A stretch of DNA of 64,000 bases, taken from contig CM048847.1 of the NCBI GenBank assembly GCA_026545225.1, positions 11,030,501 through 11,094,500 on the forward strand. Reading direction: 5' to 3'. The notes under the pieces are model-generated. The model did no database searches and was not told where the DNA came from. It saw nothing but the letters and a program-made list of their open reading frames with translations. Below, piece after piece: positions 1 through 64,000 of this stretch (within the stretch, counting starts at the first letter, position 1; every line of letters begins with the position of its first letter). Source of the DNA: Cornus controversa. Its lineage: Eukaryota > Streptophyta > Magnoliopsida > Cornales > Cornaceae. Made by a program: the position numbers and the translations under genes.

Positions 1-380
1 AGATTCCAAACACAGAAAGTTTTGAGGCTCGAAAGTGAGTGATTCTCAAAGGTGTGGCCAAGTAAATGTTCACTAAGGTGTGTGATTCGATTTAGGGCCC
101 ATGGGGATTAGTTAGGATGGATTTGTGTGCATTCATATGCAAGAATTGGGTTAAGCTTCTACTATGAATGAGGGTAATGAGGGCCTATTGGGCTAAATAA
201 ACAGTATAACCTCCGGTTCTCCGAGAGTTGGAAATCGGGGAGTTATAGCATGGTATCGAACCTTGATACTAATGCATGAGTGAAACTGAGATTGTTCACG
301 GTGTTGAGTGAACGAGTTCACACTCGAGATTCGGGGTCGGTCCGGGGGAGTCCCGGCGGTTCGGGTTTCGGGGCGTGACA
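1..380 (+). repeat. 5' LTR of T1, right part only
   Basis: Nearly identical to 3767-4147 and ends in GTGACA immediately before the primer-binding site. An internal segment at about 248-260 (CATGGTATCGAACC) looks like a second, older primer-binding-site sequence inside the LTR, about 130 bp before its end. The differences from the 3' copy are few by eye, so the insertion is fairly recent among the elements here. Confidence 0.9.
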
Positions 381-384
381 TGAA

Positions 385-396
385 TGGTATCAGAGC
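385..396 (+). other. Primer-binding site (initiator-Met tRNA type)
   Basis: TGGTATCAGAGC lies four bases after the LTR end. This is the sequence plant Gypsy and Copia elements commonly use to bind the 3' end of initiator methionine tRNA. It also fixes the orientation of the element. Confidence 0.92.
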
Positions 397-642
397 TCTA
401 GGTTGGAATACCTAGGGACGAAGGGTGAGACTTGATTTAGTAGTCACTTGAGGTTAAGGATTGGAACATAAGGAATTGAACTTGAGATTGTAAATTGCTT
501 ATGTGGAACTTGATTTATGCTTACGATTTCTTAACATGCTTTTGTGGATTAAATTGACATGGCATGTACAAGCATGATGGATAAGTGTAAGAAGTGTAAA
601 ATTATTGAACTTAAAATTTTTCTTGTTGTGCATATAGAGAGA

Positions 643-1760
643 AATGCGTCCAAGAAGAGTGCGAGACATTGCTGTTGATGCTCCTCAGGAGCCAACAGAT
701 GGAACGTAATTTATGCGTGATATGGCAGATACTATGAGGCGGATGGCTAGGGAAGCCAGAGAAGAGGAGGTTCAGGCATTGCCTAGGGTTACTTTGAGCA
801 GCCAAATAGTGGCAATGAAGGAATATGTGAAATTTAAGCCGCCTACCTTTGATGGCGCGCGTGATCCGCTTGTGGCAGAGGGTTGGATAGACCAAACTCA
901 CAAACTCATGGTTGCTCTTGCAATCGATGAGGATTTGAAAGTGGGAGTAGCAGCGCTTCACTTACAAGGAGAAGCTGATCGGTGGTAGCAATTAATCGGG
1001 AATGTCCACAATACCGAGACCATGGACTGGGAAACCTTTAATGGTTTATTCTTTGACAAATTCTTTTCGACTTTGGTGAGAGACCGGATGAGGCAAGAGT
1101 TCATAGACTTAGTCCAAGGGGACTTGGATGTGATGGGGTACAAGACCAAATTCACATCATTGGCTCATTTTGCCCTGGAGATGGTAATGAACGAGGAGCT
1201 AAAAGTGAAAAGGTTCGTGAAGGGACTCAAAACCTCTATCAGAAAGAGGGTATCCATTTTAGGTCTAAGGGCCTACAATGAAGTGGTTGATAGAGCCTTA
1301 GTGGCTGAGAAAGATGATAGAGACACCCAAAGAATATGGGAGTCTAAACAGCAAATGAAGGGTGCGGGGGCATCTTCGGGTAGCCAGGGACGGAAGAGGC
1401 ATAGGGAGAGCAGATCAGGTTTTTGGGTACAGCAGCAAGCTCGCCCAGTATCTTCATTGGCCTTGCTAACTGGATCCCTATGATCTTCTGTGGAGTGCTA
1501 CAATTGCCATCAGATTGGCCATTTTAGTAGGGATTGCCCCCAAGGACAGACAGTGACATCAGTGCCAGCTGGGTCAGTGAAGGGAGTGGTATGCTTCTAT
1601 TGCAAGTAGCCAGGACACGTTAGGGCTAACTGCCCGCAAAGGTAGGGGACGCAGAGTGGTGCAGGGTCTCAGCAGAGGGCTGGGCAGACAACTGCAGTTC
1701 AGTCTGGCTTTAGGGCATTACCATCACCACAGCCAGCACAGTCAGTACAGGGATCGCGAG
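643..1760 (+). pseudogene. gag remnant with two zinc knuckles (T1)
   Basis: The capsid-type segment contains the Tekay-typical stretches KPPTFDGARDP and LHLQGEADRW, then FFDKFFSTLVRDRMRQEF and a basic region. It is followed by two CX2CX4HX4C-type zinc knuckles (about 1495-1545 and 1590-1640), the nucleic-acid-binding part of the nucleocapsid. In the living family this protein builds the virus-like particle. The proposed start is the ATG at 643, downstream of the primer-binding site. The gene is broken and is read as a fossil. Confidence 0.85.
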
Positions 1761-1834
1761 TAGCGAGGGGTCCCACGCCTGCTTCTAGTCAGCAGTCAGG
1801 GTTACAGGGGACTGGTCAGCAGTCACGGGGCCGT

Positions 1835-2215
1835 GTGTTCACGCTTGCTCCGGCAGAGGATGTACCAGGACCGTCAGTGCTCAGAGGTATTTTTCTGGTT
1901 TCTAGCTCATGGGCTAGGGTGTTGATAGATTCGGGTGCATCACATTCATTCATATCTGTTGCATTTGCTTGTGCCTTGGGGCTGCGGGTGTCATCACTGG
2001 AGTCACCATTGTCCATTGATACACCGGTTGGGGGTAGTGTTACCCTGGATAGAGTGTGTCGGTCTTGCGAGATTGAAGTTGCGGGGCGTCGATTGGTATT
2101 CGACTTTGTGTTGCTAGACATGACCACTTTTGATGTCATTCTAGGTATGGATTGGTTATCTACATTTAGAGCTACAATTGATTGTCTCCGTAGGAGAGTG
2201 ACAGTGTGCACACCC
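1835..2215 (+). pseudogene. Retroelement aspartic protease remnant (T1)
   Basis: A retropepsin-like domain. RVLIDSGASHSFIS holds the catalytic D-S-G, followed by the hydrophobic segment VVLLDM-like and DVILGMDWL, the usual end of this protease in Tekay elements. In the living family it would cleave the gag-pol polyprotein. The same reading continues into the linker that leads to reverse transcriptase, as expected for the family order gag-PR-RT. Confidence 0.88.
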
Positions 2216-2409
2216 GAGGGTGATTGCTTTTATTTTGTGGGAGAGCGGGATGATTTCTATGTTCCGTCTCTATTTGGTTCGTGTGTGAGGGACGGGGTTG
2301 GATATTTCCTAGCTAGCTTATTAGCCGAGGAGGATGAGATTGTGACTAGTGGAGGATTTCCACTGGTGGTTAGAGAGTTTGTGGACGTGTTTCTAGAGGA
2401 CTTGACAAA

Positions 2410-3040
2410 GTTACCTCCGATGAGAGATGTTATGTTTAGCATTGATCTTGCTCCTGGTACCGCGCCTATCTCTATGGCACCATACCGGATGGCACCGGCA
2501 GAGTTGATGGAGTTGAAAGATCAATTGCAAGAATTATTGGATAAGGGATTTGTACGACCTAGTACATCGCCTTAGGGAGCTCCTGTCCTGTTTGCTAAAA
2601 AGAAGGACGAATCTTTACGGTTATGCATAGACTACCGTAAGTTGAACCAAGCAACGATTAAGAATAAGTATCCTTTGCCAAGGATAGATGACTTGTTTGA
2701 TCAGCTTAAGGGTTCGACTTATTTTTCGAAGATCGACTTGAGGTCGGGGTATTATCAGTTGAGGGTAAGGGAAGAGGACATTCTGAAGACAGCTTTTCGG
2801 ACTAGATATGGTCACTATGAGTTTCTAGTGATGCCATTTGGATTGACGAATGCACTAGCAGCGTTCATGGATTTGATGAACCGGATATTCAGGGTGTACT
2901 TGGATAGGTTTTTGGTGGTCTTCGTGGATGACATTCTTGTGTATTCTTCTTCTATGGAAGAGCATGAGATCCATTTGAGGACAGTGCTGCAGACATTGAG
3001 AGAGCACCGTTTGTATGCCAAATTCGAAAAATGTGAATTT
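2410..3040 (+). pseudogene. Reverse transcriptase remnant (T1)
   Basis: The linker LPPMRDVMFSIDLAPGT leads into fingers and palm motifs: [37 protein letters not shown], and the catalytic-type motif [11 protein letters not shown] (about 2920-2950). These are standard Ty3/Gypsy RT motifs. The RT piece is followed directly by LTR sequence, and no RNase H or integrase is seen. It belongs to a broken element and is not a working gene. Confidence 0.9.
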
Positions 3041-4147
3041 TGTGGCTATCCATGCCGGCTTATGGCATGTGACTTCCTTTTTGAATTATAGTTATGTTTT
3101 AGACAAATGTAATTTGGATGTATGTATTGGAGTATAAACTTATTGGGTGTGAAAAGACCACGATTTAATTTATGTAACGCCCATGGTGGCATTTTGTTCA
3201 TTTGATGATGTTTCCATTTTGAATGGGTTGTGTTGTGAAAGAAAGGATTCATTTTGACGTATGAATTCAATTTTGAATGTGATCTTGAGAGTGAGATTGA
3301 TGTTGGAACCTTTCATTATGTTTTTAATCATGTATGAGGGGTTCTAGGATGGTAGAATATTGATTAGGCTTCATGTGGTTCGTGTATAGGGTTGTTGGAA
3401 GTCCCGAGAGGTGCATTTCGATCAATCGAAACCCCCATTTCGATTGATCGAAAGGGTGATGATTTATGGTGATTTTTAGAGTCCAGGTAGGAGGAATTTC
3501 GATCAATTGAAACCCCCATCTCGATCAATCGAAATATTGCAGGTCTGGGGTCCCGAGAAGGTGAAAATCTCGCTAGAATTTTGATCAATCGAGATTTCCT
3601 CTCTATCAATCGAGATTCCATCTCGATCAATCGAAATTACTATTCATAGTTTTTTCAAAAACTTCATTTCGACGTAATTTCTTCGTTTTAGATCGGAATT
3701 GAGTGTGGTTTTTTTTGAACTTGAGTATTTTTGGATTTTCTATCCAATGGTATAAGCCTCAGTTTCAGATTCCAAACACAGAAATTTTGAGGCTCGAAAG
3801 TGAGTAATTCTCAAAGGTGTGGCCAAGTAAATGTTCACTAAGGTGTGTGATTCGACTTAGGGCCCATGGGGATTGGTTAGAATGGATTTGTGTGCATTCA
3901 TATACAAGAATTGGGTTAAGCTTCTGCGGTGAATGAGGGTAATGAGGGCCTATTGGGCTAAATAGACAGTTTAACCTCCGGTTCTCCGAGAGTTGGAAAT
4001 CGGGGAGTTATAGCATGGTATCGAACCTTGATACTAATGCATGAGTGAAACTGAGATTGTTCACGGGGTTGAGTGAACGAGTTCACACTCAGGATTCGGG
4101 GTCGGTTCGGGGGAGTCCCGGCAGTCCGGGTTTCGAGGCGTGAGACA
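3041..4147 (+). repeat. 3' LTR of T1
   Basis: Matches the 5' LTR over its last 381 bases and ends in GAGACA. Its left limit (about 3041) is where LTR-like sequence starts, judged by comparison with the related LTR at 38754-40224 on the other strand. It carries seven copies of a palindromic motif (3416-3636) and an embedded primer-binding-site-like piece at about 4014-4027. Confidence 0.85.
3416..3636 (+). repeat. Palindromic motif array, TTTCGATCAATCGAAA type
   Basis: Seven sites at about 3416, 3438, 3497, 3519, 3579, 3601 and 3621. The best copies read TTTCGATCAATCGAAA, and the second is its exact reverse complement. The others differ by one to three bases. The spacers between sites are ordinary sequence. 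No known feature of plant LTRs explains the array. I infer a protein-binding or structural site set. Confidence 0.8.
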
Positions 4148-4952
4148 ATTATTGTTTTGGGATTATATAAGTGTTGTAGTTACATTACGATATATGTAAC
4201 TTGTGTTTTAATTTGAACCTTGTATGTATAAAGATGAGGTTGGTTAATGGGAATGAATGTGGATTTTGAGATCTTTGTGATTCAAATGTGTGATTTGATA
4301 AATGGGTATGGTGATATAGCATTTCTAAATTATTTGAATGCTATTGGATGAGTTTTAGGTGTTGGAAAGGTTTAGATATGAGTTTTGGGGTGAATTTTGG
4401 TCAAAAAGGTGAAAAAGGGAGTTCCCAGGTTAAACAAGTCGATTTACTTCTTTCTATAAGTCGACTAATTTGGATAGTGCATTTTAGAGCTTTCTAGAGC
4501 AGCAAATAAGTCGACTTATCCATTCAATAAGTCAACTTATTCACTCATAAGTCGACTTACTCTTTTCTATAAGTCGACTAATGCAGAGTTTTCAAAATTT
4601 GAAATAGGCATAACTTAGTCGTTTCAAACCCGAATCAAGTGATTCTTTTTTTGAAATTGAGTATTTTTGGATCATCTATCCAATGGGATAAGTTTCAACT
4701 TTTGATTCCAAACACACAAAGTGTTAAGTCCTGAAAGTGAGTGATTCATGAAAGTGTGGATAAATACAATCCCCACTAAGGTGTTATGATTTAATGTAGG
4801 GCCCATGAGGGTTGGATAAGGTGGAGTTATGCACATCTATGTGTAATAATAGAGTTAAGCTTCCACATTAATTGAGGGTAATGAGGGTTCATTGGGTTTA
4901 ATGGACGGGTTAACCTCCAGTCTTCCGGGAGTCGGGGAATCGGGGCGTTACA
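4148..4952 (+). repeat. LTR of a related Tekay-type element (LTR 2)
   Basis: The final 450 bases follow the T1 LTR in order: a TATCCAATGG block, a TTCCAAACACA block, an AGGGCCCATG block, then a GGGGCGTTACA end. The internal motif array is different: six AAGTCGACTT-like sites at about 4436-4580. No primer-binding site follows, so this is a 3' LTR or solo LTR. Its left part presumably lies beyond the window on the far side of T1. The right end falls inside a Harbinger transposase fragment, so the element inserted there. Confidence 0.8.
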
Positions 4953-5338
4953 ATACTGTAGGGGTAGGAGGGCACCTTAGGATCAGGAAGAAGTTTTTAA
5001 TCATAGGCATTCATCTTTGAGAAATGTAATAGAGCGGTGTTTCAGTATGGTAATTCTAAAATAGATGCCTCCTATAAGCATGAGTGCTCAAAGACTCGTT
5101 GTCATTGCTTGTTACACGCTACACAATTTTCATAGAATACAGGGTCGTACTGATACCATCTTTCAGTAATTTGAACCTCGGGACATGGTACCCCCTGAAT
5201 CAAGTTCGGAGGGTAGAAGTCAACCTGAAACTGAACCTACTGTAGGTGTCACCATAACTCGGAGTCAAGTATGACAAATGGATCGCATTCATGATACAAT
5301 TGCTGACAGTATCTAGCAAAGTGTGCGTGGACCATTAT
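4953..5338 (+). pseudogene. PIF/Harbinger transposase C-terminal fragment
   Basis: Reading from about 4984 gives EEVFNHRHSSLRNVIERCF, then after a stop MSAQRLVVIACYTLHNFHR, and near the end MDRIHDTIADSI. These match the C-terminal part of DDE_Tnp_4 (Harbinger/ALP1-like) proteins: the RHSSLRNVIER block holds the third acidic catalytic residue, IACYTLHNFHR is the usual following helix, and the tail is the RD-type end. The frame is otherwise continuous but has in-frame stops at about 5070, 5170, 5273 and 5317. The N-terminal two thirds is absent because the LTR ending at 4952 cuts it. It could be a dead transposon or a dead ALP1-like host gene, and I cannot tell which. Confidence 0.85.
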
Positions 5339-5457
5339 AACTTTATAATTTTTATAGCTTTTTAACTTCTTGGATGACTGTAGTAACTAATAACTAACTT
5401 ATAATTTTCATAACTCTTATTAGTACTTGTAACAATATGACATTCATATGCAGTAAT

Positions 5458-5887
5458 GTTCAAAGTAGAGGGTGAGGGACCACCATGTGCTTGTGGGAGA
5501 GGTCTCATGAATCTTTTCATGGCAAGGACGACAAAAAATTACGGGTGCTACTTCTATAGATTACTAGCATGGTAGGTATTAAGTGTAATGATACGCGGTA
5601 TATTATAATGGTGTACTATATATATGCTATTTATTCATTGTGATGAATATATGTAAATTTTGTAGTCACACGTTAATTCCTTTCTATGGTTGGAAGTTTT
5701 CCACAAAGGTGCACATGTTGAGGGTAATGTGGATGATGACCTAGAGAATATCATTGCAGTGATGAAAGCTAAATAAACTAGAAAGAAGTTCTCTCTAATT
5801 GCTGGTTGTGGCTGTGCTGCTATCAATAAAATATTCGTGATGGTTATTGTGTTGCTCTTCTTGCTCATTGTTGTTCTTAAGAAATGA
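5458..5887 (+). pseudogene. GRF-type zinc finger protein fragment with C-terminal membrane helix
   Basis: Exon-like piece 1 (about 5459-5571) reads EGEGPPCACGRGLMNLF then ARTTKNYGCYFYR, close to the GRF zinc finger pattern C-x-C-G ... T-x-x-N-x-G-x-x-FY. A GT...AG interval of about 92 bp follows. Piece 2 reads LWLEVFHKGAHVEGNVDDD, LENIIAVMKAK, a stop, then a hydrophobic run IFVMVIVLLFLLIVVL ending KK at about 5886. Plants have many small proteins with one GRF finger, a short coiled region and a C-terminal anchor, and this looks like a dead copy. Some expected finger residues are missing (a third cysteine is not placed convincingly). It lies 120 bp after the Harbinger fragment on the same strand. 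Confidence 0.65.
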
Positions 5888-6112
5888 TGATTGTAATATT
5901 TAGATTAAAATTCTTTTGCTTGTATTATATGCTAGTTTATGGACTTGTTGACTATTGTATTATTATTTCGTTCTATGGTATGGAATAGAATTGTTTCTAT
6001 AATTATCCAAATGTCATATGTGACCACTTTGAGATTGAGGAATAGGATAGTGGTAGTGATTCAATTCCATTACTTTTGCATCGTTTGAACATTGAGATTT
6101 GGAGACTCTAAC
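5888..6112. other. AT-rich spacer, nothing recognised
   Basis: Unique-looking AT-rich sequence between the GRF fragment and the tandem repeats. I see no reading frame, repeat or RNA signal. Confidence 0.5.
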
Positions 6113-6480
6113 GAAGTCTGAAAAAATGTATATTTTCTTTTATTTCTCATTTCAAAAGATTTATACCTAATCTGAATATTCTAATATATTTATTAGTATT
6201 CTAATGCATTTGCTCTACATGTAAGAGAATCTACACAAATTGATATGGTTAACAATGAAGTCTGAAAAAATGTATATTTACTTTTGTTTCTCATTTTAAA
6301 ATATTTATAACTAATCTGAATATTCTAATATATTTATTACTATTCGAATGCACTTGCTTTGCATGTGGGATAATCTACACATACTGATTTGGATAACAAC
6401 AAAGTTTGAAAAAAGTATATTTTCTTTTGCTTCTCATTTCAAATGTTTTATACCTAATCTGAATATTATAATATATATTC
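6113..6480. repeat. Tandem repeat, about 144 bp unit, 2.5 copies
   Basis: Units start at 6113, 6257 and 6401 with GAAGTCTGAAAAAATGTATA or close variants. Each runs through a TTCTCATTTCAAA block and CTAATCTGAATATT. Copies differ at perhaps one base in ten by eye. No coding potential. Confidence 0.85.
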
Positions 6481-6482
6481 TT

Positions 6483-6822
6483 GTGTTTGATAGGTTTAAG
6501 ACTCTATAGATTGGTGGCTATGTGTTTTGTGTTTGCTAGGGTTGATGGGGTTGGGACTTTGTAGATTGGTGGCTATATAGAGTGTGTTTGATGGGGTTGA
6601 AACTTTGCAGTAACTATGTGGTGTGTGTTTGATGGGGTTAGGACTTTGCAGCTTGGTGGCTATGTGGTGTGTGTTTGATGGATTTGGGACTTTGTAGTTT
6701 AGTGGCTATGTGGTGTGTGTTTGATGGGGTTGGAACTTTATAGTTTGGTGGCTATGTGGTGTGTGTTTGATGGGGTTAATAGGGTTGGGAATTTGCAGCT
6801 TGGTGGCTATGTGGTGTAATGC
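6483..6822. repeat. Minisatellite, about 45 bp unit, 7 copies
   Basis: The unit runs roughly GTGTTTGATGGGGTTGGGAC then TTTGCAGCTTGGTGGCTATGTG. Seven copies are visible, two carrying an internal extra GTTGATGGG or GTTAATAGG piece. It directly abuts the left end of element E1. Confidence 0.85.
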
Positions 6823-6832
6823 TTGGTGACAC

Positions 6833-9134
6833 CATTCATCCTAATAGGCCCCACATTAATCTATGCACGCACATCTAACATAGAGTGGATTGCAATTTCG
6901 CATAATCAAAAATCGAATCTCACAACATCGAAGACCAAATTTTGCACAATCAAAATTCTAATTTCACAAAATTGAAACTCTCGATCAATGGAAGTGCTTG
7001 CGAAGTACTATAGAAACCCAATTGGAATTTGGGCCTACTTCTATTGAAATTTTTGCTACATGTTTGCACAATCGAAGTGTTTCGTACAATCGAGAGGTCA
7101 TTTTCTCACAATCAAAGGATTTCGATCATACGAAATGGGATTTTTGCACAATTGAAATGCTTGCCTGCCAAAATTCTGCAACCCCACACTTGCTCCATTT
7201 TACAATAAAAATCCATTCTAAAACTCTAAAATCAATCATACAACATTCTAACTCTTTTGACACATCCACACAAACCTTTCAACATAAATGAAACACCGCA
7301 ATCTCATATTCTCATACATTTGAATCCAATTACACATATCATTGGTCAAAAGTTCCACATCCATAAGTCTTCCTCATTTCTCATACATAAATGATTCAAA
7401 ACATACACTTTATTAAAATGGCCTTCTAAGTTTATAGTCATCATTTGAATTAAAAGTTTATGGTCCAAAAACAAAATCAGTTCAACTATGACTATAACTA
7501 TAACAAATTAACATGCCACAAGCCATCATGGATAGCCACATATACAATATCCAAAAATGAATTCAAAATGCCACAAGGAACTCCACTTGGATGTTCATGT
7601 ACCATCCGTCTTTGGCGCCTTATCTTAAAAAGGTTTCAGGAAGAGGGGTGAGCATAAAAATATGCCCAGTAAGAATGCCCAAACCCACCTAGGCATTCAC
7701 CTGACAACAACCTATATGATATGTATGTTGCTACACTACATGGCACGGCTAATGCTCTCATGTCAATCACTACAAATTCAAGTCAATTTGCTTGCATTTA
7801 AACTATATATCAAGCTTACGATTTAAACATATAAGCAACAAAATACATGTATATTCTCTCAGTCATAATCCGATCATATAACTTTGGACACCTTCGATGA
7901 TACCCGTATGATTTGAACAACTCCGAAGAATCATATTATTCCGACAATAGGTTGATTTATCGACAACCTCCGAATTCTAGACCTTAGCCTTAATATGAAG
8001 GGATCACTCTGAAGGTCATACCTTAGTAAATAATTATTCCACTCTCATGACATGGTTGGACAACCTCCCCATGCACGATTCACTTACACAATTTTTTGAC
8101 AATTACCCATATATGCATTTTAAACATATATATCACATAGCATATACTTTTATGATTTTCCAATGCATATTCTTGCTATAATTATATCTAGCATGCATGC
8201 TCACTACACAAATACCATATAGCCACATATATGTTCAATTATTATATATAAATAACATGCGCACACAATATATCATATAGTTAGATGTACTCTCAATTTG
8301 TACACATCGCATTTGTATACATTCAACATATTACATATATCATAATATGCATCATTTTAGAATGTAAGAATATAAAAAAAATAAAAAGGAGAAAATCACA
8401 ACATCACAGCCCTTCCCACCACTCTCATATATGCCAACTCAACCTATACCTCTCCAAACCACCCGAAACCCTAAACTTAATAACTAGGAGAGAAAGAACT
8501 CCCTTACCTTTAATTTGAATGTTTTTAAAGCAATCTTCAAGAATTCTATCGAGGTCTACCTTGACAAAATCAAAGATTGCTTGGTTCAAACCTCAGCCCT
8601 TCAAACCTCAGCCCTTGTCCTTCACCAGCAACTCCCAAATCTAAGTCGAAGGCCTCCAAAATGAAGAGAGATGAACTGGGAGAGAGAGTGTGTGTGTTAA
8701 GCTAGCTGTATTTCTATGAGAGATGTGAGAGAATCTCAACAATTCAGATATTTAAAGTCTCTACGGTGTGAAATGACTAAAATACCCCTGGGCAACATAA
8801 CGTACCCTCCTAACCTCCGTTTTAAATTTTGAGAGCTCCTACGGCTTCGAAATAACTTCCTCAACTCTTTAAATATTTTATTTAGTCTATAACCAAAAAC
8901 AAATATTTTTTCAAAAAATTTCAGATTCCTGGGCCCACCTAACCCGCTTCTTGGGCCCCGCCGAACCAAAATCCTTAAATTCACCCAAACACTCCCAAAA
9001 CTTCTCAAAACCTCTAAACAAGTTCCTAAACATGTTTCCCACACTCAAAACATGTTAAAAATTATTTAAAATGCATTTTTGGAAAAAATGATGAATAAAA
9101 TGAAAACTGGCCAAAATTGTTTCCGATCTCTACA
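6833..9134 (-). repeat. 3' LTR of E1
   Basis: Aligns with 20489-22927 from the ACACCATTCATCC block onward and ends (+ strand) in GATCTCTACA. It holds a CGCACAATCG-type motif array at about 6893-7160 and hairpin-forming repeats with an ACAACTCCGAA core at about 7900-8060. The left limit is approximate. Confidence 0.85.
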
Positions 9135-9152
9135 ACCTCCCCACCTTCAAGG
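9135..9152 (-). other. Polypurine tract of E1
   Basis: On the minus strand the sequence just before the 3' LTR reads AAGGTGGGGAGGT, a typical plus-strand priming purine tract. The matching site of E2 at 31786-31800 reads AAGGAGATGAGG. Confidence 0.75.
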
Positions 9153-9154
9153 AA

Positions 9155-10607
9155 TTTTATCCTTGAAATTAGAAAAATACCTCAAGTAGTAAATAACTCA
9201 AGGTATTTTGAATGGACTTCTTGTTCTCATTCCCACATAGCCTCCTCAACTTCGTGATGCCTCCAAAGCACTTTAACCAAGGGAATGGTTTTGCCCCAGA
9301 TTACTTGCTATCTAGTATCCATAACCTGTATTGGTCTCTCCTCATATGACACATCCTCCCCCACCTTAAGATCTGTCCAATCTAGCGCATGTGAAGGATC
9401 TGGCTCATACTTTCTCAACATAGAAACATGGAAAGTATTGTGGACACTTGACATTTGCAGTGGTAATGCCAAGTGATATGCAACCTCACCTACACAATCT
9501 AATATCATGAATGGATCGATAAACCATGGCGCTAGCTTCCCACTATGCCCGAACCTCATCAAACCTCATCATGGAGAGACCTTTAGAAAGACATGGTCCC
9601 CCATCTCAAATGCCAAAGGCCGATGCCTTCTATCGACATAACTCTTCTGGCGACTCTGAGTCGTAAGTAATCGTTGCCTTATTAACTTTATCTTTTCTGT
9701 ATTCTTAGAGACTATATCCGATCCTAAGGCAATAGTCTCACCAACCTCTATTCAAGACACGGGTGACCTATAAGGTCGACCATACAAAGTCTCGAATGGA
9801 GCCATTTCAGTACTAGCTTGATAGCTATTATTGTATTCAAACTCCACCAATGGGAGGTGGTCCTCCCAACTACCACAAAAATCAAGCACACGTGCCTGAA
9901 GTATATCCTCCAGAATTTGTATAGTACGCTCTGACTGACCATCTCTCTAAGGATGGAAAGTCGTATTGAAATAGAGGTCTGTATCAAGTGTAACTTGAAA
10001 ACTCTGCCAAAATCGTGACATAAACCTTGGATCTCTATTGGACACAATGGAAACTAACATCCCATGTAGTCTCATAATCTGATCAATATATAGCAGACAA
10101 AGAGAATTCATGTCATCTATCACTCGTATGGGGAGAAAATAAGGCACCTTAGTTAATCTATCCACAATGACCCAAATTGTGTCGTAACTCTTCCTTGACC
10201 TAGGTAACCCTTTCAACAAAGTTCATAGTGACGTGCACCCACTTCCACATAACCACCAGTAATGGCTTTAATAAACCCACCAATCTCTGATGCTCGACCT
10301 TCACTTATTTACAAGTGAGGCACCTCGCCACAAACTGTGTGACGTCTTTTTTCATACCCTTCCACCAATATTGCCTACGCAAAATGAGATACAGTTTGGT
10401 TCCATCGGGATGCACTGCAAGTCTAAACCTATGAAACTCTCTAAGAACTTCATCCCTACATACCAATAGTATAACCATTTTTCCTTTAAACCTCATGCCT
10501 CCATCGGAATAAACACTCCAATTTTCCACCACTTCGACACTAGAAATCTGAGTGCGAATGCTCTCCACCTCACTATCATTTCTTTGCTCCTCAACCACTC
10601 TACTCAC
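9155..10607 (-). pseudogene. Integrase with C-terminal chromodomain, remnant (E1)
   Basis: Pieces in order on the minus strand: zinc-binding end and linker (FRLAVHPDGTKLYLILRRQYWWKGMKKDV then FVARCLTCK), catalytic core pieces (IWVIVDRLTKVPYFLPI and VSNRDPRFMSRFWQSF), the GPY/F-type segment with VAYHLALPLQMSSVHNTFH and VSMLRKYEPDPSHAL, then a chromodomain-like tail with KTIPLVKVLWRHH and VEEAMWE near 9195-9300. The chromodomain places the element among chromoviruses, where it is thought to steer integration to marked chromatin. It is broken at several points and is a fossil only. Confidence 0.88.
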
Positions 10608-10639
10608 TATAGTAGGTTATGCAATGAGTGTGAATAATG

Positions 10640-11580
10640 TCGTCAATTCACTACCCTAACTAAAGTACAATCCCATTTTTGAGATGTCTTCCATCAACTT
10701 CCACTATCGGATGGCAATGTTTGCCAAAATACCATGTGATTTTCTGCTCAAGGCATCAACAACCATATTAGCTTTTCCTGGGTGATACTGAAGATCAAAA
10801 TTGTAGTCTTCCATATACTCCACCCCACCTCCTTTGTCTCATGTTAAAGTCCTTCTGCGTGAAAAGATACTTTAAGCTCTTATGATCAAAGAAAGCATCT
10901 AAACTTTTTTTGAATACATTCTTTGGCCTTTCCTAGTTTATCACCGCTTCAATCTTAGAAGTGTCCACTGAAACTCCTCCTTTTGACACCACGTGTCGTA
11001 GGAACTTTACTTCCATTAGCCAAAATTAACATTTTTCTTCTTTGGCATACAAATGGCGCTCCCTCAAAATCTGCAATACTTTCCTCAAGTAGATCTCATG
11101 CTCCTCCATAGAAGAAGAATACATAAGAATGTCATCCATGAATACCACCACCAATCTATCCAAGTACACATTGAAGACTTGGTTCATTAAGACCATGAAC
11201 GTCATTGATGCATTCGTCAAACGAGATAGCATCACTAAAAACTCATAGTAGCCATATCTAGTTCAAAAATATGTCTTCAAAATGTCCTCTTCCCTTACCC
11301 TCAACTGGTAATACCATGTCTTCGGAATGTCTTCCTCCCTTACCCTCAAAGGATACTTGTTCTTAATCATTGTTTGGTTCAACTTTTAGTAGTATATGCA
11401 TAACCTTAAAGATATGTCTTTCTTCTTAGCAAAGAGGATCGGAGCTCCCTAAGGTGATGTACTTGGTTGTACAAATCCCTTATCTAATAACTCTTGCAAC
11501 TAATCTTTTAACTCCTTCAATTCTGTCAGAGCCATACTGTACGGTGCCATAGAGATAGGCGTGGTACCAGGAGCAAGATC
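10640..11580 (-). pseudogene. Reverse transcriptase/RNase H remnant (E1)
   Basis: Pieces of RT are readable, including [26 protein letters not shown]-like sequence around 11090-11190 with the F-M-D-D catalytic-type motif, the upstream [10 protein letters not shown]-type block and the AP-x-S-M-A-P-type N-terminal segment near 11530. RNase H/connection sequence lies around 10640-10960. Heavily decayed. Confidence 0.8.
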
Positions 11581-11859
11581 AATGTAAATATCATATCTCG
11601 CATCGAAGGCAACTCTGTCAAGTCCCCCGAAAACACGTCTAGGAAGTCACACACAACTAGTGGATACCCTCTATGTATCATAACCTCATCATCCTCGACT
11701 AACAAGTAAGCTAGGAAATACTCAATCCCGTTCTAAGCACTAAAACTAAGTAATGATAGAATGTAGAAATCATCACGCTCTCCTACAAAATATAAGCAAT
11801 CACCCTCAGGTGTGCACACTATCACTCTCCTACAGAGAGAATCAATCATGGCTTTAAAT

Positions 11860-12100
11860 GTAGACAACTAATCCACACGTAAAATGACATCAAAAGTGCT
11901 CATATCTAGTACCATAAAGTCGAACACTAGTCGACGTCCCGCAACCTCGATCTCGTAAGACCAACACACTCTACCCCCAACAGGTGTATCAATGGATAAT
12001 GGTAACTTTAGTGATGACACCTCAAGCCCCAAGTCACAAGCAAATGCAACATATATAAATGAATCAAATTCTCCTAAATCTATTAACACCTAGCCCATGA
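11860..12100 (-). pseudogene. Aspartic protease remnant (E1)
   Basis: Minus-strand reading gives MLIDLGEFDSFIYVAFACDLGLEV and MSTFDVILRVD, which align with the T1 protease block. It stands between the gag knuckle and RT pieces in the expected order. Decayed. Confidence 0.78.
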
Positions 12101-12269
12101 GTTAAAAACTAAGAAAATACCTCTAACCATTGATGATCCTAACACCTCTTTTGCCTAGGCAAGTGTAAAAACATGACCCTGTGTCTGTTCCCTACTATCC
12201 AGTCCCCTATAAACCTAACTGCTGACTAAAAGTAGGCGTAAACCCTCTCACTGGTCGAGACTCATAAAT

Positions 12270-12443
12270 TCACTGAGTTGGTTGAGGCAGTGGCAATGCC
12301 CTAAAGCTAGACTGAATTGTGGCAGCCTGCACGGAACTCTGATGAGACCTCGAATCACTTTGTGTACTCTACCTATGAGGGTAGTTAGCCCTAACCTGTC
12401 CGAGCTGACAGCAATGGAAGCACGTCCGCTCCCCCACTGATAC
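12270..12443 (-). pseudogene. gag nucleocapsid remnant (E1), left of nested LTR B
   Basis: Minus-strand reading shows a zinc-knuckle-like RTCFHCCQLGQVRANYPHR and a Gln/Ser-rich tail. The remainder of gag resumes at 19354 on the other side of LTR B. This shows that LTR B landed inside gag. Confidence 0.75.
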
Positions 12444-13159
12444 AGTAGAGACCGGAACCAAATTTGACTAGTTTTTAAAATAATTTCATCATTTTTGCTA
12501 TAAATGTGTTTTGAATGATGTTTTGAGAGTTTTGAGAGTGGAAAACATGTTATAAGGTTTTTGAAAGTTTTCAAAATATTTGGAGAAGTTTGACTTTTTG
12601 GTCAAATAAGGGCTCGGGATGAGGTCTAGTGGGCTCGGGAATCTGAAAAATTTTTGAAAAATAATTATTTTTTATTTTGAGTGTAATGAAATTTTTAGAG
12701 AGTAGAGGAAGTGATTTCAAGACCAACGAAGTTTTCAAAATCGAAAACAGAGTCCGGGAAGGTACGTTAAGTGGCCCGGGGGAAAAATAATCATTTCGCG
12801 CCCCTAGGAGTGGAATAAATATCTGTAAGGACCAGAATTATTTTGACCGGTTCTGGGCGATTTTGACCGGATTAAATTTTTTTTCGGATTGATTAAATCC
12901 CGGAAAGGGTGTGGATATATTTCCATACAAGTGGAAGGTGTATGTATATGTATATATATATATATATCTAAATATATATATACATAGTGCCTATATTTAT
13001 ATTAAATTATAAATATATGGTGGGCTCATATGCAATTTTAAAGAAATGTGGGTGCATATACATGATTGTAGGTAGATGTGGGAAAACACATGGGATACAT
13101 GTATTGTGTGGTATATATAAATATTATATATATATATATATATAATATGTGGACCAAAA

Positions 13160-14480
13160 TAAAGAGAAGGAAGAGACCAAGTGTGGTCTCGGCTGGGAAA
13201 GAAGAAAAGAGAAGAAAAAGAAAAGAAAAGAGAAAAAAAGAAAAAGAAAAGAAAAGAAAAGGAAAAGAAGAGGGAAAAGAGAAATCGGAGAGAGAGAGAG
13301 AAGCCGAGGAAGGAGATCGGGGAAAGAGAGAGAGAGGCCGCGACGGCGGCAGGTGGGATCGGTCCCGGCGGCCTTAGCAGCGGCGGCGGGGGCCGTCTCC
13401 GGCAGTGGAGCTTGCGGATTGGAGGAGGTGCGCGTGGTGGCTCGGTTCGGCCGAGCTGTTCGCGAAGGGGGTTCTCACGGCTGGGTTTTCGGTTGGTTCC
13501 GGTGACTCTAGCAGCGGCGATGGTGGTGTTTTCGGCAGTGGGTTCGGACGGCGGTATGGGGCTGTGTTTGGTCCGATTTTGGGGCTGAACTCGGCTGAGT
13601 TCGGCTTGACTCGACTGTAGCAGTTTGACAGGGCAACGGTGGTCGCGATAGTGGCCGTTCTGGCGTGGTTGTGGCTGGGCACGGCTGGGTCTGTTCACGG
13701 CTGTAGTGGCTAGCCGTGATGGTGCCGATGGGACTGACTGGCTTGAGTCGTTGGGTCCGTTGAGGTGAGTCAATTGGGTCCAATTGTTTCAAAAAAATTT
13801 GGTGGGCGTGAAAGATGGATTTGTTTCCATTTTTTTTTTGGGGTAGTTGAGGTTTCGGATGGTGTCTCGGCCCGACCATGGTGGTGGCTGAAGATGGGTT
13901 CTTTGCTGGTGAGGTTGGTTCAGCTTGAGTGGGTTTTTGGGTGGCTGGAATTGGCTGCTGAAAGTTGTAGGGACTGTTGGGTGCTCGCTATTGGGTCTGG
14001 TAGAGGCTGTTTGTGGTTGTTTGAGGATGCACATGGTGGTTCATGTGGCGTGGACTACTTGGGTTCATGTTGGGTTTTGATTGCGGTTGGTTCTGAGTTC
14101 AGTTTGGTGGCGCGGGGAGGTCATGGTAGCAGCCATAGATGACATTGGCTGGGTTGTGCGTGTGGATTATACTTGGCCGAATCTCTTCAGCATCAATGGT
14201 TGGGCTATGGTTCTCGATTGAGTCTTGGGGTGAGGCTCGGTTGTGTGTAGTGATGGTGGCTCACAGTTTTGGGCTTAGTGGTGAGCAGTTTGGTTCAGCC
14301 ATGGTGCGTTGATGGATTATTGGACTACCATATTTAAAATGGTCTAACATTGGAGATTAAAAGGAAGCGAAGTGGTCCGATAGATTGTTCGTGTGGACTT
14401 CGACATAGGACTGAATCGGGCTTGGAAACAGGCCGATTTGCAAGCACGGACCGGTGAAAGCGGGACTTAAGGTAAGTTGA
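13160..14480 (+). other. GA-rich then GC-rich block inside solo LTR A
   Basis: A purine run (about 13160-13330, mostly GAAAAG-like) passes into a CpG-rich stretch (13330-13620) and then a G/T-rich stretch. It ends near a splice-donor-like AAGGTAAGTTG at about 14469. Long open frames exist on both strands, but they are compositional (Lys/Arg/Glu-rich, or Pro/Ser-rich on the other strand), with no recognisable domain. By position it lies just downstream of the TATA-rich region, so it may be the transcribed leader of this LTR family. Its origin is unknown. Confidence 0.55.
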
Positions 14481-14635
14481 TTCTTGCCTCTATCTCTTAC
14501 GTGTATTTTATTTACGTTGAGTAATTTACATATGTCTTAATTTGATCATATGTGGTATGTGTATATACATGTATGTATAGGTGCTTATATATATGTGGGT
14601 ATAGGTGGATGTTGTACATACATGGGATGTGAGAG

Positions 14636-14687
<52 letters not shown>

Positions 14688-15582
14688 TATGTGTGTGGTT
14701 TGGGGAGTGATGGCACGTTTAAATTAAATCGCCTATTTGCATTGTGATATACATGTATATATAGATTAAAGTCTATGAAAAGTATGCTAAATAATATCTG
14801 TTTAGCTACGTGTTGTCTTGTATGCATATGTGGTTCTTATGCATGATGTTCAGTATATATATATATATATATGTGATTACATATATGGTTGCAGTGATAG
14901 AAATGTATGTTAAGTATTAATGTAACTTTTGGCGGGCATTTGCAAAGCATGACTATGATATGCTAGGTGTCTATATGTTCTTATTACATATGTGGGTGAC
15001 GTAATATATATGTGTTTATATATTGTGATTGGAATGCATGTTAGCTACTTGTAGTGAATATATGCATTGAATGAGAGCATGATCGTATTTATGCTAGTAT
15101 ACGTGCATATAGGACTGATATGCAGGATGTGACACATATACGTGTTTATATGTGGGAATGTGGATATGAGATGCATGCTAACTGTCTTTATATATCGAAT
15201 GTATGCATTGGTTATAGCATGATAAAAATGTGCTGAAGTTGAAGTGTTTTGCATATATGAGGTATTATGCGGGTTTTGAACATGTATGTGCTATATGTGT
15301 TGGAATGTGACGAGAAGCATGCTAAATACTTCTTTTTAGTATTCATAAGCATGGGTTGACGCATGAAAATATTATGCTATGTATATATGCATCTATATTG
15401 CATATCTGGGAGGGAAATGACACATATGTGGTTATATGTGGGTTTATGTGGAGATGAAATACAGGCTATGTACTTTTAACTAGCTTAGGCATTGTGAGAC
15501 ATGAACATTGAATGTTTGGTAGTTATATGTTCGAAATGCATATATGGTGCCATTGTGAGGAAACGGAGAAGTGTGGTTGAGT

Positions 15583-15935
15583 AACCTAGAGTAGGTCAAT
15601 ACTCGGTTGTGGTTGTGGTCATAAAGTGGGCAAGTCACCCAGAGTAGGTCAATACTCGGTCACGGTGAGGGCACTGGAGTGGTTACGTCATCTTGGAGTA
15701 GGTAAATATTCGGTGACGGTGGTCTACTCACCTTGGAGTAGGTAAATACTCGGTGGGGATTCCAAAAAGATGCCCAATCACTTTGGAGTAGGTAAATACT
15801 CAATGATTGTGGTTTACTCACCTTGGAGTAGGTAAATACTCGGTGAGAATTCTAAACAGGGGCCAAGTCATCTTGGAGTAGGTAAATACTCGGTGACGGT
15901 GGTCTATCCACCTTGGAGTAGGTAAATACTCGATG
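15583..15935 (+). repeat. Hairpin array with GAGTA-GGTAAA-TACTC core (LTR A)
   Basis: Eight units of about 36-60 bp, each containing GAGTAGGTAAATACTC or the variant GAGTAGGTCAATACTC. The core has five-base arms (GAGTA/TACTC). Outer arms also pair and change together between units, for example CTCACC with GGTGAG, AATCA with TGATT, and GTCA with TGAC. The same array exists on the other strand in the E2 LTRs. Confidence 0.85.
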
Positions 15936-16796
15936 GCGGAGTTGGAATGGTGTGGGAAAGGTCTCGGTTACATGATTTGGTCAAGAATCATGTTAAGGTT
16001 TTGGGTTGAGTCCAAAAGAGAGACAAGTGCGTGAATTTGCTCACATTACCTATTGTGAAGCATGTTATGTGATTAACGCATCCTTATATATATATATATA
16101 TATATATACGTTGCTTGTGAATGGACATGACATATGTTGGATGTTTATTGCTTTTGAGCAGGTTGTACAGTTTAAATGCATCTTCATTGCATTTGAGATT
16201 TCTACTTGTTGAGTAGGAGATGTGGTGATAGATTTACATTGTTTATGTAAATGCTTAGACATATATGTTCTATATACATATTGATGCTGAATGTTTACAG
16301 CTTTCAAGCATATTGAAAATAATTTCTAAAATCATGTGTAGTGGATTTTGTATGTTCATATGTGCTAGAGTAGCCATATACATCGTTGGTTCATGCATGC
16401 TAGGTAGAGCATGGTCTTAAATATTGTGATATATTTAAGTGCATATATATTTTTGAGAATATGTGAGGATCGACCTGCTGCAGCAGTGATAGTATGGTTC
16501 TACATACCTTGTTGGGCCTTTGAGCTCACCCCCTCCCAGGTTTTGCAAGTATTGCTGATTTCAAAGTCAGTTAGAGGGATCGGTAGTCCCAGTTGCAGAG
16601 GTAGTAAGTAGATTCCTTAGAATCTAATATATGTCCAGGGTAGTGGATAGATAGATGCTTTACAATTGGATTAAATAAAGCGATTATGTTGATTCAGTCC
16701 TTCAATTGTATTTATTCATGTGATGTATGTATATAATACGGACATTCAAGGACTGAGATATGTATTTTTGACTGTATTATGCATGTTGTAGAAATG

Positions 16797-16880
16797 TTGG
16801 GGGGGACACGTGCCCAGAAGTGTCCATTTTTATTGTTAGATATAAATGCTGGGGGGGACATGTGCCCAGAAGTGTCCATA
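16797..16880 (+). repeat. Two-copy direct repeat with inverted arms
   Basis: Two copies of a piece with seven G residues followed by ACACGTGCCCAGAAGTGTCC (second copy ACATGTGCCC...), about 55 bp apart. Each can fold GGACAC against GTGTCC. The first copy contains CACGTG, a plant G-box-like hexamer. It lies near the 3' end of solo LTR A. Confidence 0.75.
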
Positions 16881-19353
16881 TGAATTGTAAAGCAGGTATA
16901 ACATGCCAGGAGCTGATTATTTAGAATGGGTCATGCCCGATTTTCGTGAAAATAATAGGAAATTGAGGTGGCATGATCAGGTGATGGTTATGTCATGAGG
17001 GCGATCTCACGGAGTTCACACCTCGGTTTCTAAGCCTCGGGAACTGGGGCGTGACAATATCCCATGGGTCTGAGATATTCATTTCTACAGATATTTCTCT
17101 CTCTCTAAACTCATTCACTTCATCTCTCTCCATTCTCTATAGATTTTAGGCAAGCTGGAGTATGATTTGAAGGTAGCCGGAGGAGGAAAATGTGCAGAGG
17201 ACGTCAAGGGCTTCGGTTTGAACCAAACAAAGTCCACGTTTCATGAAGTTAAAAAAAATGGGATTTTTAAAAATGGATTTCCAAGCTTAAGATTTGAGGT
17301 AGGGGTGTCTTCTCCTCCCTTTTCATCGATTCTCTAGGATCTTTTGTGATTTATGGTAGTGTTAGCATGGTTTAGGAAGGTAGAAGGTCTTGTCTTGATT
17401 TCCCTTCATGTTTCAACAAGCTAAGCATATTTCTTGTATGATGTATGTGATGTATATGAAGCGTGTTAGTCCTATGCATGTTAAAAAATTGAGTTTTTGT
17501 GGTTATATATGAGATGTATGAGGTATGTGACATGTATAAATGTTATACATGAATAATTGTGTGCTTGACATGCTATTTATGGCTTGATGATGTCTTTCAC
17601 ATGTTATAACTATTGGTTGAGAAGCATGAGGTTCATTAGGATTACCTTAAACCATGACTTGAATTATGTGAATTAAATGCCATATGTAAAAAATGCATCA
17701 AAAGAGTGATTTTCCATGCTAATGCATTTGGTGATTGTTGTTGATGAAAATGCATGCAATGTTATGCCTATGTTGTGATTTCTTAGCATTGGTTGATCTT
17801 GGTGGAAAGTGGAATGATTGTTGGAAATAGAATGAGTATTAAGAAAATTGGACTATAAGCATGGATGCACACAGAAGGTGTGATGAGCTAATATTTCCAA
17901 TTGGTGAAAAATAGACTCCTCTCCTTCAATTGGTAGTCTTCAATTGATGAGGAACCATAGTGAAAATCTTGAGGTTAACGAGTGTCAACATGTGATAATC
18001 TTGGTGGTAGTGAAAATCTTGAGGTTGACGAATTTCAACATGTGATAATCTTGGTGGTGGTGAAAATCTGGAATTATAAGGTTGAAAGGTTACATCATGA
18101 TACTTTGAAATTTGTAAGATTAAGTAGTTGAGTTAGTGGATTCATGTAGAGGATTTGGTTGCAAAATTCAAAACGCGTGTTGCGTGGTTTGTGGTTGTGA
18201 ATGGTTACATGTATACTTTCTAATTGTTACGTTTTACCTCATTGATGACATGAGTGTCCGAGCATGCCATGTAGCGTAAGGATAACATGATGCATATCAT
18301 ATAGGTCAGCGTCGAGTCGATGCTTAGGTGGGTTTGGTCATCTCTACTGAGCCACCGTGGTGCTTACCCCTTTCTCCCCAAACATTTTTATAAGTTAGGT
18401 ACCAATGGGAGACAAAGCATGATTAGCTCAATGGACCTTGTTGAGTTCCTTTTTGGACTTTTCAACCTTTGAGATGTAAATAGATGTCCATGTCGATTTG
18501 TGGCATGTGGAATATGTTAATGATGTTATATTTATATTTGATTCATGTTGATATACTCTAGTTTCAAGTGTAATGATCATATATAGATCATATGTGATTT
18601 ATGAGTTTTGAATGAAAGAAGTTGGTTTTAATTCCACTATGTATAAATTCTTAGATATGATTGTTGGAGATGTGGATTCATGCTTAAAATGATGTTTGAT
18701 GATGTTTTTATCATTTGTACATGTTATAGATGATGTTTGATGATTTTTAGGCCTTCTGGAGGAGTTTTGGACCCTAAAAGTTGAGAATTTTGACCCCCGG
18801 ACAATAGGTTTTGATACTTGCGATGATACATGTTCGATGCATCGTAGCTTCGATGCATCTAACTCCACAGTTTGATGCATCGAAGTTACTATTCACAACA
18901 TTCTCCAAAATCTGCTCAAATTTGAATCGGGCATAACTTCTTCATTTTTAATCAAAATTGAGTGTGATTTCTTTTTTAAATTGAGTATTTCTAAATCCTC
19001 TATCCAATGGTGAGGTTTTCAATTTCAATTTCCAGTCACACGTGGAGTTGAGCTTTAAAAATTTAGGAGTTATGTAATTGTGGCTTAATGTAGAGCTCTT
19101 TGAGGTTGGTTTTGGTTGAGGTTGAGTTAGCACATACATGTGTAAGAAAAGAGTTAAGCTTCCATAGTATTTGAGAGTAAAGAGAGTATATAAGGGATTA
19201 ACGGATGAGTTCACCTTCGATTTCTGGAGGATGGTAATCAGGGTGTGACAACTGGGTATCACAGCGTGATATCAAGTGGAGATTGTGGTTAGGGTATGGA
19301 TGATAAATGTGAGTCACCCTTGGTTTTCAAAGAACAGAAATTGGGATGTGACA

Positions 19354-20250
19354 TATACTGCTAGCATTGGTGTCACAACTTGCCTCGGAGGGCACTAATA
19401 TCTGTAATAGCTAGTCAATGAAGGCATTAGGCGAGCCTACTACTGCCACTAAGAATGCGACACGTTCTCTCTATGCCTCTTCCTCCCTTGATTACTTGAA
19501 GATGCCCCGTCACCTTTCGCTTGATTCTTAAAGTCCCATATCATTTAGGTATCTCTATTGTATTCCTCTACCACCAATGTTCTATCAAGTACCTCAACAT
19601 ATGTCTTCAAGCCTAGAATCGACACCTTCTTTCTGATAGAGGCCTTAATCCCCTTCATAAATTTCTTCACCCTCAATTCTTCGCCATTCACCATCTCCGA
19701 TGCAAAACGAGCCAAGGATGTGAATTGGTCTCATACCCCATAACGTCCAAATCCCCCTGAACTAGGTCCATGAACTCTTGCCTCATTCGGTCCTTCAATA
19801 AAGCCAGAAAGAACTTGTCAAAGAAAAGCCGTTTGAACATTTCCCATTCCATAGTTTCGGTGTTATGGGTGTTCCTAATAAAATGCCACCATCTATCCGC
19901 TTCCCCTTGCAAGTGAAGCACCGCCACTCCAACCCTTAAGTCCTCATCGATTGCTAGGACAACCAAGAACTTATAGGTTTGGTCTATCTAACCCTCCGCC
20001 GCTCACAGATTACATCCACCTGCAAATGTAAGTAGTTTAAACTTTATGTACTCTTTCATTGCCACCATTTTTTAACTCAGGACAACCCTAGGTTGCTCTT
20101 GAACTTTCTCTTCTTGATCTTCTCTTGTGATTTGTTTCATGTATCTACCATGTCTCGCATGAACTGTGCTCCATCAATTGGCTCCTATGGAGCATCAACG
20201 CCTCTACCTTACACTCTTCTTACTGGCATCTTACTATACACATATCAAGG
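19354..20250 (-). pseudogene. gag capsid remnant (E1), right of nested LTR B
   Basis: The minus-strand segment includes VLAIDEDLRVGVAVLHLQGE, ADRWWHFIRNTHNTETMEWE, FFDKFFLALLKDRMRQEFMD and LVQGDLDVMGYE, which align with the gag of T1 and E2. The initiating region lies near 20230. Decayed. Confidence 0.85.
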
Positions 20251-20473
20251 AAATTCAATACCAAGCATAGACATACACATACAACTCTAATCATGCTCAC
20301 ACAGCACCATACCAATTCAATCTATAATTAGCATATTATAGAAACATAAGCAAGTAATCATGTTTCACATAAGCAATTTATAATTTCAAGTCAAATCTTT
20401 ATGCTCAAATCCTTAACCTCAAATGAACAAATAAACAAATTTCACCCTTCGTCCTTAGGTATTCAAACCTAAT

Positions 20474-20488
20474 GTTTTAATACCACGC
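20474..20488 (-). other. Primer-binding site of E1
   Basis: On the minus strand, GCGTGGTATTAAAAC directly follows the LTR end (GTGACA) and aligns with TGGTATCAGAGC of T1. The following leader (ATTAGGTTTGAATACCTAAGG) matches the T1 leader, confirming its identity. Confidence 0.8.
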
Positions 20489-22927
20489 TGTCACGCCCTA
20501 ATTTCTGACTCTTAGAAACCGAAGGTGAACCCATCCATTAAGCCCCAACTAACCTTCTTAACCTCTCAAATACCGTGGAAGGTTAACTCTATACTCACAC
20601 TTACGTAGGCATATACTCGACACCATTCATCCTAATTGGCCCCACATTAATCCATACATGCACATCTAACTTAGAGTGGATTGCAATTTCGCACAATCAA
20701 AAATCTAATCTCGCACAATCAAAGACCTAATTTTGCAAAATCAAAATTGTAATTTTACACAATCAAAACTCTCAATCAATCAAAGTTATTGCGAAGTACT
20801 ATTGAGACCCTGTTGGAATTTGGGTCAACTTTTATCAAAATTTTCACTACAAGTTCACATAGTCGAAATGTTTCGCACAATCGAGATGGCATTTTTGCAT
20901 AATCGAAGAATTTTGATCATGGAAAAATGAGTTTTTGCACAATCGAAATGTTTTCCTGCAAAAATCCTACAACCCCACACTTGCTCCATTTTACACTAAA
21001 CATTTATTCTAACATTTTTAATTATATAAATAAAACACCGCAATCTCATATTCTCATACATTTGAATCTAATTACACATATCATTGGTCACAAGTCCCAC
21101 ATCCACCAGTCTTCCTCATTTCTCATACATAAATGATCCAAAACATACACTTTATTAAATGGCCTTCCAAGTTTATAGTTATCATTTGAATTACAAGTTT
21201 ATGGTTTACAAACAAAATCAATTCAACTATGACTACAACTATAATAAATCAACATGCCACAAGTTGGATCCAAAAATGAATCCAAAATTCCACAAGGAAC
21301 TCCACTTGGATGCTCATGTACCATCCGTCATTGGCGCCTTATCTTTAAAAAAGTTTGGGAAAGAAGGGTGAGCATACAAATATGCCCAGTAAGAATGCCC
21401 CAACCCACCTGGGCATTGACCCAACACTGACTTACATGATATGTATGTTGCTACACTACATGGCACGACTAATGCTCTCATGTCAATCACTACAAATTCA
21501 AGTCAATTAGCATGCATTTAAACCATATATCAAGTATAACGATTTTAACATATAAGTAACAAAATACATGTACATTCTATCGGTCATAATTTGATACGCG
21601 AACATGATTGGTCAACTATGATGATCATGTAACTTTGGACACCTCCAATGATACCCATATGATTTGTACAACTTCAAAGAATCATACTATCCTGATAATA
21701 TGTTGATTTGCCAAATATAAGTAGGCAACTCCAATTCTCACAAAATTTATGTACGACCTCCGAGTTCTAGGCCCTAGCCATGGTATGATGGGACAACTCC
21801 AAATGTCATACCTTAGTGGATAATTATGCCACTCTTGTGACATGATTGGATAACTCCGAAACCCCATACACAGTTCACTTACACAATTTTCTGACAATTA
21901 CCCATATATGCATTTTAAACATATATAACACATAACATATACTTTTCATGCTTTCCAATGCACATTCTTGCTATAATTATATCTAGCATGCATCATCAGT
22001 ACATAAACATATAGCCACATATATGTTCAATTCTTGCATATAAATCACCTATGCACACAATATATCACATAGTTAGATATACTCTCAATTTGTACACATT
22101 GCATGTATACATTCAACACATTACATATATCACAATATACATCATTCTAGCATGTAGGAATAATAATATAAGGAGGAAATCACAACACCACAACTCCTCC
22201 CAACACTCTCATACACGCTAACTCAATCTATACCTCTCCAAACCACCCAAAACCCTAGAATCGATAAGCAGGAAAGAAATAACAACCCTGCCTCAAATTT
22301 GAAGAATTTCCAAGAAATCTCTGATAATTCCACTAAGGTCAACCTTGCTAAAATCAAATAATTTTTGGTTCAAACCGAAGCCCTTAACCCGTGCTACAAG
22401 TTGTCCTTCACCAGCAACTCCCGAACCAAACTAAATGCCTCTGAAATAAAGAGAGAAGGAAGAGAGATGAAGTGGAAGAGAGAGATAGTATTTGGAAGGC
22501 TATATTTCTGTAAGAGATGTGAGAGAATCTTAGCAATTCAGATATTTAAAGTCTCTAGGGCGCAAAATGACTAAAACGCCCCCAGGCCACTTAACATACC
22601 CTCCCGACCTCCATTTTCAATTTTAAGAGCTCCTACAGCTTCAAAATTACATCCTTAACTCTTTAAAGATTTAATTTGGTCTAAAATCAAAAATAAATAT
22701 TTTTCAAAAAATTTTCGAATTCCCGAGGCCACTCGACCCGCTTCCTAGGCCCTACTAATTCAAATTTCTCAAATTTACCCAAACGCTCCAAAACTTCTCA
22801 GAACCTCTAAAAAAGTTCTCAAACATGTTTTTCAAACTAAAAACATGATAAACATTATTTAAAATTAATTTATGGCAAAAATAATGAATAAAATAAAAAC
22901 CGGCCAAAATTAATCCCGGTCTCTACA
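20489..22927 (-). repeat. 5' LTR of E1
   Basis: About 2.44 kb. On the + strand it starts TGTCACGCCC and ends GGTCTCTACA. It holds the CGCACAATCG-type motif array at about 20687-20950. It also holds hairpins with a different core from E2: TATGATT/AATCATA arms (21658-21686) and perfect GGTATGA/TCATACC arms (21782-21812), each looping over an ACAACTYCRAA-type sequence. Confidence 0.9.
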
Positions 22928-23910
22928 TTTATGGCAGTTGTCATATATGCTCAGGTTGCACCTTCTTGTGCATTGATCTATAATGAGCTTTACCTCTCTG
23001 AACATATCTAATTTGTGTTATTTGTATTAATATAAGCCTATTCCCAAATCTGACTTATTAAAACCCTGATTATAGTTTAAGTACAGTCAAGTTGCTCTAT
23101 TTTCTATTTTCCTAAATAGTCTTGTAATCCATAGTCCTTGGCATTTTTTCCTCATTTTCATGGCTTTGTTGAGTTTGGTGGGATTAATGAGTTTGATGCC
23201 ATTAAAGTGAACTTACTAGGATTATCTGAGTTGTGATGAGGGCACACCAAGGTGTACTCTCTCCATCTCTTCTCTTTTTGACTTACTTTTTATCACATGT
23301 ATGTTTGCCTTTGCTGAGTATGGTGATGGGGTGTTTGTTAGTTGTGGATTGCTTGTGATATTGTAATTGGGTGGGAAGATTGTTGCTTGTGATGTTTGGT
23401 GGAAGTTTGGGTAATTGATGTTTTTGCTTTGCTATGTTTGGTGGGAGTTTGGGTATTAATGTTGTTGTTTTGCATGGTGACAGTCTCAGTATTGTTATTA
23501 TTGTCTTTGCTTGTTAATGTGAGTTTAGGTCTTGGTGTTGTTGCTTTGCTGTGTTTGGTGGAAATTTGGGTATTGATGTTGTTGTTTTGCTTGGTGGCAG
23601 TCTGAGTATTGTTGTTGTTACCTTTACTGATTGGTGTGAGTTTGGGTCTTAGTGTTATTGTTTTGCTATGTTTGGGAGAGTTTGGGTATTGCTTGAGTTT
23701 GATTTTTGTGGTTGACTTTGCTCATGATGACTACTAAAATTGAGTTTGGATAGTTTTCTATTTGCTTATAAGTCTTCTAATCCCAAGTCCTTGTCATTTT
23801 TATTTTTTGTATATTCATGGTTTTACTGAGTTTGGTGGGATTACTCCAATATGATGCTCTTGAAGAAGTCACTGCTTGCTCTCATTGAGGGCACACCAAG
23901 GTTTGTATTA
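22928..23910. repeat. Degenerate duplicated segment with internal ~122 bp tandem repeat
   Basis: About 23098-23270 and 23750-23910 are diverged direct copies (shared GAGTTTGGTGGGATTA and GAGGGCACACCAAGGT). Between them lie roughly three units of about 122 bp beginning GTTTGGTGGGAGTTTGGGTA (about 23428, 23552 and 23671), rich in TTGTTGTTTTGC. The first 170 bases after E1 are plain AT-rich sequence. No gene recognised. Confidence 0.7.
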
Positions 23911-25849
23911 TAATTTTTTACCCTTTACATTTTGATGGCTACTGGTCTTGCCATGTGTGCTGAGTTTAATAGATTTCAGATGCACGCAGATGTATTGCCT
24001 TTACCTCTCAATGTCACTTCTTTGCTAAAATTCTATGACCAGAAAGAAGAAAGGTAAAATAAAGGTAATAAAATCTTTAACACCTTGGGAGAGTTTTAAT
24101 TATTACTTCAGGTTTATTCTCTTCTTGGCATATTTTGTTTTCCATAACCTTCTATTTTGCATGTAGAATTATAAACTCTCACAAATAAGTAGCAGTAGGC
24201 AAAACATCCTCTATGTTTCATTCAAAGATCTGATAACCAAAGTCACTTTCACATTGTATGTTATTATAGGTATAGAGCTTTTACAAGAGATTCAACAACT
24301 TATATAAATATTATCAACTGTTTCTTGAAGTTATCAAGCATTGAGCTTATAGCTTTTTTGTCATAGTAGATTCACAATATATTCCTCTGACACAAGGTGG
24401 ATATCCTATCCCTCTTCCACAATAAAGACAAAATGAAGGGTGGTAGCAAACTCGAAGACATATCAGATATAGTTTTGTTGGATGTATAACAGGAAGGCAT
24501 CATATCTTTTGGCAATTGGTTAGATGTATAGCAAACATTATATGTTATCCTTTTATTTATTTGGAATTTTTTTTTCCTAGTGTATGGGTATTTGACAACA
24601 ATTTTTTCATGTATCAATACTGCTTTTCTTATGGATGTATAGTTTCAATTGGGCTCAGAGTTGTATATTCACAATAATATATATTAAAAGTCGTAATTTT
24701 TCTTTAGAACTAGAGTTTTGGTGATTTTTCTATCAAGTGCATCTACAACTTTCAGTTGTTAAGGTTTTTTTTTTTTTTTTTTTGTGAGAGTCCAACTTAT
24801 TTGCAAGGATTAGAATTCAAATAAGATGAATTCCACTCATTAATTTTCAAACATTATTAAGGAGGGATGTCTATTGTTCATAGGATATTAGATTTTTTAC
24901 AAGTGTTAAGACTTATGGTTTTTGAAATATGGATAAAGATTAACAATAGAATGTGATTAAGTGGGATTCAACAACATAATTAAAAAAGAAAATATTATTC
25001 CAATTTTTTTTTTAAATTCTATGAAAAATGTGAGTCAATTTAAAATAAAAAATAATGTACAATTGTATTTATTTTATCATTACAAACAAGATGAGTTTTA
25101 ATCTAATTTATAAAATAATAAAAAATTAATAACAAAAAACAACTTAGAAACAGTCATTTCCAAACATGTTTCTTTATTTCAGCTACCAAGTGTTTGACAA
25201 TATTTCGAGTTATCAAACATGTTTTCAGTGTTTTGCATTGAAAATACTGAAAACATGTGTTCATTGATTAATTAGGTCTACTTACGAAAATTATATAATA
25301 TTGTCATCGTAGTGCTAATCTTCATCTATTAATTGGTTTGGCATCACAATCACCTGTTCAATTAAGTTTACAACTTTATGTGTACTTGATGTAACACACT
25401 TGTAGGTGTGTGTATTAAAGGCATGATTAACAGAAAGCGTGCAATTCATCATGCAACACCTAATTAATTCCTAATCGCTTAAAAGTGACATACACATACA
25501 CCAATAAATTTAATAAACACGCAAGTGTCTCATTAGGGAAAACAGATCAGGACTTGCATAATTTAGTCTCACTGAGTTTAAAAAAGAATAAGGTACTTGT
25601 TGTTGGATCAATCTGATAGTGCCCTTTAACAAGCCACAAAATGACCATTATATATCTCATGACTTCTTGAACAAGCACTTGGGCATATATGTTTACTACA
25701 ATAAATTGTTTGGTGAATTTAGAATCTCGTGTGTTGAGAACAATTCAGGACACTCACTCACAAGTCACAATTTGGTGCTCAGTGATTTCTCAATTTTAGT
25801 TTTACGTAGCTATGGTTGAATGATTGTTATGATCTAAGATGAAATATAT

Positions 25850-25850
<1 letters not shown>
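23911..25850. other. AT-rich intergenic stretch, nothing recognised
   Basis: Mostly unique-looking AT-rich DNA with a T-run near 24765-24783. A short open frame at 25619-25819 has no recognisable domain and no supporting signals. I see no repeat ends or RNA genes. Confidence 0.5.

Positions 25851-25884
<34 letters not shown>
25851..25884. repeat. Microsatellite (AC)n(AT)n
   Basis: About eight AC units followed directly by about eight AT units. Confidence 0.95.
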
Positions 25885-26033
25885 GGAGAGAAGTATTAGC
25901 TTATATAGATCGAAGGATCGATGATGGAATGCTGCTACTTCCAGGAATCGGATCTTTGAGACCATTTAGGCTATTAGTGTTCAATAAAAGGTTACAAAAT
26001 GTTTAGTCCAATTCACTTCAAATTTGATTCGTA

Positions 26034-26656
26034 AAGCATCTTCAATTGATATGCAAATCATACGTAACATTTGCAACGATTACTTTTGATATCAAGAATT
26101 TCTCTAATAAATCTCTCAAATGCCTACTTGGCATTTGACATACCATCAAATATGACAAATTTGACATATCAAAAATGACATGCCAAATGATTTTTTTTAT
26201 TATTTTAATCGATGAGTTTCTATTATTATTTTAAAATGTATTTTATAATTGTAATAACTTAACCATTTTTTTTATAGCCATTGGATAAAACTAACTTTTA
26301 GAAGATATCCTAAATATAACCCACTCATATTATGCATTGTCATTTTATTTTGTTATTTTTTAAAAATTTATTTTAGTTTCAATTAATATATTGTTCTTTG
26401 TTTAAATATCTATTGCACTGGTAGTTTATAATTGCAATAAAATTAGCTGCTTTATTATAACCGTTGAATAAAACTAGTCATTACAAGATATTTTATAATG
26501 TATTATTGTGATTTAATTGAAAGAAAAAAAAATATCAATAAATTAATAAATTTGACAAATTGAGTGGATTATATCAAAATACCATATGTCAATTTGCCAC
26601 ATCATACCTCAAATAAATTTAAGGTATGAAATTTGAAGCATCGATTGGAGATGCTC
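26034..26656. mobile_element. MITE with AGCATCTYCAAT terminal inverted repeats, 0.62 kb
   Basis: The left end AGCATCTTCAATTGAT (from 26035) and the reverse complement of the right end AGCATCTCCAATCGAT (to 26655) form about 20 bp imperfect inverted repeats. The inside is AT-rich and non-coding, with a diverged internal direct repeat (GCCATTGGATAAAACTA and CCGTTGAATAAAACTA). Plant MITEs with GAGCATCTCCAA ends are common and often assigned to hAT or Mutator. I could not identify a convincing target duplication, so the superfamily stays open. Confidence 0.75.
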
Positions 26657-26859
26657 TTATGAATTTTTTTCAATTTTTCTCTTTTTTCATTAACACATAT
26701 TTATTATTTACTCTTTAGTCCAATTTTATTTTTTAGTCATATTTTATAATTGGAAAGATTTTGAATCTTTCGTTGCAGATTTAATGAACCTTTTATTATA
26801 AATTTAATTCACACGCGTTCTAAATTATTGATAAAGCCGCATTATTATTGTGAGGCCCA

Positions 26860-27140
26860 ACAACCCCTATAAAAGACAAATCAACATTGAGAATATATTG
26901 TTTACATATATTCGAATGCATCTCTCTCTTTCCCTCTCACACACAGTTACTTCACACCTTCTCTACACTCTCTCTCCATTATTCTCGACTAATATTTTAC
27001 ACCGTAATTATATATGCATGTACTGGGCATCTTTCTGCATTTTGAGACTTGGTTTATTTTCCCCCTACAAAAATACCTCCAGAGAATTGTTGTTGAGCAT
27101 GGATGTTAAGGACATTCTTCCTTTAGGACAACACAATGTG
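26860..27140 (+). promoter_or_regulatory. Promoter-like patch: TATA box, CT-rich leader, short open frame
   Basis: CCTATAAAAG (about 26865-26874) is followed some 45 bases later by a CT-rich stretch with CACACACAG and CTCTCTCT (26918-26985), the layout of a plant core promoter and 5' leader. An ATG at about 27101 opens MDVKDILPLGQHNVQ, which is cut by a hAT-type MITE at 27141. I do not recognise the peptide. After the MITE the sequence does not continue as an obvious gene. This may be the dead 5' end of a host gene or chance. Confidence 0.35.
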
Positions 27141-27641
27141 CAGGGGCAAAGGGAGGGGTGGGCTGACCCGCACCCAACCCAATTAAATGACACATTTATT
27201 TAGTTTATTTAAGCCCAACTCAATACTAACTTCTTCTAATATGATATATTAGTCCAACCCAATTAAATGAAATATTTAGTTAGTTTATTCAAGCACAAGT
27301 TGCGAGAAACGCAACGGTCGAATCCAAAAGCTTGTATCAGTTGCAATGGCAGAGAGAAAATAAATATTACATATGCAAGTTCATTCTCCCTTTTTCACCT
27401 ATTTCTCTTTTTCTATTAAAAAAATTCATCAATTTTACATTCTTCAAATCCCTAATCCTATATTTATTATTTCATTTTCTAATATGCTTATATATATTGA
27501 ATATACTTATTCATATTGACATATAAATATTATATATACATTTACCCATATACATCGATACAATACTTATATATTATATATACTTTTATATGGACATTTA
27601 TTTTTGGCACCCCCAACCATAGAATCCTAGCTTTATCCCTG
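27141..27641. mobile_element. hAT-type MITE, 501 bp, 8 bp target duplication
   Basis: Ends CAGGGGCAAAGGGAGGGG and (reverse complement of the right end) CAGGGATAAAGCTAGG, an imperfect inverted repeat of the common plant CAGGG(G)C...CCCTG type. The flanks ACAATGTG (27133-27140) and ACAATCTG (27642-27649) match at 7 of 8 bases, the size expected for hAT. No transposase, so non-autonomous. It contains two diverged copies of a CCAACCCAATTAAATGA-type piece. Confidence 0.85.
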
Positions 27642-28731
27642 ACAATCTGCATGTCTCACCTTTTGGCAGACTAGTTTTTTACTTTACTGTGGAGGGAAAA
27701 CTCTTCCATACAAAAATTGCCACTTGTCTACCACAGGGGGTTGCCACCTGGATGAAGGAATAAGTGTTGTGGCCAAGTTAGGTCAGTTTACTGTTTCGAG
27801 CTGCCTAATGTGCCTGAATCAATAATATTAAAGTGATTCATATTAATAATGGAGCAATTGTACGAGCCTAGAAAGCCTAAACACAATCCAATTCCCAAAC
27901 AGAAAAGTAATGGGATAATTATAGGAATACAAGTCCGAGTGAGACTAGAGTTTCTTGCACCAAAATTCAAGAAAAACTAGTATAAAAAATCTGTGAGTTG
28001 CACAGTGTGGAAGCGGTTATGAAAGTTAGATTTAAAACCTACAAGAGGGTGATTAGGTTTACTTGTTTTTCGCTTAATCTTTTAGATTATCCAATTTTAA
28101 GTTCAATTAAAATTCTAAGCAATCTCATAAAACAAGTAAATAAAATAAAGTGTAGTAAAGTAAATAATGCATCAGATATATGTGAAAAATCCAAATAAAA
28201 AAAAAATCACAGGTGAGGCTTTGTAGCCTTGGAGAAGCAAATCCACTATTATTGAAGCAAAGTACAACAGACTCTGTCCTAAACTCACATCCACTCCACC
28301 TTGACAAGAGTTTCAATACGAAACACTTCAGGCTTACTATTGCGACTACCTCGTCCAACTGGTCCAGATTCTGGACTAACGTCAAAATCCTCTCAAAAGA
28401 GTAACTGTAAGAACACGAATACTCAGCAAGTATTTTGTTCCCTTTGTAGTTCGATCTTCTTCTCCTTCTTCACCAACGAAACAGTGATAAAAGAAAACAA
28501 TCCAGTAACTTGATCACGAAGAAATCTTCAATGTAGTCTTCTAACAATTGATCAAGCAAATAGAGACACCTTAAATCACTCAATGAATATGTGTGCGCTC
28601 TAAAAAATATAAACAAAGAATTTAAGGAAAAAATCCTTTACTAGAAAAATATCTCAATGTTTTCTCTCTCAAGAATATGAGTTTTTGTTCTATTAAAAGC
28701 TTTGTGAAAGCAAAATGAGAGAGAAATCATA
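27642..28731. other. Unassigned stretch between hAT MITE and LTR C
   Basis: AT-rich with a more complex middle part (28200-28560). On the minus strand this has short open pieces around LVQNLDQLDEVVAIVSLKC, but no domain I recognise. It might be the edge of an older retroelement in which LTR C lies. I cannot support more. Confidence 0.4.
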
Positions 28732-29150
28732 TGTCACGCCTAGATTTTTGACTTTTGAAACCCAAGGGTGATTAGGTTGTCACATTATCTAATCATATCA
28801 CTAATCTCATCTTAACACCATTCAATTGCGGAAGTTATCGATACATACGCAATTACAAATGTGTATACTCGTCATTATTTACCTCAATGGGTGCCTCATT
28901 GGTCCATACGTCTATTCACACTCATTCCAATTCCAAAATCTTAGAAATTCAATTTAGTCTAGGTTTCGGTCAGTTAGAAACCTCCTTCAGCCGACTGAAA
29001 CCTGGGTTCAGCAGAGCTTCAGTTTCCCAGTTCTGTCAGTCTGCCGAAAGGGAGCTTTCGGTCAGCTGAAACTATTCTTTAGTTATCTGAAACAGGTACC
29101 CATTTGCAAAAGTCAGGGATCTCATAGTTTCGGTCAGCTGCTGCAGAGAC
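28732..29150 (-). repeat. LTR 'C', Tekay-type, part; host of E2
   Basis: On the + strand it starts TGTCACGCC (the LTR 3' end on the minus strand) and runs as a Tekay-type LTR until the E2 LTR begins at 29151. It carries its own palindromic motif set, TTTCGGTCAGCTGAAA-like, at about 28964-29145 (for example 29063-29070 and 29129-29140). The remainder should lie beyond E2 and its nested contents, outside the window. Confidence 0.75.
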
Positions 29151-31785
29151 TATCACGCCCTGATTCCCGACTCTCGAAAATTGAGTGTGAACCTATTTGT
29201 CAACCCCAACAGACTCTTTTCTATCTCTCAGAATACTATGGAAGCATATCATTTCAAATGTACACGTATGTACGTGCACTGCAGACCATAATATCCTCAA
29301 TGGGCCCCTCAAACAACCCCTTGCATATCTCTACAAAAATGCAGAATCCTTAAATTTTGATACATCGAAATATGGATTTCGATGCATCGTAGGTTCGATG
29401 CATCATACATATATCGATCATCTATCGACCAAAACACACTCTCGGGACTTTTGACATTTCAAGATCCTGCAAGTGTTTCGATGCATCGTACTAGTCATTT
29501 TGATCCATCTCAAGATCAATGCATCGCACCTGCAGAAAATCCTATAACTATGCAATTGGCCATTTTGGCATTCTAAGTCCCTCCTACTATCAGAGTTCAT
29601 CCATACAATCTTAAAATCATACATAACGGGTAACTACATCGATCACAAGCATTGGATCATAAGTTCACCCAATTTTATGTCTCAAAACCTTAATTCTCGC
29701 ACTTCATACAAGTAACATATCTTATCCATGAGATGAGTCCATACACATAACTATAACATAAAAAGAGGTTATAGTCTTGAAATCCATACATTTCCATAAC
29801 ATACATATGGTCCAAATACATTCCAAGTCCATATAGCTATCAAGTCCTTAGTCATAACAAGAATTTATACATAAAGTCCAAAAAGTTACAAATTCTACTA
29901 TGACTATAACTACATAGATAACGTGCCACAAGCCGACACGGATAGCCAAGTCTCTAATATTCAAAAGGTACACCAAAATGCTACGATAAGCGCTACATGG
30001 ACACTAAAGTCCTATCTGTCATCGGTGCCTTATCTGTAAAAGAGTTCAGGAAAAAGGGGTGAGCACCACGACAACTCAGTAGAGATACCCCAACCTACCT
30101 AAGTTCCGACTCGACACTGACCTATGTAAATGTATGTCACTACATTACATGTATCATCCAACATATACCATGTTCGTTCACAAACAATGCATATATAAGA
30201 ATGTATTAACACATATCATGTTTCATAATTAAAATGTAAGCAATTTCATACACTTGTCTCCCACTCGGACTCAACCTGAAACTCTAACATGACTTTGACC
30301 AATCATATGACCTGCAATGATCCCCACATAAATCAAATACCATCACCGAGTATTTACCTACTCCAAGGTGATTAAACTACCGTCACCGAGTATTTACCTA
30401 CTCCAGGTGACTTGGACCTTTTTTAGAATTTATCACTGAGTATTTACCTACTCCAAGGTGATTAGACCATCATCACTGAGTATTTACCTACTCCAATGTG
30501 AATAGGCCATTTTGTAATAATCACCGACTATTTACCTACTCCAAGGTGATTTGACCACTTTACGACCATAACTATAACCAAGTATTGACCTACTCTAGGT
30601 AATTTAACCACCTTCCCCCATTTCCTCACAACGACCCTATAAATGCATTTCGGACATATAGAGATCAAGTATTCAACATTCATACCTCACAATGCATAAG
30701 CTAATTAATAGAATAAATAGCATAAATTTTTATTTCCACAAAGCCACACATATATTTACCTGTATATGTGAAACCTAGTATATCATGCACATACATCTCA
30801 CTTAAACATAATTTGGTCATACTTCACCAAGCATACATTTTATATGAAAGGATAGCATGCAATTAATTCATATAACAACACATAATGCATACATATTACA
30901 CATTTACACATAATTACACAAGTACACAACGTTAAGCACATAATCATATATGCTCTCATTCTTCCACATTTTCATGCACTTGTCCCTCACATTATGTATA
31001 CTAGAAGATACACATCTATTGCACACAAGAGACTCAAGAGAAGGAGAAAAATACACCTTATCCCACCCCTCTTACATATCTAAATCATGCAATAGACACC
31101 CTTAGCTCTCACTGCTTCACCCGAAACCTTAAAATCGATAATTAAATGAGAGGGAAGACCCCTACCTCAAATTTGAAGGTTGTCCAAGAACTTCTCAATA
31201 TTTACAATGACGTCTACCTTGCCAAACCGCAAAGATGTTCGGTTCAAATGGAAGCACTAGTCGTCCCCTGCGTATTCAGCGAGTCTTGAATCCAAGCTGA
31301 ACGGGTCCGAAATGTAGAGAGAAGGGAGAGTTATAAAGATGAAAACTTTTAGAGAGAGAAAGAGGCGTGAGATATGGCTGAAATATCTTTACCACTGATG
31401 CATATAAAATCTTGGTGCGGGAAATGACCAAAAATGCCCCCGGGCCACTTAACGTACCCTCCCGGCCTTCATTTTTTATTATGAAAACTACTACAGCCTC
31501 GTAATCACTTCGCTCACTCTCTAAACATTCCGTCTAAGCCATTCCCAAAAGTAAATATTTTCCAAAATTTTCCAAATTTCATGGCCCACTAGGACCGCGT
31601 CCTAAGCCCTAGTTTGACCAAAAAGTCAAACTTCTCTAAATGTCCCAAAAACTTACCAAAATCCATAAAAAACTTCCTAAACATGTTCCCCACACTAAAA
31701 ACATGTTTAAAATCACTCAAAATACATTTATGGTAATTATGACACAAAAAATGCAAATTAGCCAAAATTGGTCACGGTCTCTACA
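29151..31785 (-). repeat. 3' LTR of E2 (2.6 kb)
   Basis: On the + strand it runs from TATCACGCCC to GGTCTCTACA and is followed by the polypurine tract. It carries GATGCATC-type palindromes at about 29360-29530 and the hairpin array at 30341-30605. It matches 36803-38753 up to the point where LTR F interrupts that copy. Confidence 0.9.
30341..30605 (-). repeat. Hairpin array with GAGTA-TTTACC-TACTC core (E2 3' LTR)
   Basis: Six units at about 30341, 30381, 30431, 30471, 30519 and 30573. Core GAGTATTTACCTACTC; outer arms differ but still pair: ATCACC/GGTGAT, GTCACC/GGTGAC, AATCACC/GGTGATT. The sister array is at about 37990-38257 in the 5' LTR. The same array in the opposite orientation is in solo LTR A. 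Confidence 0.85.
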
Positions 31786-31799
31786 ACCTCATCTCCTTC

Positions 31800-33256
31800 A
31801 AAGAATTTCGTACTCAAAATTAGAAACACACCTCAAGTAGAAAACAACTTAGGGTACTTTGAGCAGACTTCTTGTTCTCGCTCCCACGTAGCCTCCTCGA
31901 CTTTGTGATGCCTCCAAAGGATTTTAACCAATGGAATGGTCTTGTCCCGAAACACTTGTTCCCTGGTATCCAATACCTGTACCGATCTTTTCTCATAAGA
32001 CACATCCCCTTCTATCTCAAGATTTGTTCAATCTAATACATATGAAGGATCCGGCTCATACTTTCTCAATATCAAAACGTGAAAAGTATTGTGCACACTT
32101 GATATCTGTGGTGGCAATGCCAAGCAATATGCAACCTCACCCACACGATCCAATATCTCAAATGGACTGATAAACTGTTGGGTTAGCTTCCCACTATACC
32201 CACACCTCATCAAACCTTATCATGGTGAAACCTTCAGGAATACATGGTTCCCCACCTTAAATGCTAGAGGCCTCCGTTTTCTGTCAGCATGGCTTTTCTG
32301 ATGACTCTGAACCATAAGCAAATGATGTCATATGATCTTTATCTATTCTGTAGTCTCTCTGACTATATCTGGCCCCAATGCTACTGTCTCACAAACTTTT
32401 GCCCAATAAACTGGTGACCTGCAAGGTCTACCATACAAGGCCTCAAATGGAGCCATCTCAATACTAGTTTTATAGCAATTATTGTATATGAACTCCACCA
32501 ATGGAACGTGATCCTCACAACTGCCTCAAAAATCAAGTGCATATACTCTAAGCATATCGTCCAAAATTTGAATGGTACGCTCTGACTAACCATCTATTTG
32601 AGGATGGAAAGTCAAACTAAAATGGAGGTCTGTATCAAGAGGAACCTAAAAATCTGCCAAAACTGTGACATGAATCTCGGATCTCTATCAAACACAATGT
32701 AAACGAGCATTCTATGTAGCCACAAAATCTGATCAATGTACAACTGACTAAAATTATCCATGTCATTTGTCACTCGAATCAGAAAGAAATGAGCCACCTT
32801 GATCAATCTATCCACAATGACCCAAACTGTATCATGACTCTTCCTCATCCTAGATAACCCCGTCACAAAGTCCATAGTGACGTGTTCCCACTTCCACATA
32901 GCTACCGATAATGGCTATAATAAACCTATCAGTCTTTGATGCTCGGTCTTCACTTGTTGACAAGTGAGGCACCTCGCTACAAACTGTGCGACGTCCTTTT
33001 TCATACCCTTCCACCAATACTATCTACGAAGGTTGTGGTACATTTTAGTACCACCGAGATGCACTGCAAGCCTGAATCTATGAAACTCCCTCAGAACCTC
33101 ATCCCTACAAGCTAATGGAACACCCATTCTGCCTCTGAACCTCAGACCTCCATCTGAATGGATAACCCAATCTCCCACCACTTTGCCACTCATAATCCGA
33201 GTGCGAATACTCTCCAACTCCCTGTCATGCCTCTGCTCCTCAACCACCCTACTCAC
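31800..33256 (-). pseudogene. Integrase with chromodomain, remnant (E2)
   Basis: Visible pieces: the zinc-finger approach FRLAVHLGGTKMYHNLRR, core pieces FVTGLSRMRKSHDTVWVIVD and FDRDPRFMSQFWQ, the C-terminal segment VGEVAYCLALPPQISSVHNT and LRKYEPDPSYVLD, and the chromodomain tail (about 31840-32010) with KTIPLVKILWRHH-like and VEEATWERE-like sequence. The order and motifs agree with E1. Broken, fossil. Confidence 0.88.
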
Positions 33257-33329
33257 TAAAGTTGGTTACACTATTAGTGTGAACAAAGTAGCCAATTTGC
33301 CACTCTCACTAAGGTACAATCCCAGTTCT

Positions 33330-34640
33330 GAGATGTCTTCCATCATCTTCCACTCACAGATGACAATACTAGCCAAAGTACTATGTGATTTCCTACTCAA
33401 TGCATCGGCAACCATATTAGCCTTTCATGGGTGATACTGAAGATCAAAGTTGTAGTCTTTCATGTATTCAACCCATCTCTTCAGTCTCATATTCAAGTCC
33501 TTTTAGGTAAAAAGGTACTTCAAGCTCTTATGATCGGACAAAACCTCAAACCTCTCTCCGTAGAGATAATGCCTCCATATTTTCAAGGCAAAAATTACCA
33601 CTGCCAACTCTAATTCATGAATTAGGTAATTCTGTTCGTGGATCTTCAACTATCGGGAATCATACGAAAGAACCCTCTCAATTTACATCAATATATAACC
33701 CAAACAGTCCCGTGAAGCATCACAGTAGATGACATAACCTAAACTGCACTCAGGAATAATCAGAATTAGAGCACTAGTCAAACTACGCTTCAGTTCTGTA
33801 AAGAAATGCTCGCAAGCATCATTCCACTCAAACTTAACTCATTTACGAGTAAGCTTGGTCATTGGCACCTCTAACTTCAAAAATTCTTTCACAAAACGCC
33901 AGTAATATCTTGCCAACCCCAAGAAGTTATGTATCTCAAATACGTTCTTAGGCCTTTCCCAATTTGTAACCACTTCAATTTTAGAAGGGTTTACCAAAAT
34001 TCCTCCTTCTAACACCACCTGTCCTAGGAACTTCACCTCCATTAGCCAAAATTCACATTTTTTGAATTTGGTATACAACTGGTGTTCTCTTAAAATCTGT
34101 AACAATGTCCTCAAGTGGATCTCATGTTCTTCTATAGAATAAGAAGACACAAGAATGTCATCCATGAAGACCACCACAAACCTATCCAAGTACACCCTGA
34201 ATATCCGGTTCATCAGAATTAATTAATGCTGCCGGTGCGTTCGTCAGTCTGAATGGTATCACTAGAAACTTATAGTGGCAATATCTAATCAGAAAAGCTG
34301 TCTTCAAAATGTCTTCTTCCCTTACCCTCAACTAGTAATACCCCGACCTCAAGTCGATCTTCCAAAAATAAGTTGAACCCTTAAGCTGATCAAATAAGTC
34401 ATCTATCTTTGGCAAAGGATACTTGTTCTTAACCATTGCTTGGTTCAACTTATGGTAGTCTATGCATAACCGTAAAGATCTGTCCTTCGTTTTAAAAAAT
34501 AGGTCTGAAACTCCCCAAGGCGATGTACTAGGTCATAAAAACCCCTTATCCAAGAACTTTTGCAATTAATCTTTCAACTCCTTCAACTCTACCGATGCCA
34601 TCCGGTATGGTGCCATAGAGATAGGCATGGTACTAGGAGC
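33330..34640 (-). pseudogene. Reverse transcriptase/RNase H remnant (E2)
   Basis: RT pieces include [20 protein letters not shown] then [39 protein letters not shown] and [14 protein letters not shown] (33839-34213), all standard Ty3/Gypsy motifs with the F-M-D-D site. RNase H sequence with a YCDASRDCLGY-type block lies around 33700-33740. Fossil with several breaks. Confidence 0.88.
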
Positions 34641-34676
34641 AAGATTAATGCTAAAGACAACATCTCTCATCTGAGA

Positions 34677-35260
34677 TTACTTTGTCAAGTCCCCTAGAAA
34701 CACATCCAAAAATTTACTAACCACCAGTAGAAACTCTCCACTAGTCACAATCTCGTCCTCCTCGACTAATAAGCTAGCTAGGAAATATCCAACCCTATCC
34801 CATACACCAAAACTAAGCAAAGACGGAACGTAGAAATCATCACATTCTCCCATGAAGTAAAAGCAATCACCCTTAGGTGTGCACACCGTCACTCTCCTAT
34901 AGAGACAATCAATCGTAGCACTAAATGTAGATAGCTAATCCATACCTAGAATGACATCAAAAGTGGTCATATCTAGTAACACAAGGTCAAACACTAATCG
35001 ATGCCTAGCAACCTCAATCTCGCAAGACCGACATACTCTATCCAGGGTAACCCTACCCCCAACAGGTGCATCAATGGACAATGGTGACCCCTGTGATGAC
35101 ACCCTCAACCCTAAGACACAAGCAAATGCAACAGATATGAATGAATACGATGTTCCTGAATATATCAACACCCTAGCCCATGAGCTAGAAACCAAGAAAA
35201 TACCTCTGACCACTAGATGTCCTAGTATGTCCTCTGTCGGAGCAATCATGAGTACACAAC
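34677..35260 (-). pseudogene. Aspartic protease remnant and linker (E2)
   Basis: The piece GIFLVSSSWARVLIYSGTSY and SFISVAFACVLGLRVSS aligns with the T1 protease around the catalytic segment and ends with TTFDVILGMD. The linker 34677-34892 matches the T1 sequence between protease and RT (GDCFYFMGECDDFYVPSL). Confidence 0.85.
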
Positions 35261-35396
35261 CCCGTATTTGCTGACCCTGTTGGCCAGCCCCCTATAAGCC
35301 CGACTGCTGACTAGAAGCAAGCGTAGAACCTCTCACTATCCAAGATCCCTGAACTGACTGTGCTGGCTAAAGTGGTGGCAATGCCCTAAAGCCAGA

Positions 35397-36453
35397 CTAA
35401 AATGTAGTCATTTGTACCGACCTCTGCTGAGATACTGAACCACTCTGAGTCCCTTGCCTATGTGGGCAATTAACTTTCATATGCCATCGCTGCTTGCAAT
35501 AGAAGCATACCCTTTCCCTCACTGTACCTGCTGGCACTAGTGCCACTGTATGTCCTTGTGGGCATTCCCTACTGTAATGGCTCATCTGCTGGCAAGTATA
35601 GCACACCATAGATGATTGTGAGGATCTAGTAGGCAAGAATGAAGGTATCGGGTGAGCCTACTTGTGGCCCTAAAAACCTAACCTACCCTCCATGTGCCTC
35701 TTTCTTCCCTGACCACCCAATGATGCCCCCACACTCTTCACTTGCTATTTAAAGTCCCATATCCTTTGGGTGTCTCTTTCACCCTCTTTAACCACCAAAG
35801 CTCTATCAATAACCTCATTATAGGTCTTCAAACCTAAAATGGATACCCTCTTTCTGATGGAGGTTTGTAGCCCTTTTACGAACTTCTTCACTTTCAATTC
35901 CTCATTCATCACCATCTCTGAGGCAAAGTGAGTCAAGGATGTAAACTTGGTCTCATACCCCATAACATCTAAGTCCTCTTGGACTAGATCCATAAACTCT
36001 TGCCTCATCCGGTCCCTCATCGAAGCCAAAAAGAATTTGTCGAAAAATAACCCTTTAAAGGCTTCTCAATCCATGGTCTCAGTGTTTTGGACATTTCCAA
36101 TAAATTGCCACCACTGATCCGCTTCCCCTTGCAAGTGAAGTGCTGCCACTCCAACTTTTAAATCCTCATCAATTGAAAGAGCAACCATGAGTTTATGAGT
36201 TTGATTGATCCAACTTTCTGCAACCAATGGATCACTTCCACCATCAAAGGTAGGTAGTTTAAATTTCACATACTCTTTTATAGCCACCATTTGTCAGCTC
36301 AAGGCAACTCTAGGCAATGCCTGAACCTCTTCTTCTCTAGCTTCCCTAGCCATCCGTCTCATAGTGTCTGTCATCTCACGCATGAATTGCGCTCCATTAG
36401 CTGGCTCCTAAGGAGCATCAGCGCCTATATCTCACGCTCTTCTTGGAGGCATT
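35397..36453 (-). pseudogene. gag remnant with two zinc knuckles (E2)
   Basis: Capsid pieces KEYVKFKLPTFDGGSDPL, LHLQGEADQWWQFI and MRDRMRQEFMDLVQEDLDVM, then two knuckles: CYTCQQMSHYSREC (CX2CX4HX4C) and CFYCKQRWHMKVNC (CX2CX4HX4C), both with all ligands visible. The likely start is near 36453, reading MPPRRA. Confidence 0.88.
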
Positions 36454-36665
36454 ATGTTACATGCACAACAAGAAAATTTTAAGACCAAGAATTTACACTT
36501 CTTACACCATTTTCACCACGCTTACTCACACCATGTCAATTTTTGTCCATAAAGGCATGTTATTAAAGCATAAGCATATAATCATGTTACACGTAAGCAA
36601 TTTGTAACCCTAGGTGCAAATCCTTATGTCTACGTCCTTAACTTTAAGTGATCACTAGATTAAGT

Positions 36666-36802
36666 CTACCCTTAATCCTTAGGTATTCAAACCTAGTGCT
36701 CTGATAATTATCCAAAAATCATCAAATCCTTTCAAATCAAAATATGGGAAAAGCATTACCCGTCATCCTTAGGTATTTAAACCTAGCACTCTAATACCAT
36801 GT
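36666..36802 (-). repeat. Duplicated primer-binding/leader segment (E2)
   Basis: Two direct copies, about 93 bp apart, of a leader that on the minus strand runs TGGTATTAGAGTGCTAGGTT / TTATCAGAGCACTAGGTTTG and continues to ATACCTAAGGAT. The copy next to the LTR (about 36759-36802) is in the normal primer-binding position. The second lies inside the leader. Confidence 0.8.
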
Positions 36803-38753
36803 TGTCATAGCCCAGTTCCTGATTCCCAGAAATCGAGTGTGAACCTGTCTGTCAACCACAACAGGCTCTTTTCTATCTCCCAAAATACTACGAAAGCATA
36901 CCATTTCAAATGTACACATATGTACGTGCACTTCAGACCATAATATCCTCAATGGGCCCCTCAAACATCCCCTTGCATCTCTCTATAAAAAAATAAAATT
37001 CTTACATTTCAATGCATCAAAATGAGGATTTCAATGCATCATACATATATCGACCATCTATCAACCAAAACACACTCTCAGGACTTTTGACATTCTAAAA
37101 TCCTTTAGGTTTTCCATGCATCGTACTTGTCATTTCGATGCATCTCAAAATTGATACATCAAAATAGACATTTTGATGCATCAAAATGCCCGAACTGATG
37201 CACTTGCAGAAATCCTACAATTATGCAATTCGCCATTTTCGCATTCTAAGTCCCTCTTAATATCATAGTTCATCCATACAATCTTAAAATCATACATGAT
37301 GGGTTACTAAATCACTCATAGGAATTGGATCATACATTCACCCGATTTTATGTCTCAAAACCTCAATTCTTGCACTTCATACAAAGTAACATATCTTATC
37401 CATGAGATCAGTCCATACACATAAAAAGAGGTTATAGTCTTGAAATCCATACATTTACCATAACATACATATAGTCCAAATACATTCTAAGTCCATATAG
37501 CTATCAAGTCCCTAGCCATTACAAGAATTTATACATGAAGTCCAAAATTTTACAAATTCTACTATGATTATGACTAGATAATGTGACACAAGCTAGCATG
37601 GATAGCCAAGTCTCTAATATCCAAAAGGTACACAAAAATGCTACGATAAGCACTACATTGACACTCAAGTCCCATCTGTCATCAGCACCCTATCTATAAA
37701 AGAGTTTAGGAAAAAGGGGTGAGCACTACGGCAGCTCAGTAGAGATACCACAACCCACCTAAGTGCCAACTCGACATTAACTTATATAAATGCATGTCAC
37801 TACATTACACGTATCATCCAACATATACCATGTTTGTTCACAAACAACACATATATAAGAATGTATTAACACATATCATGTTTCATAATTAAAATGTAAA
37901 CAATTTCATACACTTGTCTCCCACTCGGACTCAACCCAAAACTCTAATATGACTTTGACCAATCGTGTGACCTGTAACACTCCCCACATAAATCTGATAC
38001 CATCATCGAGTATTTACCTACTCCAAGGTGATTAGACCACCGTCACCGGGTATTTACCTACTCTGGGTGACTTGGCCCCCTTTTAAAATTTATCATCAAG
38101 TATTTACTGACTCCAAGGTGATTAGACCGTTATCACCAAGTATTTGCTTACTCCAAGGTGAATAGGCCATTTTGGAATCATCACCGAGTATTTACCTACC
38201 CCAAGGTGATTTCACCACTTCACAACCACAACCAAGTATTGACCTACTCTAGGTAATTTAACCACCTTCCCTTGTTTCCTCATAACAGCCCCAAATATAC
38301 ATTTCAGACATATAGAGATCAAGTATTCAACATTCATATGTCACAATGCATAAGCTAATTAATAGAATACATAGCATGTATTTCCATCTTCACAAAACCA
38401 CACATATATTTACCTATACATGTGAAACCTAACATATCATACACATATTCACATAAATCTCACTTAGCATAATTTGGTCATGTTTCACCAATGCATACAT
38501 TTTCTATGAAAGGATAGCATGCATTTAACTCATATAATAACACATAATCCATACATGTTACAAATAATTACACAAGTACACCACGTTAAGCATATAATCA
38601 TATATGCCCTCATTCTTCCAAATTTTCATGCACTTGTCCCTCATGTCATGTATACTAGAAGATACACATCTATTTCACATAAGAGACTCAATATAATGAG
38701 AAAAATACACCTTATCCCACCCCTTTTACATCTCTAAATCATGCAATACACAC
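36803..38753 (-). repeat. 5' LTR of E2, part, interrupted by LTR F
   Basis: Aligns with 29151 onward to the CATGCAATA(C/G)ACAC block, where LTR F starts. It includes the motif array (about 37005-37205) and hairpin array (about 37990-38257). The missing remainder should lie beyond the nested elements, outside the window. Confidence 0.88.
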
Positions 38754-40224
38754 TGTCACGCCCCGAAATCCAGACCGTTGGGACTTCCCTGGACCGGCCC
38801 AGAATCTTGGGTCACAAACCCGTTCACTCAACCCCATGATCGATCTTAACCACACTTATACGATAGTATCGAGGTTTGATACCATGCTATAATGCCCCGA
38901 CTCCCAACTCCCGACTCCCGGAGAACCGGAGGTGAACTTGTCTATTTAGCCTAATAGACCCTCATTACCCTCATTTAGTGTGAAATCTTAACTCAATTCT
39001 TCCATATAAATGCACACAAATTCACGTTAACCAATCCCCATGGGCCCTACATTGAATCATACACCTTAGTGGAAATTTACTTGTCCACACTTTCAAGAAT
39101 CACTCACTTAACAACATCCAACACTTTTTATATTTGGATTATGAAGTTGAGACTTATCCCATTGGATAGAGAATCTAAAAATACTCAATTAAAAAAAAAT
39201 CACACTCAATTCCGATCTAAAATGAAGAAATTACATCGAATTGAAGTTTGGAAAAATATTGTGAATAGTAATCCCGATTGTGCGAGAATGGGATTTCTAT
39301 TGTGCAAAACTGGCATCTTGATTGTGCGAAAAAAATTCAATTGTGCAAAAATTTCACCCTCTCGGGACCCTAAACCTGCAATATTTCGCACGATCAAAAT
39401 GTGAGTTTCGATTATGCGAAATTACCCTTGTCTAGACCGTAAAATTTACCATAATTCACCACCACTTCGCATAATCGAAATGGGGGTTTCGATTGTGTGA
39501 AATAGGCACTTCACACGATCAAAATGCTCTCCACAGGACCTCCAACAACCCTATACATGGTCTATTTGGAGCCCAATCCTCATTCTATCATCCTCAGACC
39601 TCTCATACATGATCCATAACATACTTTAAGGATTTCAACATCAACTACATGCTCAAAATCATATTCGTAATTGAATCATACACTAAAATGAATCATTCTC
39701 TTTCACAACCACAATATATTCCTCATAAACACATCATCAAATGAACTAAATGCCACCATGGGCATTACATAAATTAAACCGTTGTCTTTTCATACCAAAC
39801 AAGTTTATAATCCAATACATACATCAAAAGTACATTTGACCAAGGTATAACCACAACTCAAAAATAAGTCACATGACACAAGCCGACATGAATAGCCATG
39901 AAATGCATAACATCCAAAAGATAGTAAGATACCTCTAGAATTCCACTTCGACACTCATGTCCCATCCGTCATTAGCGCTTTATTTGTAAAAGAGTTTTAA
40001 TAAAGGGGTGAGCACCACTGCGGCTCAATAGAGATACCACAACCCTCCTAAGTGCTGACTCGACACCGACCTACATGGAATGCATATGAATACACTACAT
40101 GCCACATCCACAATCTCACAACAAGTCAACAAATGCAATTAAAGAAGATTGCATATTTCACGAATCATGTTTGACATATTCAAACATAAAAGCATTAAGG
40201 AAAGTAAATACTCTTTCTCGGTCC
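38754..40224 (-). repeat. LTR 'F', T1-type Tekay LTR; host of the Athila dimer
   Basis: On the + strand it starts TGTCACGCCCCG. Read on the minus strand it follows the T1 3' LTR block by block, including the embedded primer-binding-site-like TGGTATC (about 38872-38893) near its end. It carries a CGCACAATCG-type array where T1 has GATCAATC. No coding sequence is attached on this side. It is interrupted at 40225 by an Athila-type LTR. Confidence 0.85.
39277..39525 (-). repeat. Motif array, TTTCGCACAATCGAAA type (LTR F)
   Basis: About nine sites in both orientations: CGATTGTGCGA-like at about 39277 and 39320, TTTCGCACGATCAAAA near 39383, TTTCGATTATGCGAAA near 39406, CTTCGCATAATCGAAA near 39466, TTTCGATTGTGTGAAA near 39487 and others. 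Site order, orientation and spacers match the T1 array at 3416-3636. Confidence 0.8.
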
Positions 40225-41653
40225 TGATTCGTGTGTGAGTGTGACTCAATAAGTGTATCAATTAAAATTACCACACTTCGCAATAGAACGCATTCCTTGT
40301 AGAATAGGGCTATCGAAAGGGGTGTCGAACCTCAGGGACTGTGGTCTGACTAAGTTGGATATACGGAATTAATTCTAATTAAATTTAAAGGAAAAGAATT
40401 CTGATTTTTATAACTAAATTAACTAATGAAGCTATTGAACAAAAGTAAGAAAAACTAAGGAGTATAGAGAATATAAGATAAATCTTGGGTTATTGATTTC
40501 ACCACTAACTTCACAATCAGTGGCCAATTGAACTAACTATGGGGAATCATATCATGCATAAATGGTGTCGGTGGCTACAAGCTCACCTCCATCCGTCAAG
40601 AAGATAACATATGATTAAGGCTAAGTCATGGACAATCTCCGATTGGTATGGACCATCTGCCTAACTACTCTAATCTAGGGTGCAGTATGGTTCATCTTCT
40701 CTAGGCATAATCCATCAAAACTTTTAATGATATATTCAGTGAAAACCATTGTGTAATAATCACTCTCATAATCACAGAAAACAAGAGGGACGAGTTCAAT
40801 AACAACAATCAAGTATCTAAGACAATATAAGAAATAATTGAAACTGAATTTATAAGACTTTTATTGCTCAAATCTATAATACGAATTCTCTAAATTACAC
40901 AATCTATGAATGAATACAAAAATCCCCAATAATTAGAACAATCAAACCAGTGATGTTTAGTTAGGGCTACATCAAAACCCTGGTGGTTGAACTAGCCGCT
41001 CATAATACGCCTTGTTCTCCAATGATTCTCCACTCCAAAAGCTCTTCAAAGCTGCTGCCAAGCCTCCCAATACAGCCTCAATTTGTCACTTTAAATAGCC
41101 AAGAGAATACATCAAAGTCCTAATCCAATTAAGAATTAATTAGGTTTTCCCGCAACACTAATTAGGTGGGTATTTCCTATTGACGTTCGGCCCAACTTTT
41201 GACCCACTAAAAGTCCAATTCACGGAATTTTCGTGAAATCCAAAAGTGTGCAGAATCGAATTTCGTTTAACTTATTAAAAAATTAAGTCAATTTGAGGCT
41301 CAGAAATAACACTTCTCGTTAGTTTTCCAAAACGGGATTAAGACTATATTATGCGCAGATTTGGACTTCACGCCCAAAACCTTCTTAAGCAGCTGTAATT
41401 CTCTTAGACCTCTATCTTGGGCTGATTTGAGTTAAAATAAATGGTTGAATGGATCCATTTGATGTAGTCTTCATCTAACCATCTTGAATGTCTTCTTTAA
41501 AAACTCAAAATTATGGTTTTAATTAAAATAATCATTAAGGCCCTGAAAATACAGAAAACACTAAAACAAAGTAAAATAACAAAATAATCTATCACTAAGA
41601 GAATAAAATACATAAGTTAAGAGGCTAGAATGCGCAACATTCAACACTTATCA
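40225..41653 (-). repeat. Athila LTR L1 (3' LTR of E5)
   Basis: On the + strand it runs from TGATTCGTGTGTGAG to ACACTTATCA, so on the minus strand it opens TGATAAGTGTTGAATG, a typical Athila-type LTR start. It is flanked on the internal side by the polypurine tract (CACCCCCAAACTT on +). Confidence 0.92.
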
Positions 41654-43710
41654 CACCCCCAAACTTACATATTGCTAGTCCCTTAGCAATAGAATAAAAT
41701 AAAACTCAAACAAAGAAACTACTAAACACTAACTAAACTACCCAACTCCACTTTCGTGGGAGAAACGATTGCATTTAGCATATGCAACAAACTTTTAAAC
41801 CCCTAGGTTCCCCCTAGTGGACGAGTATAGTCTCGTGAGGGTTTCCAGAAATGTTACCCACAAACATTCAAAGTTTTGTTTCAACATTAATTCAAGAAGA
41901 AGATTACAATACATAGTTACAAACTTGCATTCAAGAATAATTTCAAACTTTCAAACTCCATAATTCAAAGCAATGGTCCCCATGCATAATTCACATCAAC
42001 ATATCTCAAAGCAACCAATTCTAGCTCCCTCGTGTAAAGTGAACTAGTAGTCCTCTCATGTAGTATAACCAAGCTCTGAATATATTAAGGCACATATCCC
42101 TTCAACTCACTAGCTCCCCTTATTGAAATCATACTTCCAAACATGAATATATGACTTTTTTATTTTCTTCATTCTTTTTTTTTTCATTGCTTTATTGGTT
42201 GTGCAATGTCTTGATCTATTAAGCTTTCTGAAAGATCCATGTAGCAAGCTTTCAGTCAGTGACTCCCAAACCAGATGGCTCTAGGGCACTAGGCTTAAAG
42301 ATACCCCGAAGAACCTAATTACTCAAATCAGTCAGGCTACAAATCAAGACAATCAATGCTCATCTTTTCTCACCCTTTCACTTTTGACACGAACACTCTG
42401 TACTTCTTAAGGCATAGAGGCCCGGTTACTCATGAAAAGGATCAAATTGATTTTCTATTCAACATATATTTCTTTTTCTTTTTTTTTTCTTTCTCATTGA
42501 AGTCAAGTAAAATACATTATCGGTACTCATTCTCAAGAGATACTAATTAATATCAAGCATATGTAACTCAACAACTCAGAGCCAAAGTTTATACCCCACA
42601 AAATTATGCTAGTGTGTCTGTGCATGTAAGGAAACTAAAGTCAATCACTCCAAGGCATATCATTGCAAATCATGATTAAAATCACTTAATTTAAACTACA
42701 GTTTCCAAAAATTTAAAACATACTCAAAAATTACAAGTTAAACACCTACATAACGTAATAATCCCTTGAATAATGTTAAAACATTCTATCTAAAAATAAA
42801 ACAAAATAAAATAAATAAATAAACTAAAAAAGTAAAAGAAAATAAACTCCTAAAACAAGAAGAATTTCACAATAATTTCTCCCATAATGCAATAAAGCAC
42901 ATAAATAGGCATCGCCTCACCCCCAAACTTAAACTGTACATTGTCCTCAATGGACACCCAATAAAAGCATAAGAAGAGTAAGAACGATGTTACCAGGAAT
43001 CTGAAAAAGTAATGGCAAGAAAAGATAGCAAACCAATGGTATGAAGGAAATGCAAGCACACCCCCAAACTTTGATGCAACAACCTGTCAAAACAAACCAC
43101 TATACCGTAAAGACTAAGTGAAATAATATGGGTAAAAATAAATATGAAATAAATAAATTTTTTTTTTTTTAACTAAAGAAGAAAGAAAGTACAAAACAAT
43201 ATGAAAAATAAAGTAAAGAAAAAAAATAAAAAAATAAAAATAAAAATACAAAAGATAGTTACCTCCGAAAAATTAAGGAAAAGGTGGTGCCAGAGAATCT
43301 GGGTCAAGGCTAGAATGGAGTATCAAAATAAGACACATAGTCCACAATCAACTCGCAATGTCCCCCAAACTTGTACTTCAAAACCCCTCAAAGAAATCAC
43401 CCCACTTCCACAATTAATTCACACCTCTTGTGAAGAAGGAAATATGAAAAAGTTAAAAATTTAATGATAATGGAGAATAATAAGTTGGAATTGATGATGA
43501 AGGTGATCAATGATGATGATCAAGTAGGTGTATGGAAATAAAATTGAAAGATTTTAGAGCGTATATTGATGTTGGAGAGGCACCAAGGCTTAAATTTTCC
43601 AAGTGGGAGTAATGAGGCATGAAAGGGGCATTTGAAGAAGCAAAATTACATCAACTGGGCATGTGGGAGCTGGGGCGATTGATCCCCCTTGGGCTGGGTG
43701 ATCGATCGCC
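41654..43710 (-). other. E5 3' internal non-coding region, left part
   Basis: No reading frame is supported. Structure: polypurine tract at 41654, perfect hairpin 41670-41691, three further AAGTTTGGGGG-type tracts (about 42915, 43062 and 43360), T-rich and A-rich low-complexity runs (42470-42490 and 43155-43250), and the beginning of a GATCGATC palindrome array (43671-43710) where E4 inserted. The tail of an Athila extra-ORF-like sequence can be guessed around 43260-43320 by comparison with E4. Confidence 0.75.
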
Positions 43711-45222
43711 TGATTCGTGTGTGAGTGTGACTCAAAAAGTATATCAATTAAAAATTTTCATACTTCGCAATAGAACGAATTTCTTACAGAATAGGGCTAT
43801 CAAAAGGGGTATCGTACCTCAGGGATTATGGTCTGATGAGTTGGAATACGGAATTAATTTTAACTAAATTTATAAGAAAAGAATTCTGATTTTTAAACTA
43901 GATTAATTAAAAAGGAAAATAAAATAAATCAAAGTAAACAGATAGTGAAGATAATATGAGAGAAATCTAGGGTGTTTGACTTCACCACTAACTCCACAAT
44001 CAATGGTCAATTGAATTAACTATAGGGGAATTACATCATGCATAAGTGGTGTCGATGGCTACAAGCTCACCTTCATCCGCCAAGAAGATAACATATGATT
44101 AAGGCTAAGTCATGGACTATCTTCGATTGGCATGGGTCATCTGCCTAACTACTCTAATCTAGGGTGTAGTATGGTTCATCTTCTCTAGGCATAATCCATC
44201 AAAGCGCTTAACAATATATTCAGTGATTACCATTGTGTAATAATCGCTCTCATAATCACAGAAAATAAGAGAGATTGAGTTCAATAACAACAACTAAATA
44301 TCTAAGACAAGATAAAAAAATTATTGAGATTGAATTTACAAGACTTTTATTGCTCAATTCTATAATAAGAATCCTCTGAATTACACAATCTATGCATGTA
44401 TATAAAGGTCCCCAATAATTAAAACAATCAAACCATTGATGCTTTGTTAGGACTACATCAAAACCTTAGTGGATGAACTAGCCGCTCATGGTAGAAGAAG
44501 AAGCTTCAACTATTGAGGAAGAAGGCATCATCTTCATGACTTCTGCGTATAACTTCGTTCTCCAATGGCTCTGCAAATATGTTTCTGTTCTCTTCTCAGC
44601 CCTCTCAGACTCTCCAATCCCTCTAATCTCCCCTCTCAATTCAGCCTCTTATTCTTCACTTTATTCCCCAAGAGAATACACCAAAGTCCTAATCCAATTA
44701 GGAATAAATTAGGGTTTCCCGCAGCACTAATCAGGTGAATTTTTCCTGCTGACTTCGGCCCAATTTTTGACCCACTAGAAGTCCGATTTACGGAATTTTC
44801 GTGAAATACAAAAGTGTGCAGAATCAAATTTCCTTCAATGTTATGCAAAAATAATGTCGATTTGAGGCTCAAAAATAATACTTCTCTTTCATTTTCCAAA
44901 ATGGGATTAAGACTGTATTATGCGCAAATTTGGGCTTCAGGCCTGAAACCTTCTTAAGCAGTTGTAATTCTCTTGGACCTCTTTCTTGGGCTGATTTGAG
45001 TTGAAATAAATGATTGAATGATTCTCCTTGATGTAGGCTTCATCTAACCATCTTGGATGTCTTCTTTAAAAGCCCAAAAACTTTGTTTTAACTGAAATAA
45101 TCATTAAGGCCCTGAAAATACAGAAAACACTAAAATGAAGTAAAATAACAAAATAATCTATCACTAAGAAAATAAAATACATAAGTTAAGAGGCTAGAAT
45201 GCGTAACATTCAACGCCTATCA
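43711..45222 (-). repeat. Athila LTR L2 (3' LTR of E4)
   Basis: On the + strand from TGATTCGTGTG to AACGCCTATCA. It shares with L3 an extra ~80 bp piece (AGAAGAAGAAGCTTCAAC region) that L1 and L4 lack, so E4 belongs to a different subfamily from E5/E6. Confidence 0.93.
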
Positions 45223-45260
45223 CACCCCCAAACTTACATATTGCTAGTCCCTTAGCAATA
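45223..45260 (-). other. Polypurine tract and adjacent perfect hairpin (E4)
   Basis: On the minus strand the tract AAGTTTGGGGGTG lies directly before the LTR. Six bases upstream is TATTGCTA-GTCCCT-TAGCAATA (45239-45260, + strand), a perfect 8 bp stem with a 6-base loop. The same arrangement occurs at 41670-41691 and 58396-58417. Confidence 0.85.
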
Positions 45261-46870
45261 GAATAAAACAAAACTAAAACAAAGAAACTACTAAACACTA
45301 ACTAAACTACCCAACTCCACTTTCGTGGGAGAAACGATTGCATTTAGCATATGCAGCAACCCTTTAACCCCTAGGTTCCCCCTAGTGGACGAGTATAGTC
45401 TCGTGAGGGTTCCCAGAAATGTTACCCATAAACATTCAAAATTCTGTTTCAATCATTAATTCAAGAAGAAAATTACAATATATAGTTACAAACTTGCATT
45501 CAAGAATAATTTCAAACTTTTAAATTCCATAATTCAAATCAATGGTCCCCATGCATAATTCACAATAACATATCTCAAAATAACCAACTCTAGCTCCTTC
45601 GTGTAAAGTGAACTAGCAATCATCTCATGTAGCATAACCAAGCTTTGAATATATTAAGGCACATACCCCTTCAACTCACTAGCTCCCCTTATTGAAATCA
45701 TACTTCCCAACATGTATACATGACTTTTTCATTTTTTTTCATCATTCCTTTTTTTTTCATTGCTTTATTGGTTGTGCAATGTCTTGATCTATTAAGTTTT
45801 CTAAAAGATTCATGTAGCAGGCTTTCAGTCAGTGACTCCCAAACCAGATGGCTTTAGGGCACTAGGCTTTAAGATACCCCGAAGACCTAATTACTCGAAT
45901 CAGTCAAGCTACAAATCAAGACAATCAATGCTCATCTTTTCTCACCCTTTCACTTTTGACGCGAACACTCCGTGCTTCCTGAGGCATAGATGCCCGGTTA
46001 CTCATGAAGAAGATCAAATTGATTTGCTTATTCATCACTTTTTTTTCTTTCTTTTTCTTTTTCATTGAAGTCAAGTAAAACACATTATCGGTACTCATTC
46101 TCAAGAGATACTAATTAATATCAAGCATATGTAACTTAATAACTCAAAACCAAAGTTTATACCCCATAAGACTATGCTAGTGTGTCTGTGTATGTAAGGA
46201 AACTAAAATTAATCACTTCAAAACATGTCATTGCAAACCATGATTAAAACCACTTAATTCAACCCATAGTTTTCAAGAATTTAAAACATACTCAAAAATT
46301 GTAAGTTAAGCACCTACATAAGGTATTAATCCTTTGAATAATGTCAAAACATTCTATCTAAAAACAAAACAAAAGAAAATAAAAAAAAATAAATTAAGAA
46401 AATAAAATAAAATCCTAATACAAAAAGAATTTCACACAAATTTCTCCCCATATTGCAATAAAGCACACAAATAGGCATCGCCTCACCCCCAAACTTAAAT
46501 TGTACATTGTCCTCAATGTACACCCAATTAAAGCATAGAGAAGAATAAGAACGATGTTACCAGGACCAAGGAGTAGTGGCAAGAAAATAGAGCACACCAA
46601 GTTGTAAGAAGGCAATACAAGCACACCCCCAAACTTGGATGTTAAAACTTGTCAAAATAGACCACTATACCCCAAAGATCAAGTGAAATAGTATGTGTGA
46701 AAATAAATAGGAAAGAGAAAATTTCTAAAAAAATAAAATATTTTTTTTTTCATTTTTTATTTTTTTTAATAAATAAAAAATTTAACTACAAAAAAAATAA
46801 AAATAAAAATAGTAAAAACTAAAATAAAAACTAAAAATAAAATAAAATACAAAAGATGGTTACTTTCCTG
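45261..46870 (-). other. E4 3' non-coding region
   Basis: No supported gene. It contains two further AAGTTTGGGGG tracts (about 46485 and 46624), T-rich runs (45735-45765 and 46738-46770) and a long A-rich low-complexity stretch (46770-46850). It aligns with the same region of E5 and E6. Confidence 0.75.
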
Positions 46871-48094
46871 TCAAGGGTGTGGTGGTGACTGAGCATCTGG
46901 ATCCAAGTTCGTTTGGCGCATCAGTGCACGCAACATCCTCCTCATCTCTAGTTGCTCTTGGCGAGTGTCATGAAAGTGATCCGCCATCTCTGTCCTCATT
47001 GCTCCAAACTGTGTGGATACCTCTGTCTGTAGAGTGCCAAACTGGGCTGTCAACCCAGCAAGCTGCCCCTCTAAATACTGAGAATCATGGCCACCAGCTT
47101 GTGCATGCACCTCCTCTTCCTCTGCCTCCATCTCCTCAGGATCTTCCACCGGTGGTGGTATATCTACATGCTCTCCTCCATGAGCCAACCGAGATACTTC
47201 ACCAGGCGCCGCTATGACTCTCTGATGCATATGAGATTGGCTCAAATTTCAGTCATGCGTGCCATAATGGAGATCACGTGGAAAGGCAAGCTCGTCCTCA
47301 TGGACTACATACCCCTGTGCCACAAGCAAACTGATGAATAATAGTAGGGAATGGGAACTCCCAGTCACTTGCACTGTCTGGTGCCTTGGCTACAACCTTG
47401 GAATAGAACTTCTCCATCTGGCCCTAGACAATCTGTGGGAATGACAATCAATGCCCAAAATGTATGACATATAAAGCTTGAGGAACTCTTGACGTCTCTC
47501 GGTCTTATGTCCAATTGGACATACATTCTTGAGTAGAACAGCATCAAGGAACCATAAATGATTTGGCATTGAAGACTTGGAAGCTGCATTCTTTTTTGGC
47601 CCGAAAAACTGATTAGCACACAAACGTGCAACCAAATTACCCACTGACAAATCGTCGGGTAGAGGAGTATAGATATGAGATAAATCATCTGGGCACTCAT
47701 GAGGACAACCCATGGCAATGGCAATGGATGACATGTCTACTCGAACTATTGTTCCATCTATTGAAGAAGTAAGCACATCCCGCTCATCAGGTGTTGGCAT
47801 TAAGTTATGATAAAATACCTTGACAAGCCTCGGGTAAATAGTAGACGAGAGTGGAACAAAAATGGATACCGACCGACGACGATGGATGTCAAAAATCTCC
47901 CATCGTGTCTCGGGAAACATACCATAGAGTTCGGTGATGTCAAACGTGGTTTCAAAGTTCAAAGCCCTTGGATGCCATCTCTCTTGAATACCTTCTCGGC
48001 GAGATCGTGAAGAACCTGTGGTCAGATCATGCCTCGCTAGGTGAGGATTACGTGAACTTGAAGCACCTTGGTGACTTGCTCTCTTTGGTGCCAT
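46871..48094 (-). pseudogene. Athila-type extra ORF downstream of pol (E4)
   Basis: Minus-strand pieces: an N-terminal part (MAPKRASHQGASSSRNPHL, then a globular segment with FDITELYGMFPETRWEIFDI, YPRLVKVFYHNLMPT, IDGTIVRVDMSSIAIAMGCP and LVARLCANQFFGPKK) and a C-terminal part rich in acid residues followed by a predicted coiled coil (LAGLTAQFGTLQTEVSTQFG through RQEQLEMRRMLRALMRQ). This resembles the putative plant transposon protein family found 3' of pol in Athila elements, in the place once called env-like. I see no signal peptide or clear membrane span. The function is unknown. It is present only in E4 here. Fossil. Confidence 0.65.
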
Positions 48095-48540
48095 AGAAGT
48101 AGAAAAAGTGTGGTTGAGGAATTAAATCGAACACTTGGCATGCACAATTAACTTGTAACCTTCAACCTCCTCTTTTCGGCAATTTTTCCACCCAAATCGA
48201 GCAAGTAATTACATCAAATTGATCCCCCAAACTTGGTCTTCAAAAGCCCTCAAAAAGAATTGCACAATTTCACCAAAGAAAAACTTCACTTACTTTGATG
48301 TTGAACTTGAAAAAGTGAGAGCTTCCTTTGAGAACTAGTGATTCTTGATTCGGTTTTGATGTTGATGATGATGATGATCAATGTTGAATTCTTGTTTAAT
48401 AATCACCAATTGAAGAAATTAATTTTCCGATTGAAGTAGGACTTGAATTGGAGCTCAAAGAGGTAAAAGATGCAAGTAGTAGCAACAAAAGGAGGAGAGG
48501 TGGCTTTTATAGGCCTTAAAAATTCGGGCAGCCCCTCCAT

Positions 48541-48745
48541 GGGCCTGGGCGATCGATCCCCCCTAGGGTGGGAGATCGATCGCCCACCTGCTGGTGGGGA
48601 TCTTCAAGAAATAACATGGGGCGATCGATCCCCCTTGGCTGGGGCGATCGATCCCCCCCTGGATGCCTGTTGGACCCTCCATCGCCTAAGGTCGACCGGG
48701 ACTTGGTATTTTTGAGTCTCCATCGCCCAAGGTCGACCGAGAGCA
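48541..48745 (-). repeat. GATCGATC palindrome array (E4)
   Basis: Four GGCGATCGATCCCCC or GATCGATCGCCC sites at about 48549, 48573, 48619 and 48643, then two CATCGCC(C/T)AAGGTCGACC sites at about 48680 and 48721. Equivalent arrays lie in E5 (43671-43710 with 54435-54600) and E6 (60400-60543) with similar spacing. It lies between the integrase and the extra ORF. Confidence 0.85.
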
Positions 48746-48999
48746 CGATTTTTCACCCGTCTTGAGTCCAAATACCTCGGTACACCTCTTGGCATCCTCC
48801 GGAAGTAACTTATACATCAAAAACTCAAAGAAAAAATATTAAAACGCAACTAGAATTGAAAGAAAACTTAAGAAAACTAAAACTAAAAATTAAAATCAAA
48901 GAAAACTAAAGCAAATAAAGTATAGAAATACATACAAAACCTACAATTTAACGTCCATAGGGGATGATCAATTCTCCGAAGGGATTAAGTTGGATAGAC

Positions 49000-50260
49000 G
49001 GGATCCGTCAAGTCGACGGACTCTACGTCTCTTCTTGGCACACATCCTTCCACACAATGTTTCAACCTTTACCCATTAAATTTCATCAAAGTATTATCTC
49101 GAAAGCTTCGAATTTCCACAGCACCATGAGGAAAAACTGAAATCACTTGGAATGGTCCATCCCATCTTGAACGCAATTTTTCGGGAAACAACCGAAGTTT
49201 TGAATTGAAGAGCCATACCTTATCTCCTGGAGAGAAAGACTTCCATGAGATATGTCGATCATGAAACGCCTTCGTCCTCTCTTTGTAAATTCATGAACTT
49301 TCATAAGCATCACATCTAAACTCCTCTAATTCATTTAATTGCAACTTTCTCTCTTCCCCAGCTCTTTTTGCATCAAAATTGAATTTTAGAATTGCCCAGA
49401 GTGCCTTATGCTCGATCTCTACTACAAGATGACATGTTTTCCCATACACTAACCGATATGGTGACATACCAATAGGAGTCTTGTAAGCAGTCCGATATGC
49501 CTATAGTGCCTCACTCAGTCGCAATGACCAATCTCTTCTATCCGGTCTCACTGTCTTTTCGAGAATATGCTTAATTTCTCGATTGGACAGCTCTACTTGC
49601 CCACTTGTTTGAGGATGATAAGGTGTTGCCACCTTATGTGTCACTGAATATTTAACAAGCAAACCTCTCAAGAATTTATTGCTAAAGTGAGAACCACCAT
49701 CACTGATCAAGGCCCGAGGAATTCTGAATCGACTAAGACTGTTCTCATGCATGAATTTGATTACCACCTTGTGATCATTAGTTCGAGTTGCAATGGCCTC
49801 CACCCATTTGGAAACATAATCCACACCAACTAGAATGTATTCGTAGCCAAAAGAAGGTGGAAAGGGTCCCATAAAATCAATCCCCTAAACATCAAAAATT
49901 TCAACCACCAGAATGGGGCTCATTGGCATCATATCACGCCTCGACATTGAACCCAATCTTTGACAACGATCACAAGTCTTACAAAAAACATATGTATCTT
50001 GAAACAGAGAAGGCCAAAAGAATCCACATTGAAGTACCTTTGCTACTGTCTTCCTTGCACTGAAGTGGCTTCCACATGCCAATGAGTGGCAGAACTTGAG
50101 AATATCTTGAAACTCATGGTCTGGGACATATCGTCGAATAATCTGATCTAGACAATATTTAAATAACTCTAGATCCTCCCAAAAGTAATGATGAACTTTA
50201 GAGAAGAATCGATCACGTTCTCGCTTAGTCCAGTCTCTTGGCACTTTTCCCGTGACTAAA
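49000..50260 (-). pseudogene. Athila-type integrase remnant (E4)
   Basis: Minus-strand pieces: the zinc-binding segment (FCHSLACGSHFSARKTVAKV, then FCKTCDRCQRLGSMSRRDMM) with H-H-C-C ligands visible, the catalytic core [23 protein letters not shown] and [13 protein letters not shown], which show all three acidic residues (D, D, E), and a C-terminal part running to about 49000 with [20 protein letters not shown]. This is the usual Athila integrase layout without a chromodomain. Upstream it connects to the protease-side sequence with no RT in view. Fossil. Confidence 0.9.
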
Positions 50261-50559
50261 TAATTCACTATATCTGCATACCATGGTGTGGAGTTGTTGG
50301 ATACTCCAAACAATTGCTCACTCTGAGAAATTTTGGAAGGTGTAGTGTATACAGAATTTACCACCATGGTAGAAATTTGATCTACAAATATTTTCTTTTC
50401 CTTCTGTTTGTCTTGCACCTTTATTTCATCTGTAGCTTCAGACACATCCTCAGAATCCATGAAAAAAACATCAGTCTGATCTGGAGGATTCTCAACAGCA
50501 TTAAAAATATTAAGCTTAACCTTCATGTTGCCAAATGAAATATCCATGATCCCCGACCT

Positions 50560-50860
50560 ACAATTTATGCAAGCATTAGCAGTAGCTAAGAAAGGTCAAC
50601 CCAGGATCACTGGAATGTGCCTCTTTGGATTGTGAACTGGCTCAGTGTCAAGTACAATGAAATCCACAGGAAAGTAGAATTTATCCACTTTAATGAGCAC
50701 ATCTTCTATAATTCCTCGGAGTTGCTTTGTTGATCTGTCTACAAATTGCAATACCACCGAGGTAGGCTTCAATTCTCCCAAGCCCAATTGTAAGTAGACT
50801 GAATAGGATAGCAAATTCACACTTGCACCCAAATCAAGAAGAGCTTTATCCACATGGTGC
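50560..50860 (-). pseudogene. Aspartic protease remnant (E4)
   Basis: Minus strand MDKALLDLGASVNLLSYSVY (catalytic D-x-G-A segment in the Athila variant), LGLGELKPTSVVLQ and FPVDFIVLDTEP, ending RHIPVILG. It fits the Athila protease, which follows gag. Confidence 0.88.
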
Positions 50861-51144
50861 TCCCCAATAATGCATGAGATAGTTGGAGCACCAGGATCTT
50901 TGTACTTAGGAGGAGTACACTGCTAAATTGTTGAACTTACTTGTTGTGGCAGCATCACTTTCTTTGGCACATGGCTTTTAGAACGCCTTTTCTAAGTGCA
51001 GAAGTCCTTCAAGAATTTAGCATAAGGAGGAATTTGCTTGATGGCATCAAGGAGTGGCAAATTAATCTTCACTTGTCGAAACACCTCCATCATGTCATGC
51101 AGCTTATCCCTTTGCTTCCCCAATTTAGATGCTTTAAGAAAACG

Positions 51145-52653
51145 TTATGGGAAAGGAGCCTTAGGCTCATAAGAAATTTCATCATTTGGACTTGTGGTCA
51201 CTTTTTCTTTTTCTTTCTTCTCACTCACCTTATTGTCAATTATTTTCCCACTTCTCAAAGTGGTAATAGCTTGGACTTGCTCATGGTGTGGGTTGCTTGT
51301 GGAAGCTTGCATCCCACTTGGATTAGCAATTGGTTGACTAGGGAGCTTCCCTTCTTCTCTTCTACTCAATGAAGTAGCAAGTTGTCCAAACTGAGATTCC
51401 AGTTTGACAATGGATTGAGAATGTGAGTGCACTAGCTGAATTGTAGATTATACTGTTGCTGCAGTAGCTTGTACTGGCTCTATAAGTGAGTCAAGCTTGT
51501 CAAATTTAGACAAGGTAAGTGTCAGCTTGTCTTCAATAGCAGAAATTCTTTGGGCCATAGGACTTTGTATTTGATATTGTTGTTGAGGCACAAAAGTCCT
51601 AGGTTGATATGATGGTTGCATTGCTGCCCCTTGATTACTGTAAGAAAAACCAGGATGATTCCTCCATGTGGGATTATAAGTATTACCTCATGGAGGGTTC
51701 ATTGGTCTAGTGAATGTAGCTTGAACTTGCTCATGTTGAATCTCAGAAAATTGCCCCAACGAAGGACAATTGCTCACATTATGCATAGGACTAGAGCAAA
51801 ATTCACAACGGCCTAGCAATGAAGAATTTGAAGTAGAAGGAGTTTGATTGGTAGCCATAATTGCTGCTACCTTCTTTGCAATTAAATCAATGTCGGTTGG
51901 CATAACTTCTGAAGCACCAACCTCAAAAATCCCATCAGTCTTCCTTGTAGTGGCAGGTCTGCTAGAACGAGTAGAGGACACATGTTGTAGAGAGTTGTCA
52001 CTAAGATTTTCAAATATGGTCCATGCCTCTTCTTCACTTTTCAACATAAAAGTACCTCCACATGACGCATCAACCATCTGTCTGTTGGCTTCTGTCAGCC
52101 CTTCATGAAAACTCTGCACTAGTTGCCACTTAGGAACTTGATGATGGGGACACTTCCTAAGAAGGTCCTTGAATCTTTCCCATGTCTCATAGAATTATTC
52201 CCCCTCATGTTGGGAGAAACCAGTGATAGCACGTCTAAACTGATTGGTCTTCCCTATCGGAAAATACTTCTTGAGAAACTCATGTTGCATCTGAGTCCAA
52301 GTCGTGATAGAACCTGCTGGTAGAGAGTTGAACCAATACTTTGCTTCGTCTTTCTGAGAGAATGGAAAAAGTCTCATTCTAAAAGCATCTTCAGAGAAGT
52401 TGTGAATTTTTGTAGTTGAGCACACTTCAATGAAGTCATCCAGATGCTTGTAAGGGTCTTCTTGAGTCAGCCCAAAATAAGATGGTAGTATCTGAATAAT
52501 GCTGGACTTGATCTCATAATTCTGTGCTGTGACATTAGGCAGTTGAAAACCCGCTGGTGAGGTATATCTCTCAGGAACATAGTAGTCCCTCAGCAATCTA
52601 ACTCTTTCTCCATTAGCATTAGGAACAAGGTTGTTATTCCTCTCTTCAGCCAT
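51145..52653 (-). pseudogene. Athila-type gag remnant (E4)
   Basis: The N-terminal part MAEERNNNLVPNANGERVRL leads into the Retrotrans_gag-type capsid (PSYFGLTQEDPYKHLDDFIE, RLFPFSQKDEAKYWFNSLPA, FLKKYFPIGKTNQFRRAI), then ESFHEGLT-type sequence, a CEFCSSPMHNVSNC zinc knuckle (CX2CX4HX4C) and a coiled-coil/linker segment SIVKLESQFGQLATSLSRRE. The start is chosen by the conserved MAEE and the leader upstream. Broken, fossil. Confidence 0.9.
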
Positions 52654-52902
52654 GTCTTCAAGTAATTCTTCCTCTTACACAATGGTATCAACAGGTATGT
52701 TCCTCTGTTGTCTAAGAGTACGTTCAGGCTCAGGATCAAGAGGTATCAAAGGATTAGCTACAGAACGACGACCTTGCATATATTAGCAAAAAACACCTGA
52801 AAATAAAACAAAAACAAAATTAAAAACAAAATAAAGAAAATTTCCTAAACTAAAAATCCAATTAAAATTAATTCTGTAAAATCCAATCAATCAAATAGAT
52901 AA

Positions 52903-52920
52903 TCCCCGGCAACGACGCCA
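52903..52920 (-). other. Primer-binding site of E4 (Asp-tRNA type)
   Basis: The minus strand reads TGGCGTCGTTGCCGGGGA five bases from the LTR end. This closely matches the complement of plant tRNA-Asp 3' ends (TGGCGCCGTTGCCGGGGA), the primer typical of Athila elements. Confidence 0.9.
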
Positions 52921-52925
52921 AAAAT

Positions 52926-54434
52926 TGATTCGTGTGTGAGTGACTCAAAAAGTATATCAATTAAAAATTTCCACACTTCGCAATAAAACGAATTCCTTAC
53001 AGAATGGGGCTATCGAAAGGGGTATCGTACCTCAGGGATTATGGTCTGATAAGTTGGAATACGGAATTAATTCTAACTAAATTTATAAGAAAAGAATTCT
53101 AATTTTTAAACTAAATTAATTAAAAAGAAAAATAAAATAAATCAAAGTAAACAGATAGTGAAGATAATATGAGAGAAATCTAGGGTGTTTGACTTCACCA
53201 CTAACTCCACAATCAATGGTCAATTGAATTAACTATAGGGGAATTACATCATGCATAAGTGGTGTCGATGGCTACAAGCTCACCTTCATCCGTCAAGAAG
53301 ATAACATATGATTAAGGCTAAGCCATGGACTATCTTCGATTGGCATGGGCCATCTGTCTAACTACTCTAATCTAGGGTGCAGTATGGTTCATCTTCTCTA
53401 GGCATAATCCATCAAAGCACTTAACAATATATTCAGTAATTACCATTGTGTAATAATCGCTCTCATAATCATAGAAAACAAGAGAGATTGAGTTCAATAA
53501 CAACAACTAAATATCTAAGACAAGATAAGAAATCATTGAGATTGAATTTACAAGACTTTTATTCCTCAATTCTATAATAAGAATCCTCTTAATTACACAA
53601 TCTATGCATGTATATAAAGGTCCCCAATAATTAAAACAATCAAACCATTGATGCTTTGTTAGGGCTACATCAAAACCCTAGTGGATGAACTAGTCGCTCA
53701 TCGTAGAAGAAGAAGCTTCAACTATGGAGGAAGAAGGCATCATCTTTATAACTTCTGCGTATGACTTCGTTCTCCAATGGCTCTACAAATATGTTTCTGT
53801 TCTCTTCTCAGCCCTCTCAGACTCTCTAATCTCTCTAATCTCCCCTCTCAATTCAGCCTCTTATTCTTCACTTTATTCCCCAAGAGAATACACCAAAGTC
53901 CTAATCCAATTAGGAATAAATTAGGGTTTCCTGCAGCACTAATCAGGTGGATTTTTTCTGCTGACTTCGGCCCAACTTTTGACCCACTAGAAGTCCGATT
54001 TACGGAATTTTTGTGAAATACAAAAGTGTGCAGAATCAAATTTCGTTCAACCTTATGTGAAAATAATGTCAATTTGAGGCTCAGAAATAAGACTTCTGTT
54101 TCGTTTTCCAAAACGGGATTAAGACTGTATTATGCGCAAATTTGGGCTTCAGGCCTGAAACCTTCTTAAGCAGTTGTAATTCTCTTAGACCTCTTTCTTT
54201 GGCTGATTTGAGTTGAAATAAATGGTTGAATGATTCTCTTTGATGTAGGCTTCATCTAACCATCTTGGATGTCTTCTTTAAAAGCCCAAATGCTTGGTTT
54301 TAACTGAAATAATCATTAAGGCCCTGAAAATACAGAAAACACTAAAACGAAGTAAAATAATAAAATAATCTATCACTAAGAGAATAAAATACATAAGTTA
54401 AGAGGCTAGAATGCGTAACATTCAACGCCTATCA
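52926..54434 (-). repeat. Athila LTR L3 (5' LTR of E4)
   Basis: Matches L2 throughout, starts TGATTCGTGTG and ends CCTATCA before the target duplication TCGCC. Confidence 0.93.
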
Positions 54435-56950
54435 TCGCCCAGCTGCTTGCTGTGTCTACATGGAAAAATATTGGGGCGATCCATTCCCCTCCAAAGGGGC
54501 GATCGATCCCCCTGTTGGGAGCTCTTCGGGCCTCTATCGCCCAGGGCCAACCGGGAAGGGTATTTTCACTGTGTCTACCGCCCAAAGTCAATCGAGACCT
54601 CTATTTTTCACCCATTTTGAGTCCAAATACCTCGGTACACCTCTTGACATCCCCCGGAAGCAACTTATACTTCAGAAACTCAAAGAAAACACATTAAAAC
54701 ACAACTAATAATGGAAGAAAAATAAAGAAAAACATAAACTAAAAATAATAAAATAAACTAAAATAAAAATAAAAGAATACTAAAGAAATTAAAGGATAGA
54801 AATACATACAAATCCTATAATTTAACGTCTGTAGGTGACGGTCATCGACTTCAATTGAAAGTTTACCCAATGCCACATCTCTTGAGGAGATTTAATTTCG
54901 TCCCTCCTATATGATCCTCACCTCCTTGTGCTAAACTCAAGGTAATCGGAATGGTCTCATTGGCTTCTAAAAACATATCTATCTGCCTTGACGGAACATG
55001 TTTCAATTTTACCCATGGAGGAGACTCTAATGATGGCATCGGAGGAGTGCTAGAAAGAATAGGCAATGGCTTAATCGTAATCCTCCAAGGTGGAGTATTT
55101 TCCATGGCTACTACATCGAGTAAATCATTCACCCCCTTAATGGACTTCTCAACATCATGTGATAGAACAACTGAATCAACTTCTTCAACATAATCATCGA
55201 AGTCATCCATGAAGAAACAATCACTCTCATCTCGAGGATGTTGAATGACATTAAAAGTATTCAATTTCATCTTAGGCTCATGAGAAATTTCAGCATTAGG
55301 ACTCTTGAGCACTTCTTCTTCTTCCTTCTCTCCCACCTTTTTATCATTTAATTTTTGACTTCTCAAACTGGTGATGGCTTGATTCTGCTCATAGTGTGGG
55401 TTACTTGAAGAAGAAATATTATTGAGGACATGAATCCCTGTTGGGTTGGCAACTGGTTGGCTTGGTAGTTTCCCCTCCTCTCTTCAACTTAAGGTATTGA
55501 CAAGTTGTCCAAACTGAGATTCCAGTTTTGCAATCAACTGAGAGTGAGAGTGAACCAATTGAGCAGTGGATTGAACTGTTGCTGTAGTGGCTTGCACTGT
55601 CTCTACAATAGAGTCAAGATTCTCAAGTTTTGTTAGGACAATTGTCATCTTGTCCTCAATAACTGAATACCTCTGTAGCATAGGAACTTGTTCTTGATAT
55701 GATTGTGAAGGCACAAAGTTTTGAGGTAGAAAAGTGGGCTGAATTGCTGCCCCTTGCTCTTGTGGAAGATCAAAAATTTATCCAAGTGAAGGACAATTAT
55801 TCACATGGTGCATAGGACTCGAGCAAAAATCACATGGCTCAAAAATAAGAGTATAAGAATATTGATTAGGAACATGACCAGCCGCCATGAGTTGCACCAC
55901 TCTCTGTGCCACAACATCCACAATGGTAAACATAGCATCTGCAGAACAAATCTCAAAAATATCATCTGCCTTCCTTGAATGGGTTGGTCTGCTTGAACGA
56001 GATGAAGACACATATTGTAAAGAATTATCACTGAGATTCTCGAACAAAGTCCATGCTTCATCTTCACTTTTTAACATAAAAGTGCCCCCACATGATGCAT
56101 CCATCATCTGTCTGTTACCTTCTGTCAGCCCCTCATAGAAACACTACACTAACTGCCACTTTGGAACTTAGTGATGAGGACACTTCCTAAGAAGGTCCTT
56201 GAATCTCTCCCATGTCTCATAGAATTGTTCCCCCTCAAATTGAGAGAAACCAGTGATAGCTCGTCTGAATTGATTGGTCCTCCCTATCGGAAAATATTTC
56301 TTCAAGAACTCATGTTACATTTGAGTCCATGTAGTGATAAAGCTCACCGGTAGAGATCTGAACCAATACTTGGCCTTCTCCTTTAGAGAGAATGGAAAGA
56401 GTCGTATCCGAAAATCATCTTCAGAGAAGTAGTGAATTTTTGTAAATGAGCAAACTTCTATAAATTCATCCAAGTGCTTGTACAGATCCTCATCAGTTAG
56501 CCCAAAGTAGGATGGCAACATCTGAATGATACTGGGCTTTATCTCATAGTTCTGTGTTGTGACATTAGGCAATTGAAAATCGCTTTTTTCACAACAGCAT
56601 TAGGCACAATATTGTTGTCCTCATTATTACAATGCACACCAGCCATGGCATCAATATTCTCTTTTCTCGCTCAATGGTATGGTGATTGAAGTACCGGAAA
56701 AAAAAAATTAAAAAAAAATTAGATTAGTAGCAAAAATAAAAATTCTAAACTAAAAAAAATAAAAAATAAAATAAAATAAAAAATAAAACAAATTAGTACT
56801 AGAAAAGAAAGAAAAAAAATTAAAATGAAATAAAATAAAATAAATTAAAAGAAAAATATAAAAAAAATTCATAAACTAAAAATTCAATTAGAACTAATTC
56901 TAAAAATCTAAACAATCAAATAGACAGTCCCCGGCAACAGTGCCAAAAAT
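54435..56950 (-). pseudogene. E5 internal region, right part: palindromes and gag remnants
   Basis: 54435-54600 continues the GATCGATC palindrome array cut by E4. Gag pieces are readable on the minus strand: capsid (PSYFGLTDEDLYKHLDEFIE, RLFPFSLKEKAKYWFRSLPV; 56315-56572), MMDASCGGTFMLKSEDEAWT and the knuckle CDFCSSPMHHVNNC (55778-56107), and coiled coil LAKLESQFGQL-like (55484-55714). Next comes an acidic segment with DESDCFFMDDFDDYVEEVDS (54863-55366) that ends near RQIDMFLEANETIPITLSLA. No protease, RT or integrase is recognised, so E5 looks like a gag-only non-autonomous Athila derivative. Fossil. The leader (56600-56925) is A-rich. Confidence 0.82.
56928..56945 (-). other. Primer-binding site of E5 (Asp-tRNA type)
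   Basis: The minus strand reads TGGCACTGTTGCCGGGGA just inside LTR L4, a slightly diverged version of the E4 site. Confidence 0.88.
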
Positions 56951-58379
56951 TGATTCCTGTGTGAGTGTGACTCAATAAGTGTATCAATTAAAATTATCAC
57001 ACTTCGCAATAAAATGAATTTCTTGCAGAATAAGGCTATCGAAAGGGGTGTCGAACCTCAGAGACTGTGGTCTGACTGAGTTGGATATACGGAATTAATT
57101 CTAATTAAATTTAAAAGAAAAAAATTTTGATTTTTATAACTAAATTAACTAATGAAGCAATTGAACAAAAGCAAGAAAAACTAAGGAGTATAGAGAATAT
57201 AAGATAAATCAAGGGTTATTGATTTCACCACTAACTTCACAATCAATGGCCAATTGAACTAACTATGGGGCATCATATCATGCATAAGTGGTGTCAGTGG
57301 CTACAAGTTCACCTCCATCCGTCAAGAAGATAACATATGATTAAGGCTAAGTCATGGACTATCTTCGATTGGCATGGGTCATCTGCCTAACTACTCTAAT
57401 CTATGGTGCAGTATGGTTCATCTTCTCTAGGCATAATCCATCAAAGATTTTAATGATATATTCAGTGAAAACCATTGTGTAATAATCACTTTCATGATCA
57501 CAGAAAACAAGAGGGACGAGTTCAATAACAACAATCAAGTATCTAAGACAAGATAAGAAATCATTGAAATTGAATTTATAAGACTTTTATTGCTCAATTC
57601 TATACGAAGAATCCGCTAAATTACACAATCTATGAATGAATACAAAAATTTCCAATAATTAAAACAATTAAACCAGTGATGTTTAGTTAGGGCTACATCA
57701 AAACCCTCGTGGCTGAACTAGCCGCTCATGATACGCCTTGTTCTCCAATGATTTTCCACTCCAAAAGCTCTTCAAAGCTGCTGCCAAGCCTCCCAATACA
57801 GCCCTAATTTGTCACTTTAAATAGCCAAGAGAATACATCAAAGTACTAATCCAATTAGGAATTAATTAGGTTTTCCCGCAACACTAATCAGGTGGGTTTT
57901 TCCTGCTAACGTTCAACCCAACTTTTGACTCACTAAAAGTCCGATTCACGGAATTTTTGTGAAATACAAAAGTGTGCAGAATCGAATTTCGTTTCTTAGA
58001 TATAAAAATTAAGTCGATTTGACGCTCGGAAATAACACTTCTAGTCCATTTTCCAAAACGGGATTAAGACTGTATTATGCGCAGATTTGGGCTTCAGGCC
58101 CGAAACCTTCTTAAGCAGCTGTAATTCTCTTGGACCTTTTCCATGGGCTAATTTGAGTTGAAATAAATGGTTGAATAAATCTCATTGATGTAGGTTTCAT
58201 CTAACCATCTTGGATGTCTTCTTTAAAAGCCCAAAATCATGGTTTTAACTGAAATAATCATTAAGGCCCTAAAAATACAGAAAACACTAAAACAAAGTAA
58301 AATCACAAAATAATCTATCACTAAGAGAATAAAATACACATGTTAAGAGGCTAGAATGCGTAAAATTCAACGCCGATCA
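56951..58379 (-). repeat. Athila LTR L4, shared by E5 and E6
   Basis: 1429 bp, the same length as L1. It starts TGATTCCTGTG and ends CGCCGATCA. A primer-binding site lies on the left and a polypurine tract (CATCCCCAAACTT on +) plus hairpin (58396-58417) on the right, so it is 5' LTR to one unit and 3' LTR to the other. Differences from L1 are somewhat more frequent than between L2 and L3, in line with E4 being younger. Confidence 0.9.
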
Positions 58380-60543
58380 CATCCCCAAACTTACATATTG
58401 CTAGTCCCTTAGCAATAGAATAAAACAAAACTAAAACAAAGGAAACTAACAAATACTAACTAAACTACCCAACTCCACTTTCGTGGGAGAAACGATTGCA
58501 TTTAGCGTATGCAACAAGCCTTTAAACCCCTAGGTTCCCCCTAGTGGACGAGTATTGTCTCGTGAGGGTTTCCAGAAATGTTACCCACAAATATTCAAAA
58601 TTTTGTTTCAACATTAATTCAAGAAAAAGATTACAATATATAGTTACAAACTTGCATTCAAGAATAATTTCAAACTTTCAAATTCTATAATTCAAATCAA
58701 TGGTCCCCATGCATAATTCACATCAACATATATCAAAATAATCAACTCTAGTTCCCTCATGTAAAGTGAACTAGCAGTCATCTTATGTAGTATAACTCAA
58801 CTCTGAATATATTAAGGCACATACCCCTTCAACTCACTAACTCCCCTTATTGAAATCATACTTCCAAACATGAATACTTTTTCATTTTTTTTTCATTCTT
58901 TTTTTTTTCATTGCTTTATTGGTTGTGCAATGTCTTGATTTATTAAGCTTTCTGAAATATCCATGTAGCAAGCTTTCAGTCAGTGACTCCCAAACCAGAT
59001 GGCTTTAGGGCACTAGGCTTTAAGATACCCCGAAGAACCTAATTACTCGAATTAGTCAGGCTACAAATCAAGACAACCAATGCTCATCTTTTCTCACCCT
59101 TTCACTTTTGACGCGAACACTCCGTGCTTCCTGAGGCATAGAGGCTCGGTTACTCATGAAAAGAATCAAATTGATTTGCTTTCAACATATTCTTTTTCTC
59201 AATTTTTTTTCTTTCTCTTCTTTTTTTTCTTTTTTATTGAAATCAAGTAAAACACATCATTGGTACTCATTCTCAAGAGATACTAATTAATATCAAGAAT
59301 ATCTAACTTAATAACTCAGAGCCAAAGTTTATACCTCACAAGATTATGCTAGTGTGTTTGTGCATGTGAGGAAACTAAAACTAATCACCCCAAAGCATGT
59401 TAATGCAAATCATGATTAAAACCACTTAATTTAAACCATAGTTTTCAAAAATCTAAAACATACTCAAAAATTGCAAGTTATGCACCTACATAAGGTATTA
59501 ATTCCTTGAAAAATGTAAAAACATTCTATCTAAAAATAAAATAAACAAACTAAGAAAATAAAATAAACAAAATCCTAAAACAAGAAGAATTTCACACAAA
59601 TTTCCCCCCATATGCAATAAAGCACAACAATAAGGCATCGCCCCACCCCCAAACTTAAACTGTACATTATCCTCAATGTACTACCAATCGAAGCATAGAG
59701 AAGGGTAAGAACGATATTACCAGAAATCCAGAGAATAGTGGCAAGAAAATAGAGCAAATAAATAGTATGAAGGCAATACAAGCACACCCCCAAACTTGGA
59801 TGTTTCAACCTGTCAAAACAAACCACTATACCCCAAAGACCAAGTGAAATAGTATGGGTGAAAATAAAAATGAAATAAATTTTTTTTTTTTAACTGAAGA
59901 AAGAAAAAAGAAAAAAATAATATGAAAAATAAAATAAAGAAGAAAAAAATAAAAAAAATAAAAATACAAAAGATAGTTACCTCAGAAAAATCAAGGAAAA
60001 GGTGCTGCTAAAACATCTAAGTCATGGCCGGAATGGATCATCAAAATCAACCAACTAGCACACAGTCAATGCACAATGTCCTCCCCCAAACTTGGAGCAC
60101 AAAACCCCTCAAAGAAATCTCCTCACTTCCACAATTAATTCACACCTCTTGTGAAGAAGGAAACATGAAAAAGTTGAAACTTTAATGATGAAGGAGAATA
60201 AAAAGTTAGAATTGATGATGGTGGTGATGAATGATGATGATCAAGTAGGTGTATGGAAATAAAATTGAAAGATTTTAGAGTGTATATTGATGTTGGAGAG
60301 GCACAAAGAGGCACCAAAGCATGTAAATCCAAGTAGGAGCAAGTTGGGCATGAAAGAGGGTCTCAAAATATAATAAAAATGTAGCAGTTGGGCCATATGG
60401 GGCTGGGCGATCGATCCCCCTAGGGCTGGGCAATCGATCGCCCAGCTGGTTGCTCTCCCAGCTTGGGGAAAAATGGGGGCGATTGACCCCCCTTCAAAGG
60501 GGCGATCAATCCCCCCTACTGGAGCCTGTTTAGTCTCTATCGC
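58380..60543 (-). other. E6 3' internal region, cut by a CACTA end
   Basis: Aligns with 41654-43710: polypurine tract, hairpin, AAGTTTGGGGG tracts at about 58382, 59645, 59783 and 60082, T-rich runs (58885-58912 and 59205-59235), and a GATCGATC palindrome array (about 60405, 60428, 60478 and 60500). No coding sequence is supported. It ends where CACTACAAGAAAA starts. Confidence 0.8.
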
Positions 60544-60756
60544 CACTACAAGAAAATTGAGTTTCAACAAGGTGCAATGCATGTCGTTAAAGTATTTTTA
60601 CGACATACATTCATATGCCGTTACTGATCATACCGTGAAAACTCTTTTTTATTCACGGCATGCAAAGTATGTTGTAACTATTTAAATATGACGTCGTGGT
60701 GTAGCCAAATAACCGTTGCTTTCAAACTTTTATGACACATTTTACATGTTGTTAAT
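60544..60756 (+). mobile_element. CACTA (En/Spm) transposon end
   Basis: CACTACAAGAAAATTGAG is the classic plant CACTA terminal repeat. It is followed by short subterminal repeats in both orientations (ATGCCGT, ACGGCAT, CATGTCGT, ACGACAT, GACGTCG), as usual in this superfamily. The partner end is not seen in the window. The three bases before it (CGC) would be the expected target duplication. The right limit is a guess where another element seems to start. Confidence 0.8.
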
Positions 60757-61440
60757 TGATGAAGCAGAAATTATCGCACGATCTGGTCAAATGCCAACCT
60801 GTAAAAAAGGACAAGAGAAGGGTAATCGAGAGGGCACCGGCGTGTTGCCGGCCGACTACGCTCCGACGATCAAGTCAGAAATCGGAAGAATTTTTTAAAA
60901 CTGTAAAGGAACTCAAAGGGTATTAATTGCGTACATTGGTATATGGACTGTCTCTATATTTATAGTGGTCAAATGGGATTGTGTCCTAGTAGGAGACTCG
61001 CTCTTTAGTTCCCTAGACTCATCTAGAGATAGAGAAGTCATGGTCAAAGTAGACTTTTTATCCACGTCACCTTGAACTCAACCTCCACGTTGTCCATTTC
61101 ATAATTGGAGTCAAATACTCTATCAGATGCCCCCTGTTCATGAGGGTCGCTCATCGGGCCTCAGGAACACTTTGGTTGGCCCATCGGGTTGTAGAAACGA
61201 AATCCTATTTTAAAAATTTTTGCTAAGCTTCCATTTTAGCCCACGAATTCCAATCTCGAACCTGTTAAGCTCCTAAGCTGTTGGGGACCGGTTTGGGTCG
61301 GGCCTAGTGGTCGGACTTGGCTGGCTTTTAGGGGTCGGCCTACTTTTTGTGAAACTTCTCTCTCTCTGAGGTATCCTCTGGTTCCTTAAGAAAAAAACAT
61401 TTACGGTATAATCCTGCAAAAGAACTTACGCAATGGACTC
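60757..61440 (-). repeat. Probable Gypsy-type LTR piece (leader and TATA region)
   Basis: On the minus strand a TATA box (CTATAAATATAG, about 60953-60967) is followed downstream by GACTTGATCGTCGGAGCG and a GGCCGGCAACACGCCGGTG hairpin. This layout (TATA, then a ...TGACTT...CGTCGGAG... leader) is common just downstream of the transcription start in plant Ty3/Gypsy LTRs. No primer-binding site follows, so it is a 3' LTR, solo LTR or fragment. The boundaries are uncertain and the clade cannot be named. Confidence 0.5.
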
Positions 61441-62455
61441 ACCTTGCTATTGGGTAAAATTCCCTTCGACGGGTTGTGCTCTATAGGGTCAATTGACCAT
61501 GTTCTTGGAATTTACTTATTCCGTCTTTTTCATTAAAGATCCCCTTTAGAGGCGTTCCTCTGTGGGGTTCCTTGACAATGCTCTCAGGATTAATTCACTG
61601 CACATTATTTTTTTATTAAAGGCCCTCTTTAGAGGTGTGCCCCCGTAGGACTGTTTGACAATATTCTCAGAATTAATTCATCCCACCTTTTTCATTAAAG
61701 GCCCTCTGTTAGAGGTGTGTCCCCCTAGGGCTGTGCCCCCGTAGGGCTATTTGACAATGTTCTCGAAATTAATTCATTCCGTCTTTTTCATTAAAGGCCC
61801 TCTGTTAGAGGTGTGTCCCCGTAGGGCTGTGCCACAGTAGGGCTGTTTGACAACGTTCTCGGAATTAATTCATCCTGCCTTTTTTATTAAAGGCCCTCTG
61901 TTAGAGGTGTGTCCCCATAAGGCTGTGCCCCCGTAGGGCTATTTGACAATGTTTTCGGAATTAATTCATCCCGCCTTTTTCATTAAAGGCCCTCTGTTAG
62001 AGGTGTGTACCCGTAGGGCTGTGCCACCGTGGGGCTGTTTGACAACGTTCTCGGAATTAATTCATCCTGCCTTTTTTATTAAAGGCCCTTTGTTAGAGGT
62101 GTGTCCTCGTAGGGCTATTTGACAATGTTCTCGAAATTAATTCATCTCACTTTTTTCATTAAAGGTCCTCTGTTAGAGGTGTGTCCCCGTAGGGCTGTGC
62201 CACCGTAGGGCTGTTTGACAACGTTCTCAGAATTAATTCATCCCGCCTTTTTTATTAAAGGCCTTCTGTTAGAGGTGTGTCCCCGTAGGGCTATTTGACA
62301 ATGTTCTCAGAATTAATTCATCCCGCCTTTTTCATTAAAGGCCCTCTGTTAGAGGTGTGTCCCCGTAGGGCTATTTGACAATGTTCTCAGAATTAATTCA
62401 TCCCACCTTTTTCATTAAAGGCCCTCTGTTAGAGGTGTGTCCCCGTAGGGTGTTG
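61440..62455. repeat. Tandem array, ~80/97 bp units, about 11 copies
   Basis: The unit runs TTAAAGGCCCTCTGTTAGAG, GTGTGTCCCCGTAGGGCT, (optional GTGCCACCGTAGGGCT), then TTTGACAAYGTTCTCGGAAT and TAATTCATCCYGCCTTTTT. Long and short units differ by the optional ~16 bp duplicated CCGTAGGGCTG module. Units also alternate between two types (TTTGACAATG with TTTTCATT, and TTTGACAACG with TTTTTATT), giving a higher-order pattern. Two diverged units lead the array. On the minus strand it lies upstream of the LTR TATA box. Confidence 0.9.
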
Positions 62456-64000
62456 ACCTTTTAGTAAGGGGAGGAATTGATGGCTTGACCCTTTAATAAG
62501 GGGAGGAATAAGCTCGATCCTTTAATAAAGAGAGGTTAAACTTACTCGAGCTTTACTCAGTTCACTTGCATCAACAAAATATATGTACATTCACCAGAGA
62601 GTGAAAGAGCCGGTGGCAAAAAATGAGTTGTCCATGCCTAAGTAAATTGCTGCACATGCACTTGTTACTGTTGTATATAAAAATTGATGCAATCCCATTT
62701 ATTGGGTTTGTCACATTTTTCTCATCACTAACTAACTAACTATTTTCCACTTTCATATAATAATTAAACCATGCTCACCATCTTAATAAAAAGATAATAT
62801 ATATGAAATAAGAGTAGCTGGTTGATTATGCATGGTTGCCATTGCACACACCTTTGAGTCTCTGACTACTTCAGGCATACATGAATAGAATGAATTTTCA
62901 CCCTTGAATTGCTAGCATAAGAATAAGAAGAAAATATGAATTATGATGCTAAGAGAGTATCACCAAAATTGCAGCCCTATCATTTAAGGGTAGACCAAAA
63001 AGGGAGATATAAAGGCAGTTTGATAAGTGAAAATCTCTCTTCTAAAGAATCTCCCCTTTCCATAGACTATTTGGATTTCAATGTAGTCTCTAATTGAAGG
63101 GAATTGGCTCCTCTTTTTCAACCAATCCATTTTTTGATTCTCTCTTCTACATTCTAAATTTTTAATAACCTAGCTACAACATGTCAAAGAAGTACTTTAA
63201 AAACTTCTTATGCTAATGTACTTCTTGATGAGATGATATTATGTGAGATCCATATGAATGTATTTATTGACTATTTAGAGTAATAATGTTTTGAACGTGT
63301 ATGTTGCTAACTGTTTGTATTATTGTTTGAAAGGGTTTATAACTCCACACAATAAATAAATGTGTCACCAGTAATCTTTACAAGAAGAGACACCATCTTT
63401 GTAATGGTGAATCAATTAACACTGTTCGTTGCACCAATTGTCCATTCATACATGTGGACTTCAATTGTCGTGGCTTGATGTTGTTGTTGCTGCTTATTAC
63501 AAGTGCCTAAAGGATTAATCCAAACGATACACATCAGTATATCCAGCAACATGTCCACCTAGATAACCAGCGACACAATGTGGTCTAGCGGTGGTGAATT
63601 ATGCTTTTATATATATATATATCAAAGCAAGCAGACAAGTATTTAATGATGGCTTAAATATAAGGAAAAATTAGGCAAATATATCTTTCAAAAATTAATA
63701 AACCATTTAAAACATTGTTGTCAGTGGCGCATATTGGCTTGTGCAAGCTGCTTGGAAAATCAAACAAGGATTTATGCTTCTCAATGTGGTACCATACTCT
63801 TCTCAATAAAAACTGTTAGTTTTGTCTTTAATAACTTTATACTTTAATTTTGGTTCTAGCAATTTAGTAAACACATGAAATAATTATATATAAAAATATA
63901 TAATATATTCATGTATCTATATTGTAGGCGTAGCAATGTAGTTTACAAGGCAAAGCTATTTCTCAACAAAATCCTTTAGTCATGAATTCGAGGTACCAAA
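62456..64000. other. AT-rich end stretch, nothing recognised
   Basis: Begins with three short AGTAAGGGGAGGAATT-like direct repeats (62461-62535), then AT-rich sequence. There is a (TA)n run at 63609-63623. No reading frame of note, RNA gene or element end is supported. Confidence 0.5.

Follow-up and report, generated by a model that had tools for sequence, protein, structure and literature searches.

Two versions of a dyad-symmetric site array at homologous positions of related Ty3/gypsy LTRs in Cornus controversa, and LTRs that carry both

Two long terminal repeats (LTRs) in a stretch of 64,000 nucleotides from Cornus controversa (contig CM048847.1, positions 11,030,501 to 11,094,500; hereafter the window) raise the question of how a set of short, scattered motifs can be exchanged for another set while the DNA between the motifs stays alike. 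The two LTRs, T1 and F, had been called alignable in a preliminary description made from the sequence, and they do align over about 1.1 kb with 76% identity (3034-4143 against 39907-38756). T1 contains seven sites of type A, F nine sites of type B (Table 1). T1 positions 3767-4143 are 95.2% identical over 378 bp to positions 1-378 of the window, a fragment of the 5' LTR of the same element. Following this fragment, TGGTATCAGAGC at 385-396 presumably represents a primer-binding-site-like sequence of the tRNA-Met type. The array of T1 begins approximately 375 bp into the LTR of about 1.1 kb, the start of the LTR being approximate. Near-copies of TTTCGATYRATCGAAA with up to two mismatches were found eight times in the window, compared to an expected number of 0.07.

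The motif exchange between T1 and F is confirmed, T1 carrying class A and F class B, but the core of the F sites is not uniform. It reads GCACAATC at forward sites and GATCGTGC or GATTGTGC at reversed sites, and several sites are decayed. Constant in F is the combination of one TTTCGCAC half-site with one TTTCGAT(C/T) half-site. Similarly, the statement that sites reversed in T1 are also reversed in F applies to the T1 site at 3438 but not to that at 3519, which is forward in T1 while its partner in F (39384-39399) is reversed. The first site of F, which is reversed, is absent from T1, and most A-class LTRs are forward at this position. T1 also lacks the sixth site of F. Related A-class LTRs read TCTCGCAAGA at the sixth position, which looks like an unconverted site that lost its core by deletion.

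Table 1. Features of the window that bear on the site arrays (positions of the window)
Feature	Position	Strand	Details
LTR T1 (3' LTR of a deleted Ty3/gypsy element; ends approximate)	3041..4146	+	Carrier of a class A array; alignable to F
5' LTR of the T1 element, 3' part only	1..380	+	1-378 95.2% identical to T1 positions 3767-4143
Internal remnant of the T1 element	388..3042	+	Aspartyl protease (RVP_2) in ORF 1646-2572
Class A array of T1, 16-bp sites	3416..3636	+	Site starts 3416, 3438 (reversed), 3497, 3519, 3579, 3600, 3621
Conserved LTR block	3721..3750	+	Motif-independent anchor; pattern with 3,144 genome places at up to two mismatches
Third related LTR, part	4434..4950	+	Class D array (AAGTCGACTTAT type) upstream of the conserved block common to T1; sites clear from 4456 onwards and one decayed near 4434
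Fourth related LTR	18480..19255	+	TTCGATGCATC (class C) at 18833 and 18850, with a decayed site at about 18870
LTR F (ends approximate)	38755..39907	-	Carrier of a class B array
Class B array of F, nine sites	39272..39524	-	39509-39524 (reversed), 39487-39502, 39465-39480 (reversed), 39406-39421, 39384-39399 (reversed), 39335-39350, 39316-39331, 39294-39309, 39272-39287

Related Ty3/gypsy LTRs contain up to nine TTTCG-N6-CGAAA sites located roughly 95-350 bp upstream of a conserved block. Each 16-bp site is composed of two facing half-sites of 8 bp. In class A, which reads GATCAATC, a TTTCGATC half faces a TTTCGATT half. Class B is marked by one half-site with GCAC, and a typical site consists of one TTTCGCAC half and one TTTCGATC/T half in either orientation. 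The patterns were counted in the whole genome (772 Mb, 61 contigs) with the reversed pattern as control. The frame TTTCGN6CGAAA occurred at 16,878 places (control 629), the exact class A sequence at 11,033 (control 0) and class B at 1,654 (control 0). Other combinations were much rarer: two B half-sites together (TTTCGCACGTGCGAAA) were detected at only 2 places, and the perfect palindrome TTTCGATCGATCGAAA, one transition away from A, at 77 places versus 11,033 for A. For TTTCGATGCATCGAAA, 147 places were counted, for TAAGTCGACTTA 276 versus 39 in the control. At the reversed B sites 1 and 5, a change of two bases would yield GATCGATC; the A LTRs show GATCAATC there, a change of three bases, and GATCGATC was absent among the 22 cores making up 285 arm-based site calls in A LTRs. 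The rarity of TTTCGCACGTGCGAAA and TTTCGATCGATCGAAA beside A and B favours, as far as site counts can indicate, reading by a protein over hairpin formation, although some half-site combinations may be scarce in part because other masters amplified.

To sample LTRs without regard to motif, the genome was searched for the conserved 30-bp block downstream of the array, whose reversed control gave 0 matches against the 3,144 of the block. The sample consisted of 92 LTRs, i.e., 88 of the approximately 100 places listed first (all on contig C1 and exact pattern matches) and the four LTRs of the window (up to four substitutions). According to the dominant motif, 36 LTRs belonged to A, 21 to B (including L071, labelled by hand), 3 were mixed, 8 belonged to D (GTCGAC sites) and 11 + 6 to GATGCATC/GATCCATC, whose labels C and G are unreliable because a single mismatch separates the two motifs; one LTR was of a further kind and 6 were unclassed. 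Thus, A/B arrays were present in 60 of the 92 LTRs, the other 32 having other motifs or being unclassed. In the A and B LTRs, the positions of the sites relative to the block recur from LTR to LTR.

Site-by-site typing was performed with 57 of the 60 A, B and mixed LTRs (445 typed sites), a set first chosen as bearing A or B. L053 (5' part not alignable), L054 (duplicated array) and L071 (5' part not recognisable) were left out. The proposal that each LTR holds one motif version withstood a permutation: 54 of the 57 LTRs were pure (34 A, 20 B), while shuffled site labels gave a mean of 1.28 and a maximum of 7 in 20,000 runs, a count which drops 19 kinds of spacer core (hand-made list) and 18 cores typed neither A nor B. 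The typing rule for half-sites is loose, one decayed A site in L115 being typed B. All three impure LTRs have the same mosaic, BBBAABBAA. Neighbouring sites of the same orientation (12-15 bases between 8-base cores, LTR families pooled) agreed with this in the entire genome. There were 13,063 AA and 949 BB pairs, compared to 106 pairs of B followed by A and 87 of A followed by B (controls for AA, BB, BA and AB: 3, 1, 0 and 0), whereas approximately 980 and 960 mixed neighbours would be expected from the margins under independence; as these counts inherit the relatedness of the LTRs, they describe a pattern and not probabilities. In fact, all concordance counts are inflated because the LTRs are related and A forms a single clade. 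For the latter reason, the completed switch may have happened only once.

The assertion that the sites change as a set while the spacers stay alike was examined with 34 A and 20 B LTRs. It is well founded for strong differences, defined by majorities of at least 75% in both classes, which were found in 22 of 137 site columns but only in 4 of 173 spacer columns (Fisher p = 1.5e-5), so that 22 of the 26 strong differences fell into sites. If every majority difference is included, sites and spacers contrast only weakly (29 of 137 site and 24 of 173 spacer columns, p = 0.10). Within the classes, sites were more conserved than spacers (A 0.917 versus 0.841, B 0.929 versus 0.888) and showed higher pairwise identity (A 0.877 versus 0.755, B 0.880 versus 0.822), a contrast that is somewhat inflated since calling sites by arms or by A/B templates favours conserved ones. 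The arm-based calls made no use of the swapped core positions. Between the classes, the order was reversed (sites 0.710, spacers 0.728). On the branch leading to A, the spacers changed as well (0.063 per column, 183 columns). Covariation was also determined for facing arms across a spacer versus the two arms of one site, resulting in phi values of 0.69 versus 0.44 for A and 0.00 versus 0.18 for B. In A arrays such as those of L064, L069 and L024, the inner arms of adjoining sites covary across the spacer (CGAAA/TTTCG or CGAGA/TCTCG).

LTRs bearing both classes are informative about the course of the exchange. In the anchor sample, the mosaic termed M1 (L035, L045, L084) has B at sites 1-3 and 6-7 and A at sites 4-5 and 8-9; L045 lacks one B site and some M1 sites are decayed. 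A targeted search for a B site preceding an A site gave 24 loci, 12 with the conserved block (up to six substitutions) and 12 without. Two of the block-bearing loci were LTRs already sampled (L106 = L045, L109 = L084). Full M1 arrays were found in L110, L112 and L116, while L105, L115, L117 and L122 fit partially, being incomplete or decayed. A second mosaic, M2 (BBBBABBBA), is present in L104, L118 and L119; in L119, the first site is untyped and the array reads BBBABBBA. The patterns nest with respect to A, which occupies sites 5 and 9 in M2, sites 4, 5, 8 and 9 in M1, and then all of them. As these half-converted LTRs exist, the set was probably not swapped at once but step by step. The 12 loci without the block (L099-L103, L107, L108, L111, L113, L114, L120, L121) contain irregular mixtures of A, B and GATTAATC sites, and most of them show weak similarity to the T1, C or D LTRs.

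Trees were calculated with the sites masked. In a tree of spacers and downstream sequence (59 LTRs, no outgroup), A occupied one side of a branch (97/95), the mosaic L084 was located at the base of B, and L035 and L045 were each paired with a B LTR. The tree of array spacers (67 rows) united the 34 A LTRs in one clade (99/98; 100% of 200 bootstrap trees), which was adjoined by the mosaics L122, L084 and L110 (98/98). One step further out were L035, L045, L117, the three M2 rows and the B rows L034 and L070, two B LTRs that sit among mosaics. Altogether, 6 of the 10 M1 rows and 3 of 3 M2 rows lie between B and A. The other four M1 rows (L112, L115, L116 and the long-branched L105) lie beyond B as seen from A, and mosaics therefore occur in more than one place. 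L112, L115 and L116 are taken here as recombinants, because they have upstream flank letters in common with some B LTRs (L076, L082). In a tree of the downstream block including other motif classes (104 rows, midpoint root), the 12 M1 rows (10 distinct) and the 3 M2 rows had several B lineages on one side and 28 of 36 A LTRs on the other, with backbone values of 98/81, 100/85 and 100/95, the bootstrap support being rough. In this tree, the B rows L071, L077, L087, L032 and L093 were found among other classes, and eight A LTRs (L014-L017, L052, L053, L055, L089) were located on B-type downstream blocks. Seven of the eight (L053 left out) group with A in the array-spacer tree. The presence of A arrays on B-type blocks in LTRs that are A by their array spacers supports recombination of LTR segments between copies. 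Since most mosaics lie between B and A even when the sites are masked, the swap probably led from B through two-motif intermediates to A within a single main lineage, accompanied by recombination of LTR segments, although the trees are no proof of this order.

Class A arrays are not confined to the relatives of T1. L001 and L002 carry them in an LTR that seems, by eye, to begin near TGATAAGTGTTCAATTC beside a purine tract. Compared with the whole window, L001 and L002 matched T1 only inside the array, and six sequences from the parts of the T1, F, C and D LTRs outside the array gave no match to them at E 1e-3, a test of limited power as L006 and L102 were also without a match, though the array spacers of L006 look T1-like and L102 resembles L103, which has a weak match. 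The L001/L002 spacer GAAATGAGAT was seen by eye in at least 23 of the approximately 100 AA pairs listed. The occurrence of one 16-mer in LTRs without other detectable likeness is hard to explain by local mutation. L101 had been considered as a B-class member of the L001 family, but was dropped because its similarity of 1,411 bp falls over a neighbouring LTR.

Taken together, we consider it moderately probable that each array is a cluster of sites bound by a sequence-specific and probably dimeric factor, which acts in trans on the LTR, and that the swap proceeded via two-class LTRs by selection on masters. Such a factor would most likely act from a position upstream of the promoter, either activating the LTR or counteracting its silencing. 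One lineage would have exchanged the TTTCGCAC half at eight of the nine positions, while the remaining one, at the sixth site, was apparently destroyed by a small deletion. The lineage would have passed through LTRs that bore both classes and were still multiplying. Recombination between copies may have provided the variation, and the sites within each LTR would have stayed uniform because one master copy after another was selected for matching whichever reader was available. The putative reader would have to separate TTTCGATCAATCGAAA from TTTCGCACAATCGAAA and also from TTTCGATCGATCGAAA. We infer that the reader is a protein, that it is a dimer with a role in transcription, that the steps took place in this order and that it is supplied by the host or in trans and not by the element. 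A sequence-specific reader, which may change together with its motif, had already been proposed in the preliminary description; such a putative reader is still the best explanation of the class uniformity and of the excess of site change.

It is conceivable, but in our view unlikely, that the arrays were shaped without any reader, by a mechanical spread of motifs through template switching, slippage or gene conversion between sites, or between LTRs in the course of reverse transcription, the present LTRs giving a neutral snapshot. Whole site units have in fact been gained or lost, since T1 and L017 lack a unit and L030 and L061 have extra ones. The A arrays on B-type downstream blocks in eight LTRs imply that LTR segments recombine. 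Moreover, the facing arms covary in A as if spacer-centred units had been copied, and the reversed B sites 1 and 5 became the full A core instead of the minimal two-base product. On the other hand, such a spread leaves unexplained why sites are more conserved than spacers within the classes, why an otherwise dissimilar LTR (L001/L002) is filled with the identical 16-mer and why TTTCGCACGTGCGAAA is nearly absent. Copying 16-bp sites without their spacers would also require very short tracts.

Still less probable is a wholesale exchange, in which recombination with another LTR brought in the A array and subsequent recombination of A with B gave the mosaics. A arrays are available in another LTR family, LTR segments do recombine, and 4 of the 10 M1 rows stand apart from the others in the array-spacer tree. 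However, the spacers of A, B and mosaic LTRs are mutually alignable, while L001 and L002 match T1 at the array only. Three switches within about 240 bp would be needed for each mosaic, yet M1 and M2 are nested. The position of the mosaics between B and A, which applies to 6 of 10 M1 and all M2 rows in the array-spacer tree and to all rows in the downstream-block tree, also argues against this assumption.

RNA hairpins or DNA cruciforms, with the swap as a compensatory change that keeps the pairing, are the least probable explanation. In their favour, folding was much stronger in the arrays than in dinucleotide shuffles (mean z of about -7 to -8 in the 7 A and the 7 B arrays analysed and of about -4 to -6 in 7 mosaics), the facing arms covary in A, and the A sites of M1 lie in adjoining pairs (4,5 and 8,9). 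However, any repeated near-palindrome would outfold shuffles, and when sites were flipped at random, 76 or more of the 150 versions scored no higher than the real order in 16 of 17 arrays (exception L012, 25 of 150). Within each class B site, two of the seven arm pairs are broken, and the facing arms of B arrays show no covariation. Moreover, B sites 6-9 all point in the same direction, and the perfect palindrome, which would be best for pairing, is rare. Compensatory pairing as the main driver was rejected on the basis of the orientation-flip control and the scarcity of the perfect palindrome.

In the B-class element L060, ORFs follow each other on one strand in the order gag-like, protease-like, RVT_1, integrase-like and SH3_Tf2-1, the reverse transcriptase and SH3 parts being tested against Pfam and the others assigned by eye. 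The A-class element L059 contains gag (PF03732). The array carriers are Ty3/gypsy LTR retrotransposons, because the integrase is located downstream of the reverse transcriptase and gag and protease upstream of it. L059, which belongs to the element L015/L016, looks non-autonomous, gag being the only such gene among its listed ORFs; it also possesses an internal repeat at 3216-3545 with the unit GACGCAGTTTTGTCTATTGAC. Beyond gag-pol, no sense ORF of at least 90 aa was listed in one pol-bearing copy. A/B arrays are absent from the internal regions of L059 and L060, except for one A match with two mismatches.

Palindromic LTR arrays as such are already known from Sireviruses; the unusual part is the transitional series. 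The Sirevirus RM boxes are dyad-symmetric motifs of about 10-20 bp with a different consensus in each element and a proposed regulatory role; eight or more copies are present, located mainly in the upper half of the LTR (Bousios et al. 2010, PMC2829016, as far as its text was available). The arrays described here resemble them in comprising at least eight dyad-symmetric copies, with 8-9 sites in many A/B LTRs and fewer in some (7 in T1, 6 in L024 and L046). Unlike Sireviruses, which are Ty1/copia elements, the carriers are Ty3/gypsy by domain order and Pfam matches, and the core of A and B is TTTCG...CGAAA instead of CGG-CCG. In the available part of PMC2829016, neither a site-by-site swap in alignable LTRs nor intermediates are described. 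The array region of a related LTR, L031, contains TTTCGGTCGACCGAAA/TTTCAGTCGACTGAAA-like sites that are close to the Vitis Sirevirus RM CGGTCGACCG (Table 3 of that paper, seen in the same part). For palindrome clusters in the LTRs of maize Sireviruses, a palindromic regulatory region with strong predicted structure and small RNAs was reported (Bousios et al. 2016 as cited in PMC10760457 and PMC5311732), and a single palindrome ranks first among the structured motifs of both the Copia elements and the Helitrons of maize (PMC10760457), a parallel to the occurrence of motif A in dissimilar LTRs. These palindromes are likewise clustered, located in LTRs and strongly structured by prediction; the available portions of the two citing articles describe no class replacement at homologous sites.

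The VANC proteins of Arabidopsis VANDAL transposons, named as the closest parallel in the preliminary description, are comparable only in that the system would work in a similar way. VANDALs possess dense short anti-silencing motifs in their non-coding parts which differ between families (Hosaka et al. 2017, PMC5735166; EMBO Rep 2023, PMC10398659), just as classes A-D differ between related LTRs and form a dense short motif in non-coding DNA. In addition, the VANC6 motif is also found in the unrelated element AT9TSD1 (PMC5735166), as motif A is found here in a second LTR. By contrast, VANDALs are Mutator-like DNA transposons with an encoded reader, while the Cornus carrier is an LTR element with reverse transcriptase and gag, no extra sense ORF of at least 90 aa listed in the copy mentioned above, and a putative reader. 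Furthermore, VANDAL motifs lie in tandem repeats, with one orientation for VANC21, according to the sections of these papers that were accessible, whereas the sites studied here are dispersed between conserved spacers in both orientations. In HERVH LTR7 subfamilies, transcription-factor motif modules differ by point mutation, duplication and recombination (Carter et al. 2022, PMC8912925). Judging from the accessible text, different modules are gained or exchanged there, while in Cornus a single kind of site changes its version at the same, constantly spaced positions. In the open-licence PMC literature, as far as its texts were available, no case was seen in which all motifs at homologous sites of an LTR had been replaced via surviving mosaics; this does not show that no such case is in print.

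More tentatively, it is possible, albeit doubtful, that unrelated lineages of LTR retrotransposons make use of a trans factor, or of a small family of factors, which the genome provides, and that each lineage rewrites its whole array through two-motif intermediates when the specificity or the availability of the factor shifts. If this is true, the genome holds a fossil series of binding-site turnover. A change in the specificity of a binding-site cluster without loss of function is usually deduced from end points only; in this genome, both end points and two intermediate types have survived as copies whose sites lie at homologous positions between alignable spacers. As a result, the order of site changes, the number of copies per state and the fitness of mixed arrays are measurable. 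A motif common to LTRs without other detectable likeness would also offer a route to a factor that may control many retrotransposons in this genome.

The window contains further repeats. At 48540-48740, repeated GGCGATCGATCC and AAGGTCGACCG motifs were noticed, possibly a further motif class. A region that is present in three copies (15433-16091, 30191-30754 and 37851-38408) has internal repeats of the unit TACCTACTCCAAGG with a spacing of 40-90 bp. Positions 61484-62450 constitute a tandem array with a unit spacing of about 96/192 bp, whose units are roughly 77-83% alike. Finally, two adjoining minisatellites are located at 6110-6817, one with ATTCAGATTAG spaced about 144 bp apart and one with ATAGCCACCAA/CCATCAAACAC units spaced mostly about 46 bp apart.
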